Shown piece after piece: positions 1 through 64,000 of a DNA stretch of 64,000 nt. Location of the stretch: positions 1 to 64,000 of the forward strand of contig CACHHD010000003.1 in NCBI GenBank assembly GCA_902579605.1, in the 5' to 3' direction. The position numbers and the translations under genes are program-made. The notes under the pieces are model-generated. The model ran no database searches. It was not told where the DNA came from and saw only the letters and a program-made list of their open reading frames with translations. How positions within the stretch are numbered: position 1 is the first letter of the stretch; the number at the start of each line of letters is the position of its first letter. The stretch comes from an uncultured Pelagibacteraceae bacterium (lineage in GTDB: Bacteria > Pseudomonadota > Alphaproteobacteria > Pelagibacterales > Pelagibacteraceae).

Positions 1-371
1 TAAAAAAAGTTTTAACAAATTTAAAAGAAAAAAAATTAAAATTAGCAATTCTTTCAAATGGAACACCGAAACTTCTTGAAGAGCTTGTAAAAAGCAATAA
101 TTTAAATAATTTATTTGATGATCTTTTTTCTGTTGAGGAAGTAAAAATTTTTAAACCTAATTCTAAGGTTTATGATCTTCCAATTAAAAAGTATAAAGTA
201 AAACCTGAAGAGATAACTTTTTTAAGTGCAAATACCTGGGATGTATCGGGTGGTGGAAACTACGGATATAACTCAGTCTGGGTTAACAGAAATAAATCTC
301 ATTTTGATAATCTTGATTATCATCCGAAGAATGAAATTGGCAACTTAACGCAGCTACTTGATATAGTATAA
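1..371 (+). CDS. HAD-superfamily haloacid dehalogenase type II, 3' partial (5' end outside window)
   Basis: Open frame from base 3 to TAA at 369: KKVLTNLKEKKLKLAILSNGTPKLLEELV...FKPNSKVYDL...FLSANTWDVSGGGNYGYNSVWVNR, typical HAD type II motifs. Confidence 0.8.
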   Translation, partial: KKVLTNLKEKKLKLAILSNGTPKLLEELVKSNNLNNLFDDLFSVEEVKIFKPNSKVYDLPIKKYKVKPEEITFLSANTWDVSGGGNYGYNSVWVNRNKSHFDNLDYHPKNEIGNLTQLLDIV

Positions 372-391
372 ACTTAAGATATATTAAATAT

Positions 392-1234
392 ATGTCACAA
401 ATAGAAATAAAAAAAATTATTAAAGCTATTAATGCTTCGGACGGTGCTGGCGTAAAGTTAAAAAGAAGCATTGGAACTCCAGAGGCCGATTATATTGATC
501 CCTTTTTAATGCTCGATGAGTTTGGTTCCGAAAATAAAGATGATTATATTGCAGGATTCCCTCCTCATCCTCATAGAGGAATTGAAACAGTTACTTATAT
601 GCTGAATGGTGAATTTGAACATCAAGATAGTACTGGTGCAAAAGGAATAATGGCTCCGGGAGATGTTCAATGGATGAAGACTGGAAGAGGAATTATTCAC
701 TCAGAGATGCCAGCAATGTCTGGAGGAAAATTATTGGGTTTTCAACTTTGGATAAATATGCCAGCTAAATTGAAAAAAAATAAACCAGAATATATTTATA
801 TTAAAAGTAAAGAACTTGGTATTCACTCAGATAATGAAAAAACTATAAAAGTAATTGCAGGAAAATATGCGAACGTGGAGGGGCCAGAAAAAAACCATAA
901 TGTTGAGCCAATTTATTTTCATGTAATATTGAAAGAGGGAAAAGAGTTTAAATGTGAAGTGCCATCTGGTCATAATTCTTTTGTTTATATTCTTAAAGGG
1001 AGTTTAAAAATTGGAAAAAAAAATCACGAAAAAGCCAGTGACTCAAACTTAATTTTATTAGAACGGGGAAATGATCTTAAAATTAGTGCAGAAAAAAACA
1101 CTGAGTTTTTATTCATAGCAGGTAAACCTATTGGAGAGCCTATTGCAAGGGGCGGTCCATTTGTAATGAACACGAAAACAGAGATACTTGAAGCTATTCA
1201 AGATTATAACAACGGAACATTTGCTAAATACTAA
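392..1234 (+). CDS. Pirin family protein (bicupin)
   Basis: DPFLMLDEFGS, FPPHPHRGIETVTYMLNGEFEHQDSTG and GDVQWMKTGRGIIHSEMP pirin motifs. Confidence 0.93.
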   Translation: MSQIEIKKIIKAINASDGAGVKLKRSIGTPEADYIDPFLMLDEFGSENKDDYIAGFPPHPHRGIETVTYMLNGEFEHQDSTGAKGIMAPGDVQWMKTGRGIIHSEMPAMSGGKLLGFQLWINMPAKLKKNKPEYIYIKSKELGIHSDNEKTIKVIAGKYANVEGPEKNHNVEPIYFHVILKEGKEFKCEVPSGHNSFVYILKGSLKIGKKNHEKASDSNLILLERGNDLKISAEKNTEFLFIAGKPIGEPIARGGPFVMNTKTEILEAIQDYNNGTFAKY

Positions 1235-1259
1235 AAGTTAAAGTACGTTTCCGTTAAAA

Positions 1260-2234
1260 ATGCCAAAATCAATTATTATTAAAAAAAATGGTGGACCCGA
1301 AGTTCTAGAGCTTCAAAATATTGAAGTTGGATCACCTGGACCAGATGAAATTAAAGTTACAAATCACGCAATAGGATTAAATTATATTGATACTTATCAT
1401 AGATCAGGTTTATACCCTATTAAGTTACCGAGTGGGATCGGGTTGGAAGCGGCTGGAAAAATAGATGCAGTAGGTTCTAATGTAACAGAATTTAATAAAG
1501 GTGATAATATTGCTTACGCTTCACTTCCATTAGGAGCTTACTCCCAACAAAGAATTATTCCTTCCAAAATTGCAGTAAAAGTGCCTGAAGGAATTACTCA
1601 TGATTTAGCTGCAACTTTAATGACAAAAGGTTTAACTACAAATTATTTACTTACTAAAACTTATCATCTTAAAGCTGGTGAGACAGTATTATTTCATGCT
1701 GCAGCAGGTGGTGTCGGACAAATTTTTGCGCAATGGGCTAATAGTATTGGAGCAAATGTCATAGGAACAGTCGGATCAGATGAAAAGATTAAAGTTGCAG
1801 AAGAAAATGGATATTCTCATGTGATAAATTACACTAAAAATGATTTTGCAAAAGAAGTTTTAAAAATAACCAAAAATGAGGGAGTTCCTGCAGTCTTTGA
1901 TGGGGTGGGGAAAAAAACTTTTAATGGATCTTTGGCTTGTCTTAAAACTAGGGGAATGATGATAAGTTTTGGTAATGCGTCTGGTCCGTTAGATCCCGTG
2001 AATGTTCCAAAAGATATACAGCCAAAAGGTTTGTACTTAACAAGGCCTTCGATAGCTCAGTATTTTACTAATAGAAAAGAACTTCAAGATGGTGCGGACT
2101 CAATTTTTGAAAAAATTAAATTTGGAAAAATTAAAATTAATATTTCAAAGAAATACAAGTTAGCTGATGCGAGGCAAGCTCATGCTGATTTAGAAGCAAG
2201 AAAATTAATGGGTCCTGCAATCCTTATTCCTTAA
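1260..2234 (+). CDS. NADPH:quinone oxidoreductase (zinc-independent MDR family)
   Basis: GLNYIDTYHRSGLYP, VLFHAAAGGVGQIFAQWANSIGANVIGTVGS. Confidence 0.9.
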   Translation: MPKSIIIKKNGGPEVLELQNIEVGSPGPDEIKVTNHAIGLNYIDTYHRSGLYPIKLPSGIGLEAAGKIDAVGSNVTEFNKGDNIAYASLPLGAYSQQRIIPSKIAVKVPEGITHDLAATLMTKGLTTNYLLTKTYHLKAGETVLFHAAAGGVGQIFAQWANSIGANVIGTVGSDEKIKVAEENGYSHVINYTKNDFAKEVLKITKNEGVPAVFDGVGKKTFNGSLACLKTRGMMISFGNASGPLDPVNVPKDIQPKGLYLTRPSIAQYFTNRKELQDGADSIFEKIKFGKIKINISKKYKLADARQAHADLEARKLMGPAILIP

Positions 2235-2500
2235 TGAATAAAAAAATTGTTTCTCCGTGTATTAGTATTTGTAAAACTGATCCTGTAACGGGTTATTGTT
2301 ACGGCTGTGCTAGAACTGAAGAAGAAAAGAAAATTTGGAAAGATGAAAAAATAAATGATGAGTGGAAAAAGAAAAATTTGGAAATTATTTTTTCAAGAAT
2401 GAAGGGATGGCAGTTGACTACCTTCAGGGAGTCCTATGATCACAAAATAAAAGAAGGTGTTTCTTTATTTAAAAAAAATTTGCTTAAAAAAAAATTATAA
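2234..2500 (+). CDS. DUF1289 family Cys-rich protein
   Basis: SPCISICKTDPVTGYCYGCARTEEEKKIW motif. Confidence 0.85.
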   Translation: MNKKIVSPCISICKTDPVTGYCYGCARTEEEKKIWKDEKINDEWKKKNLEIIFSRMKGWQLTTFRESYDHKIKEGVSLFKKNLLKKKL

Positions 2501-2905
2501 ATCTCTTTTCATTGACTCCATGTCACTCAGATGAAATTTTAATGCTTCATTAGAAAGTCTTATCTCTTGTAAAAACAAAAATATTGAAATTATCATGCAA
2601 ATACAACATGATGCAAAGCTTAGTCTGGCGTAAAAAACTAGATCTAAGTATAGTAACAAAACTGTTAGCATATTAAAAAGAAAACCAAATGCAGAGAAGC
2701 CCATCACAAATTTTAAAAAATTAGTCCTTTTATTTAATACATGAAGTTGGTTTTCCCACTCGGGTGGAACCTTTTTTTCAAAAGTATATTGGTCGTGTAT
2801 TTTCCTTATCAGAGCACTTAATGTGTGAAATCGATTACTATACATTGTCATCATTAAAGGAATTGCTGGAAACATTAATGCTGCAACTGTGTAATCAATA
2901 TCCAT
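2495..2905 (-). CDS. DUF2721-like membrane protein
   Basis: Short protein with N-terminal FPAIPLMMTMYSNRF and hydrophobic helices. Confidence 0.65.
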   Translation of the reverse strand: MDIDYTVAALMFPAIPLMMTMYSNRFHTLSALIRKIHDQYTFEKKVPPEWENQLHVLNKRTNFLKFVMGFSAFGFLFNMLTVLLLYLDLVFYARLSFASCCICMIISIFLFLQEIRLSNEALKFHLSDMESMKRDL

Positions 2906-2959
2906 AACGAATCAAATTGATTATGTATATTACGTTTGATATTTACAAGACATATTTAA

Positions 2960-3820
2960 ATGAAAGATTTAAAAATATTTATCAATCTAACAAGATTAAA
3001 CAAACCTATTGGCTATTTGTTATTGTTTTGGCCTTGTAGTTGGGGATTAGCTTATGCACATTCTGTAAATCAAAATATAAATATTTTTCTTGGTTATATT
3101 TTTTTATTTCTATTAGGTTCAATTTTAATGAGAAGTGCAGGATGTATTGTTAATGATATAGTTGATAGAAAATTAGATAAAAAAGTAAAGCGGACAAAAA
3201 ATAGACCGCTGGCAGCTAATTTAATATCAATCAAAAAAGCTTTATTTTACGTAATTGTTTTATGTGGTTTTGCTTTTTGTATTCTAATCCAATTTAATTT
3301 GTTAACGATCACTCTTGGTTTAGCCTCTATGTCTCTCGCTTTTTCTTATCCATATATGAAAAGAATAACTTACTGGCCCCAACTTTTTTTAGGTTTAACC
3401 TTTAATTGGGGATTAATAATGGCTTGGACATCAATCAATAGTAATTTAACCTTTGATATTTTCATTCTTTATTTAGCGGCCATATTTTGGACATTGGGCT
3501 ATGACACTATTTATGGAGCTCAAGACATTGTTGACGATGAAATAATAGGAGTAAAATCAACGTCAATAAAATTTAAAACAATGTTAAAAAAATTTGTCCT
3601 TATTTGTTATTCGACAAGTTTAATTGTGCTTTCTGTATTTTTTTTATTTAATATGGATTCTTTATACTTTTTAATTCCTTTTTCTGCTTTTTCTCTAACT
3701 TTATTTTATCAAATTTTATCATTTGATAAGAAAAAACCAGAAACTTGTTTGAACGCCTTCAAAATAAATAACTTTTCCGGCTTTTATCTATTTTTAACAT
3801 TCTTAACTTTATCTCTATAA
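2960..3820 (+). CDS. ubiA: 4-hydroxybenzoate polyprenyltransferase
   Basis: RLNKPIGYLLLFWPCSWGL, NDIVDRKLDKKVKRTKNRPLA, YDTIYGAQDIVDDEIIGVKST. Confidence 0.93.
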   Translation: MKDLKIFINLTRLNKPIGYLLLFWPCSWGLAYAHSVNQNINIFLGYIFLFLLGSILMRSAGCIVNDIVDRKLDKKVKRTKNRPLAANLISIKKALFYVIVLCGFAFCILIQFNLLTITLGLASMSLAFSYPYMKRITYWPQLFLGLTFNWGLIMAWTSINSNLTFDIFILYLAAIFWTLGYDTIYGAQDIVDDEIIGVKSTSIKFKTMLKKFVLICYSTSLIVLSVFFLFNMDSLYFLIPFSAFSLTLFYQILSFDKKKPETCLNAFKINNFSGFYLFLTFLTLSL

Positions 3821-3821
3821 A

Positions 3822-5564
3822 ATGGAATTTAAAGAAATTAAAATAATTTTAAAAAGGTTATATAGAGATCACATAAATAGATATTTAAACAGAATATTAT
3901 TATCCTTATTTTTATCAATTATAGTATCTTTAAGCACCTCAGCGATAGCTTGGTTACTAGACCCAGCTGTAAAAAAAATATTTATTGAAAATAATCAAAC
4001 CTACGCTTGGACGATCCCATTAGCAATAATAATTGCATTTTCTTCAAAAGGAATTTGTCTTTATATTGCTAGAATTTTATTAATAAAAACTGGGCAAGAA
4101 ATATCTGGAGAATTACAAACAAAAGTTGCTCGTTATATTTTAAGCACAGATATTGCATCGATAGAAAAAAAACATTCTGGAAAGTTTATTTCAAATATTA
4201 ATTTTGATGCTGGGCAAGTAAATTCTTTGTGCAGCACAGGAATTCTTAACTCAATGAAAGACTCTTTAACCTTAATTGCTTTAATTGGTGTGATGGTCTA
4301 TCAAAACTGGAAGTTAACTTTATTTGCTTTAATAATGATGCCACTGGCTGCAGGATTGGCTAAATCGCTTGGTAAAAGAATAGGTAAAGCTGTAACTGAG
4401 GCAGGTGAGATTTCTGGTCGTTTGACGTCCCACTTATCAGAAATTTTAAAGGCTTCAAAAATGATAAGAATTTATCAAAAGGAAGAAATCGAATATCAAA
4501 AGTCAAAAGATATAATTACAAAAATGGTTAACAAGGCTGCTAAAATATCCTCTATTATCGTAAGAGCTACACCTCTAATGGAAATATTAACCGGATTTAT
4601 GATTGCAGGATTTATTTTTTTTTCTGGTTCATTAATTTCCTCTGGTGAATTGCAAGTAAATCAATTCTTTTCTTTTTTAGCCGCTATGATGCTGGCATAT
4701 CAGCCTATTAGATCGTTAGCGACTATCAACATGGTGGTTTTTTCAGGGGCAGCAGGCGCTAAAAGAATTTACAATGTTATAGATCAACCTATCAAGATAA
4801 ATAATAATGAAAAGCATCCAGCTCTTAAAATATCTAACGGAAATATCAAATTTTCAGATGTAAGCTTTAAATATGAAAGTTCAAATGATAAGGCAATAAG
4901 CAATATCAGTTTTGAAATTGAAGGTGGTAGTATGGCAGCATTCGTAGGTCATAGTGGAGCAGGAAAGAGTACTATAATAAACTTATTGCCAAGATTTTAC
5001 GATCCTCAAAATGGTGATATTTTAATTGATGGACAAAACACGAGGTCAGTTAATTTGAAATCCTTAAGAAAATCTATATCTCTGGTCAGCCAAGATGTAA
5101 TACTTTTTGATAGCTCAGTTAAAGATAATATTTTATATGCTAACACTAAAGCAACAGAGAATGAATTTTTTGAATCATGTAAATTTGCTGCAGCTGATGA
5201 GTTTATTAATGATTTACCTTATAAACATGAGACTATGATAGGGGAAAATGGTGTAAGACTTTCTGGTGGACAAAAACAAAGGCTTTCTATAGCTAGAGCA
5301 ATACTGAAAAAATCTCCAATTATTCTTTTAGACGAAGCTACTTCTTCTTTAGATTCAGAATCAGAACAAATTGTTCAAAGTGCAATTAAAAACTTAACAA
5401 AAAATAAGACTACGCTAGTTATAGCCCATAGGCTATCAACTATTCATAATGCCGATAAAATCTTTGTTATTAAAAAGGGAAATTTAATAGACTCTGGGAA
5501 GCATGAAGAACTTATAAAAAATTGTGATTACTACAAGCTATTGTATGAAAAACAATTAAAATAA
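3822..5564 (+). CDS. msbA: ABC transporter, MsbA-like lipid A exporter (fused TMD-NBD)
   Basis: Walker A GHSGAGKST, signature LSGGQKQR, Walker B ILLDEATSSLD; precedes waaA-lpxK-lpxL. Confidence 0.85.
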   Translation: MEFKEIKIILKRLYRDHINRYLNRILLSLFLSIIVSLSTSAIAWLLDPAVKKIFIENNQTYAWTIPLAIIIAFSSKGICLYIARILLIKTGQEISGELQTKVARYILSTDIASIEKKHSGKFISNINFDAGQVNSLCSTGILNSMKDSLTLIALIGVMVYQNWKLTLFALIMMPLAAGLAKSLGKRIGKAVTEAGEISGRLTSHLSEILKASKMIRIYQKEEIEYQKSKDIITKMVNKAAKISSIIVRATPLMEILTGFMIAGFIFFSGSLISSGELQVNQFFSFLAAMMLAYQPIRSLATINMVVFSGAAGAKRIYNVIDQPIKINNNEKHPALKISNGNIKFSDVSFKYESSNDKAISNISFEIEGGSMAAFVGHSGAGKSTIINLLPRFYDPQNGDILIDGQNTRSVNLKSLRKSISLVSQDVILFDSSVKDNILYANTKATENEFFESCKFAAADEFINDLPYKHETMIGENGVRLSGGQKQRLSIARAILKKSPIILLDEATSSLDSESEQIVQSAIKNLTKNKTTLVIAHRLSTIHNADKIFVIKKGNLIDSGKHEELIKNCDYYKLLYEKQLK

Positions 5565-5570
5565 ATATTT

Positions 5571-6833
5571 ATGGCTTTGTTATATAGAACTTTTACTTTT
5601 TTTTTATTTCCAATATTTTTATTGTTAATTGTACTAAGAATTTTCTTTAATAAAGAAGATAAAAAACGATTTAAAGAAAAAATTTGGTTAAGTGAAAAAT
5701 ACTTTCCTAAAGGTAAAGAAACTTTCTGGTTTCACGCTGCGAGTATTGGTGAAACAAATAGTGTGTTACCACTTATAAAAGAACTAATTAAACAAAATAA
5801 TAATATTTTTGTTTTGCTTACCACAACTACATTAAGCTCTAGTCAGCTTATTAAAAAAAAAAAATTTAATAAAGATAGGTTTCAACATCGATTTTTTCCT
5901 TTAGATGTTTTATTTTTAGTAAAAAATTTTTTAAATAAATGGAAACCAAAAAAAATAATTTTTGTCGACTCAGAGATTTGGCCTAATTATTTATTAGAAA
6001 TTTCTAGAAGGAAAATACCTCTAGCACTTATAAATGCTAGAATAACAGTCAAAACACTCAAACGGTGGAAAATGTTTTCAAAATTTTCAAAAAAATTGTT
6101 TAATTTATATGACTTATGTTTATCTTCTAGTAAAGAGACCGAAGAAAATTTAAAATCTCTGGGTGCAAAAAATATAAAATATTTTGGAAACTTAAAATTT
6201 TGTGTACCACCGCAACTTAATTTTAAAACTAAAAATCTACAATCAATTTTTAATGATAATTATATTTGGTGCGCCGCTAGCACACACAAGGGTGAAGAAA
6301 ATATAATTTTTAATACTCATATTAATTTAAAAAATAAAGGTTTAAAGGTTGTAACTATATTAATACCCCGTCATATTTCAAGATCACAGGAAATTTATTC
6401 CATTTGTAAAGATTTAGATTTAAATGGAAAGATAATTGATAGTTTTGATGAAATATCAAAAGAGAATGAAATTTATATTGTAAATGCAATTGGGGAGATG
6501 GCAAATTATTTTTTAAATTGTAAAAGCGTATTTATGGGAAAATCATTATCGAAAAAACTTATTAAAGTTGGTGGTCAAAATCCAATCGAACCTGCCAAGT
6601 ATGGATGTAAAATATACCACGGTCCCTTTGTTTCAAATTTCAAAGAAATTTATGAGTTATTAAATAATAAAAAAATTACTCATCAGATTTATGACGAAAA
6701 GGAATTATCAGATAATTTATTCAAAGATTTTACTACCAAAAATCAAACACTTAACCAAAATAATGTCAAAGATTTAGATCGATATGGTAAAGAAATATTA
6801 GATAAAACATTAAGAGAGGTTTTGAAGTTTTAA
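5571..6833 (+). CDS. waaA: 3-deoxy-D-manno-octulosonic acid transferase
   Basis: WFHAASIGETNSVLPLIKEL, VDSEIWPNYL, GGQNPIEPAKYGCKI. Confidence 0.9.
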   Translation: MALLYRTFTFFLFPIFLLLIVLRIFFNKEDKKRFKEKIWLSEKYFPKGKETFWFHAASIGETNSVLPLIKELIKQNNNIFVLLTTTTLSSSQLIKKKKFNKDRFQHRFFPLDVLFLVKNFLNKWKPKKIIFVDSEIWPNYLLEISRRKIPLALINARITVKTLKRWKMFSKFSKKLFNLYDLCLSSSKETEENLKSLGAKNIKYFGNLKFCVPPQLNFKTKNLQSIFNDNYIWCAASTHKGEENIIFNTHINLKNKGLKVVTILIPRHISRSQEIYSICKDLDLNGKIIDSFDEISKENEIYIVNAIGEMANYFLNCKSVFMGKSLSKKLIKVGGQNPIEPAKYGCKIYHGPFVSNFKEIYELLNNKKITHQIYDEKELSDNLFKDFTTKNQTLNQNNVKDLDRYGKEILDKTLREVLKF

Positions 6834-6834
6834 G

Positions 6835-7761
6835 ATGATAATTAAAAAACCAAATTTTTGGAAAAATATTAATTTTTTTTCTCTAATTTTACTCCCTTTT
6901 TCTTTAATTACTTTATGTATTAATTTTTTTAAATCTATTTTTATCGAAGAAAAAAGCTTTAATATTCCTATTATTTGTGTAGGAAACATTTTTACAGGTG
7001 GTACAGGTAAAACCCCTTTAAGTATTTATATCTATAATTTGCTAAAGAAAAATAAATTTAAACCAGCAATAATAAAGAAGTATTATAAATCACACATTGA
7101 TGAAATTGATCTAACTAAAAGCAAGGTAAAAAGTGCATATTTTAAGAAAAACAGAGTAGATTCAATTTTAAATGCAAAGCAAAACGGTAATACAGTAGTT
7201 ATAATGGACGATGGATTTCAAGATCGCAATATTCAGAAAAATTTAAATATTATTTGCTTTAATAGCATGGAGCTAATTGGGAATGGTTTTTTGTTGCCTT
7301 CTGGACCATTGAGAGAACCATTTAAAAGTATAGAGAAAGCTCAAATAATCATAATAAATGGAAAAAGAAACATTGCTTTTGAGAAGAAAATTAAATTTCA
7401 GTCAAAAAATATCAAGCTTTTTTATTCAAAATATAAATTAAAAAAAATAAATAGATTTAGAAATAAAAAAGTATTAGCTTTTGCGGGAATAGGAAATCCT
7501 GAAAGTTTTTTTAAGTTACTAGAAAAAAGCAAAATAAAAGTAAAAGATCAAATTTCATTCCCTGACCACTATTCATATACAAAAAATGATATAGAATATT
7601 TAATTTCGGAGTCAAAGAAAAGAAACTTGAAATTGATAACAACCGAAAAAGACAACTTTCGACTAAAAAAATTAGGATATAAAAATATAGATTGTATTAC
7701 TGTTGATTTAGAAATTTTAAAATATAAAAGTTTTGAAAGAGAAATACTTAAATATTTATGA
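6835..7761 (+). CDS. lpxK: Tetraacyldisaccharide 4'-kinase
   Basis: VGNIFTGGTGKTPLSIYI, MDDGFQDRNIQKNLNIICF, LPSGPLREP. Confidence 0.93.
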   Translation: MIIKKPNFWKNINFFSLILLPFSLITLCINFFKSIFIEEKSFNIPIICVGNIFTGGTGKTPLSIYIYNLLKKNKFKPAIIKKYYKSHIDEIDLTKSKVKSAYFKKNRVDSILNAKQNGNTVVIMDDGFQDRNIQKNLNIICFNSMELIGNGFLLPSGPLREPFKSIEKAQIIIINGKRNIAFEKKIKFQSKNIKLFYSKYKLKKINRFRNKKVLAFAGIGNPESFFKLLEKSKIKVKDQISFPDHYSYTKNDIEYLISESKKRNLKLITTEKDNFRLKKLGYKNIDCITVDLEILKYKSFEREILKYL

Positions 7762-8618
7762 AAAAAATTATTTATTTCTTACAGTCTCTAATAATATATT
7801 CATTTTTTTTAATTTCAAAACTTATAGGTTTAAAATTAAGTAGATTAGTTTTTTCATTTATTTTCATTAAAATTGGGAATTTTTTTAAATCAAAAAAAAC
7901 TATTATTAATAATTTAGATATAATAAATTCTAATCTTAATGGTGCTGAAAAAAATAATTTAATTGAAAAGATGTGGTCGAATTACGGAAAGACTTTTATA
8001 GAATATGTTCATCTAAATCTATTTAAAAAAAAAACAAGCCATATTAAAATCAAAAACAAAGAAATTCTTGATGAGGTATATAAAAGTAATAAACCAGTCA
8101 TATTCATATCAGGTCATTTTGCAAATTACGAGCTCATGTCAATGGAATTAACCAAAGCTAATATTAAATTAGCAACAATTTATAGGCCGTTAAATAATTT
8201 ATTTTTAAATCCTTTTATGGAATATTTAAGAAAAACTTTTGTTTGTAAGAATCAAATTAAAAAAGGCTTAAGTGGTGTAAAAGAAGCACTTAATTATATG
8301 GAAAAAAATTATAGTATTGCATTAATGGTTGATCAAAGAGTCAGTGAGGGTTCAAGTATTTTATTTTTTAATAAAAAAGCTTATACAACAACATTGCCCG
8401 CTCAACTTGCGATTCGCTTTAATTGTAAAATAGTTCCTATTTATATCGCTAGAGATCAAAATGATAATTTTGAAATGGAAATTTTAAATCCAATTCAAAT
8501 AACTGAAAATATGAAAAAGGATAAGGAATTAATATCAAAAAAAATTAATGGAATAATTGAAGATTTGATACTAAGAGATCCTAGTCAATGGATTTTAACT
8601 CATAACAGGTGGAAATAA
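7758..8618 (+). CDS. Lipid A biosynthesis acyltransferase (LpxL/HtrB family)
   Basis: ISGHFANYELMSMEL, IYRPLNNLFLNPFM, MVDQRVSEGSSILFFNKKAYTTTLPAQLA. Confidence 0.88.
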   Translation: MKKIIYFLQSLIIYSFFLISKLIGLKLSRLVFSFIFIKIGNFFKSKKTIINNLDIINSNLNGAEKNNLIEKMWSNYGKTFIEYVHLNLFKKKTSHIKIKNKEILDEVYKSNKPVIFISGHFANYELMSMELTKANIKLATIYRPLNNLFLNPFMEYLRKTFVCKNQIKKGLSGVKEALNYMEKNYSIALMVDQRVSEGSSILFFNKKAYTTTLPAQLAIRFNCKIVPIYIARDQNDNFEMEILNPIQITENMKKDKELISKKINGIIEDLILRDPSQWILTHNRWK

Positions 8619-8635
8619 TATTATTGAAAATAGAG

Positions 8636-8827
8636 CTATTTGGTTTTATCTATTTTTTTCTTAACTTCAATTGGTGAAAAGTAAGCTTCTTGGAGTTCTA
8701 CATTCCAATAATTCAAATCTTTTAAAAGAATTTTTTTTTTGGAAACCGCACATTCGACATAATCACCCTTCTCTATAATTTCAAAAGTGTTAGCTAAATA
8801 TTTAAGCTTTGCTTTTTTTTCACTCAT
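8636..8827 (-). CDS. DUF2093 family small protein (start trimmed to MSEKK)
   Basis: LANTFEIIEKGDYVECAVSKKKILLKDLNYWNVELQEAYFSP; the upstream extension overlaps divergent purD. Confidence 0.75.
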   Translation of the reverse strand: MSEKKAKLKYLANTFEIIEKGDYVECAVSKKKILLKDLNYWNVELQEAYFSPIEVKKKIDKTK

Positions 8828-8858
8828 AATTAAAGTAATATATAACAAATCTATAAAT

Positions 8859-10115
8859 ATGAATATTGCTTTAATTGGAAGTGGTGGGCGTGAGCACGCA
8901 TTATGTAAAAAGTTTAAAGAGTGCAAGAAAATCAAGAAAATTTTTTGTATTCCAGGTAACGCTGGTACAGCTGAATTAGCAACGAACTTAAATATTGATT
9001 TTTTAAATTTTAATTTATTACTTAAATCTATTAAGCATTACAATATAAAGTTAGTTGTAGTTGGACCTGAAGAGCCTTTGGTAAAGGGTATCGTAAATTT
9101 TTTAGAAAAAAATAAGATAAAAGTATTCGGTCCAAATAAATTCGCAAGCAGACTTGAAGGTTCAAAAGCATTCATGAAAATAATTTGTAAAAAATACAAC
9201 ATACCAACAGCAAAATTTAAAATTTGTAGAAACTTTAAAGATTTCCAAAAATCAATCCTTGGTTTTAGTTTACCTGTTGTTGTAAAAGCAGATGGGTTAG
9301 CGGCGGGCAAAGGTGTTGTAATATGTAAAACTAAAGAACAAGCTGTTAAAATATCTAAACAAATATTTAAGGGTAAATTTAAAAGTTCTAGAAAGGTGGT
9401 ACTTGAAGAGTTTTTAACTGGTGAGGAGGTAAGTTATTTTTTAATTGTAGATAAAAAAAGTTTTATTAGTTTTGGTTCAGCTCAAGATCATAAAAGAGTT
9501 TTTGAAAAGGACAAGGGGCCTAACACAGGAGGAATGGGCGCATATTCTCCGGCACCAATTATAGATAAAAAATTAGAAAAAAAAATTATACAAAAAATCG
9601 TAAAACCAACTTTGAAAGCCCTGAAAGACAATGGTCAATTTTATAGGGGTTTTCTATATGTTGGATTAATGATCAAAAATAATAATCCTTATTTAATAGA
9701 GTACAACGTGCGGATGGGAGATCCAGAATGTCAAGTTATAATTCCAAGATTAAAAACAGATCTCTTTAAAATAATTAATTACTCTGTAAAAAATCAATTA
9801 AAAAAATTAAAATTATCTTGGGAAAAAAACAAGTGTATGACAATAGTGTTATGTTCTAAAGGTTATCCTGGTAAATATAAAAAAAACAAAATAGTTGGGA
9901 TTAAAAAAATTGTGGATAAAAAAAAATTATTTGTTATTCATGCCGGTACAAAAAAGATCAACGGAAACATAGTTTCTAATGGGGGAAGGGTTTTAAATAT
10001 TGTTTGTAAAGGTAAAAGCTTTATTCAAATTAGAAGAAATATAATTAAATTAATTAAAAAGATTAATTGGAAATATGGTTTTTTTAGAAAAGATATTGGT
10101 TGGAGGGTAATATAA
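8859..10115 (+). CDS. purD: Phosphoribosylamine-glycine ligase
   Basis: MNIALIGSGGREHALCKKF start; VVKADGLAAGKGVVIC; DHKRVFEKDKGPNTGGMGAYSPAP. Confidence 0.95.
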   Translation: MNIALIGSGGREHALCKKFKECKKIKKIFCIPGNAGTAELATNLNIDFLNFNLLLKSIKHYNIKLVVVGPEEPLVKGIVNFLEKNKIKVFGPNKFASRLEGSKAFMKIICKKYNIPTAKFKICRNFKDFQKSILGFSLPVVVKADGLAAGKGVVICKTKEQAVKISKQIFKGKFKSSRKVVLEEFLTGEEVSYFLIVDKKSFISFGSAQDHKRVFEKDKGPNTGGMGAYSPAPIIDKKLEKKIIQKIVKPTLKALKDNGQFYRGFLYVGLMIKNNNPYLIEYNVRMGDPECQVIIPRLKTDLFKIINYSVKNQLKKLKLSWEKNKCMTIVLCSKGYPGKYKKNKIVGIKKIVDKKKLFVIHAGTKKINGNIVSNGGRVLNIVCKGKSFIQIRRNIIKLIKKINWKYGFFRKDIGWRVI

Positions 10116-10120
10116 TTATA

Positions 10121-10681
10121 ATGAGAATAATAAGTGGAAAATTTCGAGGTAAAAAAATTTCTTTTACTAAATCACAAATTACCAGGCCATTAAGAGATTA
10201 TGTTAAGGAAAACATATTTAATATAATTACTCATGATAAGATTTTTAAATTAAATTTCCCTAATGCAAATATATTGGACTTGTATTCAGGTGTCGGTTCA
10301 TTTGGAATTGAATGTCTTTCAAGAAATGCGAATAATGTTGTTTTTTTAGAAAAAAACTTAAAGGCATTTTCTATATTAAAAGAAAATATAGTTAACTTAA
10401 AAATTTCAAGTAAAGCAAAATTAATACATGTTGATATAAAAAGTTATATAGAAAGATTTAATTTTGAAGAAAAATTTGATTTGATTTTTTTAGATCCCCC
10501 ATTTAACGATAATTCTTATCTTGAAATAATTAAACTTGTAAAAGAAAAAAAAATTTTTAAAGAAATACATAAAATTATCATTCATAGGGAGAAAAACTGT
10601 GAAGATGAAATTAAAAAATATATTAACATAGATTTATTAAAAAAATATGGTAGATCTCAGATTATTTTCGGTTCTTTTTAA
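10121..10681 (+). CDS. rsmD: 16S rRNA (guanine966-N2)-methyltransferase
   Basis: MRIISGKFRGKKI, TRPLRDYVKENIFNII, LDLYSGVGSFGIECLSRNA, LIFLDPPF. Confidence 0.92.
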   Translation: MRIISGKFRGKKISFTKSQITRPLRDYVKENIFNIITHDKIFKLNFPNANILDLYSGVGSFGIECLSRNANNVVFLEKNLKAFSILKENIVNLKISSKAKLIHVDIKSYIERFNFEEKFDLIFLDPPFNDNSYLEIIKLVKEKKIFKEIHKIIIHREKNCEDEIKKYINIDLLKKYGRSQIIFGSF

Positions 10682-11882
10682 ATAAATTTTTTTTTGTTAG
10701 TATTTTTAATTGTTCTACAGCAGGTTGGTCAAAAGGATTAACTTTTAAAGTTTTAGCAATAAGGACAGTTTCTAAAATAAAATAAGAGAATAATTCCCCT
10801 AGTGTTTCTTCGTCTTTTCTTTTTATTTCTATTGAGATGAAAGGTATCTTTTTATTTTTAAGTAAAGACACCATTGCATCTTTCTGATTATCTAAAACTT
10901 TAAAGATATTAGAATTATTTAAAGTTTGTTCAAAAAACCCTTTAGTTTTTTTTATTTTATTTTCGAGTTTTAATGAAAAAATATAAAAAAATTTATCTTT
11001 AGGACCGTCTAAGTACAGCTGGAGTAAGCTATGATGATCTTTAGGTGCTGTGGAGATCACGGGTAATATACCCTTCCCTTTTTTTCCTAAGCTTTCAGCA
11101 ATAAGTTGTTGGCTCCAAAAAAGAAAATGTTCTAATCCTGGACAATAATTTAACATAACTAAGGAATTGATTTTTTTTGAGTTATATATTTTTGATAAAT
11201 TTATTAAGTTCTTTATTAATATGGACTTATTTTTTTGTAGGAAATTCAAAATGTTTTTTCTAAACTTTAGAATATCAATACCCATCAAATAACTTGGTAT
11301 AATAGCTGTTTCTGAAAAAATTGAATATCTTCCCCCGATATATCTTCTGTGAAATATTGTTTTTATTTTTAGTTTTTTAGCAAAAATGTATAGCTGACTT
11401 TTTTTATTTTCAGTAATTACTATAGTATTGTTTTGGTTAAATTTTGATTTACTTTTAAGGAAATTAATTATTGATAAAACTTCAACAGTATTTCCGGATT
11501 TCGAAATAATTATAAATAAAGAATTTTTTAAATTTTTGATATTATTGACTTTATGTATCATTTCAAAATCTAAATTATTTACAAAAATCATTTCCTTTTT
11601 TGATTTTTTTTGTAAAAAATTGTGTATAGCTTCGGTGCCTAAAATTGATCCTCCAAAACCTATAACAACTATTCTTTTGAATTTTTTATATTTTCTAAGC
11701 TCTTTTAACTTTAAATTTAATTTAAAATTTTTAGAAAATGAATAGAAGACATCTTTTTTAACTAAAAAATTTTGTTTAATTTTTTTCAGTGAGGAATCAA
11801 ATATTGTTTTATTAACACTTTTCACTTTTTGTAGGTCATTTGATATATTCTTATAGAAATTTAAATTATTATATAATTGCAT
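10662..11882 (-). CDS. pgi: Glucose-6-phosphate isomerase
   Basis: IGFGGSILGTEAIHNFL, IISKSGNTVEVLSI, FDQPAVEQLK. Confidence 0.9.
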   Translation of the reverse strand: MQLYNNLNFYKNISNDLQKVKSVNKTIFDSSLKKIKQNFLVKKDVFYSFSKNFKLNLKLKELRKYKKFKRIVVIGFGGSILGTEAIHNFLQKKSKKEMIFVNNLDFEMIHKVNNIKNLKNSLFIIISKSGNTVEVLSIINFLKSKSKFNQNNTIVITENKKSQLYIFAKKLKIKTIFHRRYIGGRYSIFSETAIIPSYLMGIDILKFRKNILNFLQKNKSILIKNLINLSKIYNSKKINSLVMLNYCPGLEHFLFWSQQLIAESLGKKGKGILPVISTAPKDHHSLLQLYLDGPKDKFFYIFSLKLENKIKKTKGFFEQTLNNSNIFKVLDNQKDAMVSLLKNKKIPFISIEIKRKDEETLGELFSYFILETVLIAKTLKVNPFDQPAVEQLKILTKKNLFKKNRK

Positions 11883-12166
11883 TAATTTTTCCTGATCTCT
11901 TCAAGTAAAATATTTTCAATTTCGGATTTCTCTTTTGGATTATTTTCTGGAATTTTAGTGTTTACTGAAACTCCTTTTTCATTAGGGTTATTTGAACTAG
12001 GTTTTGGAAGTTCATTAATGTTCGGTGGAATAGATAATGGACCTCTTTTTTCAATTAAAAATTCATCAGTTGTTCGGGTCTTTTCATTTCTCAATGCCTT
12101 ACCAGCTTCACTAAATGTTCCGCACGATACTAAAAAAATAAGTAATAATAGATATTTAATTTTCAT
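11882..12166 (-). CDS. DUF3035-like lipoprotein
   Basis: Lipobox [33 protein letters not shown]. Confidence 0.75.
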
Positions 12167-12668
12167 TTTTTTTTTTGTTAAATATTAGTTCGTTTAATAT
12201 CATGAGTATAATACCGAATGATATAAAAATGTCAGCAATATTGAAAGTAAACCAATGAAATTCTTTAATATGAAAATCTATAAAATCTGGCACTGCTTTG
12301 TAAATGATCCTGTCATACAAATTTCCTATCGCTCCACCAATTATAAGAGAGAAAAATATTTTTTCACTAGTTTTAGATTTAAACATTAAATAAAATAAAA
12401 CCATTATTATTACAAAAATTAAAATTGATAATATGTTATAATATAATCCAGCATTTAAACTGAAAAGGCCGAAACCTATACCTGTATTAAAAACTAAATT
12501 TAAATTTAAGTAATCATTAATAAATAAATATTTTTCATTTTCTAAGAGATTTAATATTAAATCTTTGGAATATCTATCCAGAAAAAAAATAATTGATATA
12601 ATTGCTAAAAAGTAAAAATTTTCTTTTACAAATATGTTACTTTTTATTTCATTTAAATTATTCAGAAT
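12156..12668 (-). CDS. lspA: Lipoprotein signal peptidase; proposed non-canonical ATT (or CTG at 12663-12665) start
   Basis: Manual extension of ORF 12156..12404: [38 protein letters not shown]...[30 protein letters not shown]...[23 protein letters not shown]...[11 protein letters not shown]; in-frame TAA just before ATT and no ATG/GTG/TTG until the mid-protein Met. Confidence 0.85.
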
Positions 12669-12677
12669 ACTTTACAC

Positions 12678-15404
12678 CTATTTAATTGGACAATTTTTTC
12701 TGCTACATTTATCCTCTAAAATTTTCCAACACCTTTCACATTTTTTTCCATTAGCTTTCTTTACACTAATTTCAATTTCCTCTTTATTAAATAGTTTTTT
12801 CTCTGCCTTTGAGACAATAAAGTACTCTGCTAAGTCTAAATTATTCAATAATTCTGATTTTTCCTTATTAGTACTGAGTTTTAACTCTGCTTCTAAACTG
12901 GATCCTATTTCTTTACTAATTCTTTTTTCCTCTATAGCAATATTTGCTAGTTGCTTAATCTTAAATAATTCTGACATTTTATGGTTTAACTTATCATTTT
13001 TCCAACTAGCGGGGATCTTTACGAAATCATTTTCGTGTATACTTTCGTTTTTATCATTAATTAAGCTGTATATTTCCTCAGTTGTGAAAACTAATATAGG
13101 TGCAAACCACTTTAATAAACTCTCTAAAATAATATTAATAACTGTTACGCAATTTTTTCTTTTTTTAGAATTAAGGTCATCACAATAAAGAACGTCTTTC
13201 CTTATATCAAAATAAAAAGATGAAAGATCTAAAGTGCAAAAATTCAACAACTCTTTATATAATTTGTGAAAATTATAACTTTTTAAGTTTTTGCTCACAG
13301 AATAACTAATTAAATATAACTTGTGTAATACATATTGCTCAAGCTCGTCAAACTCGGCTAAATTAATTTTTTCAAAATCTTGTTTTTCAAAATTATCTTT
13401 TAAATTTCCGAGCATAAATCGAAAAGTATTTCTAATTTTTCTGTAAGACTCTGCGTGCTGTATTAAAATATTTTTATCTATTCTTAAATCTTCAGAATAG
13501 TCAGATGCTGAAGCCCACACTCTAAGGATATCTGCGCCATAATTTTTTAATATATCCTCTGGAGAAATAACGTTTCCCATAGATTTTGACATTTTCATAC
13601 CTTTGCCATCAACAACAAAACCATGGGAAAGAATGTTTTTAAAAGGTGCTTTACCTCTAGTTCCACATGATTCTAGAAGTGATGAATGAAACCAACCTCT
13701 ATGCTGGTCAGAGCCCTCTAAATACATATCAGCAGGCCATTTTAGATCTTCTCTTTTTTCTAAAACAAAGCTATGTGTTGAACCACTATCAAACCATACT
13801 TCAACGATATCATTTAATTTTTCATAATCATTTGGATCATAACTATCTCCTAAAAAAACTTTTGGATCATCAGTAAACCAACAATCTGATCCTTGTTTTT
13901 CATATATTGAAGCTATTCTATCTATAACCTTTTGGTCTCTTAAAGGTTCTTTGGTTTTTTTGTTTATGAAAATTGGCAAAGGAACTCCCCACACTCTTTG
14001 TCTTGAAACACACCAATCTGGTCTTCCCTCTATCATAGATAATAGTCTATCTTTTCCTTTATTTGGAAAAAAATTAGTTTCATTAATTGATTTAATAGCT
14101 TTTTTTCTTAAATCATTTTTCTGCATAGATATAAACCATTGTGGTGTAGCTCTATAAATAAGTGGAGCTTTAGATCTCCATGAATGTGGATAGGTATGAT
14201 TTAACTTATCATTTTTTAATAATTTTTTTTGCTCTTTTAATTTCTCAATTACGATATTGTCAGCTTTGAAAATATGAGTCTTTTCAAAAAAAGGGATTTC
14301 TTTAGTATAAAGTCCTGAGTCATCAACAGTGTAAAGAGAGGGTATATTATTTTTTAAGCATAAATTAAAATCATCTGGACCATGACTTGGTGCGCAGTGT
14401 ACAATTCCAGTTCCTTGCTCGAGGTTCACAAATTGTGCGTCTAACATTGGAACATCATAGTCAAATTTCATTTTTAAAAATGGATGGCTACAAACTGTAT
14501 TTTTAAATTCTGAACCTTTAAATTTTCTTAACTCTTTATAACTTTTAATTTCACAAGCATTAATGATTTCTTTTACTAAATTTGTTGCAACTACAATTTT
14601 ATTTTCTTTAAAATTTTCAAGATTACCTATTTCTAATATCGAATAATCAATATTACTATTAAAAGCTAAAGCTTTATTTGCTGGTATTGTCCACGGTGTT
14701 GTTGTCCATATAATTATGCTGGTATCTTTTAAAAAATCTTTATCCGTTTCTTTAACTTTAAAACCAACATATATTGTGTTAGACGTGTGATCCATATATT
14801 CCACTTCTGCGTCTGCTAATGCAGTCTTTTCTACTGTCGACCAAAGAACTGGTTTGAAACCCTGATACAAGCTTCCATCTAGAAGAAATTTACCTAATTC
14901 TCGAACTATCTGAGCTTCTGCTTCATAACTCATTGTAGAGTAATAATTATCAAAATCTCCAACTACTCCTAATCTTTTGAACTCTTTAATGTGAACATCG
15001 ATCCAGCTTTCAGCAAACTCTCTGCACTCTTGTCTAAAATCTTTTATAGGTACTTCATCTTTATTCTTTTTCTTTTTTTTATACTGTTCTTCAATTTTCC
15101 ACTCAATTGGAAGTCCATGGCAATCCCAACCTGGAACGTAAATGGAGTCTTTTCCGTTCATTTGATGAAACCTAGTTATCATATCTTTTAAAATTTTATT
15201 TAAAGCAGTTCCCATATGTATGTGGCCATTTGCATATGGTGGTCCGTCGTGAAGAACAAACTTTTCTTTTCCTTTAGATTTTTTTCTTAATTTTTTATAA
15301 AGATCGATTTTTTCCCAGTGCTGAACTATATCCGGCTCTTTATTTGGTAAGTTCGCTTTCATTGAAAAAGCTGTTTTAGGAAGTTGTAAACTTTCTTTGG
15401 ACAT
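12678..15404 (-). CDS. ileS: Isoleucyl-tRNA synthetase
   Basis: DGPPYANGHIHMGTALNKILKDMI, GWDCHGLPIEWKIE, KMSKSMGN, C-terminal Cys motif CERCW...C. Confidence 0.97.
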   Translation of the reverse strand: MSKESLQLPKTAFSMKANLPNKEPDIVQHWEKIDLYKKLRKKSKGKEKFVLHDGPPYANGHIHMGTALNKILKDMITRFHQMNGKDSIYVPGWDCHGLPIEWKIEEQYKKKKKNKDEVPIKDFRQECREFAESWIDVHIKEFKRLGVVGDFDNYYSTMSYEAEAQIVRELGKFLLDGSLYQGFKPVLWSTVEKTALADAEVEYMDHTSNTIYVGFKVKETDKDFLKDTSIIIWTTTPWTIPANKALAFNSNIDYSILEIGNLENFKENKIVVATNLVKEIINACEIKSYKELRKFKGSEFKNTVCSHPFLKMKFDYDVPMLDAQFVNLEQGTGIVHCAPSHGPDDFNLCLKNNIPSLYTVDDSGLYTKEIPFFEKTHIFKADNIVIEKLKEQKKLLKNDKLNHTYPHSWRSKAPLIYRATPQWFISMQKNDLRKKAIKSINETNFFPNKGKDRLLSMIEGRPDWCVSRQRVWGVPLPIFINKKTKEPLRDQKVIDRIASIYEKQGSDCWFTDDPKVFLGDSYDPNDYEKLNDIVEVWFDSGSTHSFVLEKREDLKWPADMYLEGSDQHRGWFHSSLLESCGTRGKAPFKNILSHGFVVDGKGMKMSKSMGNVISPEDILKNYGADILRVWASASDYSEDLRIDKNILIQHAESYRKIRNTFRFMLGNLKDNFEKQDFEKINLAEFDELEQYVLHKLYLISYSVSKNLKSYNFHKLYKELLNFCTLDLSSFYFDIRKDVLYCDDLNSKKRKNCVTVINIILESLLKWFAPILVFTTEEIYSLINDKNESIHENDFVKIPASWKNDKLNHKMSELFKIKQLANIAIEEKRISKEIGSSLEAELKLSTNKEKSELLNNLDLAEYFIVSKAEKKLFNKEEIEISVKKANGKKCERCWKILEDKCSRKNCPIK

Positions 15405-15405
15405 T

Positions 15406-16311
15406 TTATTTTGCTTGTTTTATATCTTTTTTAATTTGATTTTTTAACTCTGTTATATTGTTAAACTTTTTTTCAGATCTTATAAATTTATTAAATATCA
15501 CATTAATATTTTTATTATATAGGTTTTTTTTTATTCCAAAAATATTTACCTCTAATAAAAGTTTTTTTCCATTAAATGTTGGTCTATAGCCAATGTTTGC
15601 AATACCTTTTTTAGATATATTATTAGTTTTTACGTTTACAGCGTAAACACCAAACTTGGGTATTATGTATTTTTTTAATAAAATATTACATGTGGGAAAG
15701 CCAATTTTTCTTCCTCTTTGAGATCCTTTGACAACCTTACCAATAATTTCCCATTTTCTACCTAGTAAATAATTAGCTTTTTTTATTTTTCCACTTTTTA
15801 ATAATTTTCTAATTACTGTTGATGAAACGGTTTTTTTCTTTTTAGTTAGTGGAGGTGTTATAATAGTTTTATATAAAAATTTTTTTTCATATTTTTTTAA
15901 TTTAGAAACGTTACCCTCTCTTTTATTTCCAAATTTAAAATTTTTACTCACGTATAAATATTTACATTTAATCTTTTGAAATAATATTTTATAAATGAAT
16001 TCTTTATAACTTAATTGTGAAAATTTTTTATTAAATTTTTGAATAATGACAAAGTCCAATTTTTCTTTTTTAAGATTAGAAATTTTTTGAGGTAATGTGT
16101 CCAATCTATGATTAAGAATTTTTTTATTAAAGAACATAACTGGAACTGGTTCGAAAGTTAAAAGCCCAAACATTTTTTTGAATTTTTTTGCTTTTTTATA
16201 GGCCGCGTTTAAAACTTTTTTATGACCAACATGTATTCCATCAAAATTTCCAATAGCAATTACTGAATTTTTATAATTTTTGCTTATGGATGTGCTTTTA
16301 AATATTTTCAT
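15406..16311 (-). CDS. ribF: Bifunctional riboflavin kinase/FAD synthetase
   Basis: IGNFDGIHVGHKKVL, SSTVIRKLLKSGKI, GRKIGFPTCNI. Confidence 0.92.
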   Translation of the reverse strand: MKIFKSTSISKNYKNSVIAIGNFDGIHVGHKKVLNAAYKKAKKFKKMFGLLTFEPVPVMFFNKKILNHRLDTLPQKISNLKKEKLDFVIIQKFNKKFSQLSYKEFIYKILFQKIKCKYLYVSKNFKFGNKREGNVSKLKKYEKKFLYKTIITPPLTKKKKTVSSTVIRKLLKSGKIKKANYLLGRKWEIIGKVVKGSQRGRKIGFPTCNILLKKYIIPKFGVYAVNVKTNNISKKGIANIGYRPTFNGKKLLLEVNIFGIKKNLYNKNINVIFNKFIRSEKKFNNITELKNQIKKDIKQAK

Positions 16312-16313
16312 TT

Positions 16314-17123
16314 TTACCAGTGTAATTTTTCTTGTATAAAATTTGTTTCAACATTATATTTTTTTAAAATATTTTTTAAGTTATCTAATCCTTTAATTTC
16401 ATTTTTGTGAACTCCATCTATTATGAAAAGGGAGTCTTGCTTTATCAAATTAGCTCCTTTTATATCTGTTCTTAAGTTATCTCCGATTATTAAAGCTTTG
16501 TCTTTTTCTTTTAAAATTGAATTATAAATTTCTTTATGTGGTTTGCCGAAATAAACTACTTCTCCACCTATCTTTTCAAATAATTTAGCTATACTTCCAG
16601 CACAATATTCCTGGGTATTGCCTCTATCTACAATTAAATCAGGATTTGTACAGATCATTTTTTTGTCTGTACTGTTTTTGAGTAATTTTTCATAAAAATT
16701 TAATTTATCCATTTCACTGTCGTAGAGACCCGTACATAAAATGTAATCACATTTTTCAAGCTCTGTTTTATGATTTTCTAAACCTTCAAAAATTTTACTA
16801 TCCCTTTCAGGGCCTAAATGAAAAAAAAATTTACCATAATTAAAGTTTTTGATTGAATTTATAGCTGCTTCGCCTGATGTGAGAATGTTATTCAAAAATT
16901 TTTTATTTATTCGCATTTTTTCAATAAGAAATTTTCTTACATCGTTAACTGGCCTTGGAGCGTTTGATAAAAAAATATAATTTTTCTTATTGTTGTATAA
17001 TTCTTCGATTGTTTTCATTGCTCCTTCATATGGTTTAACCCCATTATGAACTACTCCCCAAAGATCGATTACAAAATAATCGTAATTGTTAAAAATGTTC
17101 TTTAAATGATCTATTTTTTTCAA
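16314..17123 (-). CDS. HAD-superfamily class IIA hydrolase (NagD-like)
   Basis: FVIDLWGVVHNGVKPYEGA, FLSNAPRPV, YFGKPHKEIYN, ALIIGDNLRTDIKGA. Confidence 0.85.
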   Translation of the reverse strand: MKKIDHLKNIFNNYDYFVIDLWGVVHNGVKPYEGAMKTIEELYNNKKNYIFLSNAPRPVNDVRKFLIEKMRINKKFLNNILTSGEAAINSIKNFNYGKFFFHLGPERDSKIFEGLENHKTELEKCDYILCTGLYDSEMDKLNFYEKLLKNSTDKKMICTNPDLIVDRGNTQEYCAGSIAKLFEKIGGEVVYFGKPHKEIYNSILKEKDKALIIGDNLRTDIKGANLIKQDSLFIIDGVHKNEIKGLDNLKNILKKYNVETNFIQEKLHW

Positions 17124-17207
17124 ATTAAATTGTCCTTTAAATACCTTATAAAAAAGTTAATAAAATATAGCAATATCAAGACTTTTAGCTAAATTATGTC
17201 TTCTTCT

Positions 17208-17235
17208 CTTGAATTTTCAATAAAACTCACCATAT
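17208..17235 (+). promoter_or_regulatory. Candidate sigma32 (RpoH) heat-shock promoter of groESL
   Basis: CTTGAA at 17208-17213, 14-nt spacer, CACCATAT at 17228-17235; resembles CTTGAA-N13-15-CCCCATNT; 26 nt upstream of groES ATG. Confidence 0.65.
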
Positions 17236-17260
17236 CAGCTGGTATAAATAGGAGATTAAA

Positions 17261-17557
17261 ATGAAATTTAGACCTTTACACGACCGAGTTTTAATAAAAG
17301 TACTGGACAGCGAGGAAAAAACTGCTGGCGGTATAATAATACCAGATACTGCAAAAGAAAAACCACAAGAAGGGGAAGTTGTTGCTGTTGGTCCAGGATC
17401 AAAAAATGAAAGTGGAAAACTAACACCAATGGATGTTAAAGTTGGTGATATTGTTTTATTCGGAAAATGGTCTGGAACAGAGGTAAAAATTGACGGAAAA
17501 GAATATAGCATTATGAAAGAGTCAGACATAATGGGAATTTCAAAAGGTAAAAAATAA
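17261..17557 (+). CDS. groES: Co-chaperonin GroES
   Basis: [46 protein letters not shown]. Confidence 0.98.
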
Positions 17558-17566
17558 TCTAAATAA

Positions 17567-19237
<1,671 letters not shown>

Positions 19238-19243
19238 TTTCAC

Positions 19244-19921
19244 TTAACCCAATGAATTTAAAAAAGGCTGCAAACTCGCAGCCTTTTTTTTTGCAACAAA
19301 TAAACATGCAGTCGAGCTTAAAATCTTTCCATCTTTTAGTGCTCTAAGATTATTATCAATTAAGGTTTTACCCGTTGATGTTATATCAGTTATAATTTCT
19401 GATGATCCTATGAAAGGATAGGTTTCAGTAGCACCAAGACTAGGTATCAACTTATATTGAGTTACTCCTTTAGAAAGTAAAAAATCGTTAGTTAAGTTTG
19501 GATATTTAGTTGCAACTCTTAACCTTGTATTTCTTTTAGATCTGATATCAAAAGATACTTCCTCTAAATCTGCAATTGTTTGAACGTCTATCCAATCATC
19601 TGGAACTGCAACGACTAAATTAGCTTTGCCAAAGTTAAGTTTATTTTTTATAATAATCTTATCTTGTAAATTTTTTTCAGACTCATTTAATAAATCCAAG
19701 CCTGATATTCCAATATCTAGGGTGCCATCACCTAACCTTTGAATAATCTCTTTAGCATGGAGAAAAATTATTTTTAAATTTTGTTGATTTTCAATAGTTG
19801 CAAAATAATTTCTCTCTTTGTCGCTTTGTAATATCTTTAAACCATTGTCTTCAAAGAAAGATATTGCTTTATCTTTTAATCGACCTTTACTCGGTAAACC
19901 TATAGTAATTACGTTTTTCAT
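19244..19921 (-). CDS. hisG: ATP phosphoribosyltransferase catalytic subunit, short form
   Basis: GLPSKGRLKDKAISFFEDNG, GDGTLDIGISGLDLL, ITDITSTGKTLIDNNL; 225 aa short form next to hisZ. Confidence 0.93.
   Translation of the reverse strand: MKNVITIGLPSKGRLKDKAISFFEDNGLKILQSDKERNYFATIENQQNLKIIFLHAKEIIQRLGDGTLDIGISGLDLLNESEKNLQDKIIIKNKLNFGKANLVVAVPDDWIDVQTIADLEEVSFDIRSKRNTRLRVATKYPNLTNDFLLSKGVTQYKLIPSLGATETYPFIGSSEIITDITSTGKTLIDNNLRALKDGKILSSTACLFVAKKKAASLQPFLNSLG
19260..19292 (+). terminator. Rho-independent terminator for groESL, inside the antisense of the hisG 3' coding end
   Basis: A6-GGCTGC aaactc GCAGCC-T9 hairpin and U-tract, 23 nt after groEL stop. Confidence 0.85.
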
Positions 19922-20955
19922 ATGTTTTTCAAATTAATTGCTGCACCAACAGCTGGAATATTTTTTTTTGCCCCTAAACTTTTCAGTAAACCATCATATC
20001 GACCGCCTCTTGCAATTTCTTTCTGTCCCGCATAAATTTCAAATACTATACCTGTATAATACTCAATATCTCTTCCAAAATTAGAGATAAAAATTACATT
20101 TTCTTTAAGTTTTTTTAAGTTTTGGACTGAATTGAATTCATTAAAAATATTTTTTCTAAGTTTATTTTTTTTTGTAAAGTCTAAAAGTTTTTTTTCTAAT
20201 TGAGGTAATTTACAATTTATTTTGAGAAATGATCTTATAATTTTTACAATTTTTTTTCCTTGATTAAATGATCTCGGATCTTTTATTTTTTTATCAAATC
20301 TATTTAATATTTCTAATATCGATCTACCCGAAATTACTTTGTCTTGTTCCATCTTTTTCATTTCATAAAATCGTTTCTTATCTATATCAAATGTTTCAGC
20401 ATCAATATCTGAATTTTTTTCCAATCTTTTTAAAAGATCATCAAAATATTTAGGTCTCCAAAAATGTCTAATTAATCTTAATTTCCATCTCTCAGGCATT
20501 TCAAGCGAGTTTATTAAACTCTTAAATAAACTTACGTCTCCTACTTTAATTTTGATTTTTTTACTTTTAATTTTTCTGGCAGAATTTAAAATTGTTGAAA
20601 TAACTTTAAAATCATCTTTTATTTGATTTTTAGAACCAAAAATTTCAATTCCTAACTGATCATTTATGAATTCAGAATTTTTCTTTTCTGATTTCCTGTA
20701 AGCTTGGCCTGAGTAATAAATTTTTGATTTAGTTTTTTTTTGTAAATAATTTATGGAGGATGCTACTGTAAGATCAGGTCTTAAGCACATGATTTTCCCG
20801 TTCTCACTCTCAAAAGTAAGCATTGAGCTTCTGAATTTTTCACCAGATCTCTCTATAATATACTCAGAATCTAATAGTACGTCTGGTTCCGACAGCACAA
20901 ACCCACTGTTTTTAAAAGTTTTAATAATTTGTTCAGATAATTTTTTTGATCTCAT
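19918..20955 (-). CDS. hisZ: ATP phosphoribosyltransferase regulatory subunit (HisRS paralogue)
   Basis: Class II aaRS-like core: LRPDLTVASSINYL, YYSGQAYRKSE, YYTGIVFEIYAGQKEIARGGRYDGLLKSLG; adjacent to short hisG. Confidence 0.88.
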   Translation of the reverse strand: MRSKKLSEQIIKTFKNSGFVLSEPDVLLDSEYIIERSGEKFRSSMLTFESENGKIMCLRPDLTVASSINYLQKKTKSKIYYSGQAYRKSEKKNSEFINDQLGIEIFGSKNQIKDDFKVISTILNSARKIKSKKIKIKVGDVSLFKSLINSLEMPERWKLRLIRHFWRPKYFDDLLKRLEKNSDIDAETFDIDKKRFYEMKKMEQDKVISGRSILEILNRFDKKIKDPRSFNQGKKIVKIIRSFLKINCKLPQLEKKLLDFTKKNKLRKNIFNEFNSVQNLKKLKENVIFISNFGRDIEYYTGIVFEIYAGQKEIARGGRYDGLLKSLGAKKNIPAVGAAINLKNI

Positions 20956-22267
20956 TCACTAACTCTTTAATCGTTGCTGATTTTTCATTTCCAGACACTA
21001 AATTTCGTAATGTTGGTTTACCTCTTTTGATTTCGTTTTCACCATAAAGGATAACAGCTGGTGATTTTATCTTATTTGCATATTCCATCTGTTTTTTAAG
21101 CTTTCCCTCTCCAGGATAAATTTCTGTACTTATACCCTCAGATCTTAAAATTGTTTGTAAACCAATATAATCTTTCATTGAACTTTTTTCGAAAATACAA
21201 ATAACAATAGGTTTTGTTTGTTTAATTTTGAATTCTTTTTTTTGCGTCAACGCATAAACTAACCTGTCCAATCCAATAGAGATACCAGTGGCAGGGGCAT
21301 CATAATTACCAAAATTACTTACGAGATTGTCATATCTTCCGCCGCCACCGATTGAGCCAAACTGTACGACTTGTCCTTTATTATTTTTAACATCAAATTT
21401 CAAGTTCACTTCAAAAATTGGACCCGTATAATATTCCAGTCCCCTTATAACAGATGGATCAACCTCGAAGTTACCGAAGTTATAATTATTAAATATTTTT
21501 AATATTTCTTTTAAATCTTCAGTTTCAGGTGATTTATTGTTTAATTCCTTTTCTATTAAATCTATATTTTTTAAACTTAAATTTGCTCCCTTAGTAAAAT
21601 CTCCAGACTTATCTTTTCGGCCTTCACCCAACAATTTTTTTACCCCATCCCAGCCAAGTCTATCAACTTTATCTAAAGTTCTAAGAATTGTAAGTTTTTG
21701 GTTGTTGTTATCTATTTTAATTTTTTTAAATATTTCTTCAGTAATTTTTCTTGATGATATTTTAATAATATATTCTTTTTTATTTAATCCACAATTCTCA
21801 AGTATTTCTGAAATCAAAACACATAATTCAGCGTCAGCTTGTAAGCTTTTTGTGCCAACAAAATCTGCATCAAATTGCAAAAATTCTCTAAATCTTCCTG
21901 GTCCAGGTTTTTCATTTCTCCATACTGTTCCGAGCTGGTATCTTTTAAAAGGTTTTGGAATTTCTAAATAATTTTTTGCAACATATCTGGCTAACGGTGC
22001 AGTCAGATCATACCTGAGAGACAGCCAGTTTTTTTCGTCTTGAAATGAAAAAACACCTTCATCTGGTCTATCTTTGTCAGGTAAAAATTTTCCAATACTC
22101 TCCGTATACTCAAAACTTGGGGTTTCGAGATACTGAAAACCGTACTTGATCATGACTTTCTTAATATTAGAAATTATAAAATCACGTACGAGTAATTCTT
22201 TTTCTTGTCTATCAACAAACCCTAACGGAAGTTCTTTTGAGGGTTTGTTTTTTTTATCTTTATTCAT
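20933..22267 (-). CDS. hisS: Histidyl-tRNA synthetase (start trimmed to MNKDKKNK)
   Basis: LRYDLTAPLARYVAKN, YQLGTVWRNEKPGPGRFREFLQFDADFVG, GLEYYTGPIFEV, GGGGRYDNLV. Confidence 0.95.
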   Translation of the reverse strand: MNKDKKNKPSKELPLGFVDRQEKELLVRDFIISNIKKVMIKYGFQYLETPSFEYTESIGKFLPDKDRPDEGVFSFQDEKNWLSLRYDLTAPLARYVAKNYLEIPKPFKRYQLGTVWRNEKPGPGRFREFLQFDADFVGTKSLQADAELCVLISEILENCGLNKKEYIIKISSRKITEEIFKKIKIDNNNQKLTILRTLDKVDRLGWDGVKKLLGEGRKDKSGDFTKGANLSLKNIDLIEKELNNKSPETEDLKEILKIFNNYNFGNFEVDPSVIRGLEYYTGPIFEVNLKFDVKNNKGQVVQFGSIGGGGRYDNLVSNFGNYDAPATGISIGLDRLVYALTQKKEFKIKQTKPIVICIFEKSSMKDYIGLQTILRSEGISTEIYPGEGKLKKQMEYANKIKSPAVILYGENEIKRGKPTLRNLVSGNEKSATIKELVNEIKKII

Positions 22268-22271
22268 TTTA

Positions 22272-22348
22272 TGGTACAGCAGGGTGGATTCGAACCACCG
22301 ACCCCTAGTTCCACAAACTAGTGCTCTAACCAACTGAGCTACTGCTGC
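22272..22348 (-). tRNA. tRNA-His (GTG anticodon), CCA encoded
   Basis: Minus strand GCAGCAG TA GCTC AGTTGGTTA GAGC A CTAGT TTGTGGA ACTAG GGGTC GGTGG TTCGAAT CCACC CTGCTGT A CCA; complete cloverleaf. Confidence 0.96.
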
Positions 22349-22580
22349 ATAACTCCTTTTTATATTAATTATTAATAAATTTGTATTTTAAAATGTTTAA
22401 TGATTTAGCTAAGCATAAGCCTAGCGTGCATTCTGTGAGAATGTGAATAAATTTTAAATGTGTTCTTTTTAATCATTACTGTCTATGTAAGAAAAAATTG
22501 TGTCTTTTTCAAGGATTAATTAACGGGACATCAGCTAAAAAGCCTTAGTCCCGCTAATTTATGATTTGGAAAATTTAGAA

Positions 22581-22793
22581 TTAAGATGTTTTCTGCAATT
22601 TTACTGCAGCAGGACCTTTTTCCGTGCTCTCCACTTCAAACGTTAATTCATCACCTTCGTTTAAATATTTTAAACCAGCTTCTCTAACAGCTGAAGAGTG
22701 AACGAACACGTCTTTTTCTTTGTCTTCTCTTTCAATGAAACCATAACCTTTAGTTCCATTAAACCACTTTACTTTACCTTTTAGTGTACTCAT
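22581..22793 (-). CDS. Cold-shock protein (CspA family)
   Basis: [31 protein letters not shown]. Confidence 0.96.
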
Positions 22794-22925
22794 TGTTTTT
22801 ACTTATCCTTATTTGTTTAACTAATGTTAGTATAATTACTAACAGGGCTTCTTAAATAGATTAAATTTAAAATTGTCAAGATTTGATTAGCATTAAATTG
22901 CGATTTATTTGAAAAAATTGCAATT

Positions 22926-24041
22926 TTACAACAAAACTTTAGAAAGCAATGCGATAATTGAGGCAATAATAGCCAGTCCTAATGCTGAAAATAAATATTT
23001 TTTTTGAGTGAAAATTCTATTAAATCTTATAGAAATTGGCTCTTTGTATTCTAAACCAATATCTCCTTCAAAAGATGGTTTTGTGAAACCTCCTTCTCTT
23101 CCAATTTTTAAAAATTTATTTTTTCTATGATCGAATATTTGCTCTGGGACCATATTTTCAAAATAATCTAAATTTTTTAAAATATTATTTTTTATACTGT
23201 GCGCAATTTCATCAAGGTTTCTATGCGCTCCTCCTAACGGCTCAGGTATGATATCATCTATGACTCCAAGTTTAAGCAGGTCTTGAGCTGAAAGTTTCAT
23301 TGCTTCAGCGGCTTCTAAAGATTTACTAGGGTCTCTCCACAAAATTGATGCACAGCCTTCAGGAGATATAACTGAGTAAATAGAGTTTTCTAACATTATG
23401 ACTTTATTAGAAGATGCTAGAGCAATAGCGCCGCCCGATCCTCCTTCACCGATTATAACAGAGATATTAGGTACATTTAGTGACATACAACATTCAATTG
23501 AGTGAGCTATCGCAGATGCCTGGCCTCTCTGTTCTGCTCCTATTCCAGGGTAAGCACCTGGTGTGTCAATAAAAGTAATAATAGGAATTTTAAATCTATC
23601 TGCAAGTTTCATTAACCTAATACACTTTCTGTAACCTTCTGGTCTCATCATACCAAAATTTTTTTCTATCCTAGTATTTAAGTCTTCTCCTTTTTCTTGA
23701 CCAATAACTAATACCGACTTTTCATTAATTAATCCAAATCCAGCAGTTACAGATTGATCGTCTCCAAAATATCTATCGCCAGCAAGAGGAGTAAAATTGT
23801 TAAATATTTTTTTTATATAAAAACTTGCTCGTGGTCTGTCCTCATGTCTTGCAACTTGAGTTTTTTGCCAACTGTTAAGGTTAGAGTAAATGCTCTTTAA
23901 TTTTGAGTTAATTTGATCTTGAGTTGATTTTATTTTATTTGTATCTACCTCTGAAATACTCTCGCCACCTGGACTTTTGAGTAATTCCATCTCGTCTTCT
24001 AGAGTTTTTATATCTTTTTCAAATTCTAGGTAATTTTTCAT
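22926..24041 (-). CDS. accA: Acetyl-CoA carboxylase carboxyltransferase subunit alpha with C-terminal transmembrane extension
   Basis: YLEFEKDIKTLEDEM, RPRASFYI, FIDTPGAYPGIGAEQRGQ, IGEGGSGGAIAL; C-terminus YLFSALGLAIIASIIALLSKVLL. Confidence 0.95.
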   Translation of the reverse strand: MKNYLEFEKDIKTLEDEMELLKSPGGESISEVDTNKIKSTQDQINSKLKSIYSNLNSWQKTQVARHEDRPRASFYIKKIFNNFTPLAGDRYFGDDQSVTAGFGLINEKSVLVIGQEKGEDLNTRIEKNFGMMRPEGYRKCIRLMKLADRFKIPIITFIDTPGAYPGIGAEQRGQASAIAHSIECCMSLNVPNISVIIGEGGSGGAIALASSNKVIMLENSIYSVISPEGCASILWRDPSKSLEAAEAMKLSAQDLLKLGVIDDIIPEPLGGAHRNLDEIAHSIKNNILKNLDYFENMVPEQIFDHRKNKFLKIGREGGFTKPSFEGDIGLEYKEPISIRFNRIFTQKKYLFSALGLAIIASIIALLSKVLL

Positions 24042-24163
24042 AGGTGATTTCTATAATAATTTATTGATTAATAGAATCAAAATAAGTCAATAAATTGTCA
24101 ATAAACTGAGATCAATTATCATTTGACTTTGAAGTTTTACTAGGAGAAAATATTAAAAAAAAC

Positions 24164-24303
24164 GGGAGAGACTACTTAATTGTAGCGCCGAAGGAGCAAC
24201 CACCCCGGAAACTCTCAGGCAAAAGGACCGTAAAAGTAAAATTCTGGAAAGAGACGAGTTCTCACCGAAGGAGTAAATCTCTCAGGTACCGATACAGATG
24301 GGG
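24164..24303 (+). ncRNA. Tandem glycine riboswitch (two aptamers) upstream of malate synthase
   Basis: Aptamer 1 GGGAGAGACTACTTAATTGTAGCGCCGAAGGAGCAACCACCCCGGAAACTCTCAGGCAAAAGGACCG; aptamer 2 TCTGGAAAGAGACGAGTTCTCACCGAAGGAGTAAATCTCTCAGGTACCGATACAGATGGGG. Confidence 0.95.
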
Positions 24304-24318
24304 TAAGATTGGTGCTAT

Positions 24319-26484
24319 ATGAAATTTATTAATAAAAATGAGTTAAAAATAAACCAGACTTTTTTTAATTTTATAAATGAAGAAGTGCTACCTGGTACAA
24401 ACATAAAACAAGATCATTTCTGGAATAGATTTGCAAAAGTAATTCATGAATTGGCTCCAATAAACAAAAAACTCATTGAAAAAAGAGAAAAAATACAAAA
24501 ACAAATTGATGACTGGCATTTAAGTAACTCTAGGGAACAATTTGATAAAAATAAATACACCCAATTTCTTAAATCAATTTCTTACATTGTAGATGAAGGA
24601 GATGATTTTAAAATTGATACTTCAAATGTTGACGAAGAAATTGCAAAAATTGCAGGTCCACAACTTGTTGTTCCAGTAGATAATGCTAGATACGCTTTAA
24701 ATGCAGCCAATGCTCGTTGGGGCAGCTTATATGACTCTCTATACGGAACAGACGTAATTCCTGGCGAAAAAGGTAATTCATTTAATAAAGAACGCGCGGA
24801 AAAAGTAATAGTATATGTAAGAAATTTTCTTGATGAAATTTTTTCATTAAAAAAAGATAGTTGGAAAAATATAGATAAAATTGAAATTGAAAATAATAAA
24901 TTAATTTTAAACATTAATAATGAAAAAATTAATTTAAAAAATGAAAATCAATTTATAGGTTTTAATGGTGATAAATCATCTCCAACTTCCATATTGCTTA
25001 AAAACAACAACCTTCATTTTGATATAATAATAGACCCTAGCAGTCCAATTGGAAAAGGGGATAAAGCAAATATATCTGACTTTATAGTAGAATCAGCTAT
25101 CTCAACAATTATAGATAATGAAGACTCAGTAGCGGCAGTTGATGGGGAAGATAAAGTAAATTGCTACAGGAATTGGTTAGGTTTGATGAAAGGAGACTTA
25201 ACCGCAAATATGGAAAAAAATGGAAAAAAATTTGTTCGAAAATTAAACCCAAACAGAACTTATTTATCAAAAGAAGGAAAAAAAATAACATTACATGGCA
25301 GAGCGTTACTTCTTAACCGTAATGTAGGTCATTTGATGACTAATCCTGCAATAATACTAAAAGACGGTTCTGAAATTCCTGAAGGAATTATGGATGCGTT
25401 TGTATCTACCATGTGTGCTTTGCATGATTTTAAAAATAAAAATAACTCAAGAACTGGTTCTATTTATATAGTGAAACCTAAAATGCATGGTCCAGAGGAA
25501 GTTGCTTTTACAGATAAATTATTTAGTAAAGTGGAGGAAGTATTAGATTTAAAGAAATATACTATGAAAGTTGGAATAATGGATGAGGAAAGAAGAACTA
25601 CGGTAAATTTAAAAGAATGTATTAGGCAAGTAAAATACAGAATAGTTTTTATTAATACTGGATTTTTAGACCGAACTGGTGACGAAATGCACACTTCATT
25701 TGAAGCGGGTCCAATGATTTTTAAAGGTGAGATGAAAAAATCAACTTGGTTGAACTCTTATGAGGATTGGAATGTTGATATTGGATTAAGCTGTGGATTT
25801 TCTGGAAAAGCTCAAATTGGAAAAGGTATGTGGGCAATGCCAGATCAAATGGCAAATATGATGGATCAGAAAATTGGTCATCCTAAATCAGGTGCAAACT
25901 GTGCTTGGGTACCTTCTCCTACCGCTGCAACTTTACACTCAATGCATTACCATAAAGTGGATGTTTTTAAAGAACAGGATAAAATTAAATCTAGAAATAA
26001 AACTAATTTGGAAAATCTTTTAGAAATACCAAGGGCTGATAGACCTAATTGGTCTATTGAAGACATTAATCGTGAATTAGAAAATAACGCACAAGGTATA
26101 CTTGGATATGTTGTTAGATGGATCGACCATGGTGTAGGTTGTTCAAAAGTACCAGACATAAATAATGTAGGTTTAATGGAAGATAGAGCAACATTAAGAA
26201 TTTCTTCTCAACATATAGCTAACTGGCTTCATCATGGAATATGTACAAAAGATCAGGTTTTAAAAGTAATGAAAAAAATGGCCACTATTGTTGATAATCA
26301 AAATGAAAAGGACCCTGCCTATACAAGAGGTGGAAGGTCTAGTTATAAAAAAATGTCTGATGACTTTGAAAATTCAATAGCCTTCTCAGCTGCTTGCGAT
26401 TTAGTATTTAAAGGAAGAGTTCAGCCATCTGGCTATACTGAACCCCTTTTGCATCAAAAAAGACTCGAAAGGAAAAGCGCTTAA
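24319..26484 (+). CDS. glcB: Malate synthase G
   Basis: [87 protein letters not shown]. Confidence 0.97.
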
Positions 26485-26485
26485 C

Positions 26486-27091
26486 TTAACTATCTGTTAC
26501 AGGCACCCTATTTTTAAAAGCTGAAAAAAGTGTTCCATCATCTAATTGTTCTATTTCACCTCCTACCGGTAATCCTTGAGCTAATTTAGTAATTTTTATT
26601 TTATCGTTTTTGATTAAATCCTCTATGTAATGTGCAGTGGTTTGTCCTTCTATTGTTGCGCTAGTAGCAATTATTACCTCTTTTAAATTATTTTTTTTAA
26701 CCCTTTCGACAAGTGATTTTACTAACATATTTTTATTTTCTATATTATCCTGAGAATTTATTGTTCCACCAAGAATGTGATAGTGACCTTTATAAATGTT
26801 TGCAGAATCAATCACCCACATATCAGCTAAATTTTCTACTATACAAATTTTATCGTAATTTGTATCAGTTTCACATAAACATGTTTTATCAATAATTTTT
26901 AAATTTCCACAGTTAGAACATCTTACTACTTTTTTATAAACGCTGGCCAAAGACTTGGCCAAAGGTTTAATCATGTTGTCTTTATTATTTATAAGTTTCA
27001 AAATAATTCTTTTTGCAGACTTTGGTCCAAGACCCGGAAGTTTTGAAAATTGTTTAATCAACTCGTCTATTTCTACAATATTATTATCCAT
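26486..27091 (-). CDS. recR: Recombination protein RecR
   Basis: IDELIKQFSKLPGLGPKSAKRIILKL, Cys4 zinc finger, HILGGTINSQD, GLPVGGEIEQLDDGTL. Confidence 0.95.
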   Translation of the reverse strand: MDNNIVEIDELIKQFSKLPGLGPKSAKRIILKLINNKDNMIKPLAKSLASVYKKVVRCSNCGNLKIIDKTCLCETDTNYDKICIVENLADMWVIDSANIYKGHYHILGGTINSQDNIENKNMLVKSLVERVKKNNLKEVIIATSATIEGQTTAHYIEDLIKNDKIKITKLAQGLPVGGEIEQLDDGTLFSAFKNRVPVTDS

Positions 27092-27411
27092 TATGATGGG
27101 AACTTAATATCAAACGGGAGATTAATACCGCCTGTGATTTTAGAAATCTCCTCAGAAGATTTTTTTTTTAAGTTTTCTTTTGCGTTATTAAAAGCAGCAA
27201 TTATTAAATCGTTAATAATTTCTTGATTTTCTTTTTTCGCCTCTTCACTTATTAAAATTGACTTTAATTCGTAATCACCAGATAAAACCACTTTTACTAA
27301 ATTACCACCTGAGACACCCTCTACTTGAATATTTTTAATTTCATTTTGAGCTTCTTTCATTTTTTTTTGCATTTCTTTTGCTTTTTCTAACATGTCATTA
27401 AAATTTGTCAT
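27091..27411 (-). CDS. YbaB/EbfC family nucleoid-associated protein
   Basis: MLEKAKEMQKKMKEAQNEIKNIQVEGVSGGNLVKVVLSGDYEL; recR-ybaB-dnaX order. Confidence 0.93.
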   Translation of the reverse strand: MTNFNDMLEKAKEMQKKMKEAQNEIKNIQVEGVSGGNLVKVVLSGDYELKSILISEEAKKENQEIINDLIIAAFNNAKENLKKKSSEEISKITGGINLPFDIKFPS

Positions 27412-29081
27412 TGACCAGTATCCTCTTCTACATCTATTAGGTTAGCATCATCAAATGTTTCGATTATCGTTTTGATTTTTATATTGTTTTTGGCTTTATC
27501 TATTTTGTTTTCTTTAAGTTCATATTTTTTTTCAAATATTGTTTTTTCTCCGATCTTTTTATTAAGTGAAATAATCCATCTCTCACCAGTCCATTTAAGT
27601 AATTTTTCACTTAAGATTTTAATAAAATTTTTGTTTAGTTTTTCATTGAAACTAATGTCTATGTTTCCTTTGCTAAAATTTACAAGTTTCACGTTTCTTT
27701 CTAAATCATATTTAAGTTCAATTTCGTTTTCACTGTTAGCAAGTTTTACTATATCTTCAAATGTATTTATTTTGGTTTTAATTAATTTGTCATTATTTAG
27801 TTTTGGTTTTTCAATTAAACTGGTCTTGACTTGATCGGTGTTTTTGAGTTGGTTCTTAACTTTAAGTGATTTGTTTTCTTGAAAGTTGTCTTTGTTTTTT
27901 AAAATTTTTTTTTGGTCTCCACTTAACTTTGTGTCTACAAAGGATTTTTCTTCCACGTTTCCACCTATACTAATTAGATGGATTAATTGTAAAATATACA
28001 TTTCCAAAGTTATTTCTTCGTCATTTATTATTCTAAGGTCATCAATTGTTTTTATTGTAAATTGCCAAAAGATTCCAATATCATTTATATCTATTCCATT
28101 TGAAATATTGTTTATTAAATTAATTTCCTCCTCTGGTAAAACCTTGTCGTTTTCAATTGTACCGAGGCTTAATTTTCTATTTATCAAACTTAATATATCT
28201 AAAATATCATTTAAAAAATGTTTAGCCTCAATTCCATCCGAGAATAGCTCCTTCAATATATTTATCGCATTTTGTGAATTACCTTCAAAAACTTCTTTTA
28301 AAATTTGTATCACTTTGCCTCTATCGGCCAGGCCCAGCATATTTCTTAGATCTTGATCTCTAACTTCATTATTTGAAGTTACATTCTGGTAACTTAAGGC
28401 TCTATCTAATAGTGAAATACCGTCTCTTACAGATCCCTCTGAAACTTGAGAAATAATTCTTAAGGCTTTTGAGGAGATGTTTCCATTTTCTTTTTTAGAA
28501 ATATTTTCTAGATGTTTATAAATGCTTTCAATATTCACACGTTTTAAATCAAATCTTTGGCATCTAGAAAGAATAGTGATAGGAATTTTTTTAACTTCTG
28601 TAGTTGCAAGTATAAATTTTAAACTTAGTGGCGGTTCCTCTAAAGTTTTTAGCAACCCATTGAAAGCTTGTTTTGATAACATATGCACTTCATCTATTAT
28701 AAATATTTTAAATTTAGCGCTTGTAGGACTATACTTTGAGTTTTCAATTAAATCTCTTATGTCATCAATTCCTGTTTTTGATGCAGCGTCCATTTCAAGA
28801 ACATCAATATGATTCGAGTTAGCTATTTCCACACATGTTTGGCAAAAATTTTTTTTATCACAAATACTGTCTTTAGAACTTTTTTCGCAATTTAATGCTT
28901 TTGCTATTAATCTAGCGGTAGTAGTTTTTCCTACTCCTCTAATTCCAGTTAGAAGATAGGCGTTGGGTGTCCTTCCTGTTTTAATTCCGTTTGTAATTGT
29001 TTTAGATAAAATTTCTTGGCCAATTAAGTCACTAAAATTTTGCGGTCTGTATTTTAAAGCTAAAATTTTGTTATGTTTCAT
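27408..29081 (-). CDS. dnaX: DNA polymerase III subunit gamma/tau (start trimmed to MKHNKILALKYRPQNF)
   Basis: LALKYRPQNFSDLIGQEIL, GIRGVGKTTTARLIAKALNC, IIDEVHMLSKQAFNGLLKTLEEPP; the longer ORF runs into the 4.5S RNA. Confidence 0.94.
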   Translation of the reverse strand: MKHNKILALKYRPQNFSDLIGQEILSKTITNGIKTGRTPNAYLLTGIRGVGKTTTARLIAKALNCEKSSKDSICDKKNFCQTCVEIANSNHIDVLEMDAASKTGIDDIRDLIENSKYSPTSAKFKIFIIDEVHMLSKQAFNGLLKTLEEPPLSLKFILATTEVKKIPITILSRCQRFDLKRVNIESIYKHLENISKKENGNISSKALRIISQVSEGSVRDGISLLDRALSYQNVTSNNEVRDQDLRNMLGLADRGKVIQILKEVFEGNSQNAINILKELFSDGIEAKHFLNDILDILSLINRKLSLGTIENDKVLPEEEINLINNISNGIDINDIGIFWQFTIKTIDDLRIINDEEITLEMYILQLIHLISIGGNVEEKSFVDTKLSGDQKKILKNKDNFQENKSLKVKNQLKNTDQVKTSLIEKPKLNNDKLIKTKINTFEDIVKLANSENEIELKYDLERNVKLVNFSKGNIDISFNEKLNKNFIKILSEKLLKWTGERWIISLNKKIGEKTIFEKKYELKENKIDKAKNNIKIKTIIETFDDANLIDVEEDTGQ

Positions 29082-29085
29082 TTTA

Positions 29086-29179
29086 TAGAGGCAGGCAACA
29101 ACCTGAATAATTTTCACTACGGCTGCTTCTTTTCAGACCTGACCGGGTTAATGAAACATCCACCTGATGCCAACCTCAA
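29086..29179 (-). ncRNA. ffs: Bacterial small SRP RNA (4.5S), approximate ends
   Basis: Minus strand GAGGTTGGCATCAGGTGG...CCCGGTCAGGTCTGAAAAGAAGCAGCCG...CAGGTTGTTGCCTGCCTC; conserved CAGGUC..GAAGCAGCC; lies upstream of dnaX. Confidence 0.92.
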
Positions 29180-29234
29180 ACTGATTATATCAAGATATTT
29201 TTGATTACTACAAGTGTAGAATTTTTTTTGTGGA

Positions 29235-30077
29235 CTAATTTTGCCTAAAATTTGATGCTTCATAAACGCCCAAAATATCTAAGCTTTCAGTATGAAAACC
29301 TAGTTCCTCTAAAGCGTTTTGAACAGATTTTTGCTCAAGATGACCCTCGAAATCTAAATAAAAATTTGTTTGTGCGAATGTATTCTTAACTGAGAAGCTC
29401 TCAAGCTTAGTCATGTTTACTTGGTTTGTTGCGAATCCGCCTAAAGATTTATATAGCGCAGCTGGCTCACTTTTTAATCTAAAAATACAAGTTGTAATAT
29501 ATTTTTTTCCTTTTTGGTATTCAGGTTGTTGAACATTTTTTCCCATTATTAAAAATCTCGTTACATTGCCTTTTTCATCTTCAATATTTTCTTTCAAGAT
29601 TTTTAGTTTATAAATATTTGCAGAAAGTTTAGATGCAATAGCAGCAATAGAATTATCTTTGCCGTCTGCTAACTCTCTAGCGGAGCCTGCTGTATCAGCC
29701 GATATAATCGTTTTAAATTTGTTATTCATTATAATTTTTTGACACTGTCCAATAGCCTGGGCATGGCTTCGAACATACTTTATATCTTCAATTTTAGAAT
29801 TCTCTTTTGCAAGGAGATTATGTTCAACTTTCTGAAAATGTTCTGCATGAATTTGCAGTTTATATTTTGGTAATAAATAATGAATATCTGCAACTCTTCC
29901 TGCTAAAGAATTTTCAAGAGGTATTACTATTTTATAATCTTCATCTTCAAACGCTACTTTAAATGTTTCTTCAAAAGTTGCACAGGTTTTAATCTCTGCA
30001 TTTTCAAAAAGTTCATTAATTGCGATGTGGGAGTAAGCCCCTAGTTCACCTTGAAATGCTACTTTACTTTTTTTCAT
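29235..30077 (-). CDS. pheA: Prephenate dehydratase (with ACT domain)
   Basis: VAFQGELGAYSHIA, IPLENSLAGRVADIHYLL, VTRFLIMG, ESFSVKNTFAQTNFYLDFEG. Confidence 0.92.
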   Translation of the reverse strand: MKKSKVAFQGELGAYSHIAINELFENAEIKTCATFEETFKVAFEDEDYKIVIPLENSLAGRVADIHYLLPKYKLQIHAEHFQKVEHNLLAKENSKIEDIKYVRSHAQAIGQCQKIIMNNKFKTIISADTAGSARELADGKDNSIAAIASKLSANIYKLKILKENIEDEKGNVTRFLIMGKNVQQPEYQKGKKYITTCIFRLKSEPAALYKSLGGFATNQVNMTKLESFSVKNTFAQTNFYLDFEGHLEQKSVQNALEELGFHTESLDILGVYEASNFRQN

Positions 30078-30810
30078 TTTTCTTCATTAAATCCTGTACA
30101 GCTTTAAAATCTTCCTCAGTATCTATACTAAGAGGTGAAGAGGAAGTAAATCCAACATGAATTTTCATATTGTTATCTAATGCTCTAAGTTGTTCTAAGT
30201 TTCTTTCTAATTCTCTTTTTGTACGTTTTAGAGTTACATACCTTATTAAAGCTTCCTTAGTAAAGGCATAAATTCCAATATGATGGTAAATATTTTTATT
30301 TTTTGAAACATCATTTTCTCTATAAAAATCAATTGCTACTTCAAATTGTTTATTTGACAAAACTTTGCTCGCTAAAACTTTAACATTGTTAACATTATTA
30401 ATTTCATCTTTATCTTTAAATTTACTTCCTAAAGTTGCTATGTCGCATAAATTTTTCTTCATATAATTTGATAAAGTTCGAATAGCTGCCGGATCTATGT
30501 TTGGCATGTCTCCTTGTAAATTAATTATTATTTTTGGTTTCTTTCTAAGAAATTTATCAAAAACCTCAAAAATCCTATCAGTGCCTGTTTCATGATTAAG
30601 TTTTGTTATTATACAAGTTCCTTTTACTGAGGTTACAAGATCACAAATTTCTTTATTAGGTGATGTGACGATAACTTCTCCTACATTCGCATTTTTTGCA
30701 GCCTCATACACATGCAATATCATCTCTTTGTTATTAATTTTTTTTAAAGGCTTATTAGGTAATCTTGATGCCTCTAGCCTGGTTGGAATAATAATTACAT
30801 TATCAGTCAT
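30064..30810 (-). CDS. kdsB: CMP-KDO synthetase
   Basis: IIPTRLEASRLPNKPLKKINNKEMI, INLQGDMPNIDP, HHIGIYAFTKEAL. Confidence 0.93.
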   Translation of the reverse strand: MTDNVIIIPTRLEASRLPNKPLKKINNKEMILHVYEAAKNANVGEVIVTSPNKEICDLVTSVKGTCIITKLNHETGTDRIFEVFDKFLRKKPKIIINLQGDMPNIDPAAIRTLSNYMKKNLCDIATLGSKFKDKDEINNVNNVKVLASKVLSNKQFEVAIDFYRENDVSKNKNIYHHIGIYAFTKEALIRYVTLKRTKRELERNLEQLRALDNNMKIHVGFTSSSPLSIDTEEDFKAVQDLMKKNEKK

Positions 30811-30903
30811 ATATTTATGCGGCTAAAATGACGCAAAAAAGTATTTTAATTTAGAGTTTTTTTTTCAAACTCATGTTATATGTTTAAAATACTTATCAAA
30901 GAA

Positions 30904-31452
30904 ATGGATAGTTTTGAAATAAATAAAATTATAGCTGCGGTATTGCTTACAGCTTTAATAATAATAGGTATCGGTAAAATAGCCGATATACTTTTTTTTG
31001 TCGAAAAACCTAAATTAACTGCTTATAAAGTAGAGGGTATTGATCAAAAAACTTCTGGCAAAGAAATATCTATTAAATCCAATGAAATTGAGGAAACTGT
31101 TGATATAAAAGCTCTTTTAGCAATGGGTGATATAAGTCATGGTGAAAAAGTTTTTAAAAAATGTTCAGCTTGCCACATGATTGTTTCTGATGGAAAAAAT
31201 AAAATTGGCCCAAATCTTTGGAGTGTAATAGGAAGAAAAGCCGGATCAGTAGCAGATTATAATTATTCGAAAGCAATGGTAGCTTACGGAAAAGAATGGG
31301 ATTTTAAAGAGATGAATTCATACTTAATAAAACCTCAAGCATACATAAAAGGAACTAAAATGGCTTTTGCCGGCCTAAGAAAAGAGAAAGATAGAGCGTC
31401 TGTTATTTTGTATATGAATTCGAAAAGCTCGGCCCCAAAAGCATTACCTTAG
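30904..31452 (+). CDS. Membrane-anchored class I cytochrome c (start trimmed to MDSFEINK)
   Basis: N-terminal TM helix; CSACH heme motif; GPNLWSVIGRKAGSVADYNYSKAM; KGTKMAFAGLRKEKDRA. Confidence 0.9.
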   Translation: MDSFEINKIIAAVLLTALIIIGIGKIADILFFVEKPKLTAYKVEGIDQKTSGKEISIKSNEIEETVDIKALLAMGDISHGEKVFKKCSACHMIVSDGKNKIGPNLWSVIGRKAGSVADYNYSKAMVAYGKEWDFKEMNSYLIKPQAYIKGTKMAFAGLRKEKDRASVILYMNSKSSAPKALP

Positions 31453-32375
31453 TTTAAGCACCAATTAATAATACTTTTTTGAGCGTGAACTCTATTAGAG
31501 GCTTGTTGCCAAACTACAGATTTTTCTCCATCAATTATTTCATCAGTAACTTCTTCCCCTCTACCGACAGGGAGACAGTGCATAAATATACAGTCGCTTT
31601 TAGCAAGTTTTAAAAGTTTATTATTGACTTGATAATCTTTTAGAGATTTTTTTTTCTCTTTTTTATTTACTTTATCATTCATAGAAATCCATTTATCTGT
31701 CATTATACAGTCTGCGTTCTTTACAGCCTCTCTTGGATCTTTAGTTATAAAAATTTTCGATTTATTTTTTGATGCCCATTTTAATATATTATTATTAGGA
31801 CTGTATTTTTTTGGGCATCCAATATTCAAATTGAACTTAAATTTAACTGCGGCCTCTATAAATGAATTTGACATATTATTATTGCCATCACCTATCCATG
31901 AGATAGTTTTTCCCTCAATATTTCCGTTGTTTTCTTCAAAGGTTAAAATATCAGACATAACCTGGCATGGATGACTTTGATCTGATAATCCATTTATTAC
32001 AGGTATTGTTGAATATTTTGAAAATTCATCCAGATTTTTATGAGAAGATGTTCTTATCATAAGTATATCTGCATATTCAGATAAAACTCTGGCAGTGTCT
32101 TTTAAACTTTCATCTCCTTTACCATAATGTATTCCGTCAGGATTTAAAATTGTAGAAGAACCTCCTAATTGCTTAATGGCTAAATCAAAAGATATTCTTG
32201 TTCTCGTAGATGGCTTTTCAAAAATCATTATCATTGATTTTCCATCTAAAGGTTTGTCTTTATCTATAGAAGATTTATTCTGACCTTGTCTTTTGTTTTT
32301 TCTGTCTTTAGCTTCATCAATTATATTTCTAAGTAAAGATGAGGAATGATCAGCAATATTTAAAAAGTTTTTCAT
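31449..32375 (-). CDS. argF: Ornithine carbamoyltransferase
   Basis: IFEKPSTRTRISFDLAIKQLGGSS, NGLSDQSHPCQVMSDILT, FMHCLPVGRGEEVTDEII. Confidence 0.95.
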   Translation of the reverse strand: MKNFLNIADHSSSLLRNIIDEAKDRKNKRQGQNKSSIDKDKPLDGKSMIMIFEKPSTRTRISFDLAIKQLGGSSTILNPDGIHYGKGDESLKDTARVLSEYADILMIRTSSHKNLDEFSKYSTIPVINGLSDQSHPCQVMSDILTFEENNGNIEGKTISWIGDGNNNMSNSFIEAAVKFKFNLNIGCPKKYSPNNNILKWASKNKSKIFITKDPREAVKNADCIMTDKWISMNDKVNKKEKKKSLKDYQVNNKLLKLAKSDCIFMHCLPVGRGEEVTDEIIDGEKSVVWQQASNRVHAQKSIINWCLN

Positions 32376-33538
32376 TTATAACTCTTACATACTTTATTAA
32401 TAATTGTCACTGCTTGATCAATTTCTTTTTTTGATACATTTAAGGGAGGTAGTATTCTTACTACATTTTCTGCAGCTCTGATGGTAAGCAGTTTTTCTCT
32501 CATTAATTTTTCTATAAATTTTGCTTGGTTTACTTTAACCTGAAGTCCTAATAACAAACCTGTTCCTCTTACTTCTTTAATTACTTTTTGATTTTGAAGT
32601 TGAATATTATTTAATTTTGCTTTGAAATATCTGCTTGTATTTCTAACATTTTTTAAAAAATTCTTTTTAAAAATTACATCTAAAACTGCATTACCTACAC
32701 TCATTGCTAAGGGATTCCCTCCAAATGTTGTTCCGTGAGAGCCTGGTTTCATCGTAGATGCTACTTTCTTATTTACTAAACAGGCGCCTATTGGAAATCC
32801 GCCACCTATACCTTTTGCGATTGGCACAATATCCGGCTTAATCTTTGCATATTCGAATGCAAAAAATTTACCAGATCTTCCTATTCCGCATTGAACTTCA
32901 TCCAGAATTAAGAGTATCTTTTTTTTATTACAGAGTTTTCTAAGGCCTTTTAAACAAAAATCTGGAATTACTTTTATTCCACCTTCTCCCATTATTGTTT
33001 CAATCATTATTGCAGCAGTTTTTTTTGTAATTTTTTTTTCTAAATCCTGATGATTACCAAATGTAAAATGATCGAAACCAGCAACTTTTGGGCCAAAACC
33101 CTCTGTCATTTTTTTACTATTGCTTGCAAAAATTGTAGCCAAAGTTCTTCCATGAAAACTGTTATTTATACAAAGAATTCTATTTTTGTTTGGTTTTCCT
33201 TTAGAATGAAAATATTTTCTCGCAATTTTAATTGCTAATTCAGTTGCTTCTGCTCCTGAATTTTGAAATGCAACAAAATTCGCAAATGTTTTTTGAGTCA
33301 ATCTTTTAGCAAGTTTCTCCTGCTCAGGAATATTAAAGGCATTTGAAACATGCCAAAGTTTTTTTGATTGTGAATTTACAGCTTTAATCAAATGAGGATG
33401 GCTGTGACCCAAGCTATTGACTGCAATACCTTGAACAAAATCTAAATATTTTTTTCCATTATTTGAATAAAGGTAAGAACCTTTGCCTCTTTTAAAGGAT
33501 ATTTTTTTTCTGTTATATGTTTGTAAAATAGCACTCAT
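32372..33538 (-). CDS. argD: Acetylornithine aminotransferase
   Basis: NSGAEATELAIKIAR, NSFHGRTLATIFAS, LILDEVQCGIGRSGKFFAFE, GSHGTTFGGNPLAMSVGNAVL. Confidence 0.94.
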   Translation of the reverse strand: MSAILQTYNRKKISFKRGKGSYLYSNNGKKYLDFVQGIAVNSLGHSHPHLIKAVNSQSKKLWHVSNAFNIPEQEKLAKRLTQKTFANFVAFQNSGAEATELAIKIARKYFHSKGKPNKNRILCINNSFHGRTLATIFASNSKKMTEGFGPKVAGFDHFTFGNHQDLEKKITKKTAAIMIETIMGEGGIKVIPDFCLKGLRKLCNKKKILLILDEVQCGIGRSGKFFAFEYAKIKPDIVPIAKGIGGGFPIGACLVNKKVASTMKPGSHGTTFGGNPLAMSVGNAVLDVIFKKNFLKNVRNTSRYFKAKLNNIQLQNQKVIKEVRGTGLLLGLQVKVNQAKFIEKLMREKLLTIRAAENVVRILPPLNVSKKEIDQAVTIINKVCKSYK

Positions 33539-33540
33539 TT

Positions 33541-34356
33541 TTAAGATTTAATTTTATACCCTTTTTTATACAATATATAAGCAATAAACCAAATTAATAA
33601 ACTTGAGATCGATAAATAAATTAGTCCAAAAAAAATAGAGCCATCTGATTGTCCTAGAAAGCTATATCTAAATCCATCTATCATGTAGAAAAATGGATTT
33701 GCTTTACTAATGATTTGTAATGTCTCTGGCAGTCTTTCTATTGAATAAAAAGTACCTGATAAAAAAGATAAAGGAATTATGATAAAGTTAGTAACTGTTG
33801 CCATATGATCAAACTTTTCTGCCCAGAGTCCTGCTATAATTCCAAGAGCCCCAAGAGAAAAAGCAGATAACAGAGTAAAAGCTACCAAAGTTATAAAATT
33901 TTTAATTTCAAGATCGATAAATAAATAAAATACTAATAATGAAATGACTGCAATTAATACACTTCTCGTAACTGAGGCGAGAGTAACAGCTAGTGTAACT
34001 TCACCAGCAGATAAAGGAGCATAAACTAAATCAACAATATTTCCTTGAATTTTCCCTATCATAAATGAAGATGACGAGTGGGAAAAAGCTTGTTGAATGA
34101 TTTGCATCGCTATTAAACCTGGTGCTAGAAAAACAATAAAAGGCACACCTAATACATCTCCTCTATCATTTCCTATTGCTAAAGATAGTACTGATAGGAA
34201 TAAAAGAGATGTGATGAGTGGAGAAAATAAAGTTTGTATCCAAACAATAAGAAATCTTAACACTTCTTTTTTATAAAGTGTCCAAGCACCTATCCAATTT
34301 ACTGAACCAAATCTTCTTGTTCCAATTTTATATTTTCCAGATATTTCAACCATCAA
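33541..34356 (-). CDS. ABC-2 type transporter permease
   Basis: Polytopic; NWIGAWTLYKKEVLRFLIVWIQTLFSPLITSLLFLSV; IIIPLSFLSGTFYSIERLPETLQIISKANPFFYMIDGFRYSFLG. Confidence 0.88.
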   Translation of the reverse strand: MMVEISGKYKIGTRRFGSVNWIGAWTLYKKEVLRFLIVWIQTLFSPLITSLLFLSVLSLAIGNDRGDVLGVPFIVFLAPGLIAMQIIQQAFSHSSSSFMIGKIQGNIVDLVYAPLSAGEVTLAVTLASVTRSVLIAVISLLVFYLFIDLEIKNFITLVAFTLLSAFSLGALGIIAGLWAEKFDHMATVTNFIIIPLSFLSGTFYSIERLPETLQIISKANPFFYMIDGFRYSFLGQSDGSIFFGLIYLSISSLLIWFIAYILYKKGYKIKS

Positions 34357-34503
34357 TAGTCTTATAACTTTAAATTATGAAAAAACTGTGTAAAACTCTA
34401 CTTACCCTCAGACTATAAGCTTTTTATGTTTGAAAAAGCCCTACAAACACTAAATACTGTAATTAAATTTTACTAATCTACTATATATAGTATAAGTTGA
34501 ATT

Positions 34504-35010
34504 ATGAGCTGGACTGACGAAAAAGTACAAAAATTAAAGGAACTTTGGAAAAAGGGCCATACTGCTAGTCAAATAGCAGAGATGTTAGGGGATACAACAA
34601 GGAATGCGGTAATTGGAAAAGCCCATAGATTAAATTTAGAAGCTAGAGCTCCTTCTAAAAGTTCTCATACTTCAGGAGCTAGTTCAGGCCAAAATAAAAT
34701 CCAAAGAAGACCTTCTCAACAACCGCTTACAAGAAAACAAAAATTTCAATCAATATTACTTGATAAAAACTTTGAACCTGAGAACCCTAAATCTTTAGAA
34801 GAATTATCTGAAAACACATGTAAATGGCCCATAGGTCATCCAAATGAGGAAAGTTTTTATTTCTGTGGTAGAAAACCAGAAGAAGATTTCCCTTATTGCA
34901 AATTACACGTTTTATACGCGTTTCAACCTAAAGGTCAAAAAGAGGATGTTCTGGATAAGGATGATGAAGTACCAGAATTTATTGAGAAAAAAGTTAAATC
35001 TTCGGCCTAA
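34504..35010 (+). CDS. gcrA: GcrA cell cycle regulator
   Basis: SWTDEKVQKLKELWKKGHTASQIAEMLGDTTRNAVIGKAHRLNL; C-terminal CKWPIGHP..FYFCGRKPEEDFPYCKLH. Confidence 0.94.
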   Translation: MSWTDEKVQKLKELWKKGHTASQIAEMLGDTTRNAVIGKAHRLNLEARAPSKSSHTSGASSGQNKIQRRPSQQPLTRKQKFQSILLDKNFEPENPKSLEELSENTCKWPIGHPNEESFYFCGRKPEEDFPYCKLHVLYAFQPKGQKEDVLDKDDEVPEFIEKKVKSSA

Positions 35011-35058
35011 TTCATAAAATCTTAACAATTCTATAATAAACTTGAAAGGAGGTAAAAA

Positions 35059-35298
35059 ATGGTCATATCAATCAAATATTTGAAGTGGATAAGCACAGTT
35101 TTAACATTGTTTGGAATATTAACTTTTTATTTAGATTATTATCCTTACAGTATGGTGCCACACGGTTTAGGAATTATTGGATGGACAATTGTCGGTAAGA
35201 TAACTAAGGACAATCCATTGCTAATGAATTTTTCACTACAAATACCTATAATGATTGCTGGAATAATAAAATATTCTTATAGCCAGGGTATTTTTTAA
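35059..35298 (+). CDS. Small conserved-looking membrane protein, unknown function
   Basis: 79 aa, 2-3 hydrophobic segments, strong SD AAAGGAGG upstream, adjoins arsC-like gene. Confidence 0.75.
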   Translation: MVISIKYLKWISTVLTLFGILTFYLDYYPYSMVPHGLGIIGWTIVGKITKDNPLLMNFSLQIPIMIAGIIKYSYSQGIF

Positions 35299-35730
35299 AT
35301 GAAAAATATACTTTTTGTTTGTACTGGAAACTCAGCAAGAAGTATTATTGCAGAAACAATTATGGACAATAAATATAAAAAAAAATTTAAAGCTTTTAGT
35401 GCTGGTAGCAAACCATCTGGAAAAATAAATGAACATGTAAAGAAATTTCTTGAAAACAGAAACTTTGATCTATCTGGTTATTATTCAAAAAATTTTAATG
35501 ATTTTTTAAAAAAGGATATAAAATTTTACCAGGTATTTACAGTTTGTTCGAATGCAAATAATGAGGTTTGTCCTGTATGGCCTGAAAAAGATAAAATAAT
35601 CCACTGGGATTTGGATGATCCCGTTGTAAAAATTCAAAAAGCTAAAAGCGATGATGAAATAAATTCAATAATTGCTAACACTTACAACATAATTGAAAAA
35701 AAAATAGAAGATTGGATTAAAGATGCGTAA
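35299..35730 (+). CDS. arsC: Low-molecular-weight phosphatase-fold arsenate reductase (ArsC-like)
   Basis: P-loop FVCTGNSARS; Cys pair VCSNANNEVCPVWPE. Confidence 0.82.
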   Translation: MKNILFVCTGNSARSIIAETIMDNKYKKKFKAFSAGSKPSGKINEHVKKFLENRNFDLSGYYSKNFNDFLKKDIKFYQVFTVCSNANNEVCPVWPEKDKIIHWDLDDPVVKIQKAKSDDEINSIIANTYNIIEKKIEDWIKDA

Positions 35731-36376
35731 TAAAATTTTTTTAGCTGAATTTATAGGTTGTGCTTTCTTAGTGATGATCATCGTAGGCTCAGGGATTATG
35801 GCTGAAAATTTAACTAATGATACTGCTTTAATGTTAATTGCAAATACATTGGCAACAGGTGCCGGTTTATTTGTTCTTATTGCAAGTCTTGCGGATGTTT
35901 CTGGAGCACATTTCAATCCAGTCGTTACAACATGTATGTTTTTTGTGGGCAAAACGAAAAGAAAAGATTTAATAAATTATTATACAGCACAGATTTTAGG
36001 TTGTATGTTGGGAGTAATGCTTGCAAACTTTATGTTTGATCAAAGTATAATTGAACTTTCCAGAAAAATGAGGCCCGGCATAAATATTTTTACTGCTGAA
36101 ATAATTGCGACTTTTGGATTAATTTTTATTATTTTTGGAACAATTAAAAGTGGAAAAATTGTAGTCGCATCATCTGTTGGGGCATTTATTTCGGCTGGAT
36201 ATTGGTTTACGTCTTCTACTTCTTTTGCTAATCCCGCAGTTGCTATAGCCAGAACCTTTACAGACACGTTTACTGGGATAAACTTTATCAATACACCGAG
36301 TTACATTTTAGCTGAAGTTTTAGGCGGATATATTGCTTACAAGATCGTCAGAATTTTATTTCTTAACAAAAGATAA
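35723..36376 (+). CDS. Aquaporin / MIP family channel (AqpS-like by context)
   Basis: LAEFIGCAFLVMIIVGSG, GAHFNPVVT (first NPA variant), SFANPAVAIARTFTDTF (second NPA). Confidence 0.88.
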   Translation: MRNKIFLAEFIGCAFLVMIIVGSGIMAENLTNDTALMLIANTLATGAGLFVLIASLADVSGAHFNPVVTTCMFFVGKTKRKDLINYYTAQILGCMLGVMLANFMFDQSIIELSRKMRPGINIFTAEIIATFGLIFIIFGTIKSGKIVVASSVGAFISAGYWFTSSTSFANPAVAIARTFTDTFTGINFINTPSYILAEVLGGYIAYKIVRILFLNKR

Positions 36377-36410
36377 ATCACTCAGAAAAAGATATTTTAT
36401 AGTTTGAGGG

Positions 36411-36441
36411 TAGCCCAAGGCAATAAAGATACCTTGGGCTA
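36411..36441. other. Perfect 10-bp stem hairpin between convergent aquaporin and ppx
   Basis: TAGCCCAAGG caataaagata CCTTGGGCTA; no clear U-tract. Confidence 0.6.
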
Positions 36442-36535
36442 ATTAATTAACAAACACAGTTGGGAGACTGTTAAACAATCATTAATATAGGATTGCTAAA
36501 AAAATATTTAAATTAAGTTAAATATTTATTAATTT

Positions 36536-38041
36536 TTAAGAATAAATAATATTAGAATCGACATTCATCTCGCTTGCTAGATTTTTAAGTCTTTTTGTTA
36601 CTTGTTTTGAGACTATATCGCTGTGATTGTTGGGTATTTTCAAAAAAATAGTCTTATTTCTTTTATAAATTTTAAATTCATCTAATAACAAAGAAGACAT
36701 ACTTGTAAGTGACTCAGCTAACCGTAAAGCAGATCCTACTTGCTTTGAGGATAAAATTTCGTTGTTATTTAAGATGCTTAGAAACTGATAATTCGGATTG
36801 TATTTTAAACCACAATGTCTCCAAAAGCTTGCTGATGCAACTTTTACTCTATCTCTATGTTCTAGTTTTAGCAGTGGAGTGTTTAACACTTCCATAAAAA
36901 CTAGCTCTGCTTTTTGAAAAGCGCCCAAACCCCAATCCATTTTACTTAGGATACAAGCTAAGGTTAGTAATCTTCGATTAAAATATTCATTGTCTTCAAA
37001 TAATGGTGAAATAAAATTAAAATATTTCTCAAAACTTTTTCCATAGTCCCCTTTTTTAAAAGATATACCATCAGTTTTTAATTTAAAAATTTCATCCTCA
37101 CTCATTCCATGATTTATAATTGTATTCATATGTCCTTCCCTTAATCCACTTATCGAACAAATAACTTTTGAAGGACTTGCTGCTTCAATTATTTCTTTGA
37201 GAATTATGGAACTAAAAGGTAAGTAGGGAGTTCTAGATTTAGTAATATATTCCATTGATTTCAGAGAAGATTTGTTAAATTTTGAAATTTTGTTTAAGTA
37301 TTTAACCGCTGAGTCTTTAGTTAACTTATATTGATGCAAAATATGTAATGGATGTTGTTCTTTAAAAAGATGATATTTAAATAATGACCTCCAAGTCCCT
37401 CCTACTAAATAAATATTTTTAAATTTCTTTTTAAAAAGCCATTTTTCATCTTTTAAAAGTTTTTTAACATATTTTCCTAAATTTCTCTTTTTTATAATAG
37501 GATTATTTTCAAGTCTTAATACTCCAAGAGGTAAAGAAGTTGTTTCAAAAATTTGATTTTTAGAAACTCTGGCAAGTTCTAAACTTCCACCTCCTAAATC
37601 TGCAACTAGTCCATCTACTTCATCAAATCCTACCATTACACCATTAGCTGATGTTCTTGCTTCTTCCTCACCAGATAATACTAGTGGCTTTTTATCAAAT
37701 ATTCTTTTAATTTCTTCTAAAAATTCACTTGCATCAGTAGCCTCTCTAAAAGCTGCAGTTGCAATAATTTCTAAATCTAGAACTCCTGAGATATCTAAAA
37801 TTTCTTTAAATCTATTTAAAACTTTTAAAGAGCTTTTAATTCCATCTGGGTTTAATTTTTTTGATTTATCTAAATTCTTTCCAAGTTTGCAGACTGCTTT
37901 TTCATTAAATACTGGAATTGGAGAAATTTTAAAATCGTCATATATGAGCATTCTTACTGAATTTGATCCAAGATCTATTATGGCTTGTTTAGACTTTTTA
38001 CTAGACTGAATTTTAAAAAGATTTTTAAATTCTGATTTCAT
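36536..38041 (-). CDS. ppx: Ppx/GppA exopolyphosphatase family
   Basis: AIIDLGSNSVRMLIYD, ATAAFREATDASEFLEEI, LVADLGGGSLELARV. Confidence 0.9.
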   Translation of the reverse strand: MKSEFKNLFKIQSSKKSKQAIIDLGSNSVRMLIYDDFKISPIPVFNEKAVCKLGKNLDKSKKLNPDGIKSSLKVLNRFKEILDISGVLDLEIIATAAFREATDASEFLEEIKRIFDKKPLVLSGEEEARTSANGVMVGFDEVDGLVADLGGGSLELARVSKNQIFETTSLPLGVLRLENNPIIKKRNLGKYVKKLLKDEKWLFKKKFKNIYLVGGTWRSLFKYHLFKEQHPLHILHQYKLTKDSAVKYLNKISKFNKSSLKSMEYITKSRTPYLPFSSIILKEIIEAASPSKVICSISGLREGHMNTIINHGMSEDEIFKLKTDGISFKKGDYGKSFEKYFNFISPLFEDNEYFNRRLLTLACILSKMDWGLGAFQKAELVFMEVLNTPLLKLEHRDRVKVASASFWRHCGLKYNPNYQFLSILNNNEILSSKQVGSALRLAESLTSMSSLLLDEFKIYKRNKTIFLKIPNNHSDIVSKQVTKRLKNLASEMNVDSNIIYS

Positions 38042-40170
38042 TTAATAATTCTTAATATTTCAGGTTTCATTTTCATTATAGATTTTCCTCGACCTGATAA
38101 GCTTGGATAACTCATAAAATAATTATGAGCTGAAAAGGCTTTTTTCATTAAAAGTGGTTTTCCCTTATGATAATTCCCTAAGCTATCTAAATGCCAGCTT
38201 TGAGAGTTATCAAGAAAATTAGCAACCATAATTTGATCTAAAATCTGTTCATGAACAGTATTGTTTTCTATTGGGACCAAAATTTCTACTCTTCTATCTA
38301 AATTTCTAGGCATCAAATCAGCTGATCCAATATATACTAAATTTTGCCTACTTGGCATAGGAGAACCATTAGCAAAACAATATATTCTAGAGTGCTCCAA
38401 AAACCTTCCAATAATACTTTTAACCTCGATATTTTCAGATAAACCTTTAACTCCAGGCCTTAAACAACAAACGCCCCTAACAGATAATTTTATTTTCACT
38501 CCTTTACAAGATGCCTCATAAAATTTTTTAATTATTTGTGGATCTACCAATGAATTCATTTTAGCCCATATTTCAGCATCTTTTCCTTTTAAAGAATTGC
38601 TAATTTCGTTATCTATTTGTTTCTCTAGGAATAGTCTTGAATTAATTGGAGATAATATAATTTTATTTAGCTTGCTAGGCTTTGCGTAACCAGTAACAAA
38701 AGTAAAGAATTTTTCAACATCCTTCGCTATTAGTGGATCAGAAGAAAATAGAGATAAATCTGTATAGATTTTTGCGTTAATAGGATGATAATTTCCTGTT
38801 CCTAGATGAACGTAGGTTTTAGTTTTTCCTTTTTCTTTTCTTAAAACTAAACTAGCTTTTGCATGCGTTTTATATTTTGCAAATCCATAAACAATCTGAA
38901 CACCTGCTTTTTCTAGTTTACGGGATAATTCAATATTTTTTTCTTCATCAAATCTAGCTTTGATTTCAACAACTGCTGTAACTGCTTTTCCATTTTCAGC
39001 AGCCGCAATTAAAGCTTTCACTATCGGAGAGTCAGGAGTTGTTCTATAAAGAGTTTGTTTAATAGCAATTACTTTTTCATCCTTAGCTGCAGTCTCTAAA
39101 AATTGAATAACAACATCAAATGTTTCAAATGGATGATGAACAACAAAATCTTTGGATTTGATTGCTGAAAAAAATTTATGATTAAATTCTTCTAATCTTT
39201 CTACAGGTCTTGGGTTAAATTTTTTAAATCTTAAGTGTGGAGATTTTTTCTTACAGATTTCATCTATATCTTGAATTCCAACTATTCCCTCTACTTCATA
39301 GACGTGTTCGTCTAACACATCTAATTTTTTACTGAGAAAATCTTTTAAATTATTGCTTGATCCTTTAAGAATTTCTAATTTAACGATACTACCTCTTCTT
39401 CTTTTTTTAATCGCCTTTTCAAAGTACCTTACAAGATCTTCAGCTTCGTCATCTATCTCTATGTCGCTATCTCTAATAATTTTAAAAGGAAGAAATGATA
39501 CAAGTTCGTGCTCAGGAAATATACTTTCAGAAAAGTAACTTATTAAATCTTCTATCGTGATGAATTGATCAGATTGTCCATCTATATCTATAAACTTTGG
39601 AAGAGCCCTAGGTATAACAATAATCACATTTAAATTTCTTTTGTTTTTTACTTTTTCTAGTTTCATCAAAATTGCTTGTCCTTTATTGGCAATAAAGGGA
39701 AAGGGATGAGAGGGGTCGATCGCTGTAGGTGTAATCACTGGATAGACGGTTTCATTAAAATAATCTCTTAAAAAATCTATGGATTTTTTATCCAAATCTT
39801 TTATTTTTTTTAAATAGATTTTCTCTTTTTTTAGTTCATTTAAAAGTTGTTTAAATGAGTCGTTTTGTTTTATTAATAAATCTTTAGTTTTTAAAACTAC
39901 TCTAGATAATTGTTCTTCTGAAGTTAAACCATCTGCACTTAATTGATCAAAATCGTCTTTTATTTGATTATATAATCCTGCAACTCTTACCATAAAAAAT
40001 TCGTCAAGATTAGTTCCAGCAATTGATAAAAATTTAACTCTCTCAAAAAGAGGGTTTTTAACATTTTTAGACTCTTCCAAAACTCGGTCATTAAATTGTA
40101 GCCAAGAAATTTCTCTATTGATTAGCTGCTGCTCTGAAGACAATGCTTTTGTTAAATCTATTTTTGACAT
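38038..40170 (-). CDS. ppk: Polyphosphate kinase (start trimmed to MSKIDLTK)
   Basis: LINREISWLQFNDRVLEE, FLSIAGTNLDEFFMVRVAGL, IKQTLYRTTPDSPIV, VHLGTGNYHPINAKIYTDLSLFS. Confidence 0.96.
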   Translation of the reverse strand: MSKIDLTKALSSEQQLINREISWLQFNDRVLEESKNVKNPLFERVKFLSIAGTNLDEFFMVRVAGLYNQIKDDFDQLSADGLTSEEQLSRVVLKTKDLLIKQNDSFKQLLNELKKEKIYLKKIKDLDKKSIDFLRDYFNETVYPVITPTAIDPSHPFPFIANKGQAILMKLEKVKNKRNLNVIIVIPRALPKFIDIDGQSDQFITIEDLISYFSESIFPEHELVSFLPFKIIRDSDIEIDDEAEDLVRYFEKAIKKRRRGSIVKLEILKGSSNNLKDFLSKKLDVLDEHVYEVEGIVGIQDIDEICKKKSPHLRFKKFNPRPVERLEEFNHKFFSAIKSKDFVVHHPFETFDVVIQFLETAAKDEKVIAIKQTLYRTTPDSPIVKALIAAAENGKAVTAVVEIKARFDEEKNIELSRKLEKAGVQIVYGFAKYKTHAKASLVLRKEKGKTKTYVHLGTGNYHPINAKIYTDLSLFSSDPLIAKDVEKFFTFVTGYAKPSKLNKIILSPINSRLFLEKQIDNEISNSLKGKDAEIWAKMNSLVDPQIIKKFYEASCKGVKIKLSVRGVCCLRPGVKGLSENIEVKSIIGRFLEHSRIYCFANGSPMPSRQNLVYIGSADLMPRNLDRRVEILVPIENNTVHEQILDQIMVANFLDNSQSWHLDSLGNYHKGKPLLMKKAFSAHNYFMSYPSLSGRGKSIMKMKPEILRIIK

Positions 40171-40183
40171 AAAATTAAAAAAT

Positions 40184-40690
40184 ATGTTTAAATTATATGC
40201 TATGAGACACGCTAAATCTAGTTGGGATTTCCCGGATTTAGTAGATTTTGAAAGACCTTTAAACAAAAGAGGTATTGAAAGTTCAAAAAAGATTTGTGAA
40301 AGATTTGTTAAAAATAAAATATTTTTTGATTTAATTTTAACTTCATCTTCTAAAAGAACATTGGAAACACTTAGTTATCTAAATGGGCCAGCAGAAAAAG
40401 CAAAAATTTTAAAGTTAAAAGAATTGTATAATACTTCAGAAATCGAGATTTTAAAGATAATAAAAAAAGTAGATGATAAATATAAAAGTTTACTGTTAAT
40501 CAACCATATGCCATCAATTAAGGATTTCTGTAGCAAAATTTGTCTAAACCAAAATTCAAATTTTTATAAAGACATGTGTCATAAATTTTCTACAGCTGCT
40601 GTTGCGGAGTTTGAGTTTAAATTTAAATCTTGGAAAGATTTAGATTTAGGCGGGAAAATTACAAATTTTATTCGCCCTAAAGACATTTAA
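40184..40690 (+). CDS. SixA-like phosphohistidine phosphatase (start trimmed to MFKLYAMRHAKSS)
   Basis: MRHAKSSWDFPDLVDFERPLNKRG, SSSKRTLETL, LINHMPSIKDF. Confidence 0.9.
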   Translation: MFKLYAMRHAKSSWDFPDLVDFERPLNKRGIESSKKICERFVKNKIFFDLILTSSSKRTLETLSYLNGPAEKAKILKLKELYNTSEIEILKIIKKVDDKYKSLLLINHMPSIKDFCSKICLNQNSNFYKDMCHKFSTAAVAEFEFKFKSWKDLDLGGKITNFIRPKDI

Positions 40691-41370
40691 CCATCTAAAG
40701 AATATCCTGAAGACCTTACGGTTCTAATTAAATCTTTTTTTCCGTCAATATTTATTGCTTTTCTTACTCTTCTAATATGGACATCAATTGTTCTGGACTC
40801 CACATAAACATTATCACCCCAAACATTATTTAAAAGTTGTTCTCTGGAGTAAACTCTTTTAGGATTTTTAATTAAGAAATCTATAAGCTTAAACTCCGTA
40901 GGACCTAGCTCAACTTCTTTTTCTCCTCTAAAAACTCTTTTTTGCGCTCGATCAACTTTTAAGTCTTCAAAAATAACCACGTCCTCAACCGCATTTGGTT
41001 TAGCACGTTTCAATAATGCGTTTACTCTAGCAATTAATTCTTTCTGACTAAATGGTTTTGTAACATAATCATCAGCGCCTGTTTTAAAACCCTTCAATTT
41101 ATCTTCTTCTTCTCCCTTAGCCGTAAGCATAATTATTGGAATATTTTTAAGTAAATTAATTCTCTTCAAATTTCTACAAACTTCTATTCCTGAAATGTCT
41201 GGAAGCATCCAATCTAATAATATTAGGTCCGGATTTTGATCTTTAATACTTCGAATGGCATCTTCTCCATTTAAAGCATAATTTACTTTGTGTCCTTCTT
41301 TTTCTAGATTGTACTTTAATAAAGTTACTATTGGCATTTCATCTTCTACTATGAATAGATTTGCCTTCAT
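40687..41370 (-). CDS. phoB: Phosphate regulon response regulator
   Basis: FIVEDEMPIVTLLKYNLEKEGH, LLDWMLPDISGIEVCR, KTGADDYVTKPFS, C-terminal winged helix; adjacent phoU-pst. Confidence 0.94.
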   Translation of the reverse strand: MKANLFIVEDEMPIVTLLKYNLEKEGHKVNYALNGEDAIRSIKDQNPDLILLDWMLPDISGIEVCRNLKRINLLKNIPIIMLTAKGEEEDKLKGFKTGADDYVTKPFSQKELIARVNALLKRAKPNAVEDVVIFEDLKVDRAQKRVFRGEKEVELGPTEFKLIDFLIKNPKRVYSREQLLNNVWGDNVYVESRTIDVHIRRVRKAINIDGKKDLIRTVRSSGYSLDG

Positions 41371-41371
41371 T

Positions 41372-42052
41372 CTAACCTTTCGGTCTTTCTCCTTCGAGAT
41401 AGTCGCCGGTAATTAAAAAGTAAACTTGTTCAGCGATATTAGTGGCATGATCACCAATTCTCTCAATATTTTTTAACATGAAAAGTAATTGCGTTATTTT
41501 ATTTATATCCTCTTTCTTTTTTTCTAAATGTTTTATAGCGGCCTCCATATTTGTATTGGTCAATTGGTCTATCTCCTCATCTGAATTCCAAACATTTTCA
41601 GCGGTATCTTTTGCTCTATGTAGATAAGCATTAAGGACAGAATTTACTTGCTTGGCCGCTTTAAGACCGGCTATCTCCAAATTTTTAATAATATCACTTG
41701 GTAAATCGGTTCCAACTTTTAGAGTTCTTTTAGAAATATTTTTTGCTAGATCGCCTATTCTTTCTAAATCAGATGAAACTTTTAAAGCAACAACTGTCTC
41801 TCTTAAATCTATCGCCATCGGCTGTCTTAAGGCAATTAAATTTACGACTTGTTCTTCGATATGGAGTTCGTATTTATCTGTTTTTTCATCATCTTTTATA
41901 GACTTGTCTGCTAAAGAAGTATCTTTTTTTACTAATGATTGAATTGTTTGTTCAAGCTGTTTTTCAACACTTGCTCCCATTTTGACTATAGTATCCTTCA
42001 AGAGTTGCAGCTGTTCTTCGTAAGATTTTACTATATGTGATTTTTCACTCAT
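41372..42052 (-). CDS. phoU: Phosphate transport regulator PhoU
   Basis: Two PhoU repeats: LIALRQPMAIDLRETVVALKVSSDLERIGDLAKNI and MLKNIERIGDHATNIAE. Confidence 0.95.
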   Translation of the reverse strand: MSEKSHIVKSYEEQLQLLKDTIVKMGASVEKQLEQTIQSLVKKDTSLADKSIKDDEKTDKYELHIEEQVVNLIALRQPMAIDLRETVVALKVSSDLERIGDLAKNISKRTLKVGTDLPSDIIKNLEIAGLKAAKQVNSVLNAYLHRAKDTAENVWNSDEEIDQLTNTNMEAAIKHLEKKKEDINKITQLLFMLKNIERIGDHATNIAEQVYFLITGDYLEGERPKG

Positions 42053-42807
42053 TAACCAAACCTTCCTGTAATATAATCCTGAGTTTGTTGGTTGTCAGGA
42101 TTTTTAAATATTTTTTCTGTATCGCCAAATTCTATAAGTTTTCCGAGGTGGAAGAAACCTGTTTTTTGAGATACCCTTGCTGCTTGAGACATCGAGTGGG
42201 TAACTATCACTATTGTGTGTTCTTTTTTTAAATCATCAATTAATTCTTCAATTTGAGCAGTAGCTATAGGATCTAGAGCTGAGCAAGGTTCGTCCATTAA
42301 AATCACTTCCGGACTAACTGAAATAGCCCTAGCTATACATAATCTTTGTTGTTGACCTCCTGATAAACCAGTGCCAATTTCATCTAATCTGTCTTTTACC
42401 TCTTCCCAAAGAGCGGCTTTTTTTAAACTCATCTCAACAATCTGATCTAATTCACTTTTAGATTGAGCCATACCATGAATTGTAGGTCCATAAGAGACGT
42501 TTTCATAAATTGTTTTTGGAAATGGATTTGGTTTTTGAAACACCATACCTACATTCTCTCTTAGTCTTACAACGTCCAGTTTTCTCGAATTGAGTTCCAA
42601 TTCATCCATTTTAATGCTTCCTTCAACTTTACAAATATCTATTACATCATTCATTCTATTTAAACATCTTAGAAAAGTTGACTTTCCACATCCTGATGGA
42701 CCGATTAAAGCAGTCACTTCTTTATCCATTATATCTAGTGAAACATCGAACAAAGCCTGCTTAGAGCCATAAAAAACATTTACATTTTTTGCGCTTATCT
42801 TTGTCAT
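42052..42807 (-). CDS. pstB: Phosphate ABC transporter ATPase (start trimmed to MTKISAKN)
   Basis: [61 protein letters not shown]. Confidence 0.96.
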
Positions 42808-42808
42808 G

Positions 42809-44080
42809 TTAGTTCCATTTCCTCTCAAATTTATGTCTTATAATCTGAGCCGCTAAATTCATCAATATTAAAAATCCAAGTAAAACCATTATACAAGCAC
42901 TTACTTTTTCAACAAACCCTCTTTCTGCTGATTCACTCCAAATGTAAATTTGAACGGGCAAACTTGCAGCTGGGTCTACAGGAGTGCCTGGGATAGTGTT
43001 TACAAAAGCAACCATACCTATAAGTATAAGCGGTGCTGTTTCTCCAAGAGCTTGTGCCAATCCAATAATAGTGCCTGAAAGAGTACCGGGCATTGAAAGA
43101 GGTACAGTGTGATGCATCGTTGTCTGCATGTTACTTGCTCCCATCGCTAAAGCAGCCTCTCTTATACTTGGGGGAACTGCTTTTAAAGAAGCCCGCGCAG
43201 CAATAATAATTGTGGGAAGTGTCATTAAGGATAAGGTTATTCCTCCAACTAAAGGTGTTGATCTTGGCAAATTAAATACTGCTAATAAAACCCCTAAACC
43301 TAAAAGACCAAAAACTATTGATGGTACAGCAGCTAAGTTGTTTATATTAACCTCGATAAAATCAGTAAACTTATTTTTAGGGGCAAATTCCTCTAAATAT
43401 ATTGCTGCTAAAACTGCAATGGGAAAAGAAAAAGCTAAACATACTAAAATACTAAATACTGTTCCCATAAACGAACTTGCTATACCAGCTAGTTCGGCTT
43501 CTCTAGAGTCTGGATTAGTGAAAAAGCTTAAATTGAATTTTGATAAAATATCACCTCTCTCATTCAACATGTCATATATTTTCAATTGATAATCATTAAC
43601 TCTTCTATCTTCCTCTGGAATATCACGAGGATAATTTCCTTTATGGACTTGGTCTAAATCATCTGAAGCCGTTAATCTTATAGGAACTATTTTTCCTAGA
43701 AGACTTGGATTTTTTAAAAGATGATTTTTAACTTCTTGTTCATAGGTAAATGCCACCATTTGAATAAGTTGACGATCGTCTTCCTCAGGAAGAGAGGGAT
43801 CTAAACGAGTCATTGCTTTGTAGGCTATTTCATAATAATCGGCGTTCTCCAAATCTTCTAAGCTCGGATTATCTGTCTCAATTAACATTAATTCTTTATC
43901 GTAATGAACTTCCGTAACAATCCATGTTTTTTGGAAAGCTGTGTAACCTTTTGAAAAAATTTTATACATAAAAACAGCTAAAAATAGCAGAGCTAAACCT
44001 ATTGCAATTTGTCCAAATAATTTAAAATTTGCTTCTGCCCTGTAACGTTTATTTAAGAGTTTTCTCTTAGCCTCATTCAT
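42809..44080 (-). CDS. pstA: Phosphate ABC transporter permease PstA (long N-terminal form)
   Basis: [44 protein letters not shown]. Confidence 0.93.
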
Positions 44081-45449
44081 ATTTTTCCCTATATTTTTTC
44101 ACAACTGTTAAAGCAATAACATTTAAAAAAAGTGTTACTACAAATAAAGATATTCCTAAGGCAAAAGCTGCCTGAGTTTTTGGATCTCCAAATTGTTGGT
44201 CGCCAATAAGTATAACTACTATTTGAGCTGTAATAGTAGACGTGGACTCTAAAGGGTTGGCTGTTAAATTTGCAGCTAATCCAGATGCCATCACTACGAT
44301 CATAGTCTCACCGACTGCTCTGGAAACAGCAAGTAAAATAGATCCGACTATCCCCGGTAATGCTGCAGGAAATATAACTTTCTTAATAGTCTCTGATTTC
44401 GTAGCACCCATCGCATAACTTCCATCCCTTAAATTTTGTGGAACTGCTGATATAACGTCATCGCTTAAACTTGATATAAAAGGGATTATCATAACCCCCA
44501 TAACAGCTCCTGCTGCAAGTGCACTTTCTGATGAAACTTCTAATCCTAAAGAATTTCCAATTTCTTTTACGAAGGGACCTACAGTGAGGGCAGCAAAAAA
44601 TCCATATACTACGGTTGGGATACCTGCTAAAATTTCAATTATAGGCTTAGCATATTTTCTAACTTTTCTTGTTGCATACTCTGCGAGATAAATTCCGCTT
44701 AACAACCCAACTGGGATTGCTACACACATTGCTATAAATGCAATGAAAAAAGTTCCAGCAAATAATGGTACCGCTCCAAATGCATCTTTCATTAATTCAG
44801 GATCTGGTTGACCATCTCTCACAAATGTTTTTGCCGGATACCAATGTGTTCCAAAAATGAAATCAAATATCCTGACGGATTGAAAAAATCTTATGGCTTC
44901 AAACAAAAGTGAAAATACAATTCCTATTGTTACAAGAACTGCTGCCAAAGAAGCTGTAAATAAAACCCATTTTAAAAATATTTCTACTGGTTCCCTCATT
45001 CTGTTATTCTTTTTAATAGATTGATAAGCATAGCTTAATGATAAAATTAAAGCTGCTAAGACAATTACGATCTTAGCGTTATTAGCCATATTTTTAATTT
45101 GGATGTATTTACCTGCAGAATTATCTAAAAAATTATTAATATCTCCTGTATACGTTCCTAATGCTAAAGCCTTTACTTTTGTATAAATAAGTTGAAGCTC
45201 ATTCTTAGTTAAATTTTGATCCAAATAATCTGCTAAAATAAAATTTTTTACTATTGTTGGTTCAAACACTGACCATAAAGAAAAAATTATAAGTGCCGGT
45301 GCTGCGCACCAAATCGCAAGATAATAACCATAAAATTTTGGAAGTGCTGTTAGTCTTTGTGAAGATTGAATAATTGTTGCTTTTTTTCTACCAAAATAAT
45401 AGCTGGAGAAACCTAAAAGTAGAATAAGACTTATAAGAACTAAATTCAT
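44073..45449 (-). CDS. pstC: Phosphate ABC transporter permease PstC (long N-terminal form)
   Basis: GSYAMGATKSETIKKVIFPAALPGIVGSILLAVSRAVGETMIVVMASG. Confidence 0.93.
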   Translation of the reverse strand: MNLVLISLILLLGFSSYYFGRKKATIIQSSQRLTALPKFYGYYLAIWCAAPALIIFSLWSVFEPTIVKNFILADYLDQNLTKNELQLIYTKVKALALGTYTGDINNFLDNSAGKYIQIKNMANNAKIVIVLAALILSLSYAYQSIKKNNRMREPVEIFLKWVLFTASLAAVLVTIGIVFSLLFEAIRFFQSVRIFDFIFGTHWYPAKTFVRDGQPDPELMKDAFGAVPLFAGTFFIAFIAMCVAIPVGLLSGIYLAEYATRKVRKYAKPIIEILAGIPTVVYGFFAALTVGPFVKEIGNSLGLEVSSESALAAGAVMGVMIIPFISSLSDDVISAVPQNLRDGSYAMGATKSETIKKVIFPAALPGIVGSILLAVSRAVGETMIVVMASGLAANLTANPLESTSTITAQIVVILIGDQQFGDPKTQAAFALGISLFVVTLFLNVIALTVVKKYREKYE

Positions 45450-45465
45450 TTTTCAAGCTCCAGTT

Positions 45466-45492
45466 AAAAAAAGGGGGCCGAAACCCCCTTTT
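45466..45492 (-). terminator. Terminator-like GC-rich hairpin between pstS and pstC
   Basis: Minus strand AAAAGGGGG tttcgg CCCCCTTTTTTT; stem 45473-45477 / 45484-45488. Confidence 0.8.
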
Positions 45493-45511
45493 AATTTTTT
45501 AAAAAGTAAAA

Positions 45512-46516
45512 TTACTTTTTAGGCGGCATATTTACTAATTTAACAGCATTAGTTCTAGATGTCTTGTATAACTTACCATCTAATGGAACTAAACCGATAT
45601 CAGTTAAGTAGCCTTTTTTACCAATAGACTTTTTACCTGTGAATTCTTTTACGAATTCGTGTAAACCAGGAATTACGCCTACGTGAGCCTTTTTAACGTA
45701 GAAGAATAAAGGTCTAGCAACAGCGTAGCTATAGTCTTGAATAGAGCTTAAGCTTGGTTGACCACCTTCGATACTTGCAGCTTGCAATTTATCTTTTGCA
45801 GCTAAGAAATAACTGAACCCAAAGAAACCAAACATTTCTTTGTCCGCAGCTAATTTTTGAATAATAAGTGAGTCATTTTCACCTACTTCAATTGCAGCAC
45901 CGTCTTCTCTTAATGCTTTATATTTTGCACCAGCAGCTTTTGATGCATCATCAATACCTTTTTTCATTACTAATGAGTTCCAAGCATCCCTAGTTCCAGA
46001 TGTTCCTGGTGGAACCATGATTTTGATATCATAATTTGGTAATGAAGGATCGATGTCGCTCCACTTTTTATATGGGTTTGGTACAAGTTTACCATCTTTA
46101 GCAACTTCTTTTGCTAATGCTGCCCATAATTGTTTTTTTGTAAAGTTTACTGGTTTTTGATCTTTAGAAAATGCAAGAGTGATACCATCGTTACCTACTG
46201 TAATCTCCACAATTTCGTTAACACCATTTTTTTGACATAGCGCATACTCTTTAGCTTTCATAGCTCTAGAAGCATTAGTTATATCTGGATGTTCTGCACC
46301 GACTCCTGCGCAGAATAGTTTTGCTCCACCACCAGTTCCTGTAGATTCAATTACTGGAGTCTTAAATTTTCCAGATGAACCAAATCTTTCTGCAACAATT
46401 GTTGCATATGGGAATACTGTTGAAGAACCAACTATTTTAATTTGATCTCTAGCTTGAGCAGAAGTAACGATTAACATCGTTAATAATGAAGCTAAAGCGA
46501 TTGTTAGTTTTTTCAT
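45512..46516 (-). CDS. pstS: Phosphate-binding periplasmic protein
   Basis: Signal peptide; DQIKIVGSSTVFPYATIVAERFG, ESTGTGGGAKLFC, VPPGTSGTRDAWN. Confidence 0.95.
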   Translation of the reverse strand: MKKLTIALASLLTMLIVTSAQARDQIKIVGSSTVFPYATIVAERFGSSGKFKTPVIESTGTGGGAKLFCAGVGAEHPDITNASRAMKAKEYALCQKNGVNEIVEITVGNDGITLAFSKDQKPVNFTKKQLWAALAKEVAKDGKLVPNPYKKWSDIDPSLPNYDIKIMVPPGTSGTRDAWNSLVMKKGIDDASKAAGAKYKALREDGAAIEVGENDSLIIQKLAADKEMFGFFGFSYFLAAKDKLQAASIEGGQPSLSSIQDYSYAVARPLFFYVKKAHVGVIPGLHEFVKEFTGKKSIGKKGYLTDIGLVPLDGKLYKTSRTNAVKLVNMPPKK

Positions 46517-46598
46517 ATTTTCCTCTCTGTTATATTTATTAATTAATTAACAAACGATAATTTTTTAGACTTGATAGGACTCGTTTGTATTAAGAATT

Positions 46599-46619
46599 TG
46601 TTACAGATATGTTAAAAAA
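46599..46619 (-). promoter_or_regulatory. Candidate Pho box upstream of pstS
   Basis: Minus strand TTTTTTAACATATCTGTAACA: heptamers TTTAACA/TGTAACA with 4-nt spacer (11-nt period); 19/21 identical to the element at 50482-50502. Confidence 0.7.
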
Positions 46620-46642
46620 GTAACTTTTTAGTTGATTCCGTA

Positions 46643-47257
46643 TTAGTTGAATCTTCTTGTTATTTTCACGTCCTCATAAGATGAAGCTAGGTTACCTTGG
46701 CAAGTAAAGGGTCTTACTTTATTTAACACTGCATATTTACTAGTAGGTTTCAAAGTAATTTCTAGCTTTACGAACTCCACGAGCTGTTTACTTAATCTTT
46801 CATCATTTCTCCAGCTCGCCCATTTGCTTGGAGGTGTAAAAATATTAGTTAAATATGATGCGGCTCTACGGTAAGTTGTGTTTGAATATCCTTCACTATT
46901 TAACAAGTTTTCCTTAACAGACGTGTATATTTTTCTACATGTGATCGAATCAGCCATGTAAGATTTTTTATTTAAATTTCTCTCCATTGGCACTGATACA
47001 ATTAATAAAATTTGGTCAGCTGTTGAGGAATAAAGAGCCTCAGTATAAATATTTGCTGGCAAATATTTAAATTCTCTTATGTCTATAAATGGGACAACTG
47101 CTTTAAGATCATCTTTTAGTCTTAACAATCCTAAATCAAATACTGTTAAAGTTTGATTTTTTAAAATTTTTTCAATCTGTTGTTCAGCTTTTACAAATGA
47201 ATTTAAAGATAATAAAATCAAAAATATAAAAAATAATTGTTTTATTTTATTGATCAT
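46643..47257 (-). CDS. Predicted secreted protein of unknown function between phoR and pstS (start at MINKIKQLFF)
   Basis: Signal peptide MINKIKQLFFIFLILLSLNSFVKAEQQ; co-directional with phoR and pst operon. Confidence 0.75.
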   Translation of the reverse strand: MINKIKQLFFIFLILLSLNSFVKAEQQIEKILKNQTLTVFDLGLLRLKDDLKAVVPFIDIREFKYLPANIYTEALYSSTADQILLIVSVPMERNLNKKSYMADSITCRKIYTSVKENLLNSEGYSNTTYRRAASYLTNIFTPPSKWASWRNDERLSKQLVEFVKLEITLKPTSKYAVLNKVRPFTCQGNLASSYEDVKITRRFN

Positions 47258-47297
47258 AATTTGATTATTATACCAAATTACACGTTTTAATTGAATA

Positions 47298-48497
47298 CTA
47301 AAAAACTGGTAAATGTACTGATATTTGTGTCCCTTCACCAACTTTACTTTTAATTTCCAATTCTCCTCTATGTTGAATGATTCTATGACGACAAATCGCA
47401 AGGCCAAGTCCTGTGCCTCCTACCTCTCTACTTTTTTTGGCATCAACTCTATAAAATCTTTCTGTTATTCTAGAAATATGTTCTGCCGGTATTCCAATTC
47501 CTTGGTCAGAAATAGAAATTTTATAAGAATTATTTAATAACTTTCCATCACCTTTTTCAATTTTAATTTCTATAGATTTTTTATTTTCTGAATACTTAAT
47601 GCTGTTGTCTATTAAATTAGAAAAAATATCTACCAAAGCTTCAAAGTTTCCTTTAACAAAAAAATCAGATTGTATCTTATTGGTGAATTTAAAGTTGAGT
47701 AATTTATTTTGATGAATATCTTCTACAGAATTAAAAATTTCTTTTAAATTAACTTTATCCTGTGGTTGAATATGTTCTTCAAGTTCAATTTTGCTTAATG
47801 ACAATAAATCTTTTATCAAATTTTCCATTCTGTCAGCTTGTTCTAACATTATTGGTATAAACTTTTTTTGAGCTTCAGGATCATTTTTTGCATGCCCATT
47901 TATGGTTTCTAAAAACCCTTTGATCGATACTAATGGAGTTTTTAATTCATGACTAACATTTGCTACAAAATCTGATTTGAATTTTTGTGCTTTTACAATT
48001 TCAGTATAATCTTTTAAAAAAAGATTTATGGTATCTGGATCATCAGAAAAAATACTTTCGCCGATCATGATATAAACTTTAAAAAATTGAAAGGAAGGCT
48101 GACTCAACTCTAAATCCATATTAATAGTTTTTCTTTTATTTACAACTAAATCAATATTTTGTAGCAGATCAGGAACTCTTAATATTGTAGCAATATGTTT
48201 ACCAAGACTTTCTTTGCCAAATTTATTTTTAGCGCTTGGATTTAAATACTTTATATTTTTATATTTATCTAAAATTATTAAATAATCATCTAATTGATTT
48301 AATATTGCTCCTTTCTGAGGGTCGTCCTCAATATCTTCGTTGGTAATATCTTGAACTTCTTGATATAAATTTTCAGTTTGTTTTTGATCTCTAACTTCAC
48401 TTCTGGCATCAAATCCGGCCTTGATGAATTTTGCAGAAACTAGAATAACAACGATTGAAATAATTGCAGCTAGCGATAAAAATAATAATGTCATCAT
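47298..48497 (-). CDS. phoR: Phosphate regulon sensor histidine kinase
   Basis: FVANVSHELKTPLVSIKGFLETI, NLIDNSIKYS, DQGIGIPAEHISRITERFYRVD, GGTGLGLAICRHRI. Confidence 0.9.
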   Translation of the reverse strand: MMTLLFLSLAAIISIVVILVSAKFIKAGFDARSEVRDQKQTENLYQEVQDITNEDIEDDPQKGAILNQLDDYLIILDKYKNIKYLNPSAKNKFGKESLGKHIATILRVPDLLQNIDLVVNKRKTINMDLELSQPSFQFFKVYIMIGESIFSDDPDTINLFLKDYTEIVKAQKFKSDFVANVSHELKTPLVSIKGFLETINGHAKNDPEAQKKFIPIMLEQADRMENLIKDLLSLSKIELEEHIQPQDKVNLKEIFNSVEDIHQNKLLNFKFTNKIQSDFFVKGNFEALVDIFSNLIDNSIKYSENKKSIEIKIEKGDGKLLNNSYKISISDQGIGIPAEHISRITERFYRVDAKKSREVGGTGLGLAICRHRIIQHRGELEIKSKVGEGTQISVHLPVF

Positions 48498-48586
48498 TGT
48501 TTAAGTTTTCCTAAAACATTTATAAGAATTGCTTCATATAAATATGAAATTATAACTTAAACTTTAAATTATGCAAAATATAGAGG

Positions 48587-49618
48587 TCAATTAGGTGCAG
48601 TGTTAGCTAAAAATATTTTAGCACAGTTCTCCCAAGTATATTTTTTAGCTATTTCTTTACAATCGTCTCTATTTAATTTTAAAGCTTCTAGAGCGGCTAC
48701 TTTTAAATCTTTATTTAAAACACCACCATTCGTTCCCTCTAAAATATCTTTTGGACCTGTAACTGGATAGGCTGCAACAGGTGTTCCGCATTGTAAACCT
48801 TCAATAATAACTATACCAAAAGTATCTGTTAAGCTCGGCATAACAAAAACATCTGCTGATGCAAAGTAAGATGCTAACTCACCATTTGTTTTCTCGCCTT
48901 TAAAAATGACATTAGGAAATTCTTGTTTTAATTTTTTTAAATCTGGCCCCTTTCCTACTACAATTTTAGTTCCTTCTAGATCAAGATTAAGAAAAGCTCT
49001 AATATTTTTCTCAATGGAAACTCTACCTACATATAGCCAAATAGGTCTTTTATATTCTAAATTAATGCGCCTGGGGTTTTTAAATGCTCCATGATTGGCC
49101 CCTCGTGTCCAAACAGTGAGTTTTTCTGGATCAAAACCAATTTTTTTTAAATCCTCTTTCATTGATTTTGTAGTTACTAAAGTTTTGTAAGCGGCTGAGT
49201 GAAAGTTTTTGAGAAATTTTTGAGGTATTTTAATAGGTATAAAAGGTGCGTAAAGTTTAATATATTTATCGAAAGACGTGTGGTAACTGGTTGTAAATTT
49301 TAAATTATTTTTTAAACAATATCTTCTTGCAAAGTAACCCAGCGTATCTTCTGTGGCTATATGGATAATTAACTTTTCTTTATTTTTTTTAGCAAATTCT
49401 AACTCTTTTTGAATCATTCTTCCAACTTTAGGCCATACATTTAAAGCAATTTTAATATCATTATATTTAGGCAACGGAACAGTCAAAAAATTTACTGGAG
49501 TTATAAAGTTAACAGTATGCCCAAGTTTTTTTAATTCTTCTTTTAATTGTTCAAGGGTTCTCACTACACCATTTATTACCTGTTCTTTGCAAGCTCCAGT
49601 GACTATTAATATTCTCAT
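48587..49618 (-). CDS. Glycosyltransferase family 4, candidate diacylglycerol glycosyltransferase (Agt-like)
   Basis: MRILIVTGACKEQVINGVVRTLEQLKEELKKLGH, WLYVGRVSIEKNI, VFVMPSLTDTFGIVIIEGLQCGTPVAAYPVTGPKDIL; follows PlcP-like gene. Confidence 0.85.
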   Translation of the reverse strand: MRILIVTGACKEQVINGVVRTLEQLKEELKKLGHTVNFITPVNFLTVPLPKYNDIKIALNVWPKVGRMIQKELEFAKKNKEKLIIHIATEDTLGYFARRYCLKNNLKFTTSYHTSFDKYIKLYAPFIPIKIPQKFLKNFHSAAYKTLVTTKSMKEDLKKIGFDPEKLTVWTRGANHGAFKNPRRINLEYKRPIWLYVGRVSIEKNIRAFLNLDLEGTKIVVGKGPDLKKLKQEFPNVIFKGEKTNGELASYFASADVFVMPSLTDTFGIVIIEGLQCGTPVAAYPVTGPKDILEGTNGGVLNKDLKVAALEALKLNRDDCKEIAKKYTWENCAKIFLANTAPN

Positions 49619-49621
49619 GGA

Positions 49622-50437
49622 TTATTTATTAACGATTTTTAAATATGGTTCGTAATTTACAACTTCTTCTCTTATTTTGTCCCAATCTATAACTTCCATT
49701 CTACCATCAAAATGCTCAACTAAAAATGTTGCTCCCTCAACCCAGTCGCCACAGTTTAGGTAATTTATTCCATCAAGATTTTGGTTTGCAGCATGATGTA
49801 TATGACCACATATAATACCATCAGCTTTTTTCTTCTTTGCGTAATTTGCTAAGGTCTTTTCATAGTCACCAATATACTTAACTGCATTTTTAACTTTATG
49901 TTTTAGATATTTTGCTAAAGACCAATTTGGCTTTTTGAATAATCTTCTGATGAAATTTATTACTACATTAAATTCTAACAGAAAGCTGTATGCTACTGAT
50001 CCAACTTTTGATAACCAAGGTGCATATTTCATTACACCGTCCCATGCATCGCCGTGTACTACTATATATTTTTTATTATCACTTGAAACATGTAAGCAGC
50101 GGTTTATAACTTCGATACCACCAAAATGAAGTGGTAAAAATTTTCTAAAAACGTCATCATGATTACCAATTATATATTTTACTTTTGTTCCGTGTCTTGC
50201 TTTTCTTAAGGTTTTTTGAATAACGTCATTATGTTCCTGAGGCCAATAAAAATTATTTTTCAAAGCCCATATATCAATAATGTCACCTACGAGATATAAA
50301 TTTTCTGATTTTGAATGCTTATAAAATTCAAGTAGCTTATTTGCAGAACTTTTTCTGTGTCCTAAATGAACATCACTTATAAAAATGCTTTTATAATTTA
50401 AAATTTTTCCTTTAGATTTTGTTTGAATTGTTTCCAT
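49622..50437 (-). CDS. plcP: LpxH-like metallophosphoesterase, candidate phospholipase C PlcP (start trimmed to METIQTK)
   Basis: SIFISDVHLGHRKSSANKLLEF, LVGDIIDIWAL, YIIGNHDDVFRKFLP, VVHGDAWDG, ICGHIHHAANQ, LNCGDWVEGATFLVEH. Confidence 0.82.
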   Translation of the reverse strand: METIQTKSKGKILNYKSIFISDVHLGHRKSSANKLLEFYKHSKSENLYLVGDIIDIWALKNNFYWPQEHNDVIQKTLRKARHGTKVKYIIGNHDDVFRKFLPLHFGGIEVINRCLHVSSDNKKYIVVHGDAWDGVMKYAPWLSKVGSVAYSFLLEFNVVINFIRRLFKKPNWSLAKYLKHKVKNAVKYIGDYEKTLANYAKKKKADGIICGHIHHAANQNLDGINYLNCGDWVEGATFLVEHFDGRMEVIDWDKIREEVVNYEPYLKIVNK

Positions 50438-50481
50438 AAATTTAATAAAACGAATCTCTAGTAACAGTTGAATCATATAAA

Positions 50482-50502
50482 TGTTACAGAATTGTTAAAA
50501 AA
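50482..50502 (-). promoter_or_regulatory. Candidate Pho box upstream of plcP-agt
   Basis: Minus strand TTTTTTAACAATTCTGTAACA, 19/21 identical to the pstS element; 45 nt upstream of plcP ATG, abutting the start of divergent 50502 CDS. Confidence 0.7.
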
Positions 50503-51398
50503 TGATTAAGAAACTAAATTTTGCAGTTATATTCAACGCCAATGCAGCAGGCGGTAGAAAACTTAAGTTAATTAATAAGGTCATTTATCTTCTAGAGAAA
50601 AATCACACTGTAGAACTTTTTAAAACTCAAAGTGAAGAACATGCGAGAAAAGTGTTTAAAGAATTGTCTAATAAACAATTTGATCGATTAGTATTTGCTG
50701 GAGGTGACGGAAGTGTTTGCTTTGGTATCAATGAAATGTTTAAAAGTGACAATTTAAAAGACAAATTAGTTGGATACATACCTGCAGGTACTGCAAATAT
50801 TCTGCAAATAGAAACTCAAATTAAGAAAAAGGCTGAGGAGATTTACAATGTCCTCGTATCAGATAATCATAAGAAAATTTCATTAGCAAAAATAAATGAT
50901 AAGTATTTTTTCTTAATGGCTGGTGTAGGTTTTGACTCTAGAATTGTTGAGTCCATAAATACAAATATTAAAAAGTATCTCGGAAAAGTAATTTTTGCTT
51001 TTAAAGGTTTTCAGCATTTTTTATTTTTAAAGAATAATAAAATGGAGGTTGAGTTAGAAAATGAAAAAATAATGGCTGATTGGATTTTATGTACTAATTC
51101 AAAATACTATGCTGGTCCCCATTCTATTACAAACGATACAAATATATTTGAAAACAAGATAGTGGCTTACATATTTAAAGACCTAACCAGAATAAAATTG
51201 CTTTACTATGTTTGGTTAATATTGACTAAGGGTGACTTAGGTCCAGCAAAAAGTGTGATCAAAAAAGAACTGGACAGATTAAAAATAAATGGTGTTAACA
51301 ATAAAGTTCTATCTCAGGTTGACGGTGAAAATTGTGGTTACGTAAACAGTCTTGAAATCCAAAAAACAGACAGGTTTATCAATTTATTAGTTCCGTAA
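50502..51398 (+). CDS. Diacylglycerol/lipid kinase family protein
   Basis: AVIFNANAAGGRKLKLINKV, RLVFAGGDGSVCFGINEMF, LVGYIPAGTANILQIE (DAGK catalytic motifs). Confidence 0.88.
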   Translation: MIKKLNFAVIFNANAAGGRKLKLINKVIYLLEKNHTVELFKTQSEEHARKVFKELSNKQFDRLVFAGGDGSVCFGINEMFKSDNLKDKLVGYIPAGTANILQIETQIKKKAEEIYNVLVSDNHKKISLAKINDKYFFLMAGVGFDSRIVESINTNIKKYLGKVIFAFKGFQHFLFLKNNKMEVELENEKIMADWILCTNSKYYAGPHSITNDTNIFENKIVAYIFKDLTRIKLLYYVWLILTKGDLGPAKSVIKKELDRLKINGVNNKVLSQVDGENCGYVNSLEIQKTDRFINLLVP

Positions 51399-51504
51399 AA
51401 TTTTCTAAATTTTTTTTCAACTTTTAGTTTAAAAGGTTTTTCTAAATTTCATTTGAAAACTTTTAAAAACTGTTCTAAGATTTTTAAGTTTTTGGAGGAA
51501 CAAT

Positions 51505-51705
51505 ATGAAAAAAAAATTGAAAAAAAACGAAAAAAAGAAAAAGAAAATACTAAAATCAATCGATAAGCTTAAAAATAAAATAAGCACTAAACAAAAAAAA
51601 CTATCAAAGGTTGAACTAAAGATAGCTAGTCTCGAGAAAAAAATTGCTGAAAAAAAAGCTAGCAAAAATAATAAAGAGCCTATCGCAGCATCTTTAAATA
51701 ATTAG
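51505..51705 (+). CDS. Small Lys-rich coiled-coil protein, unknown function
   Basis: 66 aa, very basic, heptad-like L/I spacing; SD GGAGGAACAAT before ATG; followed by a strong terminator. Confidence 0.75.
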   Translation: MKKKLKKNEKKKKKILKSIDKLKNKISTKQKKLSKVELKIASLEKKIAEKKASKNNKEPIAASLNN

Positions 51706-51724
51706 TTTATATAGAAATTAAATG

Positions 51725-51755
51725 CCCCTGATCCTAAAAATCAGGGGTTTATTTT
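51725..51755 (+). terminator. Rho-independent terminator after the Lys-rich ORF
   Basis: CCCCTGAT cctaaaa ATCAGGGG TTTATTTT. Confidence 0.9.
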
Positions 51756-52093
51756 AATTCACCAAAAAGGTTTAAAAGTATTACTCCTGAAACAATTAAG
51801 ATTAATCCAACAGTTCCATAAAGGTTTGGGGTTTGATTATATTTAAATATTCCAAATAATGTAACTGCGGTTATCGTTAATGCTCCGTAGGTCGCATAAG
51901 TAAATCCAACTGGAATTATTGTCATTGCTCTAGACAAACAAAAAATACAAACAACAATACTTGAAATACAAAAAAGTGTAGGTGTAAGCTTAGTAAAACT
52001 TTCTGTAGTTTTTAAAAAACCGTTAGTGGCAATACCTGTAATGATTGCAAGAGTTAAATAAATATATCCTGAAAATAAACTTAAACTCTTCAT
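51749..52093 (-). CDS. Small multidrug resistance (SMR/EmrE-like) four-TM transporter
   Basis: GYIYLTLAIITGIATNGFLKTTESFTKLTPT...IPVGFTYATYGALTITAVTLFGIFKYNQTPNLYGTVGLILIVSGVILLN. Confidence 0.88.
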   Translation of the reverse strand: MKSLSLFSGYIYLTLAIITGIATNGFLKTTESFTKLTPTLFCISSIVVCIFCLSRAMTIIPVGFTYATYGALTITAVTLFGIFKYNQTPNLYGTVGLILIVSGVILLNLFGELK

Positions 52094-53037
52094 TTTGCTT
52101 TTGCGAATTGCCCTCCATCACGATAACGCCACAACCATTTTTCCATTGCTTGTTCAACGTCTTTTGGCTTTATCTTTAAATCACTTATTGTAAGCTCTTT
52201 ATTAGAAACAACGTTATCTGCTTCTGATAAAATTTCACATTGATCTCTGGTTAAAACTGGCGGGATTGGTAATAAGCTTAAAATCGAACTTTGTATTTTG
52301 GCTATAGTCATAGGCATCTCTATAACAAATCTTTTTTTATTAATAGTTTTCATGATAGATTTTACCATATCACCGAAACTTATTACTGTAGGGCCACCTA
52401 TCTCATAAATTTTTCCCTCGTTTTTTTTTGCTTGTATGGCTTTAACAATAGCATCAGCTACATCCGTTACCATTATCGGTTGAAATTTGTAATCTATTCC
52501 CACTATTGGAATTATTGGTGAAAAACTTAATTTTGAAAACAAATTTGTAAAGTTGTCTTCAGGTCCGCACACAACACTCGGTCTAATTATTACTGTGTTT
52601 TTAAAGTTCATTAAAGATTTTTCTTCTCCAGAAAATTTTGATCTTTGATATGCCGATTTTGAATCTTTATTAGCTCCTATTGCAGAAACATGAATATATT
52701 TTTTTACTTTATGCTTTTCACATAATCTTGAAATAATATCTGGGATATCTGAGTGAATTTTTGTAAATTTTTGCTTTCTGTTTTCAAATAATATTCCTAT
52801 TAAATTAATAACTACATCTGAATTACTGATAGCTTCTTCTATTTTATCAAAATTGTTTGAATTGAAATCAATTAACTCTACCGATCCTGGAGGAGCTTGT
52901 GTCTTTAGATAACCCTTTTGAAAGGCCTTTCTGGTAGGAATGATGCATCTGAACTGCTTATTCGTCAAATTTCGAACAAGATATCGTCCTATAAATCCAC
53001 CACCGCCAAGGATTGTTGCTATTGGGTAATTGTTCAT
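52090..53037 (-). CDS. NAD(P)-binding epimerase, NDUFA9-like
   Basis: TILGGGGFIGRYLVRNL, YIHVSAIGANKDSKSAYQRSKFSGE, IIRPSVVCGPEDNFTN. Confidence 0.88.
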   Translation of the reverse strand: MNNYPIATILGGGGFIGRYLVRNLTNKQFRCIIPTRKAFQKGYLKTQAPPGSVELIDFNSNNFDKIEEAISNSDVVINLIGILFENRKQKFTKIHSDIPDIISRLCEKHKVKKYIHVSAIGANKDSKSAYQRSKFSGEEKSLMNFKNTVIIRPSVVCGPEDNFTNLFSKLSFSPIIPIVGIDYKFQPIMVTDVADAIVKAIQAKKNEGKIYEIGGPTVISFGDMVKSIMKTINKKRFVIEMPMTIAKIQSSILSLLPIPPVLTRDQCEILSEADNVVSNKELTISDLKIKPKDVEQAMEKWLWRYRDGGQFAKAK

Positions 53038-53051
53038 GGTAATTAGATAAT

Positions 53052-53678
53052 ATGGTAAAAATTCATAGATTAAAAGGCGACATTACTCCCAAAATAGCTA
53101 GTTCATTTAAAGGAAGTATTGCAATAGATACTGAAGCAACTGGTCTTAAAATTCCAGAGAGGGATAAATTAAGTTTAATACAAATTTGTGGAGAAGATGG
53201 AGAGGTTTTTATCATTCAACCTGATAGAAATAATTATAACGCACCAAACTTGGTTTCTTTATTAGAAAATGAAAAAATTCTAAAAATTGGACACTTTCTC
53301 AGATTCGACAAAAATGCTCTAGAATATTTTTTAAAATGTAAAATAAAGAATATCTTTGATACCAAAATTGCATCTAAAGTCGTAAGAACTTATACTGATC
53401 AACACGGATTAAAAAATTTGGTTTTTGAGTTTTGCAACAAAAATTTGGACAAAAGACAAGGAAGCTCGGACTGGAATAAGGACATAGATGAACTGACTGA
53501 TAAACAATTAGAATACGCAGCTGGAGACGTCATTTATTTGCACAAAATTAAAACTGAATTAGAAAAAATGCTAGTAAGAGAAAAGAGGATAAATTTGTAT
53601 AATAGATGTATTGGTTTTTTAGATACAAGAATTGAGTTAGACCAAAACGGTTTTAAGTTTGATATTTTTGAACATTAA
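53052..53678 (+). CDS. Ribonuclease D-like 3'-5' exonuclease (single DEDDy domain)
   Basis: IAIDTEATGLKIPERDKLSLIQI, HFLRFDKNAL, DTKIASKVVRTY, YAAGDVIYLHKI. Confidence 0.88.
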   Translation: MVKIHRLKGDITPKIASSFKGSIAIDTEATGLKIPERDKLSLIQICGEDGEVFIIQPDRNNYNAPNLVSLLENEKILKIGHFLRFDKNALEYFLKCKIKNIFDTKIASKVVRTYTDQHGLKNLVFEFCNKNLDKRQGSSDWNKDIDELTDKQLEYAAGDVIYLHKIKTELEKMLVREKRINLYNRCIGFLDTRIELDQNGFKFDIFEH

Positions 53679-54655
53679 TGAATAAAAAAAACTACATAAA
53701 ACTAGCAAAAAAATCTGCAGCTAAACAAATTTCTGAGCTTAAAAAAATTGATAAAGTTTTTAATAACTCTTTTGTCAGAGCTATTGATTCAATTTATCAA
53801 TGTAGAGGTAAGGTAATCTGTGCAGGAATAGGTAAATCAGGTTTGATTGCTAGAAAAGTTTCTGCAACTTTATCATCTGTAGGTATCTCATCTTTTTTTT
53901 TAAGTCCCAGTGACGCAAATCATGGTGATCTAGGGCAAATTGATAAGAAAGATTTACTATTAGTTTTCTCTTATTCTGGAAACACAACAGAACTTACCAG
54001 TATTTTAAAATATGCAAACAGATTTAACATTAAGATAATTGGAGTTGCTTCAAAGCCAGATAGTACTTTAATTAAGGCAAGTGATATTAAAATATTAATT
54101 CCAAGTGTAAAGGAGGCAGATCCTACAGGAATGGTACCAACATCAAGCACAAGTATAACTTTACTATTGGGAGACTGCTTAGCTGTAGCTTTGATGAATA
54201 AAATTAAATTTTCAAAAGAACGGTTTAAAGTCTTTCATCCGGGTGGGAATATTGGTCAAACGTTGCTTTTGGTAAAAGATATAATGGTTTCTGGCTCAAA
54301 AATTCCAAAAATAAAAATATCAAGCAATATTAAAGAGGCTTCAAGTAAAATTACAAGATATAAACTTGGGTTAGCAATAGTTATGAAAAAAAATGTTGTT
54401 GCAGGTATTCTTACTGATGGGGACGCTAGAAGAAGTTTGCGGTATAACTTAAAATCTCAAAATTTAAAAAATATTATGACTTCAAAACCAATATTTATTT
54501 CAGAAAATTCTTCCGCTTCAAAGGCTTTGGCAATAATGAATAAAAAAAAAATTACGAGCCTTTTAGTTACTTCTGAAAAAAATTTAAATAATAAAAATAA
54601 AAAGTTAAAGGGTATTGTTCATATTCATTCAATATTACAATATGGAATTAAGTGA
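53678..54655 (+). CDS. kdsD: Arabinose-5-phosphate isomerase (SIS + CBS domains)
   Basis: VICAGIGKSGLIARKVSATLSSVG, FLSPSDANHGDLGQI, FSYSGNTTEL, FHPGGNIGQTLL, CBS repeats. Confidence 0.94.
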   Translation: MNKKNYIKLAKKSAAKQISELKKIDKVFNNSFVRAIDSIYQCRGKVICAGIGKSGLIARKVSATLSSVGISSFFLSPSDANHGDLGQIDKKDLLLVFSYSGNTTELTSILKYANRFNIKIIGVASKPDSTLIKASDIKILIPSVKEADPTGMVPTSSTSITLLLGDCLAVALMNKIKFSKERFKVFHPGGNIGQTLLLVKDIMVSGSKIPKIKISSNIKEASSKITRYKLGLAIVMKKNVVAGILTDGDARRSLRYNLKSQNLKNIMTSKPIFISENSSASKALAIMNKKKITSLLVTSEKNLNNKNKKLKGIVHIHSILQYGIK

Positions 54656-55239
54656 GCTATAGAAAAAAGAGACTACTTTTAATTCAAATTTTACTTTTTA
54701 CAACGGCAATATTATTAATGTATATATTCTATTATCAAGGTACTTCTAATGATAAGGAGGTAGAAAAAGTTGAGCTTAAAAACGAGGAATTGACAGGTGA
54801 TAATTCTGCAAATTTTTTTGAGGATGTTGAATACAGAGGTCTAGACGCGAATGGAAATAGATATTTACTAGAGTCTGAAGTTGCGTCTTTTAATGATGAT
54901 AAACCTGAGCTTATAGATATGATTGGTATGAATGCTACTTTTTACTTCAAGGATGGAAAAACACTTAAAGTTTCTGGAGATAAAGGGAAATATAATAATA
55001 AAACGAATGATATGTTGTTCAGAGATAATGTGGTCGTACTACAAGCAGATAATGAAATATTAGCCGATAATTTGGACTATTTTAATTTAAAAAAATTAAT
55101 TAAAATATATGGGAACGTTAAAGGAAAAAGTTTAGATGGAAATTTTACTACTGATATCTTAAACTTAAGTATTGAAGATCAAGCTGTTGAATTGTTAATG
55201 AAAGATAATGAACAAGTAAAAATAAATCTTGAAAAATGA
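54652..55239 (+). CDS. lptC: LPS export periplasmic/membrane-anchored protein LptC (GTG start)
   Basis: N-terminal TM; YRGLDANGNRYLLESEVASFNDDKPELIDMIGMNATFYFKDGKTLKVSGDKGKYNN; between kdsD and lptB. Confidence 0.85.
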   Translation: MSYRKKRLLLIQILLFTTAILLMYIFYYQGTSNDKEVEKVELKNEELTGDNSANFFEDVEYRGLDANGNRYLLESEVASFNDDKPELIDMIGMNATFYFKDGKTLKVSGDKGKYNNKTNDMLFRDNVVVLQADNEILADNLDYFNLKKLIKIYGNVKGKSLDGNFTTDILNLSIEDQAVELLMKDNEQVKINLEK

Positions 55240-55997
55240 AAAAAGGCTTTAGAATTATAAAGTTTAAGAAAAATAAACCTATCTTTCAATTGGTTGATAT
55301 AAGTAAATCATTTGATGGAAGACCAATTTTGAAAAAAATATCGATGGAGATGAATCCTGGAGAAATTGTTGGGTTATTGGGTCCTAACGGATCTGGTAAA
55401 TCCACACTTTACAATATCATTATAGGACAATATTTAGCTGACAAAGGTAAAGTTATAATTAATGGTAAAAATATTTCTGAAATTCCAATTCATGAAAGAA
55501 CAAAATTAGGTTTGGGTTACTTAAGTCAACAAAGAAGTGTTTTTAATATGTCAGTTTATAATAATCTTTTAGGAATTTGTCAGTTAACTATAAAAAGCAC
55601 TGAAGAACAAAGGAGAATTACAGAAACTTTACTAGATGAATTTAATCTTCAACATTTGAGAACATTGAACAGTAATGTTTTGTCAGGGGGAGAAGTAAGA
55701 AGATTAATGATGGCAAGAATTATGATTAATAAACCGAAGGTAATTTTGCTTGATGAGCCTATGGCTGCTTTGGATCCGATTGTTGTTCAAGATATTCAAA
55801 AATATATTTTAAAAATTCAGTCCTATGGGTGCTCAATTTTGATTACTGATCACCAAGTAAGAAATCTTTTTGATATAGTAGATAGAGCATATGTACTTGG
55901 TGAGCAAACAATAATTGCAGAGGGAACACCTAGTGAAATATTGAAATCTTCTAAAGCGATTAAATTATATTTTGGCAATCAATATTCATCGAATTAA
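55236..55997 (+). CDS. lptB: LPS export ABC transporter ATPase
   Basis: GLLGPNGSGKSTLYNIIIG, GLGYLSQQRSVFNMSVYNNL, LSGGEVRRLMMARIM, LDEPMAALDPI, LITDHQVRNLFDIVDRAYVL. Confidence 0.94.
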   Translation: MKKGFRIIKFKKNKPIFQLVDISKSFDGRPILKKISMEMNPGEIVGLLGPNGSGKSTLYNIIIGQYLADKGKVIINGKNISEIPIHERTKLGLGYLSQQRSVFNMSVYNNLLGICQLTIKSTEEQRRITETLLDEFNLQHLRTLNSNVLSGGEVRRLMMARIMINKPKVILLDEPMAALDPIVVQDIQKYILKIQSYGCSILITDHQVRNLFDIVDRAYVLGEQTIIAEGTPSEILKSSKAIKLYFGNQYSSN

Positions 55998-57346
55998 TGA
56001 GTTTAAAAAAATTTTCTCTGGTTATTAAACAACCAATTAAAGATTACCAAAAAAAAATCAATGTTGATAGTGACAAATCAATTTCGATAAGATCATTTTT
56101 AATAGGATCAATAAGCGAGGGTGTTTCTTCTGTTAAAAATGTTTTAGAGTCAGAAGATGTTTTTTCTACAATAAATTGTTTGCGTAAGTTAAACGTAAAA
56201 ATTTTATATATTGGAAATAAAAATTATAAGATATACGGCAAAGGATTAGGTTCATATAAAGCAAAAAAAAATTTAAAATTATATTTTGGTAACTCAGGTA
56301 CTTTAGCGAGATTAATTTTAGGTATTATCTCTACTACACCAAATTTAAAAATAAAAGTATTTGGAGACAAATCTTTGAATAAAAGAAACATGAAAAAATT
56401 AGTTGATTTAATGTCAAAATTCGGGGCAGAATTTTTTCCTAAGAATAAATTTTTTTTTCCGTTAAGAGTTTCTTCAACAAATTATCCAATCGGTATATCA
56501 TACAAAACTGATACCTCGGCTCAACTTAAAAGTGCTGTTATCTTGGCGGGTCTTAATTCTTACGGTAATACAGAAGTTTTTGAAAAACTTAGAAGCAGAG
56601 ATCATACAGAAAATATGTTAAAAAAAAACAAAAGTGTAATTAATATTTCTGAAAATAATCCTAGAAAAATTAAAGTATTAGGAAAAAATAATTTAGATAA
56701 GATCTCAATTAACGTTCCAGGCGATCCGTCCTCAGCAGCGTTTTTTACAGCTTTGACATTGCTTAAAAAAAATTCTAATCTAACGATAAAAAATGTTGGT
56801 CTAAACCCGACTAGAATTGGTTTTTATTCTCTTTTAAAAAAAAGTGGGGCAAAAATAAAATTTTCTAATAGGAGAACGATTAATCACGAATGTGTTGGAG
56901 ATATCATTGTAAAAAGCAGTAATCTTAAACCTCTAAATGCATCAAAAAAATATTATTTAAGTGCCACTGATGAATTTCCTATTTTATTTGTTATCTCAGC
57001 ATTAATTAAAGGTAAATCTTCTTTTGCTGGGATAACTGATTTAAAAAACAAGGAAAGTGATAGAATTAAAGAGATGCAAAATATTTTAAATCAAATTGGA
57101 ATTTTGTCTAAATTCAAAAATGGAAAATTAATTATTAATGGTAAAAAATTTATAATGGATAAATTTAAAATGATTAAAGTTCCCGGCCTAGGTGATCATA
57201 GAATTTGTATGTCAGCAGCTATACTAGGTTTATTAACTGGGATAAAAATTAAAATTAAAAATTTTGAAACTGTGAAAACATCTTCACCAAATTTTTTAAA
57301 TATTGTAAAATTATTAGGCGGTAAATTTGAAAAAAAGAAATTATAA
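55997..57346 (+). CDS. aroA: 3-phosphoshikimate 1-carboxyvinyltransferase (EPSP synthase)
   Basis: DSDKSISIRSFLIGSISEG, LYFGNSGTLARLILGI, YKTDTSAQLKSAVILAGL, SRDHTENML, PGDPSSAAFF. Confidence 0.94.
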   Translation: MSLKKFSLVIKQPIKDYQKKINVDSDKSISIRSFLIGSISEGVSSVKNVLESEDVFSTINCLRKLNVKILYIGNKNYKIYGKGLGSYKAKKNLKLYFGNSGTLARLILGIISTTPNLKIKVFGDKSLNKRNMKKLVDLMSKFGAEFFPKNKFFFPLRVSSTNYPIGISYKTDTSAQLKSAVILAGLNSYGNTEVFEKLRSRDHTENMLKKNKSVINISENNPRKIKVLGKNNLDKISINVPGDPSSAAFFTALTLLKKNSNLTIKNVGLNPTRIGFYSLLKKSGAKIKFSNRRTINHECVGDIIVKSSNLKPLNASKKYYLSATDEFPILFVISALIKGKSSFAGITDLKNKESDRIKEMQNILNQIGILSKFKNGKLIINGKKFIMDKFKMIKVPGLGDHRICMSAAILGLLTGIKIKIKNFETVKTSSPNFLNIVKLLGGKFEKKKL

Positions 57347-57986
57347 AAATTTATTAATAAGTTGTGATGGTGGTGCTGCCAGTGGAAAAACAACAGGTGC
57401 AAAACTAATATCTAAGAAATATAAACTTAAATTTCTTTCCTCAGGTATGTTATACAGATACGCAGGTTATTTAATTTTAAAAAAAAAGCCAAAAAATAAA
57501 GTTCTGCTTTTAAAAAAAGAATTCAGTAAATTAAACTTGAGTAAATTAAAAAACATCGACCTCAATACTCAACTTATTTCTGAATATACCTCAAAAATTG
57601 CAAAGATAAAAAAAATAAGAGACATATTAAAATCATTCCAAATTTCTTATTCAAAAAAGTTCAAAAAATGTATTATTGAAGGTAGAGATATATCAACTCA
57701 AATATTACCTTTTTCAGACGTGAAATTTTTTTTTACATGTGATTTAAAAAATGCATCGCTAAGAAGACTCAAAGACTTAAAAAAGAAAAATCATAATATA
57801 AAGTTGTCTGAAGTAAAAAAATCAATAAAATTGAGAAATTTGAGGGATAAAAATAGAAAACATAGTCCTTTACTCAAACATAGAGATGCGTTAGAAATCC
57901 AGACCGGAAAATTAAACAAAAAACAAATGATTGATAAAATGTCAAAGCACATAGAAAAAATTATAAGTCTAAAACATGTCAACTGA
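57327..57986 (+). CDS. cmk: Cytidylate kinase
   Basis: ISCDGGAASGKTTGAKLISKKYKLKFLSSGMLYR, IIEGRDISTQILPFSDVKFFFTCDLKNASLRR. Confidence 0.92.
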   Translation: MKKRNYKNLLISCDGGAASGKTTGAKLISKKYKLKFLSSGMLYRYAGYLILKKKPKNKVLLLKKEFSKLNLSKLKNIDLNTQLISEYTSKIAKIKKIRDILKSFQISYSKKFKKCIIEGRDISTQILPFSDVKFFFTCDLKNASLRRLKDLKKKNHNIKLSEVKKSIKLRNLRDKNRKHSPLLKHRDALEIQTGKLNKKQMIDKMSKHIEKIISLKHVN

Positions 57987-59697
57987 ACAAAAGCAATCAA
58001 GCATAAACCCAAAGCATAAAGAATTCCAAACTTTACTCGACGAGGATTTTAAAGAGAGAAAGCTTAAAGAGAATGAGATTATTAAAGCTACTGTTACTGA
58101 GATAACTAAGAATTTTGTTGTTGTCGACTGCAAAGCAAAAATGGAAGGAATGATACCGATTGAGGAATTTAAAAGTGATAAAGAATTTGAAAAATTAAAA
58201 GTTGGTTCAGTTGTTGAAGTATATTTAGAGAGGATAGAGAGTTTTAAAGGTGAAATCGTAATTTCAAGAGAGAAAGCAAAAAGAATGGTTGCTTGGAAAA
58301 AAATGGAAAAAGTTTTTGAAACTCAAGAAGAAGTTACAGGATATATCACAGGAAAAGTTAAAGGTGGATATGTCTGTACTGTTGATGGGCTGCCTACTTT
58401 TATGCCGTCCTCGCAGATAGACGTGAGACCTTTGAAAAAAGTAGACTCACTTATGAATGTACCAATTAAAGTAATTGCAACACGTATTGATCGTAAAAGA
58501 GGCAATTTGTGTACAAGTCGAAGGGCTGTTTTAGAAAAAAGTAAAAATGCAGAATTAAAAGAAGCGCTTAAAAATTTAAAAGAGGGAGACATTGTTGAAA
58601 ATGCAAAAGTAAAAGCAACCACGGACTGGGGAATATTTTTAGATATTGATGGTATAGACGCTTTATTACATGTATCCGATCTTTCATACGGTAGGGTAAA
58701 AAAACCATCCGATTTAGTGACAATTGGTCAAAGTTTAAAAGTTAAAATTACAAAAATAGACAAAACAACAAACAGAGTTTCAGCTTCTATCAAAGCTCTT
58801 ACAGAAGACCCTTACGAAAACTTATCTAAAAAATTTAAGATAGGAGAAATATACGAGGGTACATGTACTAAATTAATGGACTACGGTGTTTTTGTAAAAC
58901 TTGAAGAGGGTATAGAAGGATTAATCCATAATAGTGAGCTATCTTGGCAAAACAGAAATGTTCAACCTAGTAAAGTTTTGTCCCCTTCTCAAAATGTAAA
59001 GGTAAAAATAATTAATATAGATAAGGATGCTAAAAGAATTTCTCTCTCCTATAAAGAAACTTTAGAAAATCCTTGGACAAGTGTGATGGAATCTGTTGGT
59101 AAGAAAGTTAAAGTAAAAATTAAGAACATAACTGACAAAGCTATATTTGGAGAGCTTGAGTCAGGTTTGATTGGAATGCTTCACTATAAAGAGATAAGTT
59201 TTGACGAAAAACAAGAAAATCTAAATAAATATAAAAAAAACGAATTTATAGATGTAAAAATTATTGAAGTTAAAGATGAAAAAATAAGATTCTCAAAAAG
59301 GTCTCTGGATAAAGACCCCATGGATTGGTTTAAAGATAACAATAAAAAAGTTGGCGATGTTATAACTACAAGAATTCATGAGGTCATGAAAACGGGTGTA
59401 AAGGTTTCTATTGATAAAGATAAACAACTAATTGTATCTATAAGAAAGGCTGATTTAGCAAAATCATCTGCGGACGCGAGACCAGAAGTTTTTTCTCCAG
59501 GAAATGCGTTAGATGCTAAAATCACTGAACTTGATATAAGCAAAAGAAAAATAAAGCTAAGCGTCAAAGCTGCTCAAATTGATGAAGAAAAAAGTCTTGT
59601 TGCCAAATTTGGGGCCGGCGCTACAAAATCTGGAGCTACTTTAAAAGGAATTTTTGAAAAGGCTCTAGGAAAAAAAACAAAAAAAAAGACTAAGTAA
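57976..59697 (+). CDS. rpsA: 30S ribosomal protein S1
   Basis: Multiple S1 repeats; cmk-rpsA-ihfB order. Confidence 0.97.
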   Translation: MSTEQKQSSINPKHKEFQTLLDEDFKERKLKENEIIKATVTEITKNFVVVDCKAKMEGMIPIEEFKSDKEFEKLKVGSVVEVYLERIESFKGEIVISREKAKRMVAWKKMEKVFETQEEVTGYITGKVKGGYVCTVDGLPTFMPSSQIDVRPLKKVDSLMNVPIKVIATRIDRKRGNLCTSRRAVLEKSKNAELKEALKNLKEGDIVENAKVKATTDWGIFLDIDGIDALLHVSDLSYGRVKKPSDLVTIGQSLKVKITKIDKTTNRVSASIKALTEDPYENLSKKFKIGEIYEGTCTKLMDYGVFVKLEEGIEGLIHNSELSWQNRNVQPSKVLSPSQNVKVKIINIDKDAKRISLSYKETLENPWTSVMESVGKKVKVKIKNITDKAIFGELESGLIGMLHYKEISFDEKQENLNKYKKNEFIDVKIIEVKDEKIRFSKRSLDKDPMDWFKDNNKKVGDVITTRIHEVMKTGVKVSIDKDKQLIVSIRKADLAKSSADARPEVFSPGNALDAKITELDISKRKIKLSVKAAQIDEEKSLVAKFGAGATKSGATLKGIFEKALGKKTKKKTK

Positions 59698-59979
59698 TTG
59701 TCGAAGATTGAAATTTTAAAAATATTAAAAAATAAACATCCTGAAATTACAAATAAACAGCTTGAAAAAATTTTTGATATTTTTATTGAAAGTATCTCAC
59801 AAAATTTACTGGATAAAAATTCTTTAGAAATTAGATCTTTTGGAACATTTTTTGTCAAAGAAATTAAAGAAAAAAAACAAGCCAGAAATCCAAAAACTGG
59901 CGAAATTATATATATTCCAAAAAGGAATAAAATAAGATTTAGGGCTAGTAAAAAACTTAAAGAAATAATAAACAAATAA
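59698..59979 (+). CDS. ihfB: IHF/HU family DNA-binding protein, IHF beta (TTG start)
   Basis: KKQARNPKTGEIIYIPKRNKIRFRASKKLKEIIN; follows rpsA. Confidence 0.9.
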   Translation: MSKIEILKILKNKHPEITNKQLEKIFDIFIESISQNLLDKNSLEIRSFGTFFVKEIKEKKQARNPKTGEIIYIPKRNKIRFRASKKLKEIINK

Positions 59980-59981
59980 TT

Positions 59982-60674
59982 ATGAAAAATATTTTTATTG
60001 CTTGTGATACGACCAATATCCAGCAAATTAAGAAAATAATAAATAAATCCAAAATTAAATTAAAGGGATACAAAATAGGTTTTAAGTTTGGCTTAGAATT
60101 TTTTTATTCAAAGAATGGAAGAAAATTTATATTAAATTTAAAAGAGAAAAATTTGTGGCTAGATATTAAAATTTTTGATATTCCAAATACAAGTTACTCA
60201 GCAATAAAGTCAATTAAAGATTTAAAAAATATTTCTTATATAACAGTTCATGTCAGTGGTGGTTTAGAAATGCTTAAGGCAGTAAAAAAAGCAGTTAAAA
60301 AATACAACAAAAAATTAAAGATTTTAGGAGTAACAGTTCTGACAAGTTTTTCAAATTCATCTATAAAAAAGATTGGTCACATAAAATCTATAAAAAGTTT
60401 AGTATTAAAACAGTCTAAACTTGCAAAAGAAGCAAAATTAGATGGAATTGTTTGTTCAGCAAAAGATATTAAATTTATAAAAAGAATTTGTAAAAATATG
60501 GAAATAGTCACTCCAGGAATACGTTTACAAGGCGATAATTTACATGATCAAAAAAGAGTAATGTCTCCTAAGGAAGCTTTTAAAAGTGGGGCAACTTCTA
60601 TAGTCATGGGAAGAAGTTTAATCAAAGGTAACTTTAAAAATAATATTCAAAAGTTAATTAAATCATTAAATTAA
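59982..60674 (+). CDS. pyrF: Orotidine 5'-phosphate decarboxylase
   Basis: GYKIGFKFGLEFF, LWLDIKIFDIPNT, DGIVCSAKDI, TPGIRLQGDN, GATSIVMGRSLIKG. Confidence 0.93.
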   Translation: MKNIFIACDTTNIQQIKKIINKSKIKLKGYKIGFKFGLEFFYSKNGRKFILNLKEKNLWLDIKIFDIPNTSYSAIKSIKDLKNISYITVHVSGGLEMLKAVKKAVKKYNKKLKILGVTVLTSFSNSSIKKIGHIKSIKSLVLKQSKLAKEAKLDGIVCSAKDIKFIKRICKNMEIVTPGIRLQGDNLHDQKRVMSPKEAFKSGATSIVMGRSLIKGNFKNNIQKLIKSLN

Positions 60675-60678
60675 GTTT

Positions 60679-61296
60679 ATGAAACTAAAAGTTTGCGGGC
60701 TCTCAAACCCTGTTGAAGTAGAAACTTGCATAAATAGTCAAGTTGATTTTTGCGGGTTCATTTTAAACTATTCAAAAAGTCATAGATATATTTCATATGA
60801 GAAGGTAAAAAGTCTTTTACTAAAAAATAAGAAAAATGTTCAATATGTTGGGGTCTTAGTTAAACCAAGTTTGAATGAATTAGAAAAATTTTCAAAACTT
60901 AATTTTGATTATTTTCAACTATACGGCCAATATGAAAATAAATCTTTAATACAAATTAAAAAAAGATTTCAAAAAAAAATAATAGCTTCTATACAAGTAA
61001 AAGATAAAAAGGATATTGAAGCTTACAAAAAAGTAGAAGATGGATCAGATATTATTTTATGGGATAGTGCAGGCTATGAAAAAAGTTTAGGTTGGAACCA
61101 TAATTGGATTAAAAATATCAAAATTAAAGGAGAAAAAATGATTGGGGGTAATATTACAAAAGACAAACTAGGTGAATTATCAAAATTTGCTGATATCATT
61201 GATGTCTCTGGTGCTTTGGAAACAAATAAAGTAAAAGATATTAAAAAGATTAAGGAATTTACTATGCTTGTAAAAAAAATTAATAATGAAAATTAA
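60679..61296 (+). CDS. trpF: Phosphoribosylanthranilate isomerase
   Basis: MKLKVCGLSNPVEVETCI, FCGFILNYSKSHRYIS, YFQLYGQY, IDVSGALETN.VKDIKKI. Confidence 0.93.
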   Translation: MKLKVCGLSNPVEVETCINSQVDFCGFILNYSKSHRYISYEKVKSLLLKNKKNVQYVGVLVKPSLNELEKFSKLNFDYFQLYGQYENKSLIQIKKRFQKKIIASIQVKDKKDIEAYKKVEDGSDIILWDSAGYEKSLGWNHNWIKNIKIKGEKMIGGNITKDKLGELSKFADIIDVSGALETNKVKDIKKIKEFTMLVKKINNEN

Positions 61297-62512
61297 AAAA
61301 GGCATACCTCTTATAGACCAACATGATAAAAATTTTATGTATGGTGGAAAATTCGGTGGTAATTTTATACCTGAAACATTAAAAAAACCTATTGACGATC
61401 TCACCACACTATTTGCTAAATTAAGAAATGACAAAAAATTTTTAAGAGAGAGAGATCACTATTTTAGGTCTTACGTTGGCGTACCTACTCCATTTATAAA
61501 ATTGGAAAAATTGTCCGACCATCTTGGAGGAGCTCAAATTTATGCAAAAGTAGTTTCTGAGGCGAATGGGGGTGCTCACAAAATATACAATGCAACAGTA
61601 CATTGTTTAATTGCTAAACGGGCAGGAAAAAAATTTATCGTTGGAGATACAGGGGCAGGTTATGCAGGGAAAATGCTTTCTATGGCTGCAAAAAAATTTG
61701 GTCTTAAATGCAAAATATTTATGGGAGCGAAAGATATTAAAAGACAACGTCCAAATGTTGAAGCAATTAAAAAAAATGGAGCCACAATTGTTCCAGTCAG
61801 AACTGGTAGTCAAACATTAGTAGATGCTGTTAGTGAGTGTATGAGATATTGGGTTGCTAATAACGATACAACAAATATGTGTGTTGGATCAACTGTTGGA
61901 CCAAATATTTTTATAAAAATTTGTGCATGGAGCACTGCGCAAATTTCTAGGGAATTAGTAAAACAAGTAAAAGAGGAATTTGGAAAAATTCCAAAGAAAA
62001 TGAAATTATTAAATTGTGTAGGTGGCGGAAGTTCGGCTATGGGATTTTGGAATGAGTTTATGGACACTGATGCAGAGTTTATTGGTATTGAAGCAGGAGG
62101 ACCAAAAAATAGTAAATATCATGCAGCCCCGCTAACTAATGGCTCTAAGATAGGAATTTTGCATGGTGCCGCACAATATGTAATACAAGATAAGGAGGGA
62201 CAAATAGGATCGACAGAATCAATATCAGCAGGTTTAGATTACCCCGGTATTTCACCTTTGCATTGTTTTCTCAAAGATACAAAAAGAGCGAGATACACAT
62301 CTGCAAATGATGAGGAAGCTTTAAAAGCTTATCAGCTAGTTTCAAAACTTGAAAATATTTCTCCTTCTTTAGAACCCTCACATGCATTTGCTGAAGCAAT
62401 TAAATTAGCACCAAAATTAAAATCCTCTGATGTTATAATTGTGAATTCGTGTGGTGATAGTCTTAAAGATAAAGATATCATAAAAGAAAAATTAGGATCA
62501 TATATAAGATGA
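61286..62512 (+). CDS. trpB: Tryptophan synthase beta chain
   Basis: YGGKFGGNFIPETL, GGAHKIYNATVHCLIAKRAGKK, CVGGGSSAMGFWNEF, GLDYPGISPLHCFLKD. Confidence 0.97.
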   Translation: MKIKKGIPLIDQHDKNFMYGGKFGGNFIPETLKKPIDDLTTLFAKLRNDKKFLRERDHYFRSYVGVPTPFIKLEKLSDHLGGAQIYAKVVSEANGGAHKIYNATVHCLIAKRAGKKFIVGDTGAGYAGKMLSMAAKKFGLKCKIFMGAKDIKRQRPNVEAIKKNGATIVPVRTGSQTLVDAVSECMRYWVANNDTTNMCVGSTVGPNIFIKICAWSTAQISRELVKQVKEEFGKIPKKMKLLNCVGGGSSAMGFWNEFMDTDAEFIGIEAGGPKNSKYHAAPLTNGSKIGILHGAAQYVIQDKEGQIGSTESISAGLDYPGISPLHCFLKDTKRARYTSANDEEALKAYQLVSKLENISPSLEPSHAFAEAIKLAPKLKSSDVIIVNSCGDSLKDKDIIKEKLGSYIR

Positions 62513-63309
62513 AATCAAAAATTTCTTTAGTTTTTGAGAAATGTAAAAAAGAAAAAAGAGCAGCTTTAATTACATATACTGTTGCTGGAGATAACACTCA
62601 AAAGAATTCTTTGAAAATATTAAATACAATCTCAAAACATGCTGATATTCTTGAGCTAGGCTTTCCTCATAATACTCCAATTGCAGATGGTGGCCAAATT
62701 CAAGAAAGCTCTCATAGAGCTCTTAAAAATGGATTAAAACTTAAAAATGTTTTCCAAATTGTAAAAAAATTCAAGAAGTCGAGCCCGAACAAGCCATTAA
62801 TTATGATGGGATATTTTAATTTGATTTATCAAAGCGGTGAAAATAATTTTTTAAAAAACTGTAAGGCATCTGGAGTAGATGGTCTTATAATAGTTGACTT
62901 GCCGTATCCAGAAAATGTCAATTTTGCATATAAATGTAAGAAAAAATCTATAAATTTTATTCAATTATTATCACCGACTACTCCGAAAAACAGGATGAAA
63001 AAAATAATTAAAGACTCTCACGATATGATTTATTATATATCAATGTTATCTACTACGGGTGGTAGACTAAAAGTTTCACCTAAAAAAATTCTTCAAAATT
63101 ATAATAAGATTAAAAGAATTAATTCCAAAAAAAATATAGTAATAGGTTTTGGTATAACTAATAAAACTATAGCTTCCCTTAAAAAGGCTGATGGTCTAGT
63201 TGTGGGTAGTCAATTGTGTAAAACTATAACAAATTCAATTAAAAAACGCCTAAATACTGCCAAAGTGCTGAATAAAATGGTATATAATTTAAAAAAGAAA
63301 ATTATATGA
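62509..63309 (+). CDS. trpA: Tryptophan synthase alpha chain
   Basis: ITYTVAGDNTQKNSLKIL, ILELGFPHNTPIADGGQIQESSHRAL, MGYFNLIYQ, GLIIVDLPYPE, VIGFGITNKT. Confidence 0.95.
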   Translation: MKSKISLVFEKCKKEKRAALITYTVAGDNTQKNSLKILNTISKHADILELGFPHNTPIADGGQIQESSHRALKNGLKLKNVFQIVKKFKKSSPNKPLIMMGYFNLIYQSGENNFLKNCKASGVDGLIIVDLPYPENVNFAYKCKKKSINFIQLLSPTTPKNRMKKIIKDSHDMIYYISMLSTTGGRLKVSPKKILQNYNKIKRINSKKNIVIGFGITNKTIASLKKADGLVVGSQLCKTITNSIKKRLNTAKVLNKMVYNLKKKII

Positions 63310-64000
63310 ATTGGATAACAAAATTTATAAAACCTAAAATTAAATCTTTATTTAAAAAGAAAACTTCTACTACAGATGAAAAACTTTGGATTTCGTGTGA
63401 ATGTAAAAATTTAATTTATAAAGAAGATTTTGAAAAAAATTTTTTTTGTTGCCCTAAATGTGGTGTGCACCATAAGTTATCTTGTAAAGATAGATTTAAG
63501 CTATTTTTTGACAATGGTATGTATGAAATTATTAATACTCCGCTACCAGTAGATGATCCTTTAAACTTTATAGATAATAAAAAATACAAGGATAGATTGC
63601 GAGATGCTAGAAAAAAAACAGGCCAAGATGATGCAATTTTAATAGCGAAGGGCCGAGTAAAAAGTATAGAGGTAACAGTTGGTGCTCAAGACTTTAGGTT
63701 TATTGGTGGTTCGTTCGGTGCAGCATCTGGAGAAGCTTTTATAACCGCTGTTCAAAATTCAATAAATAATAAAATACCCCTTATTTTTTTTAGTTGTTCA
63801 GGTGGCCAACGAATGATGGAGTCTTCTATTGCTTTAATGCAAATGACAAGAACTAGTTTGGCAGTAAATGAATTAAAAAAAAATAATATTCCTTATATTG
63901 TAGTAATAACAAATCCAACTACTGGCGGTGTAACAGCTTCATGGGCAATGCTTGGAGATATAATTTTAGCTGAAAAAGGAAGTGTTTGCGGATTTGCTGG
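63306..64000 (+). CDS. accD: Acetyl-CoA carboxylase carboxyltransferase subunit beta, partial (runs off window)
   Basis: Manual translation MNWITKFIKPKIKSLFKKKTSTTDEKLWISCECKNLIYKEDFEKNFFCCPKCGVHHKLSCKDRFKLFFD...IFFSCSGGQRMMESSIALMQMTRTSLAV; trpFBA-accD order. Confidence 0.93.
   Translation, partial: MNWITKFIKPKIKSLFKKKTSTTDEKLWISCECKNLIYKEDFEKNFFCCPKCGVHHKLSCKDRFKLFFDNGMYEIINTPLPVDDPLNFIDNKKYKDRLRDARKKTGQDDAILIAKGRVKSIEVTVGAQDFRFIGGSFGAASGEAFITAVQNSINNKIPLIFFSCSGGQRMMESSIALMQMTRTSLAVNELKKNNIPYIVVITNPTTGGVTASWAMLGDIILAEKGSVCGFA

Follow-up and report, generated by a model that had tools for sequence, protein, structure and literature searches.

Our analyses of an island of phosphate genes in an uncultured Pelagibacteraceae bacterium point to a PhoB-controlled lipid-renovation module, in which a phospholipase (PlcP) and a glycosyltransferase (Agt) are joined by a kinase predicted to return diacylglycerol (DAG) to phospholipid synthesis, a reading to which we assign a probability of about 0.78. 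The island lies in a 64,000-nucleotide stretch, referred to here as the window; the genome assembly it belongs to comprises 974 kb and is 80.5% complete. The open reading frame (ORF) list and Pfam matches confirm three ORFs directly 5' of phoR-pstSCAB-phoU-phoB, and the analyses show gene identity, order, conservation, motifs and the Pho-box-like site. The features are as follows.

48587-49618, minus strand: agt, GT4 glycosyltransferase, 343 aa (Pfam GT4 domains PF13439 and PF00534).
49622-50476, minus strand: ORF of plcP, predicted intracellular metallo-phospholipase C, 284 aa (Pfam Metallophos PF00149/PF12850).
49622..50437, minus strand: shorter form of plcP with the likelier start, an internal Met at 50437.
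50482..50498, minus strand: Pho-box-like site TTAACAATTCTGTAACA, facing plcP, ending 4 bp before the dgk ATG and conserved in congeners.
50502-51398, plus strand: dgk, YegS/BmrU/DgkB-type lipid kinase gene, divergent from plcP, 298 aa (DAGK_cat PF00781, 75 bits).
47298..48497, minus strand: phoR, phosphate sensor kinase (TIGR02966, E 4e-88, 295 bits, under the cut-off of 334).
46643..47407, minus strand: conserved ORF separating phoR from pstS; its actual start is probably close to 47256.
46599..46615, minus strand: second of the genome's two exact matches to TTAACANNTCTGTAACA, the Pho-box-like site TTAACATATCTGTAACA, directed towards pstS.
40687..46516, minus strand: pstS, pstC, pstA, pstB, phoU and phoB (ORFs; Pfam PBP_like_2, ABC_tran, PhoU, Response_reg).
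36536..40266, minus strand: ppx and ppk, polyphosphate turnover, in the same phosphate island (Pfam).
35299..36376, plus strand: low-molecular-weight phosphatase (wzb-like) and GlpF-like channel, at the island edge (Pfam LMWPc, MIP).

The start of plcP is more likely the Met at 50437, because the alignment with the protein of G024, a divergent congener, begins only at residue 14. With that start, 64 bp separate plcP from the kinase gene.

In the model that we propose, phosphorylated PhoB would occupy the box at 50482-50498 during phosphate starvation and activate plcP-agt-phoR. PlcP would then cleave phosphatidylglycerol (PG) and phosphatidylethanolamine (PE) to DAG, and Agt would glycosylate the DAG to a phosphorus-free glycolipid. 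The reactions of these two enzymes are established in relatives (PMC4796936, PMC8231724, PMC9239053); the regulation, the substrate and direction of the kinase, and the activity of the window's particular Agt allele, we infer. The divergent kinase most likely converts DAG to phosphatidic acid, capping the pool of free DAG and feeding phospholipid synthesis. A broader and more speculative proposal, to which we would give somewhat less than even odds, is that PlcP, Agt and a Pho-regulated kinase constitute a conserved three-gene DAG-control module across non-Rhizobiales Alphaproteobacteria, and that in this SAR11 lineage a deep, recombining allele of Agt with rebuilt donor/acceptor loops (the D-allele, described below) has taken the place of the usual one and makes a different glycolipid.

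The kinase matches DAGK_cat with 75 bits against a cut-off of 23.6, carries the GGDG and DGE motifs, and has DgkB (2QV7, E 1.6e-18) as its nearest solved structure. The fold and both motifs are shared with DgkB, YegS and BmrU (PDB 2QV7, 2BON, 3T5P), but the SAR11 protein scores under the curated subfamily model TIGR00147 (97.3 versus 118.65 bits) and is therefore classed only as a DAGK_cat lipid kinase. It is the sole DAGK_cat gene found in the 80.5% complete assembly, and membrane-type DgkA was not found in 97 of 98 genomes of the family. Among 61 sampled congeners, plcP is present in 29, the kinase in 30 and both in 27; the two genes adjoin head to head in all 27, and in both plcP-only congeners the locus sits at a contig end. 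Because the pair is adjacent in every congener that has both, the arrangement is not due to chance. Congeners and the sister genus alike keep the gene order kinase, plcP, agt, phoR, pst.

The association extends well beyond the family. Class-wide, a divergent kinase gene lies directly upstream of plcP in 49 of 109 loci (~45%), spanning 30 of 59 families and 37 of 78 genera. Named loci give the head-to-head arrangement in 25 of 80 cases, the families being Azospirillaceae, Rhodospirillaceae, Novispirillaceae, Acetobacteraceae, Paracoccaceae, Thalassospiraceae and Pelagibacteraceae; a linked kinase was found in none of the named Rhizobiales, beta- or gammaproteobacterial loci among these 80. The kinase is thus a conserved divergent partner of plcP-agt, present in roughly half of the alphaproteobacterial families sampled with these genes. 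Linked kinases retain GGDG without exception (70/70) and cluster on a tree built from frame-checked ORFs, with 13 label changes versus 29 in shuffles, although the tree does not show them to form a single clade. The earlier note on this DNA had suggested, as an inference, that the kinase could recycle DAG to phosphatidic acid as an opposing arm of the pathway; this predicted enzymatic role is now better supported, because of the class-wide head-to-head linkage and the enrichment of Pho-box-like sites described below.

YegS-type kinases can act on other lipid substrates. The kinase at the locus may do so as well, or may convert DAG from other sources to phosphatidic acid, without a role in renovation. 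Linked kinases outside Pelagibacteraceae are only 23-29% identical to the window's, and two congeners keep a kinase gene apart from the lipid genes. One of them, G024, has a second pst-phoR island (contig C81, locus L065) with a 51% identical divergent kinase and without plcP-agt, so that here the kinase goes with the phosphate island even in the absence of the lipid genes. The other, G029 (contig C3, locus L066), retains, close to glpF and gcrA, a kinase gene of 57% identity, with plcP, agt and the pst operon missing at the site. We nevertheless regard a separate role as the less likely reading, given the repeated head-to-head linkage with plcP-agt, the enrichment of kinase-facing Pho-box-like sites, and the invariance of Asp145, which is kept in 70 of 70 linked but only 15 of 41 unlinked kinases.

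How might the two divergent transcription units be controlled? A scan of the 974-kb assembly for the pattern TTAACANNTCTGTAACA gave exactly two perfect matches, 5' of pstS and plcP and each facing its gene; as these same sites had supplied the pattern, the count measures rarity and is not an independent discovery. The box consists of 11-bp repeats, TTTTAAC-N4-CTGTAAC, and its likeness to a Pho box lies in the repeats and consensus only; allowing up to 3 mismatches, the classical E. coli Pho box, CTGTCAT-N4-CTGTCAT, did not occur in the vicinity of the genes. Matches to TTAACANNTCTGTAACA with 2 mismatches were no commoner than those to the reversed control, and for this reason the box analysis was limited to exact matches. 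One such weak match, with 2 mismatches and of a kind not above the control rate, lies at 40295-40311, just 5' of ppk. In a comparison of loci, kinase-facing Pho-box-like sites were present in 26 of 73 linked loci and 12 of 112 kinase-free loci (Fisher p 7e-5), and in 21 of 61 linked loci when Pelagibacteraceae were left out (p 2e-4); both p values are optimistic, because the loci share ancestry and are not phylogenetically independent, and the site scores reflect agreement with a consensus.

A good box facing the kinase, TTGTAACACAACTGTAAC, is present in the sister genus (L223, L229-L233) and suggests induction there. In the window's genus the sole box faces plcP, lies downstream of a TATAAA-like element and extends into what is presumed to be the promoter or leader of dgk, an arrangement that runs counter to a jointly induced module and by which dgk might be repressed rather than induced. 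PhoB could in that case repress dgk while activating plcP-agt, with the single box, so close to the dgk ATG, serving as a reciprocal switch and the kinase becoming active upon the return of phosphate. Set against the kinase-facing box of the sister genus, we think a switch of this kind has a minority share of the probability, about equal to that of a kinase with a separate role.

What is the relevance of the unusual Agt? The window's glycosyltransferase clusters on a tree with Pelagibacteraceae Agt proteins encoded downstream of plcP (63-73% identity), belongs to the Agt/GTcp family by sequence, and would be expected to act on DAG. Its counterpart GTcp from HTCC7211 has been characterised biochemically, with 15 positions studied (PMC8231724), and all 15 fall exactly on matching residues of Pelagibacter Agt. 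Thirteen of the 14 GTcp residues that were compared are kept in the window, including G16, G85, H104, R163, R190, K195, D256, T257, F258, G259 and E264, and the C-terminal donor-site residues are all conserved. The exception is Gly82, replaced by Asp91 within the motif ATEDTLG (usually ATEGP[LI]G). This is a counterpoint to the module as proposed, since the G82A substitution almost abolished GTcp activity (PMC8231724). In a 205-row alignment, the column holds Gly in 196 rows and Asp in 9, all of the latter being copies of the same divergent form, the D-allele. This allele also has a distinct N-terminal motif (TGACKEQVINGVVRT versus TDAWxPQxNGVVRT); eight residues are inserted at 72-79, and other columns that are otherwise nearly invariant are altered as well.

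On a tree the D-allele branches deeply, as the sister group of every other agt sampled from the genus (support 87/100). Among 169 genomes of the genus, 68 carry agt; the D-allele is found in 15 (96-100% identical) and the other allele in 53 (69-73%), with no intermediates. Two genomes with different alleles, G015 (D-allele) and G006, are 98.9% identical in pstS DNA but only 70.5% in agt DNA, which points to allelic replacement by recombination, and related strains have apparently exchanged the agt allele in this way. Comparisons among D-allele genomes gave dN/dS ratios of 0.07-0.12, which places the protein under purifying selection. An AF2 model of the D-allele protein adopts a GT-B fold with a pLDDT of 92, lower in the altered loop 11-20 (74), and MshA is the nearest solved fold. 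Loss of the near-invariant D8, W10, P12, G91 and P92 could also be taken to mean that the divergent allele is a decaying or non-functional copy; we find this improbable in view of the dN/dS values, the lack of stops in all 15 genomes, the intact C-terminal donor-site residues and the confidently predicted fold. The D-allele enzyme is more readily understood as active, with putative GTcp-type transfer of Glc, Gal or GlcA from a UDP-sugar to DAG, and the rebuilt N-terminal region may reflect a changed use of donor or acceptor.

The phosphoesterase is, judging from its sequence, PlcP rather than LpxH. It scored 35.9 and 47.4 bits against two LpxH equivalog models with cut-offs of 190.35 and 134, and E. 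coli LpxH, the positive control in the same run, reached 388.9 and 364.3 bits. The metal motifs D-x-H, GD, GNHD, H and GHxH are all found, with GNHD, HGD and GHIH invariant, and D22, H24, D52, N92, H93, H128, H212 and H214 are invariant across 34 homologues; at GNHD, solved LpxH structures (5K8K, 5B49) show GNRD. Homologues 43-70% identical are encoded beside agt across Proteobacteria, and proteins 77-90% identical occur in uncultured Pelagibacteraceae and 'SAR11 cluster bacterium PRT-SC02', which marks the host as a bacterium of SAR11 type. Of the 109 class-wide loci, one of them entered twice, 100 have agt directly 3' of plcP. A tree groups the protein with PlcPs of Proteobacteria and at a long distance from E. 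coli LpxH; because the LpxH branch is saturated, the test is carried by the score cut-offs and not by branch position. The best solved-structure and fold match is nonetheless LpxH, which fits a distant relative without a solved member of its own family. Mn-dependent hydrolysis of PG and PE to DAG is a predicted activity of the window protein.

The earlier note had read the phosphoesterase and GT4 pair beside phoR-pst as the PlcP/Agt pathway, and this reading is borne out by the failure of the LpxH models and by membership of the glycosyltransferase in the Agt/GTcp family; grouping of the phosphoesterase with true LpxH, which the note had named as contrary evidence, was not observed. The search for a separate lpxH or lpxI that it had called for found LpxI elsewhere in the assembly (LpxI_C at G000:C8:26273, 128 bits, cut-off 25), the sole other Metallophos gene being YmdB-like in appearance. 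That the locus instead serves lipid A/LPS biosynthesis, with a true LpxH and an LPS-core RfaG, is scarcely credible despite the LpxH fold match and the use of these names for a HIMB59 island (PMC10734472), and we reject it on the sub-threshold LpxH model scores and the presence of LpxI, to which may be added the GNHD motif, the GTcp-family glycosyltransferase, and the occurrence of the gene in only about half of the congeners (many of the genomes being incomplete), which ill fits an essential lipid A step.

Carini et al. (2015) reportedly described SAR11 lipid renovation by the PlcP-Agt of 'Ca. Pelagibacter' HTCC7211, with induction of a four-gene cluster. Lipid renovation by PlcP-Agt in SAR11 and other marine bacteria is already published (PMC4796936; PMC8231724), and the window shares with these systems the enzyme families, the direct succession of plcP and agt, and a Pho-box-like promoter. 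Unlike them, it places the genes in one run with phoR-pst, encodes a divergent allele of Agt with Asp for the Gly82 of HTCC7211 GTcp, and adds a divergent kinase that is absent from the discussion in PMC4796936 and PMC8231724. The two-enzyme pathway is likewise found in Rhizobiales, including Methylosinus trichosporium OB3b, where plcP-agt has a mutant phenotype (PMC9239053), but the named Rhizobiales loci sampled are without the divergent kinase. In Pseudomonas putida BIRD-1, DagK and PlcP were counted among the lipid-remodelling proteins enriched under phosphate depletion, although no adjacency of DagK to plcP was described (PMC5082522).

The closest inventory is that of islands fGIp-C to E in HIMB59, which belongs to another alphaproteobacterial order than the window's host and has the same set of Wzb, GlpF, ppx, ppk, DGK, LpxH-like, RfaG-like, PhoR, PhoB and Pst genes (PMC10734472). 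There the gene set was drawn as 'LpxH/RfaG/DGK', the glycosyltransferase and DGK were considered to have no direct P-related function, and neither plcP nor remodelling was mentioned (PMC10734472). The literature text searched (figures and Carini et al. 2015 being outside its scope) holds no account of the kinase as a conserved plcP-agt partner and none of the Agt D-allele. The SAR11 pathway is known, and the kinase partnership and the exchanged D-allele go beyond the published text searched.

Lipid renovation saves phosphorus in some of the most abundant bacteria of the ocean. If the linked kinase controls free DAG, models with two enzymes, PlcP followed by Agt, are incomplete for many non-Rhizobiales Alphaproteobacteria, the well-studied Rhizobiales having no linked kinase, at least in the sampled loci. 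Should the exchanged Agt allele yield a different lipid, allele swaps would change the chemistry of the membrane surface within a single SAR11 genus, with possible effects on grazing and on the attachment of phages. Our results also correct the LpxH/RfaG reading applied to the comparable HIMB59 islands.

On one congener contig (G030:C6; L031, L032, L062), both plcP, with internal stops, and dgk, which is split, appear broken, through either decay or sequence error. The ORF at 46643..47407, between phoR and pstS, matched no Pfam family; it encodes an apparent signal peptide, and its position is conserved in Pelagibacteraceae relatives.
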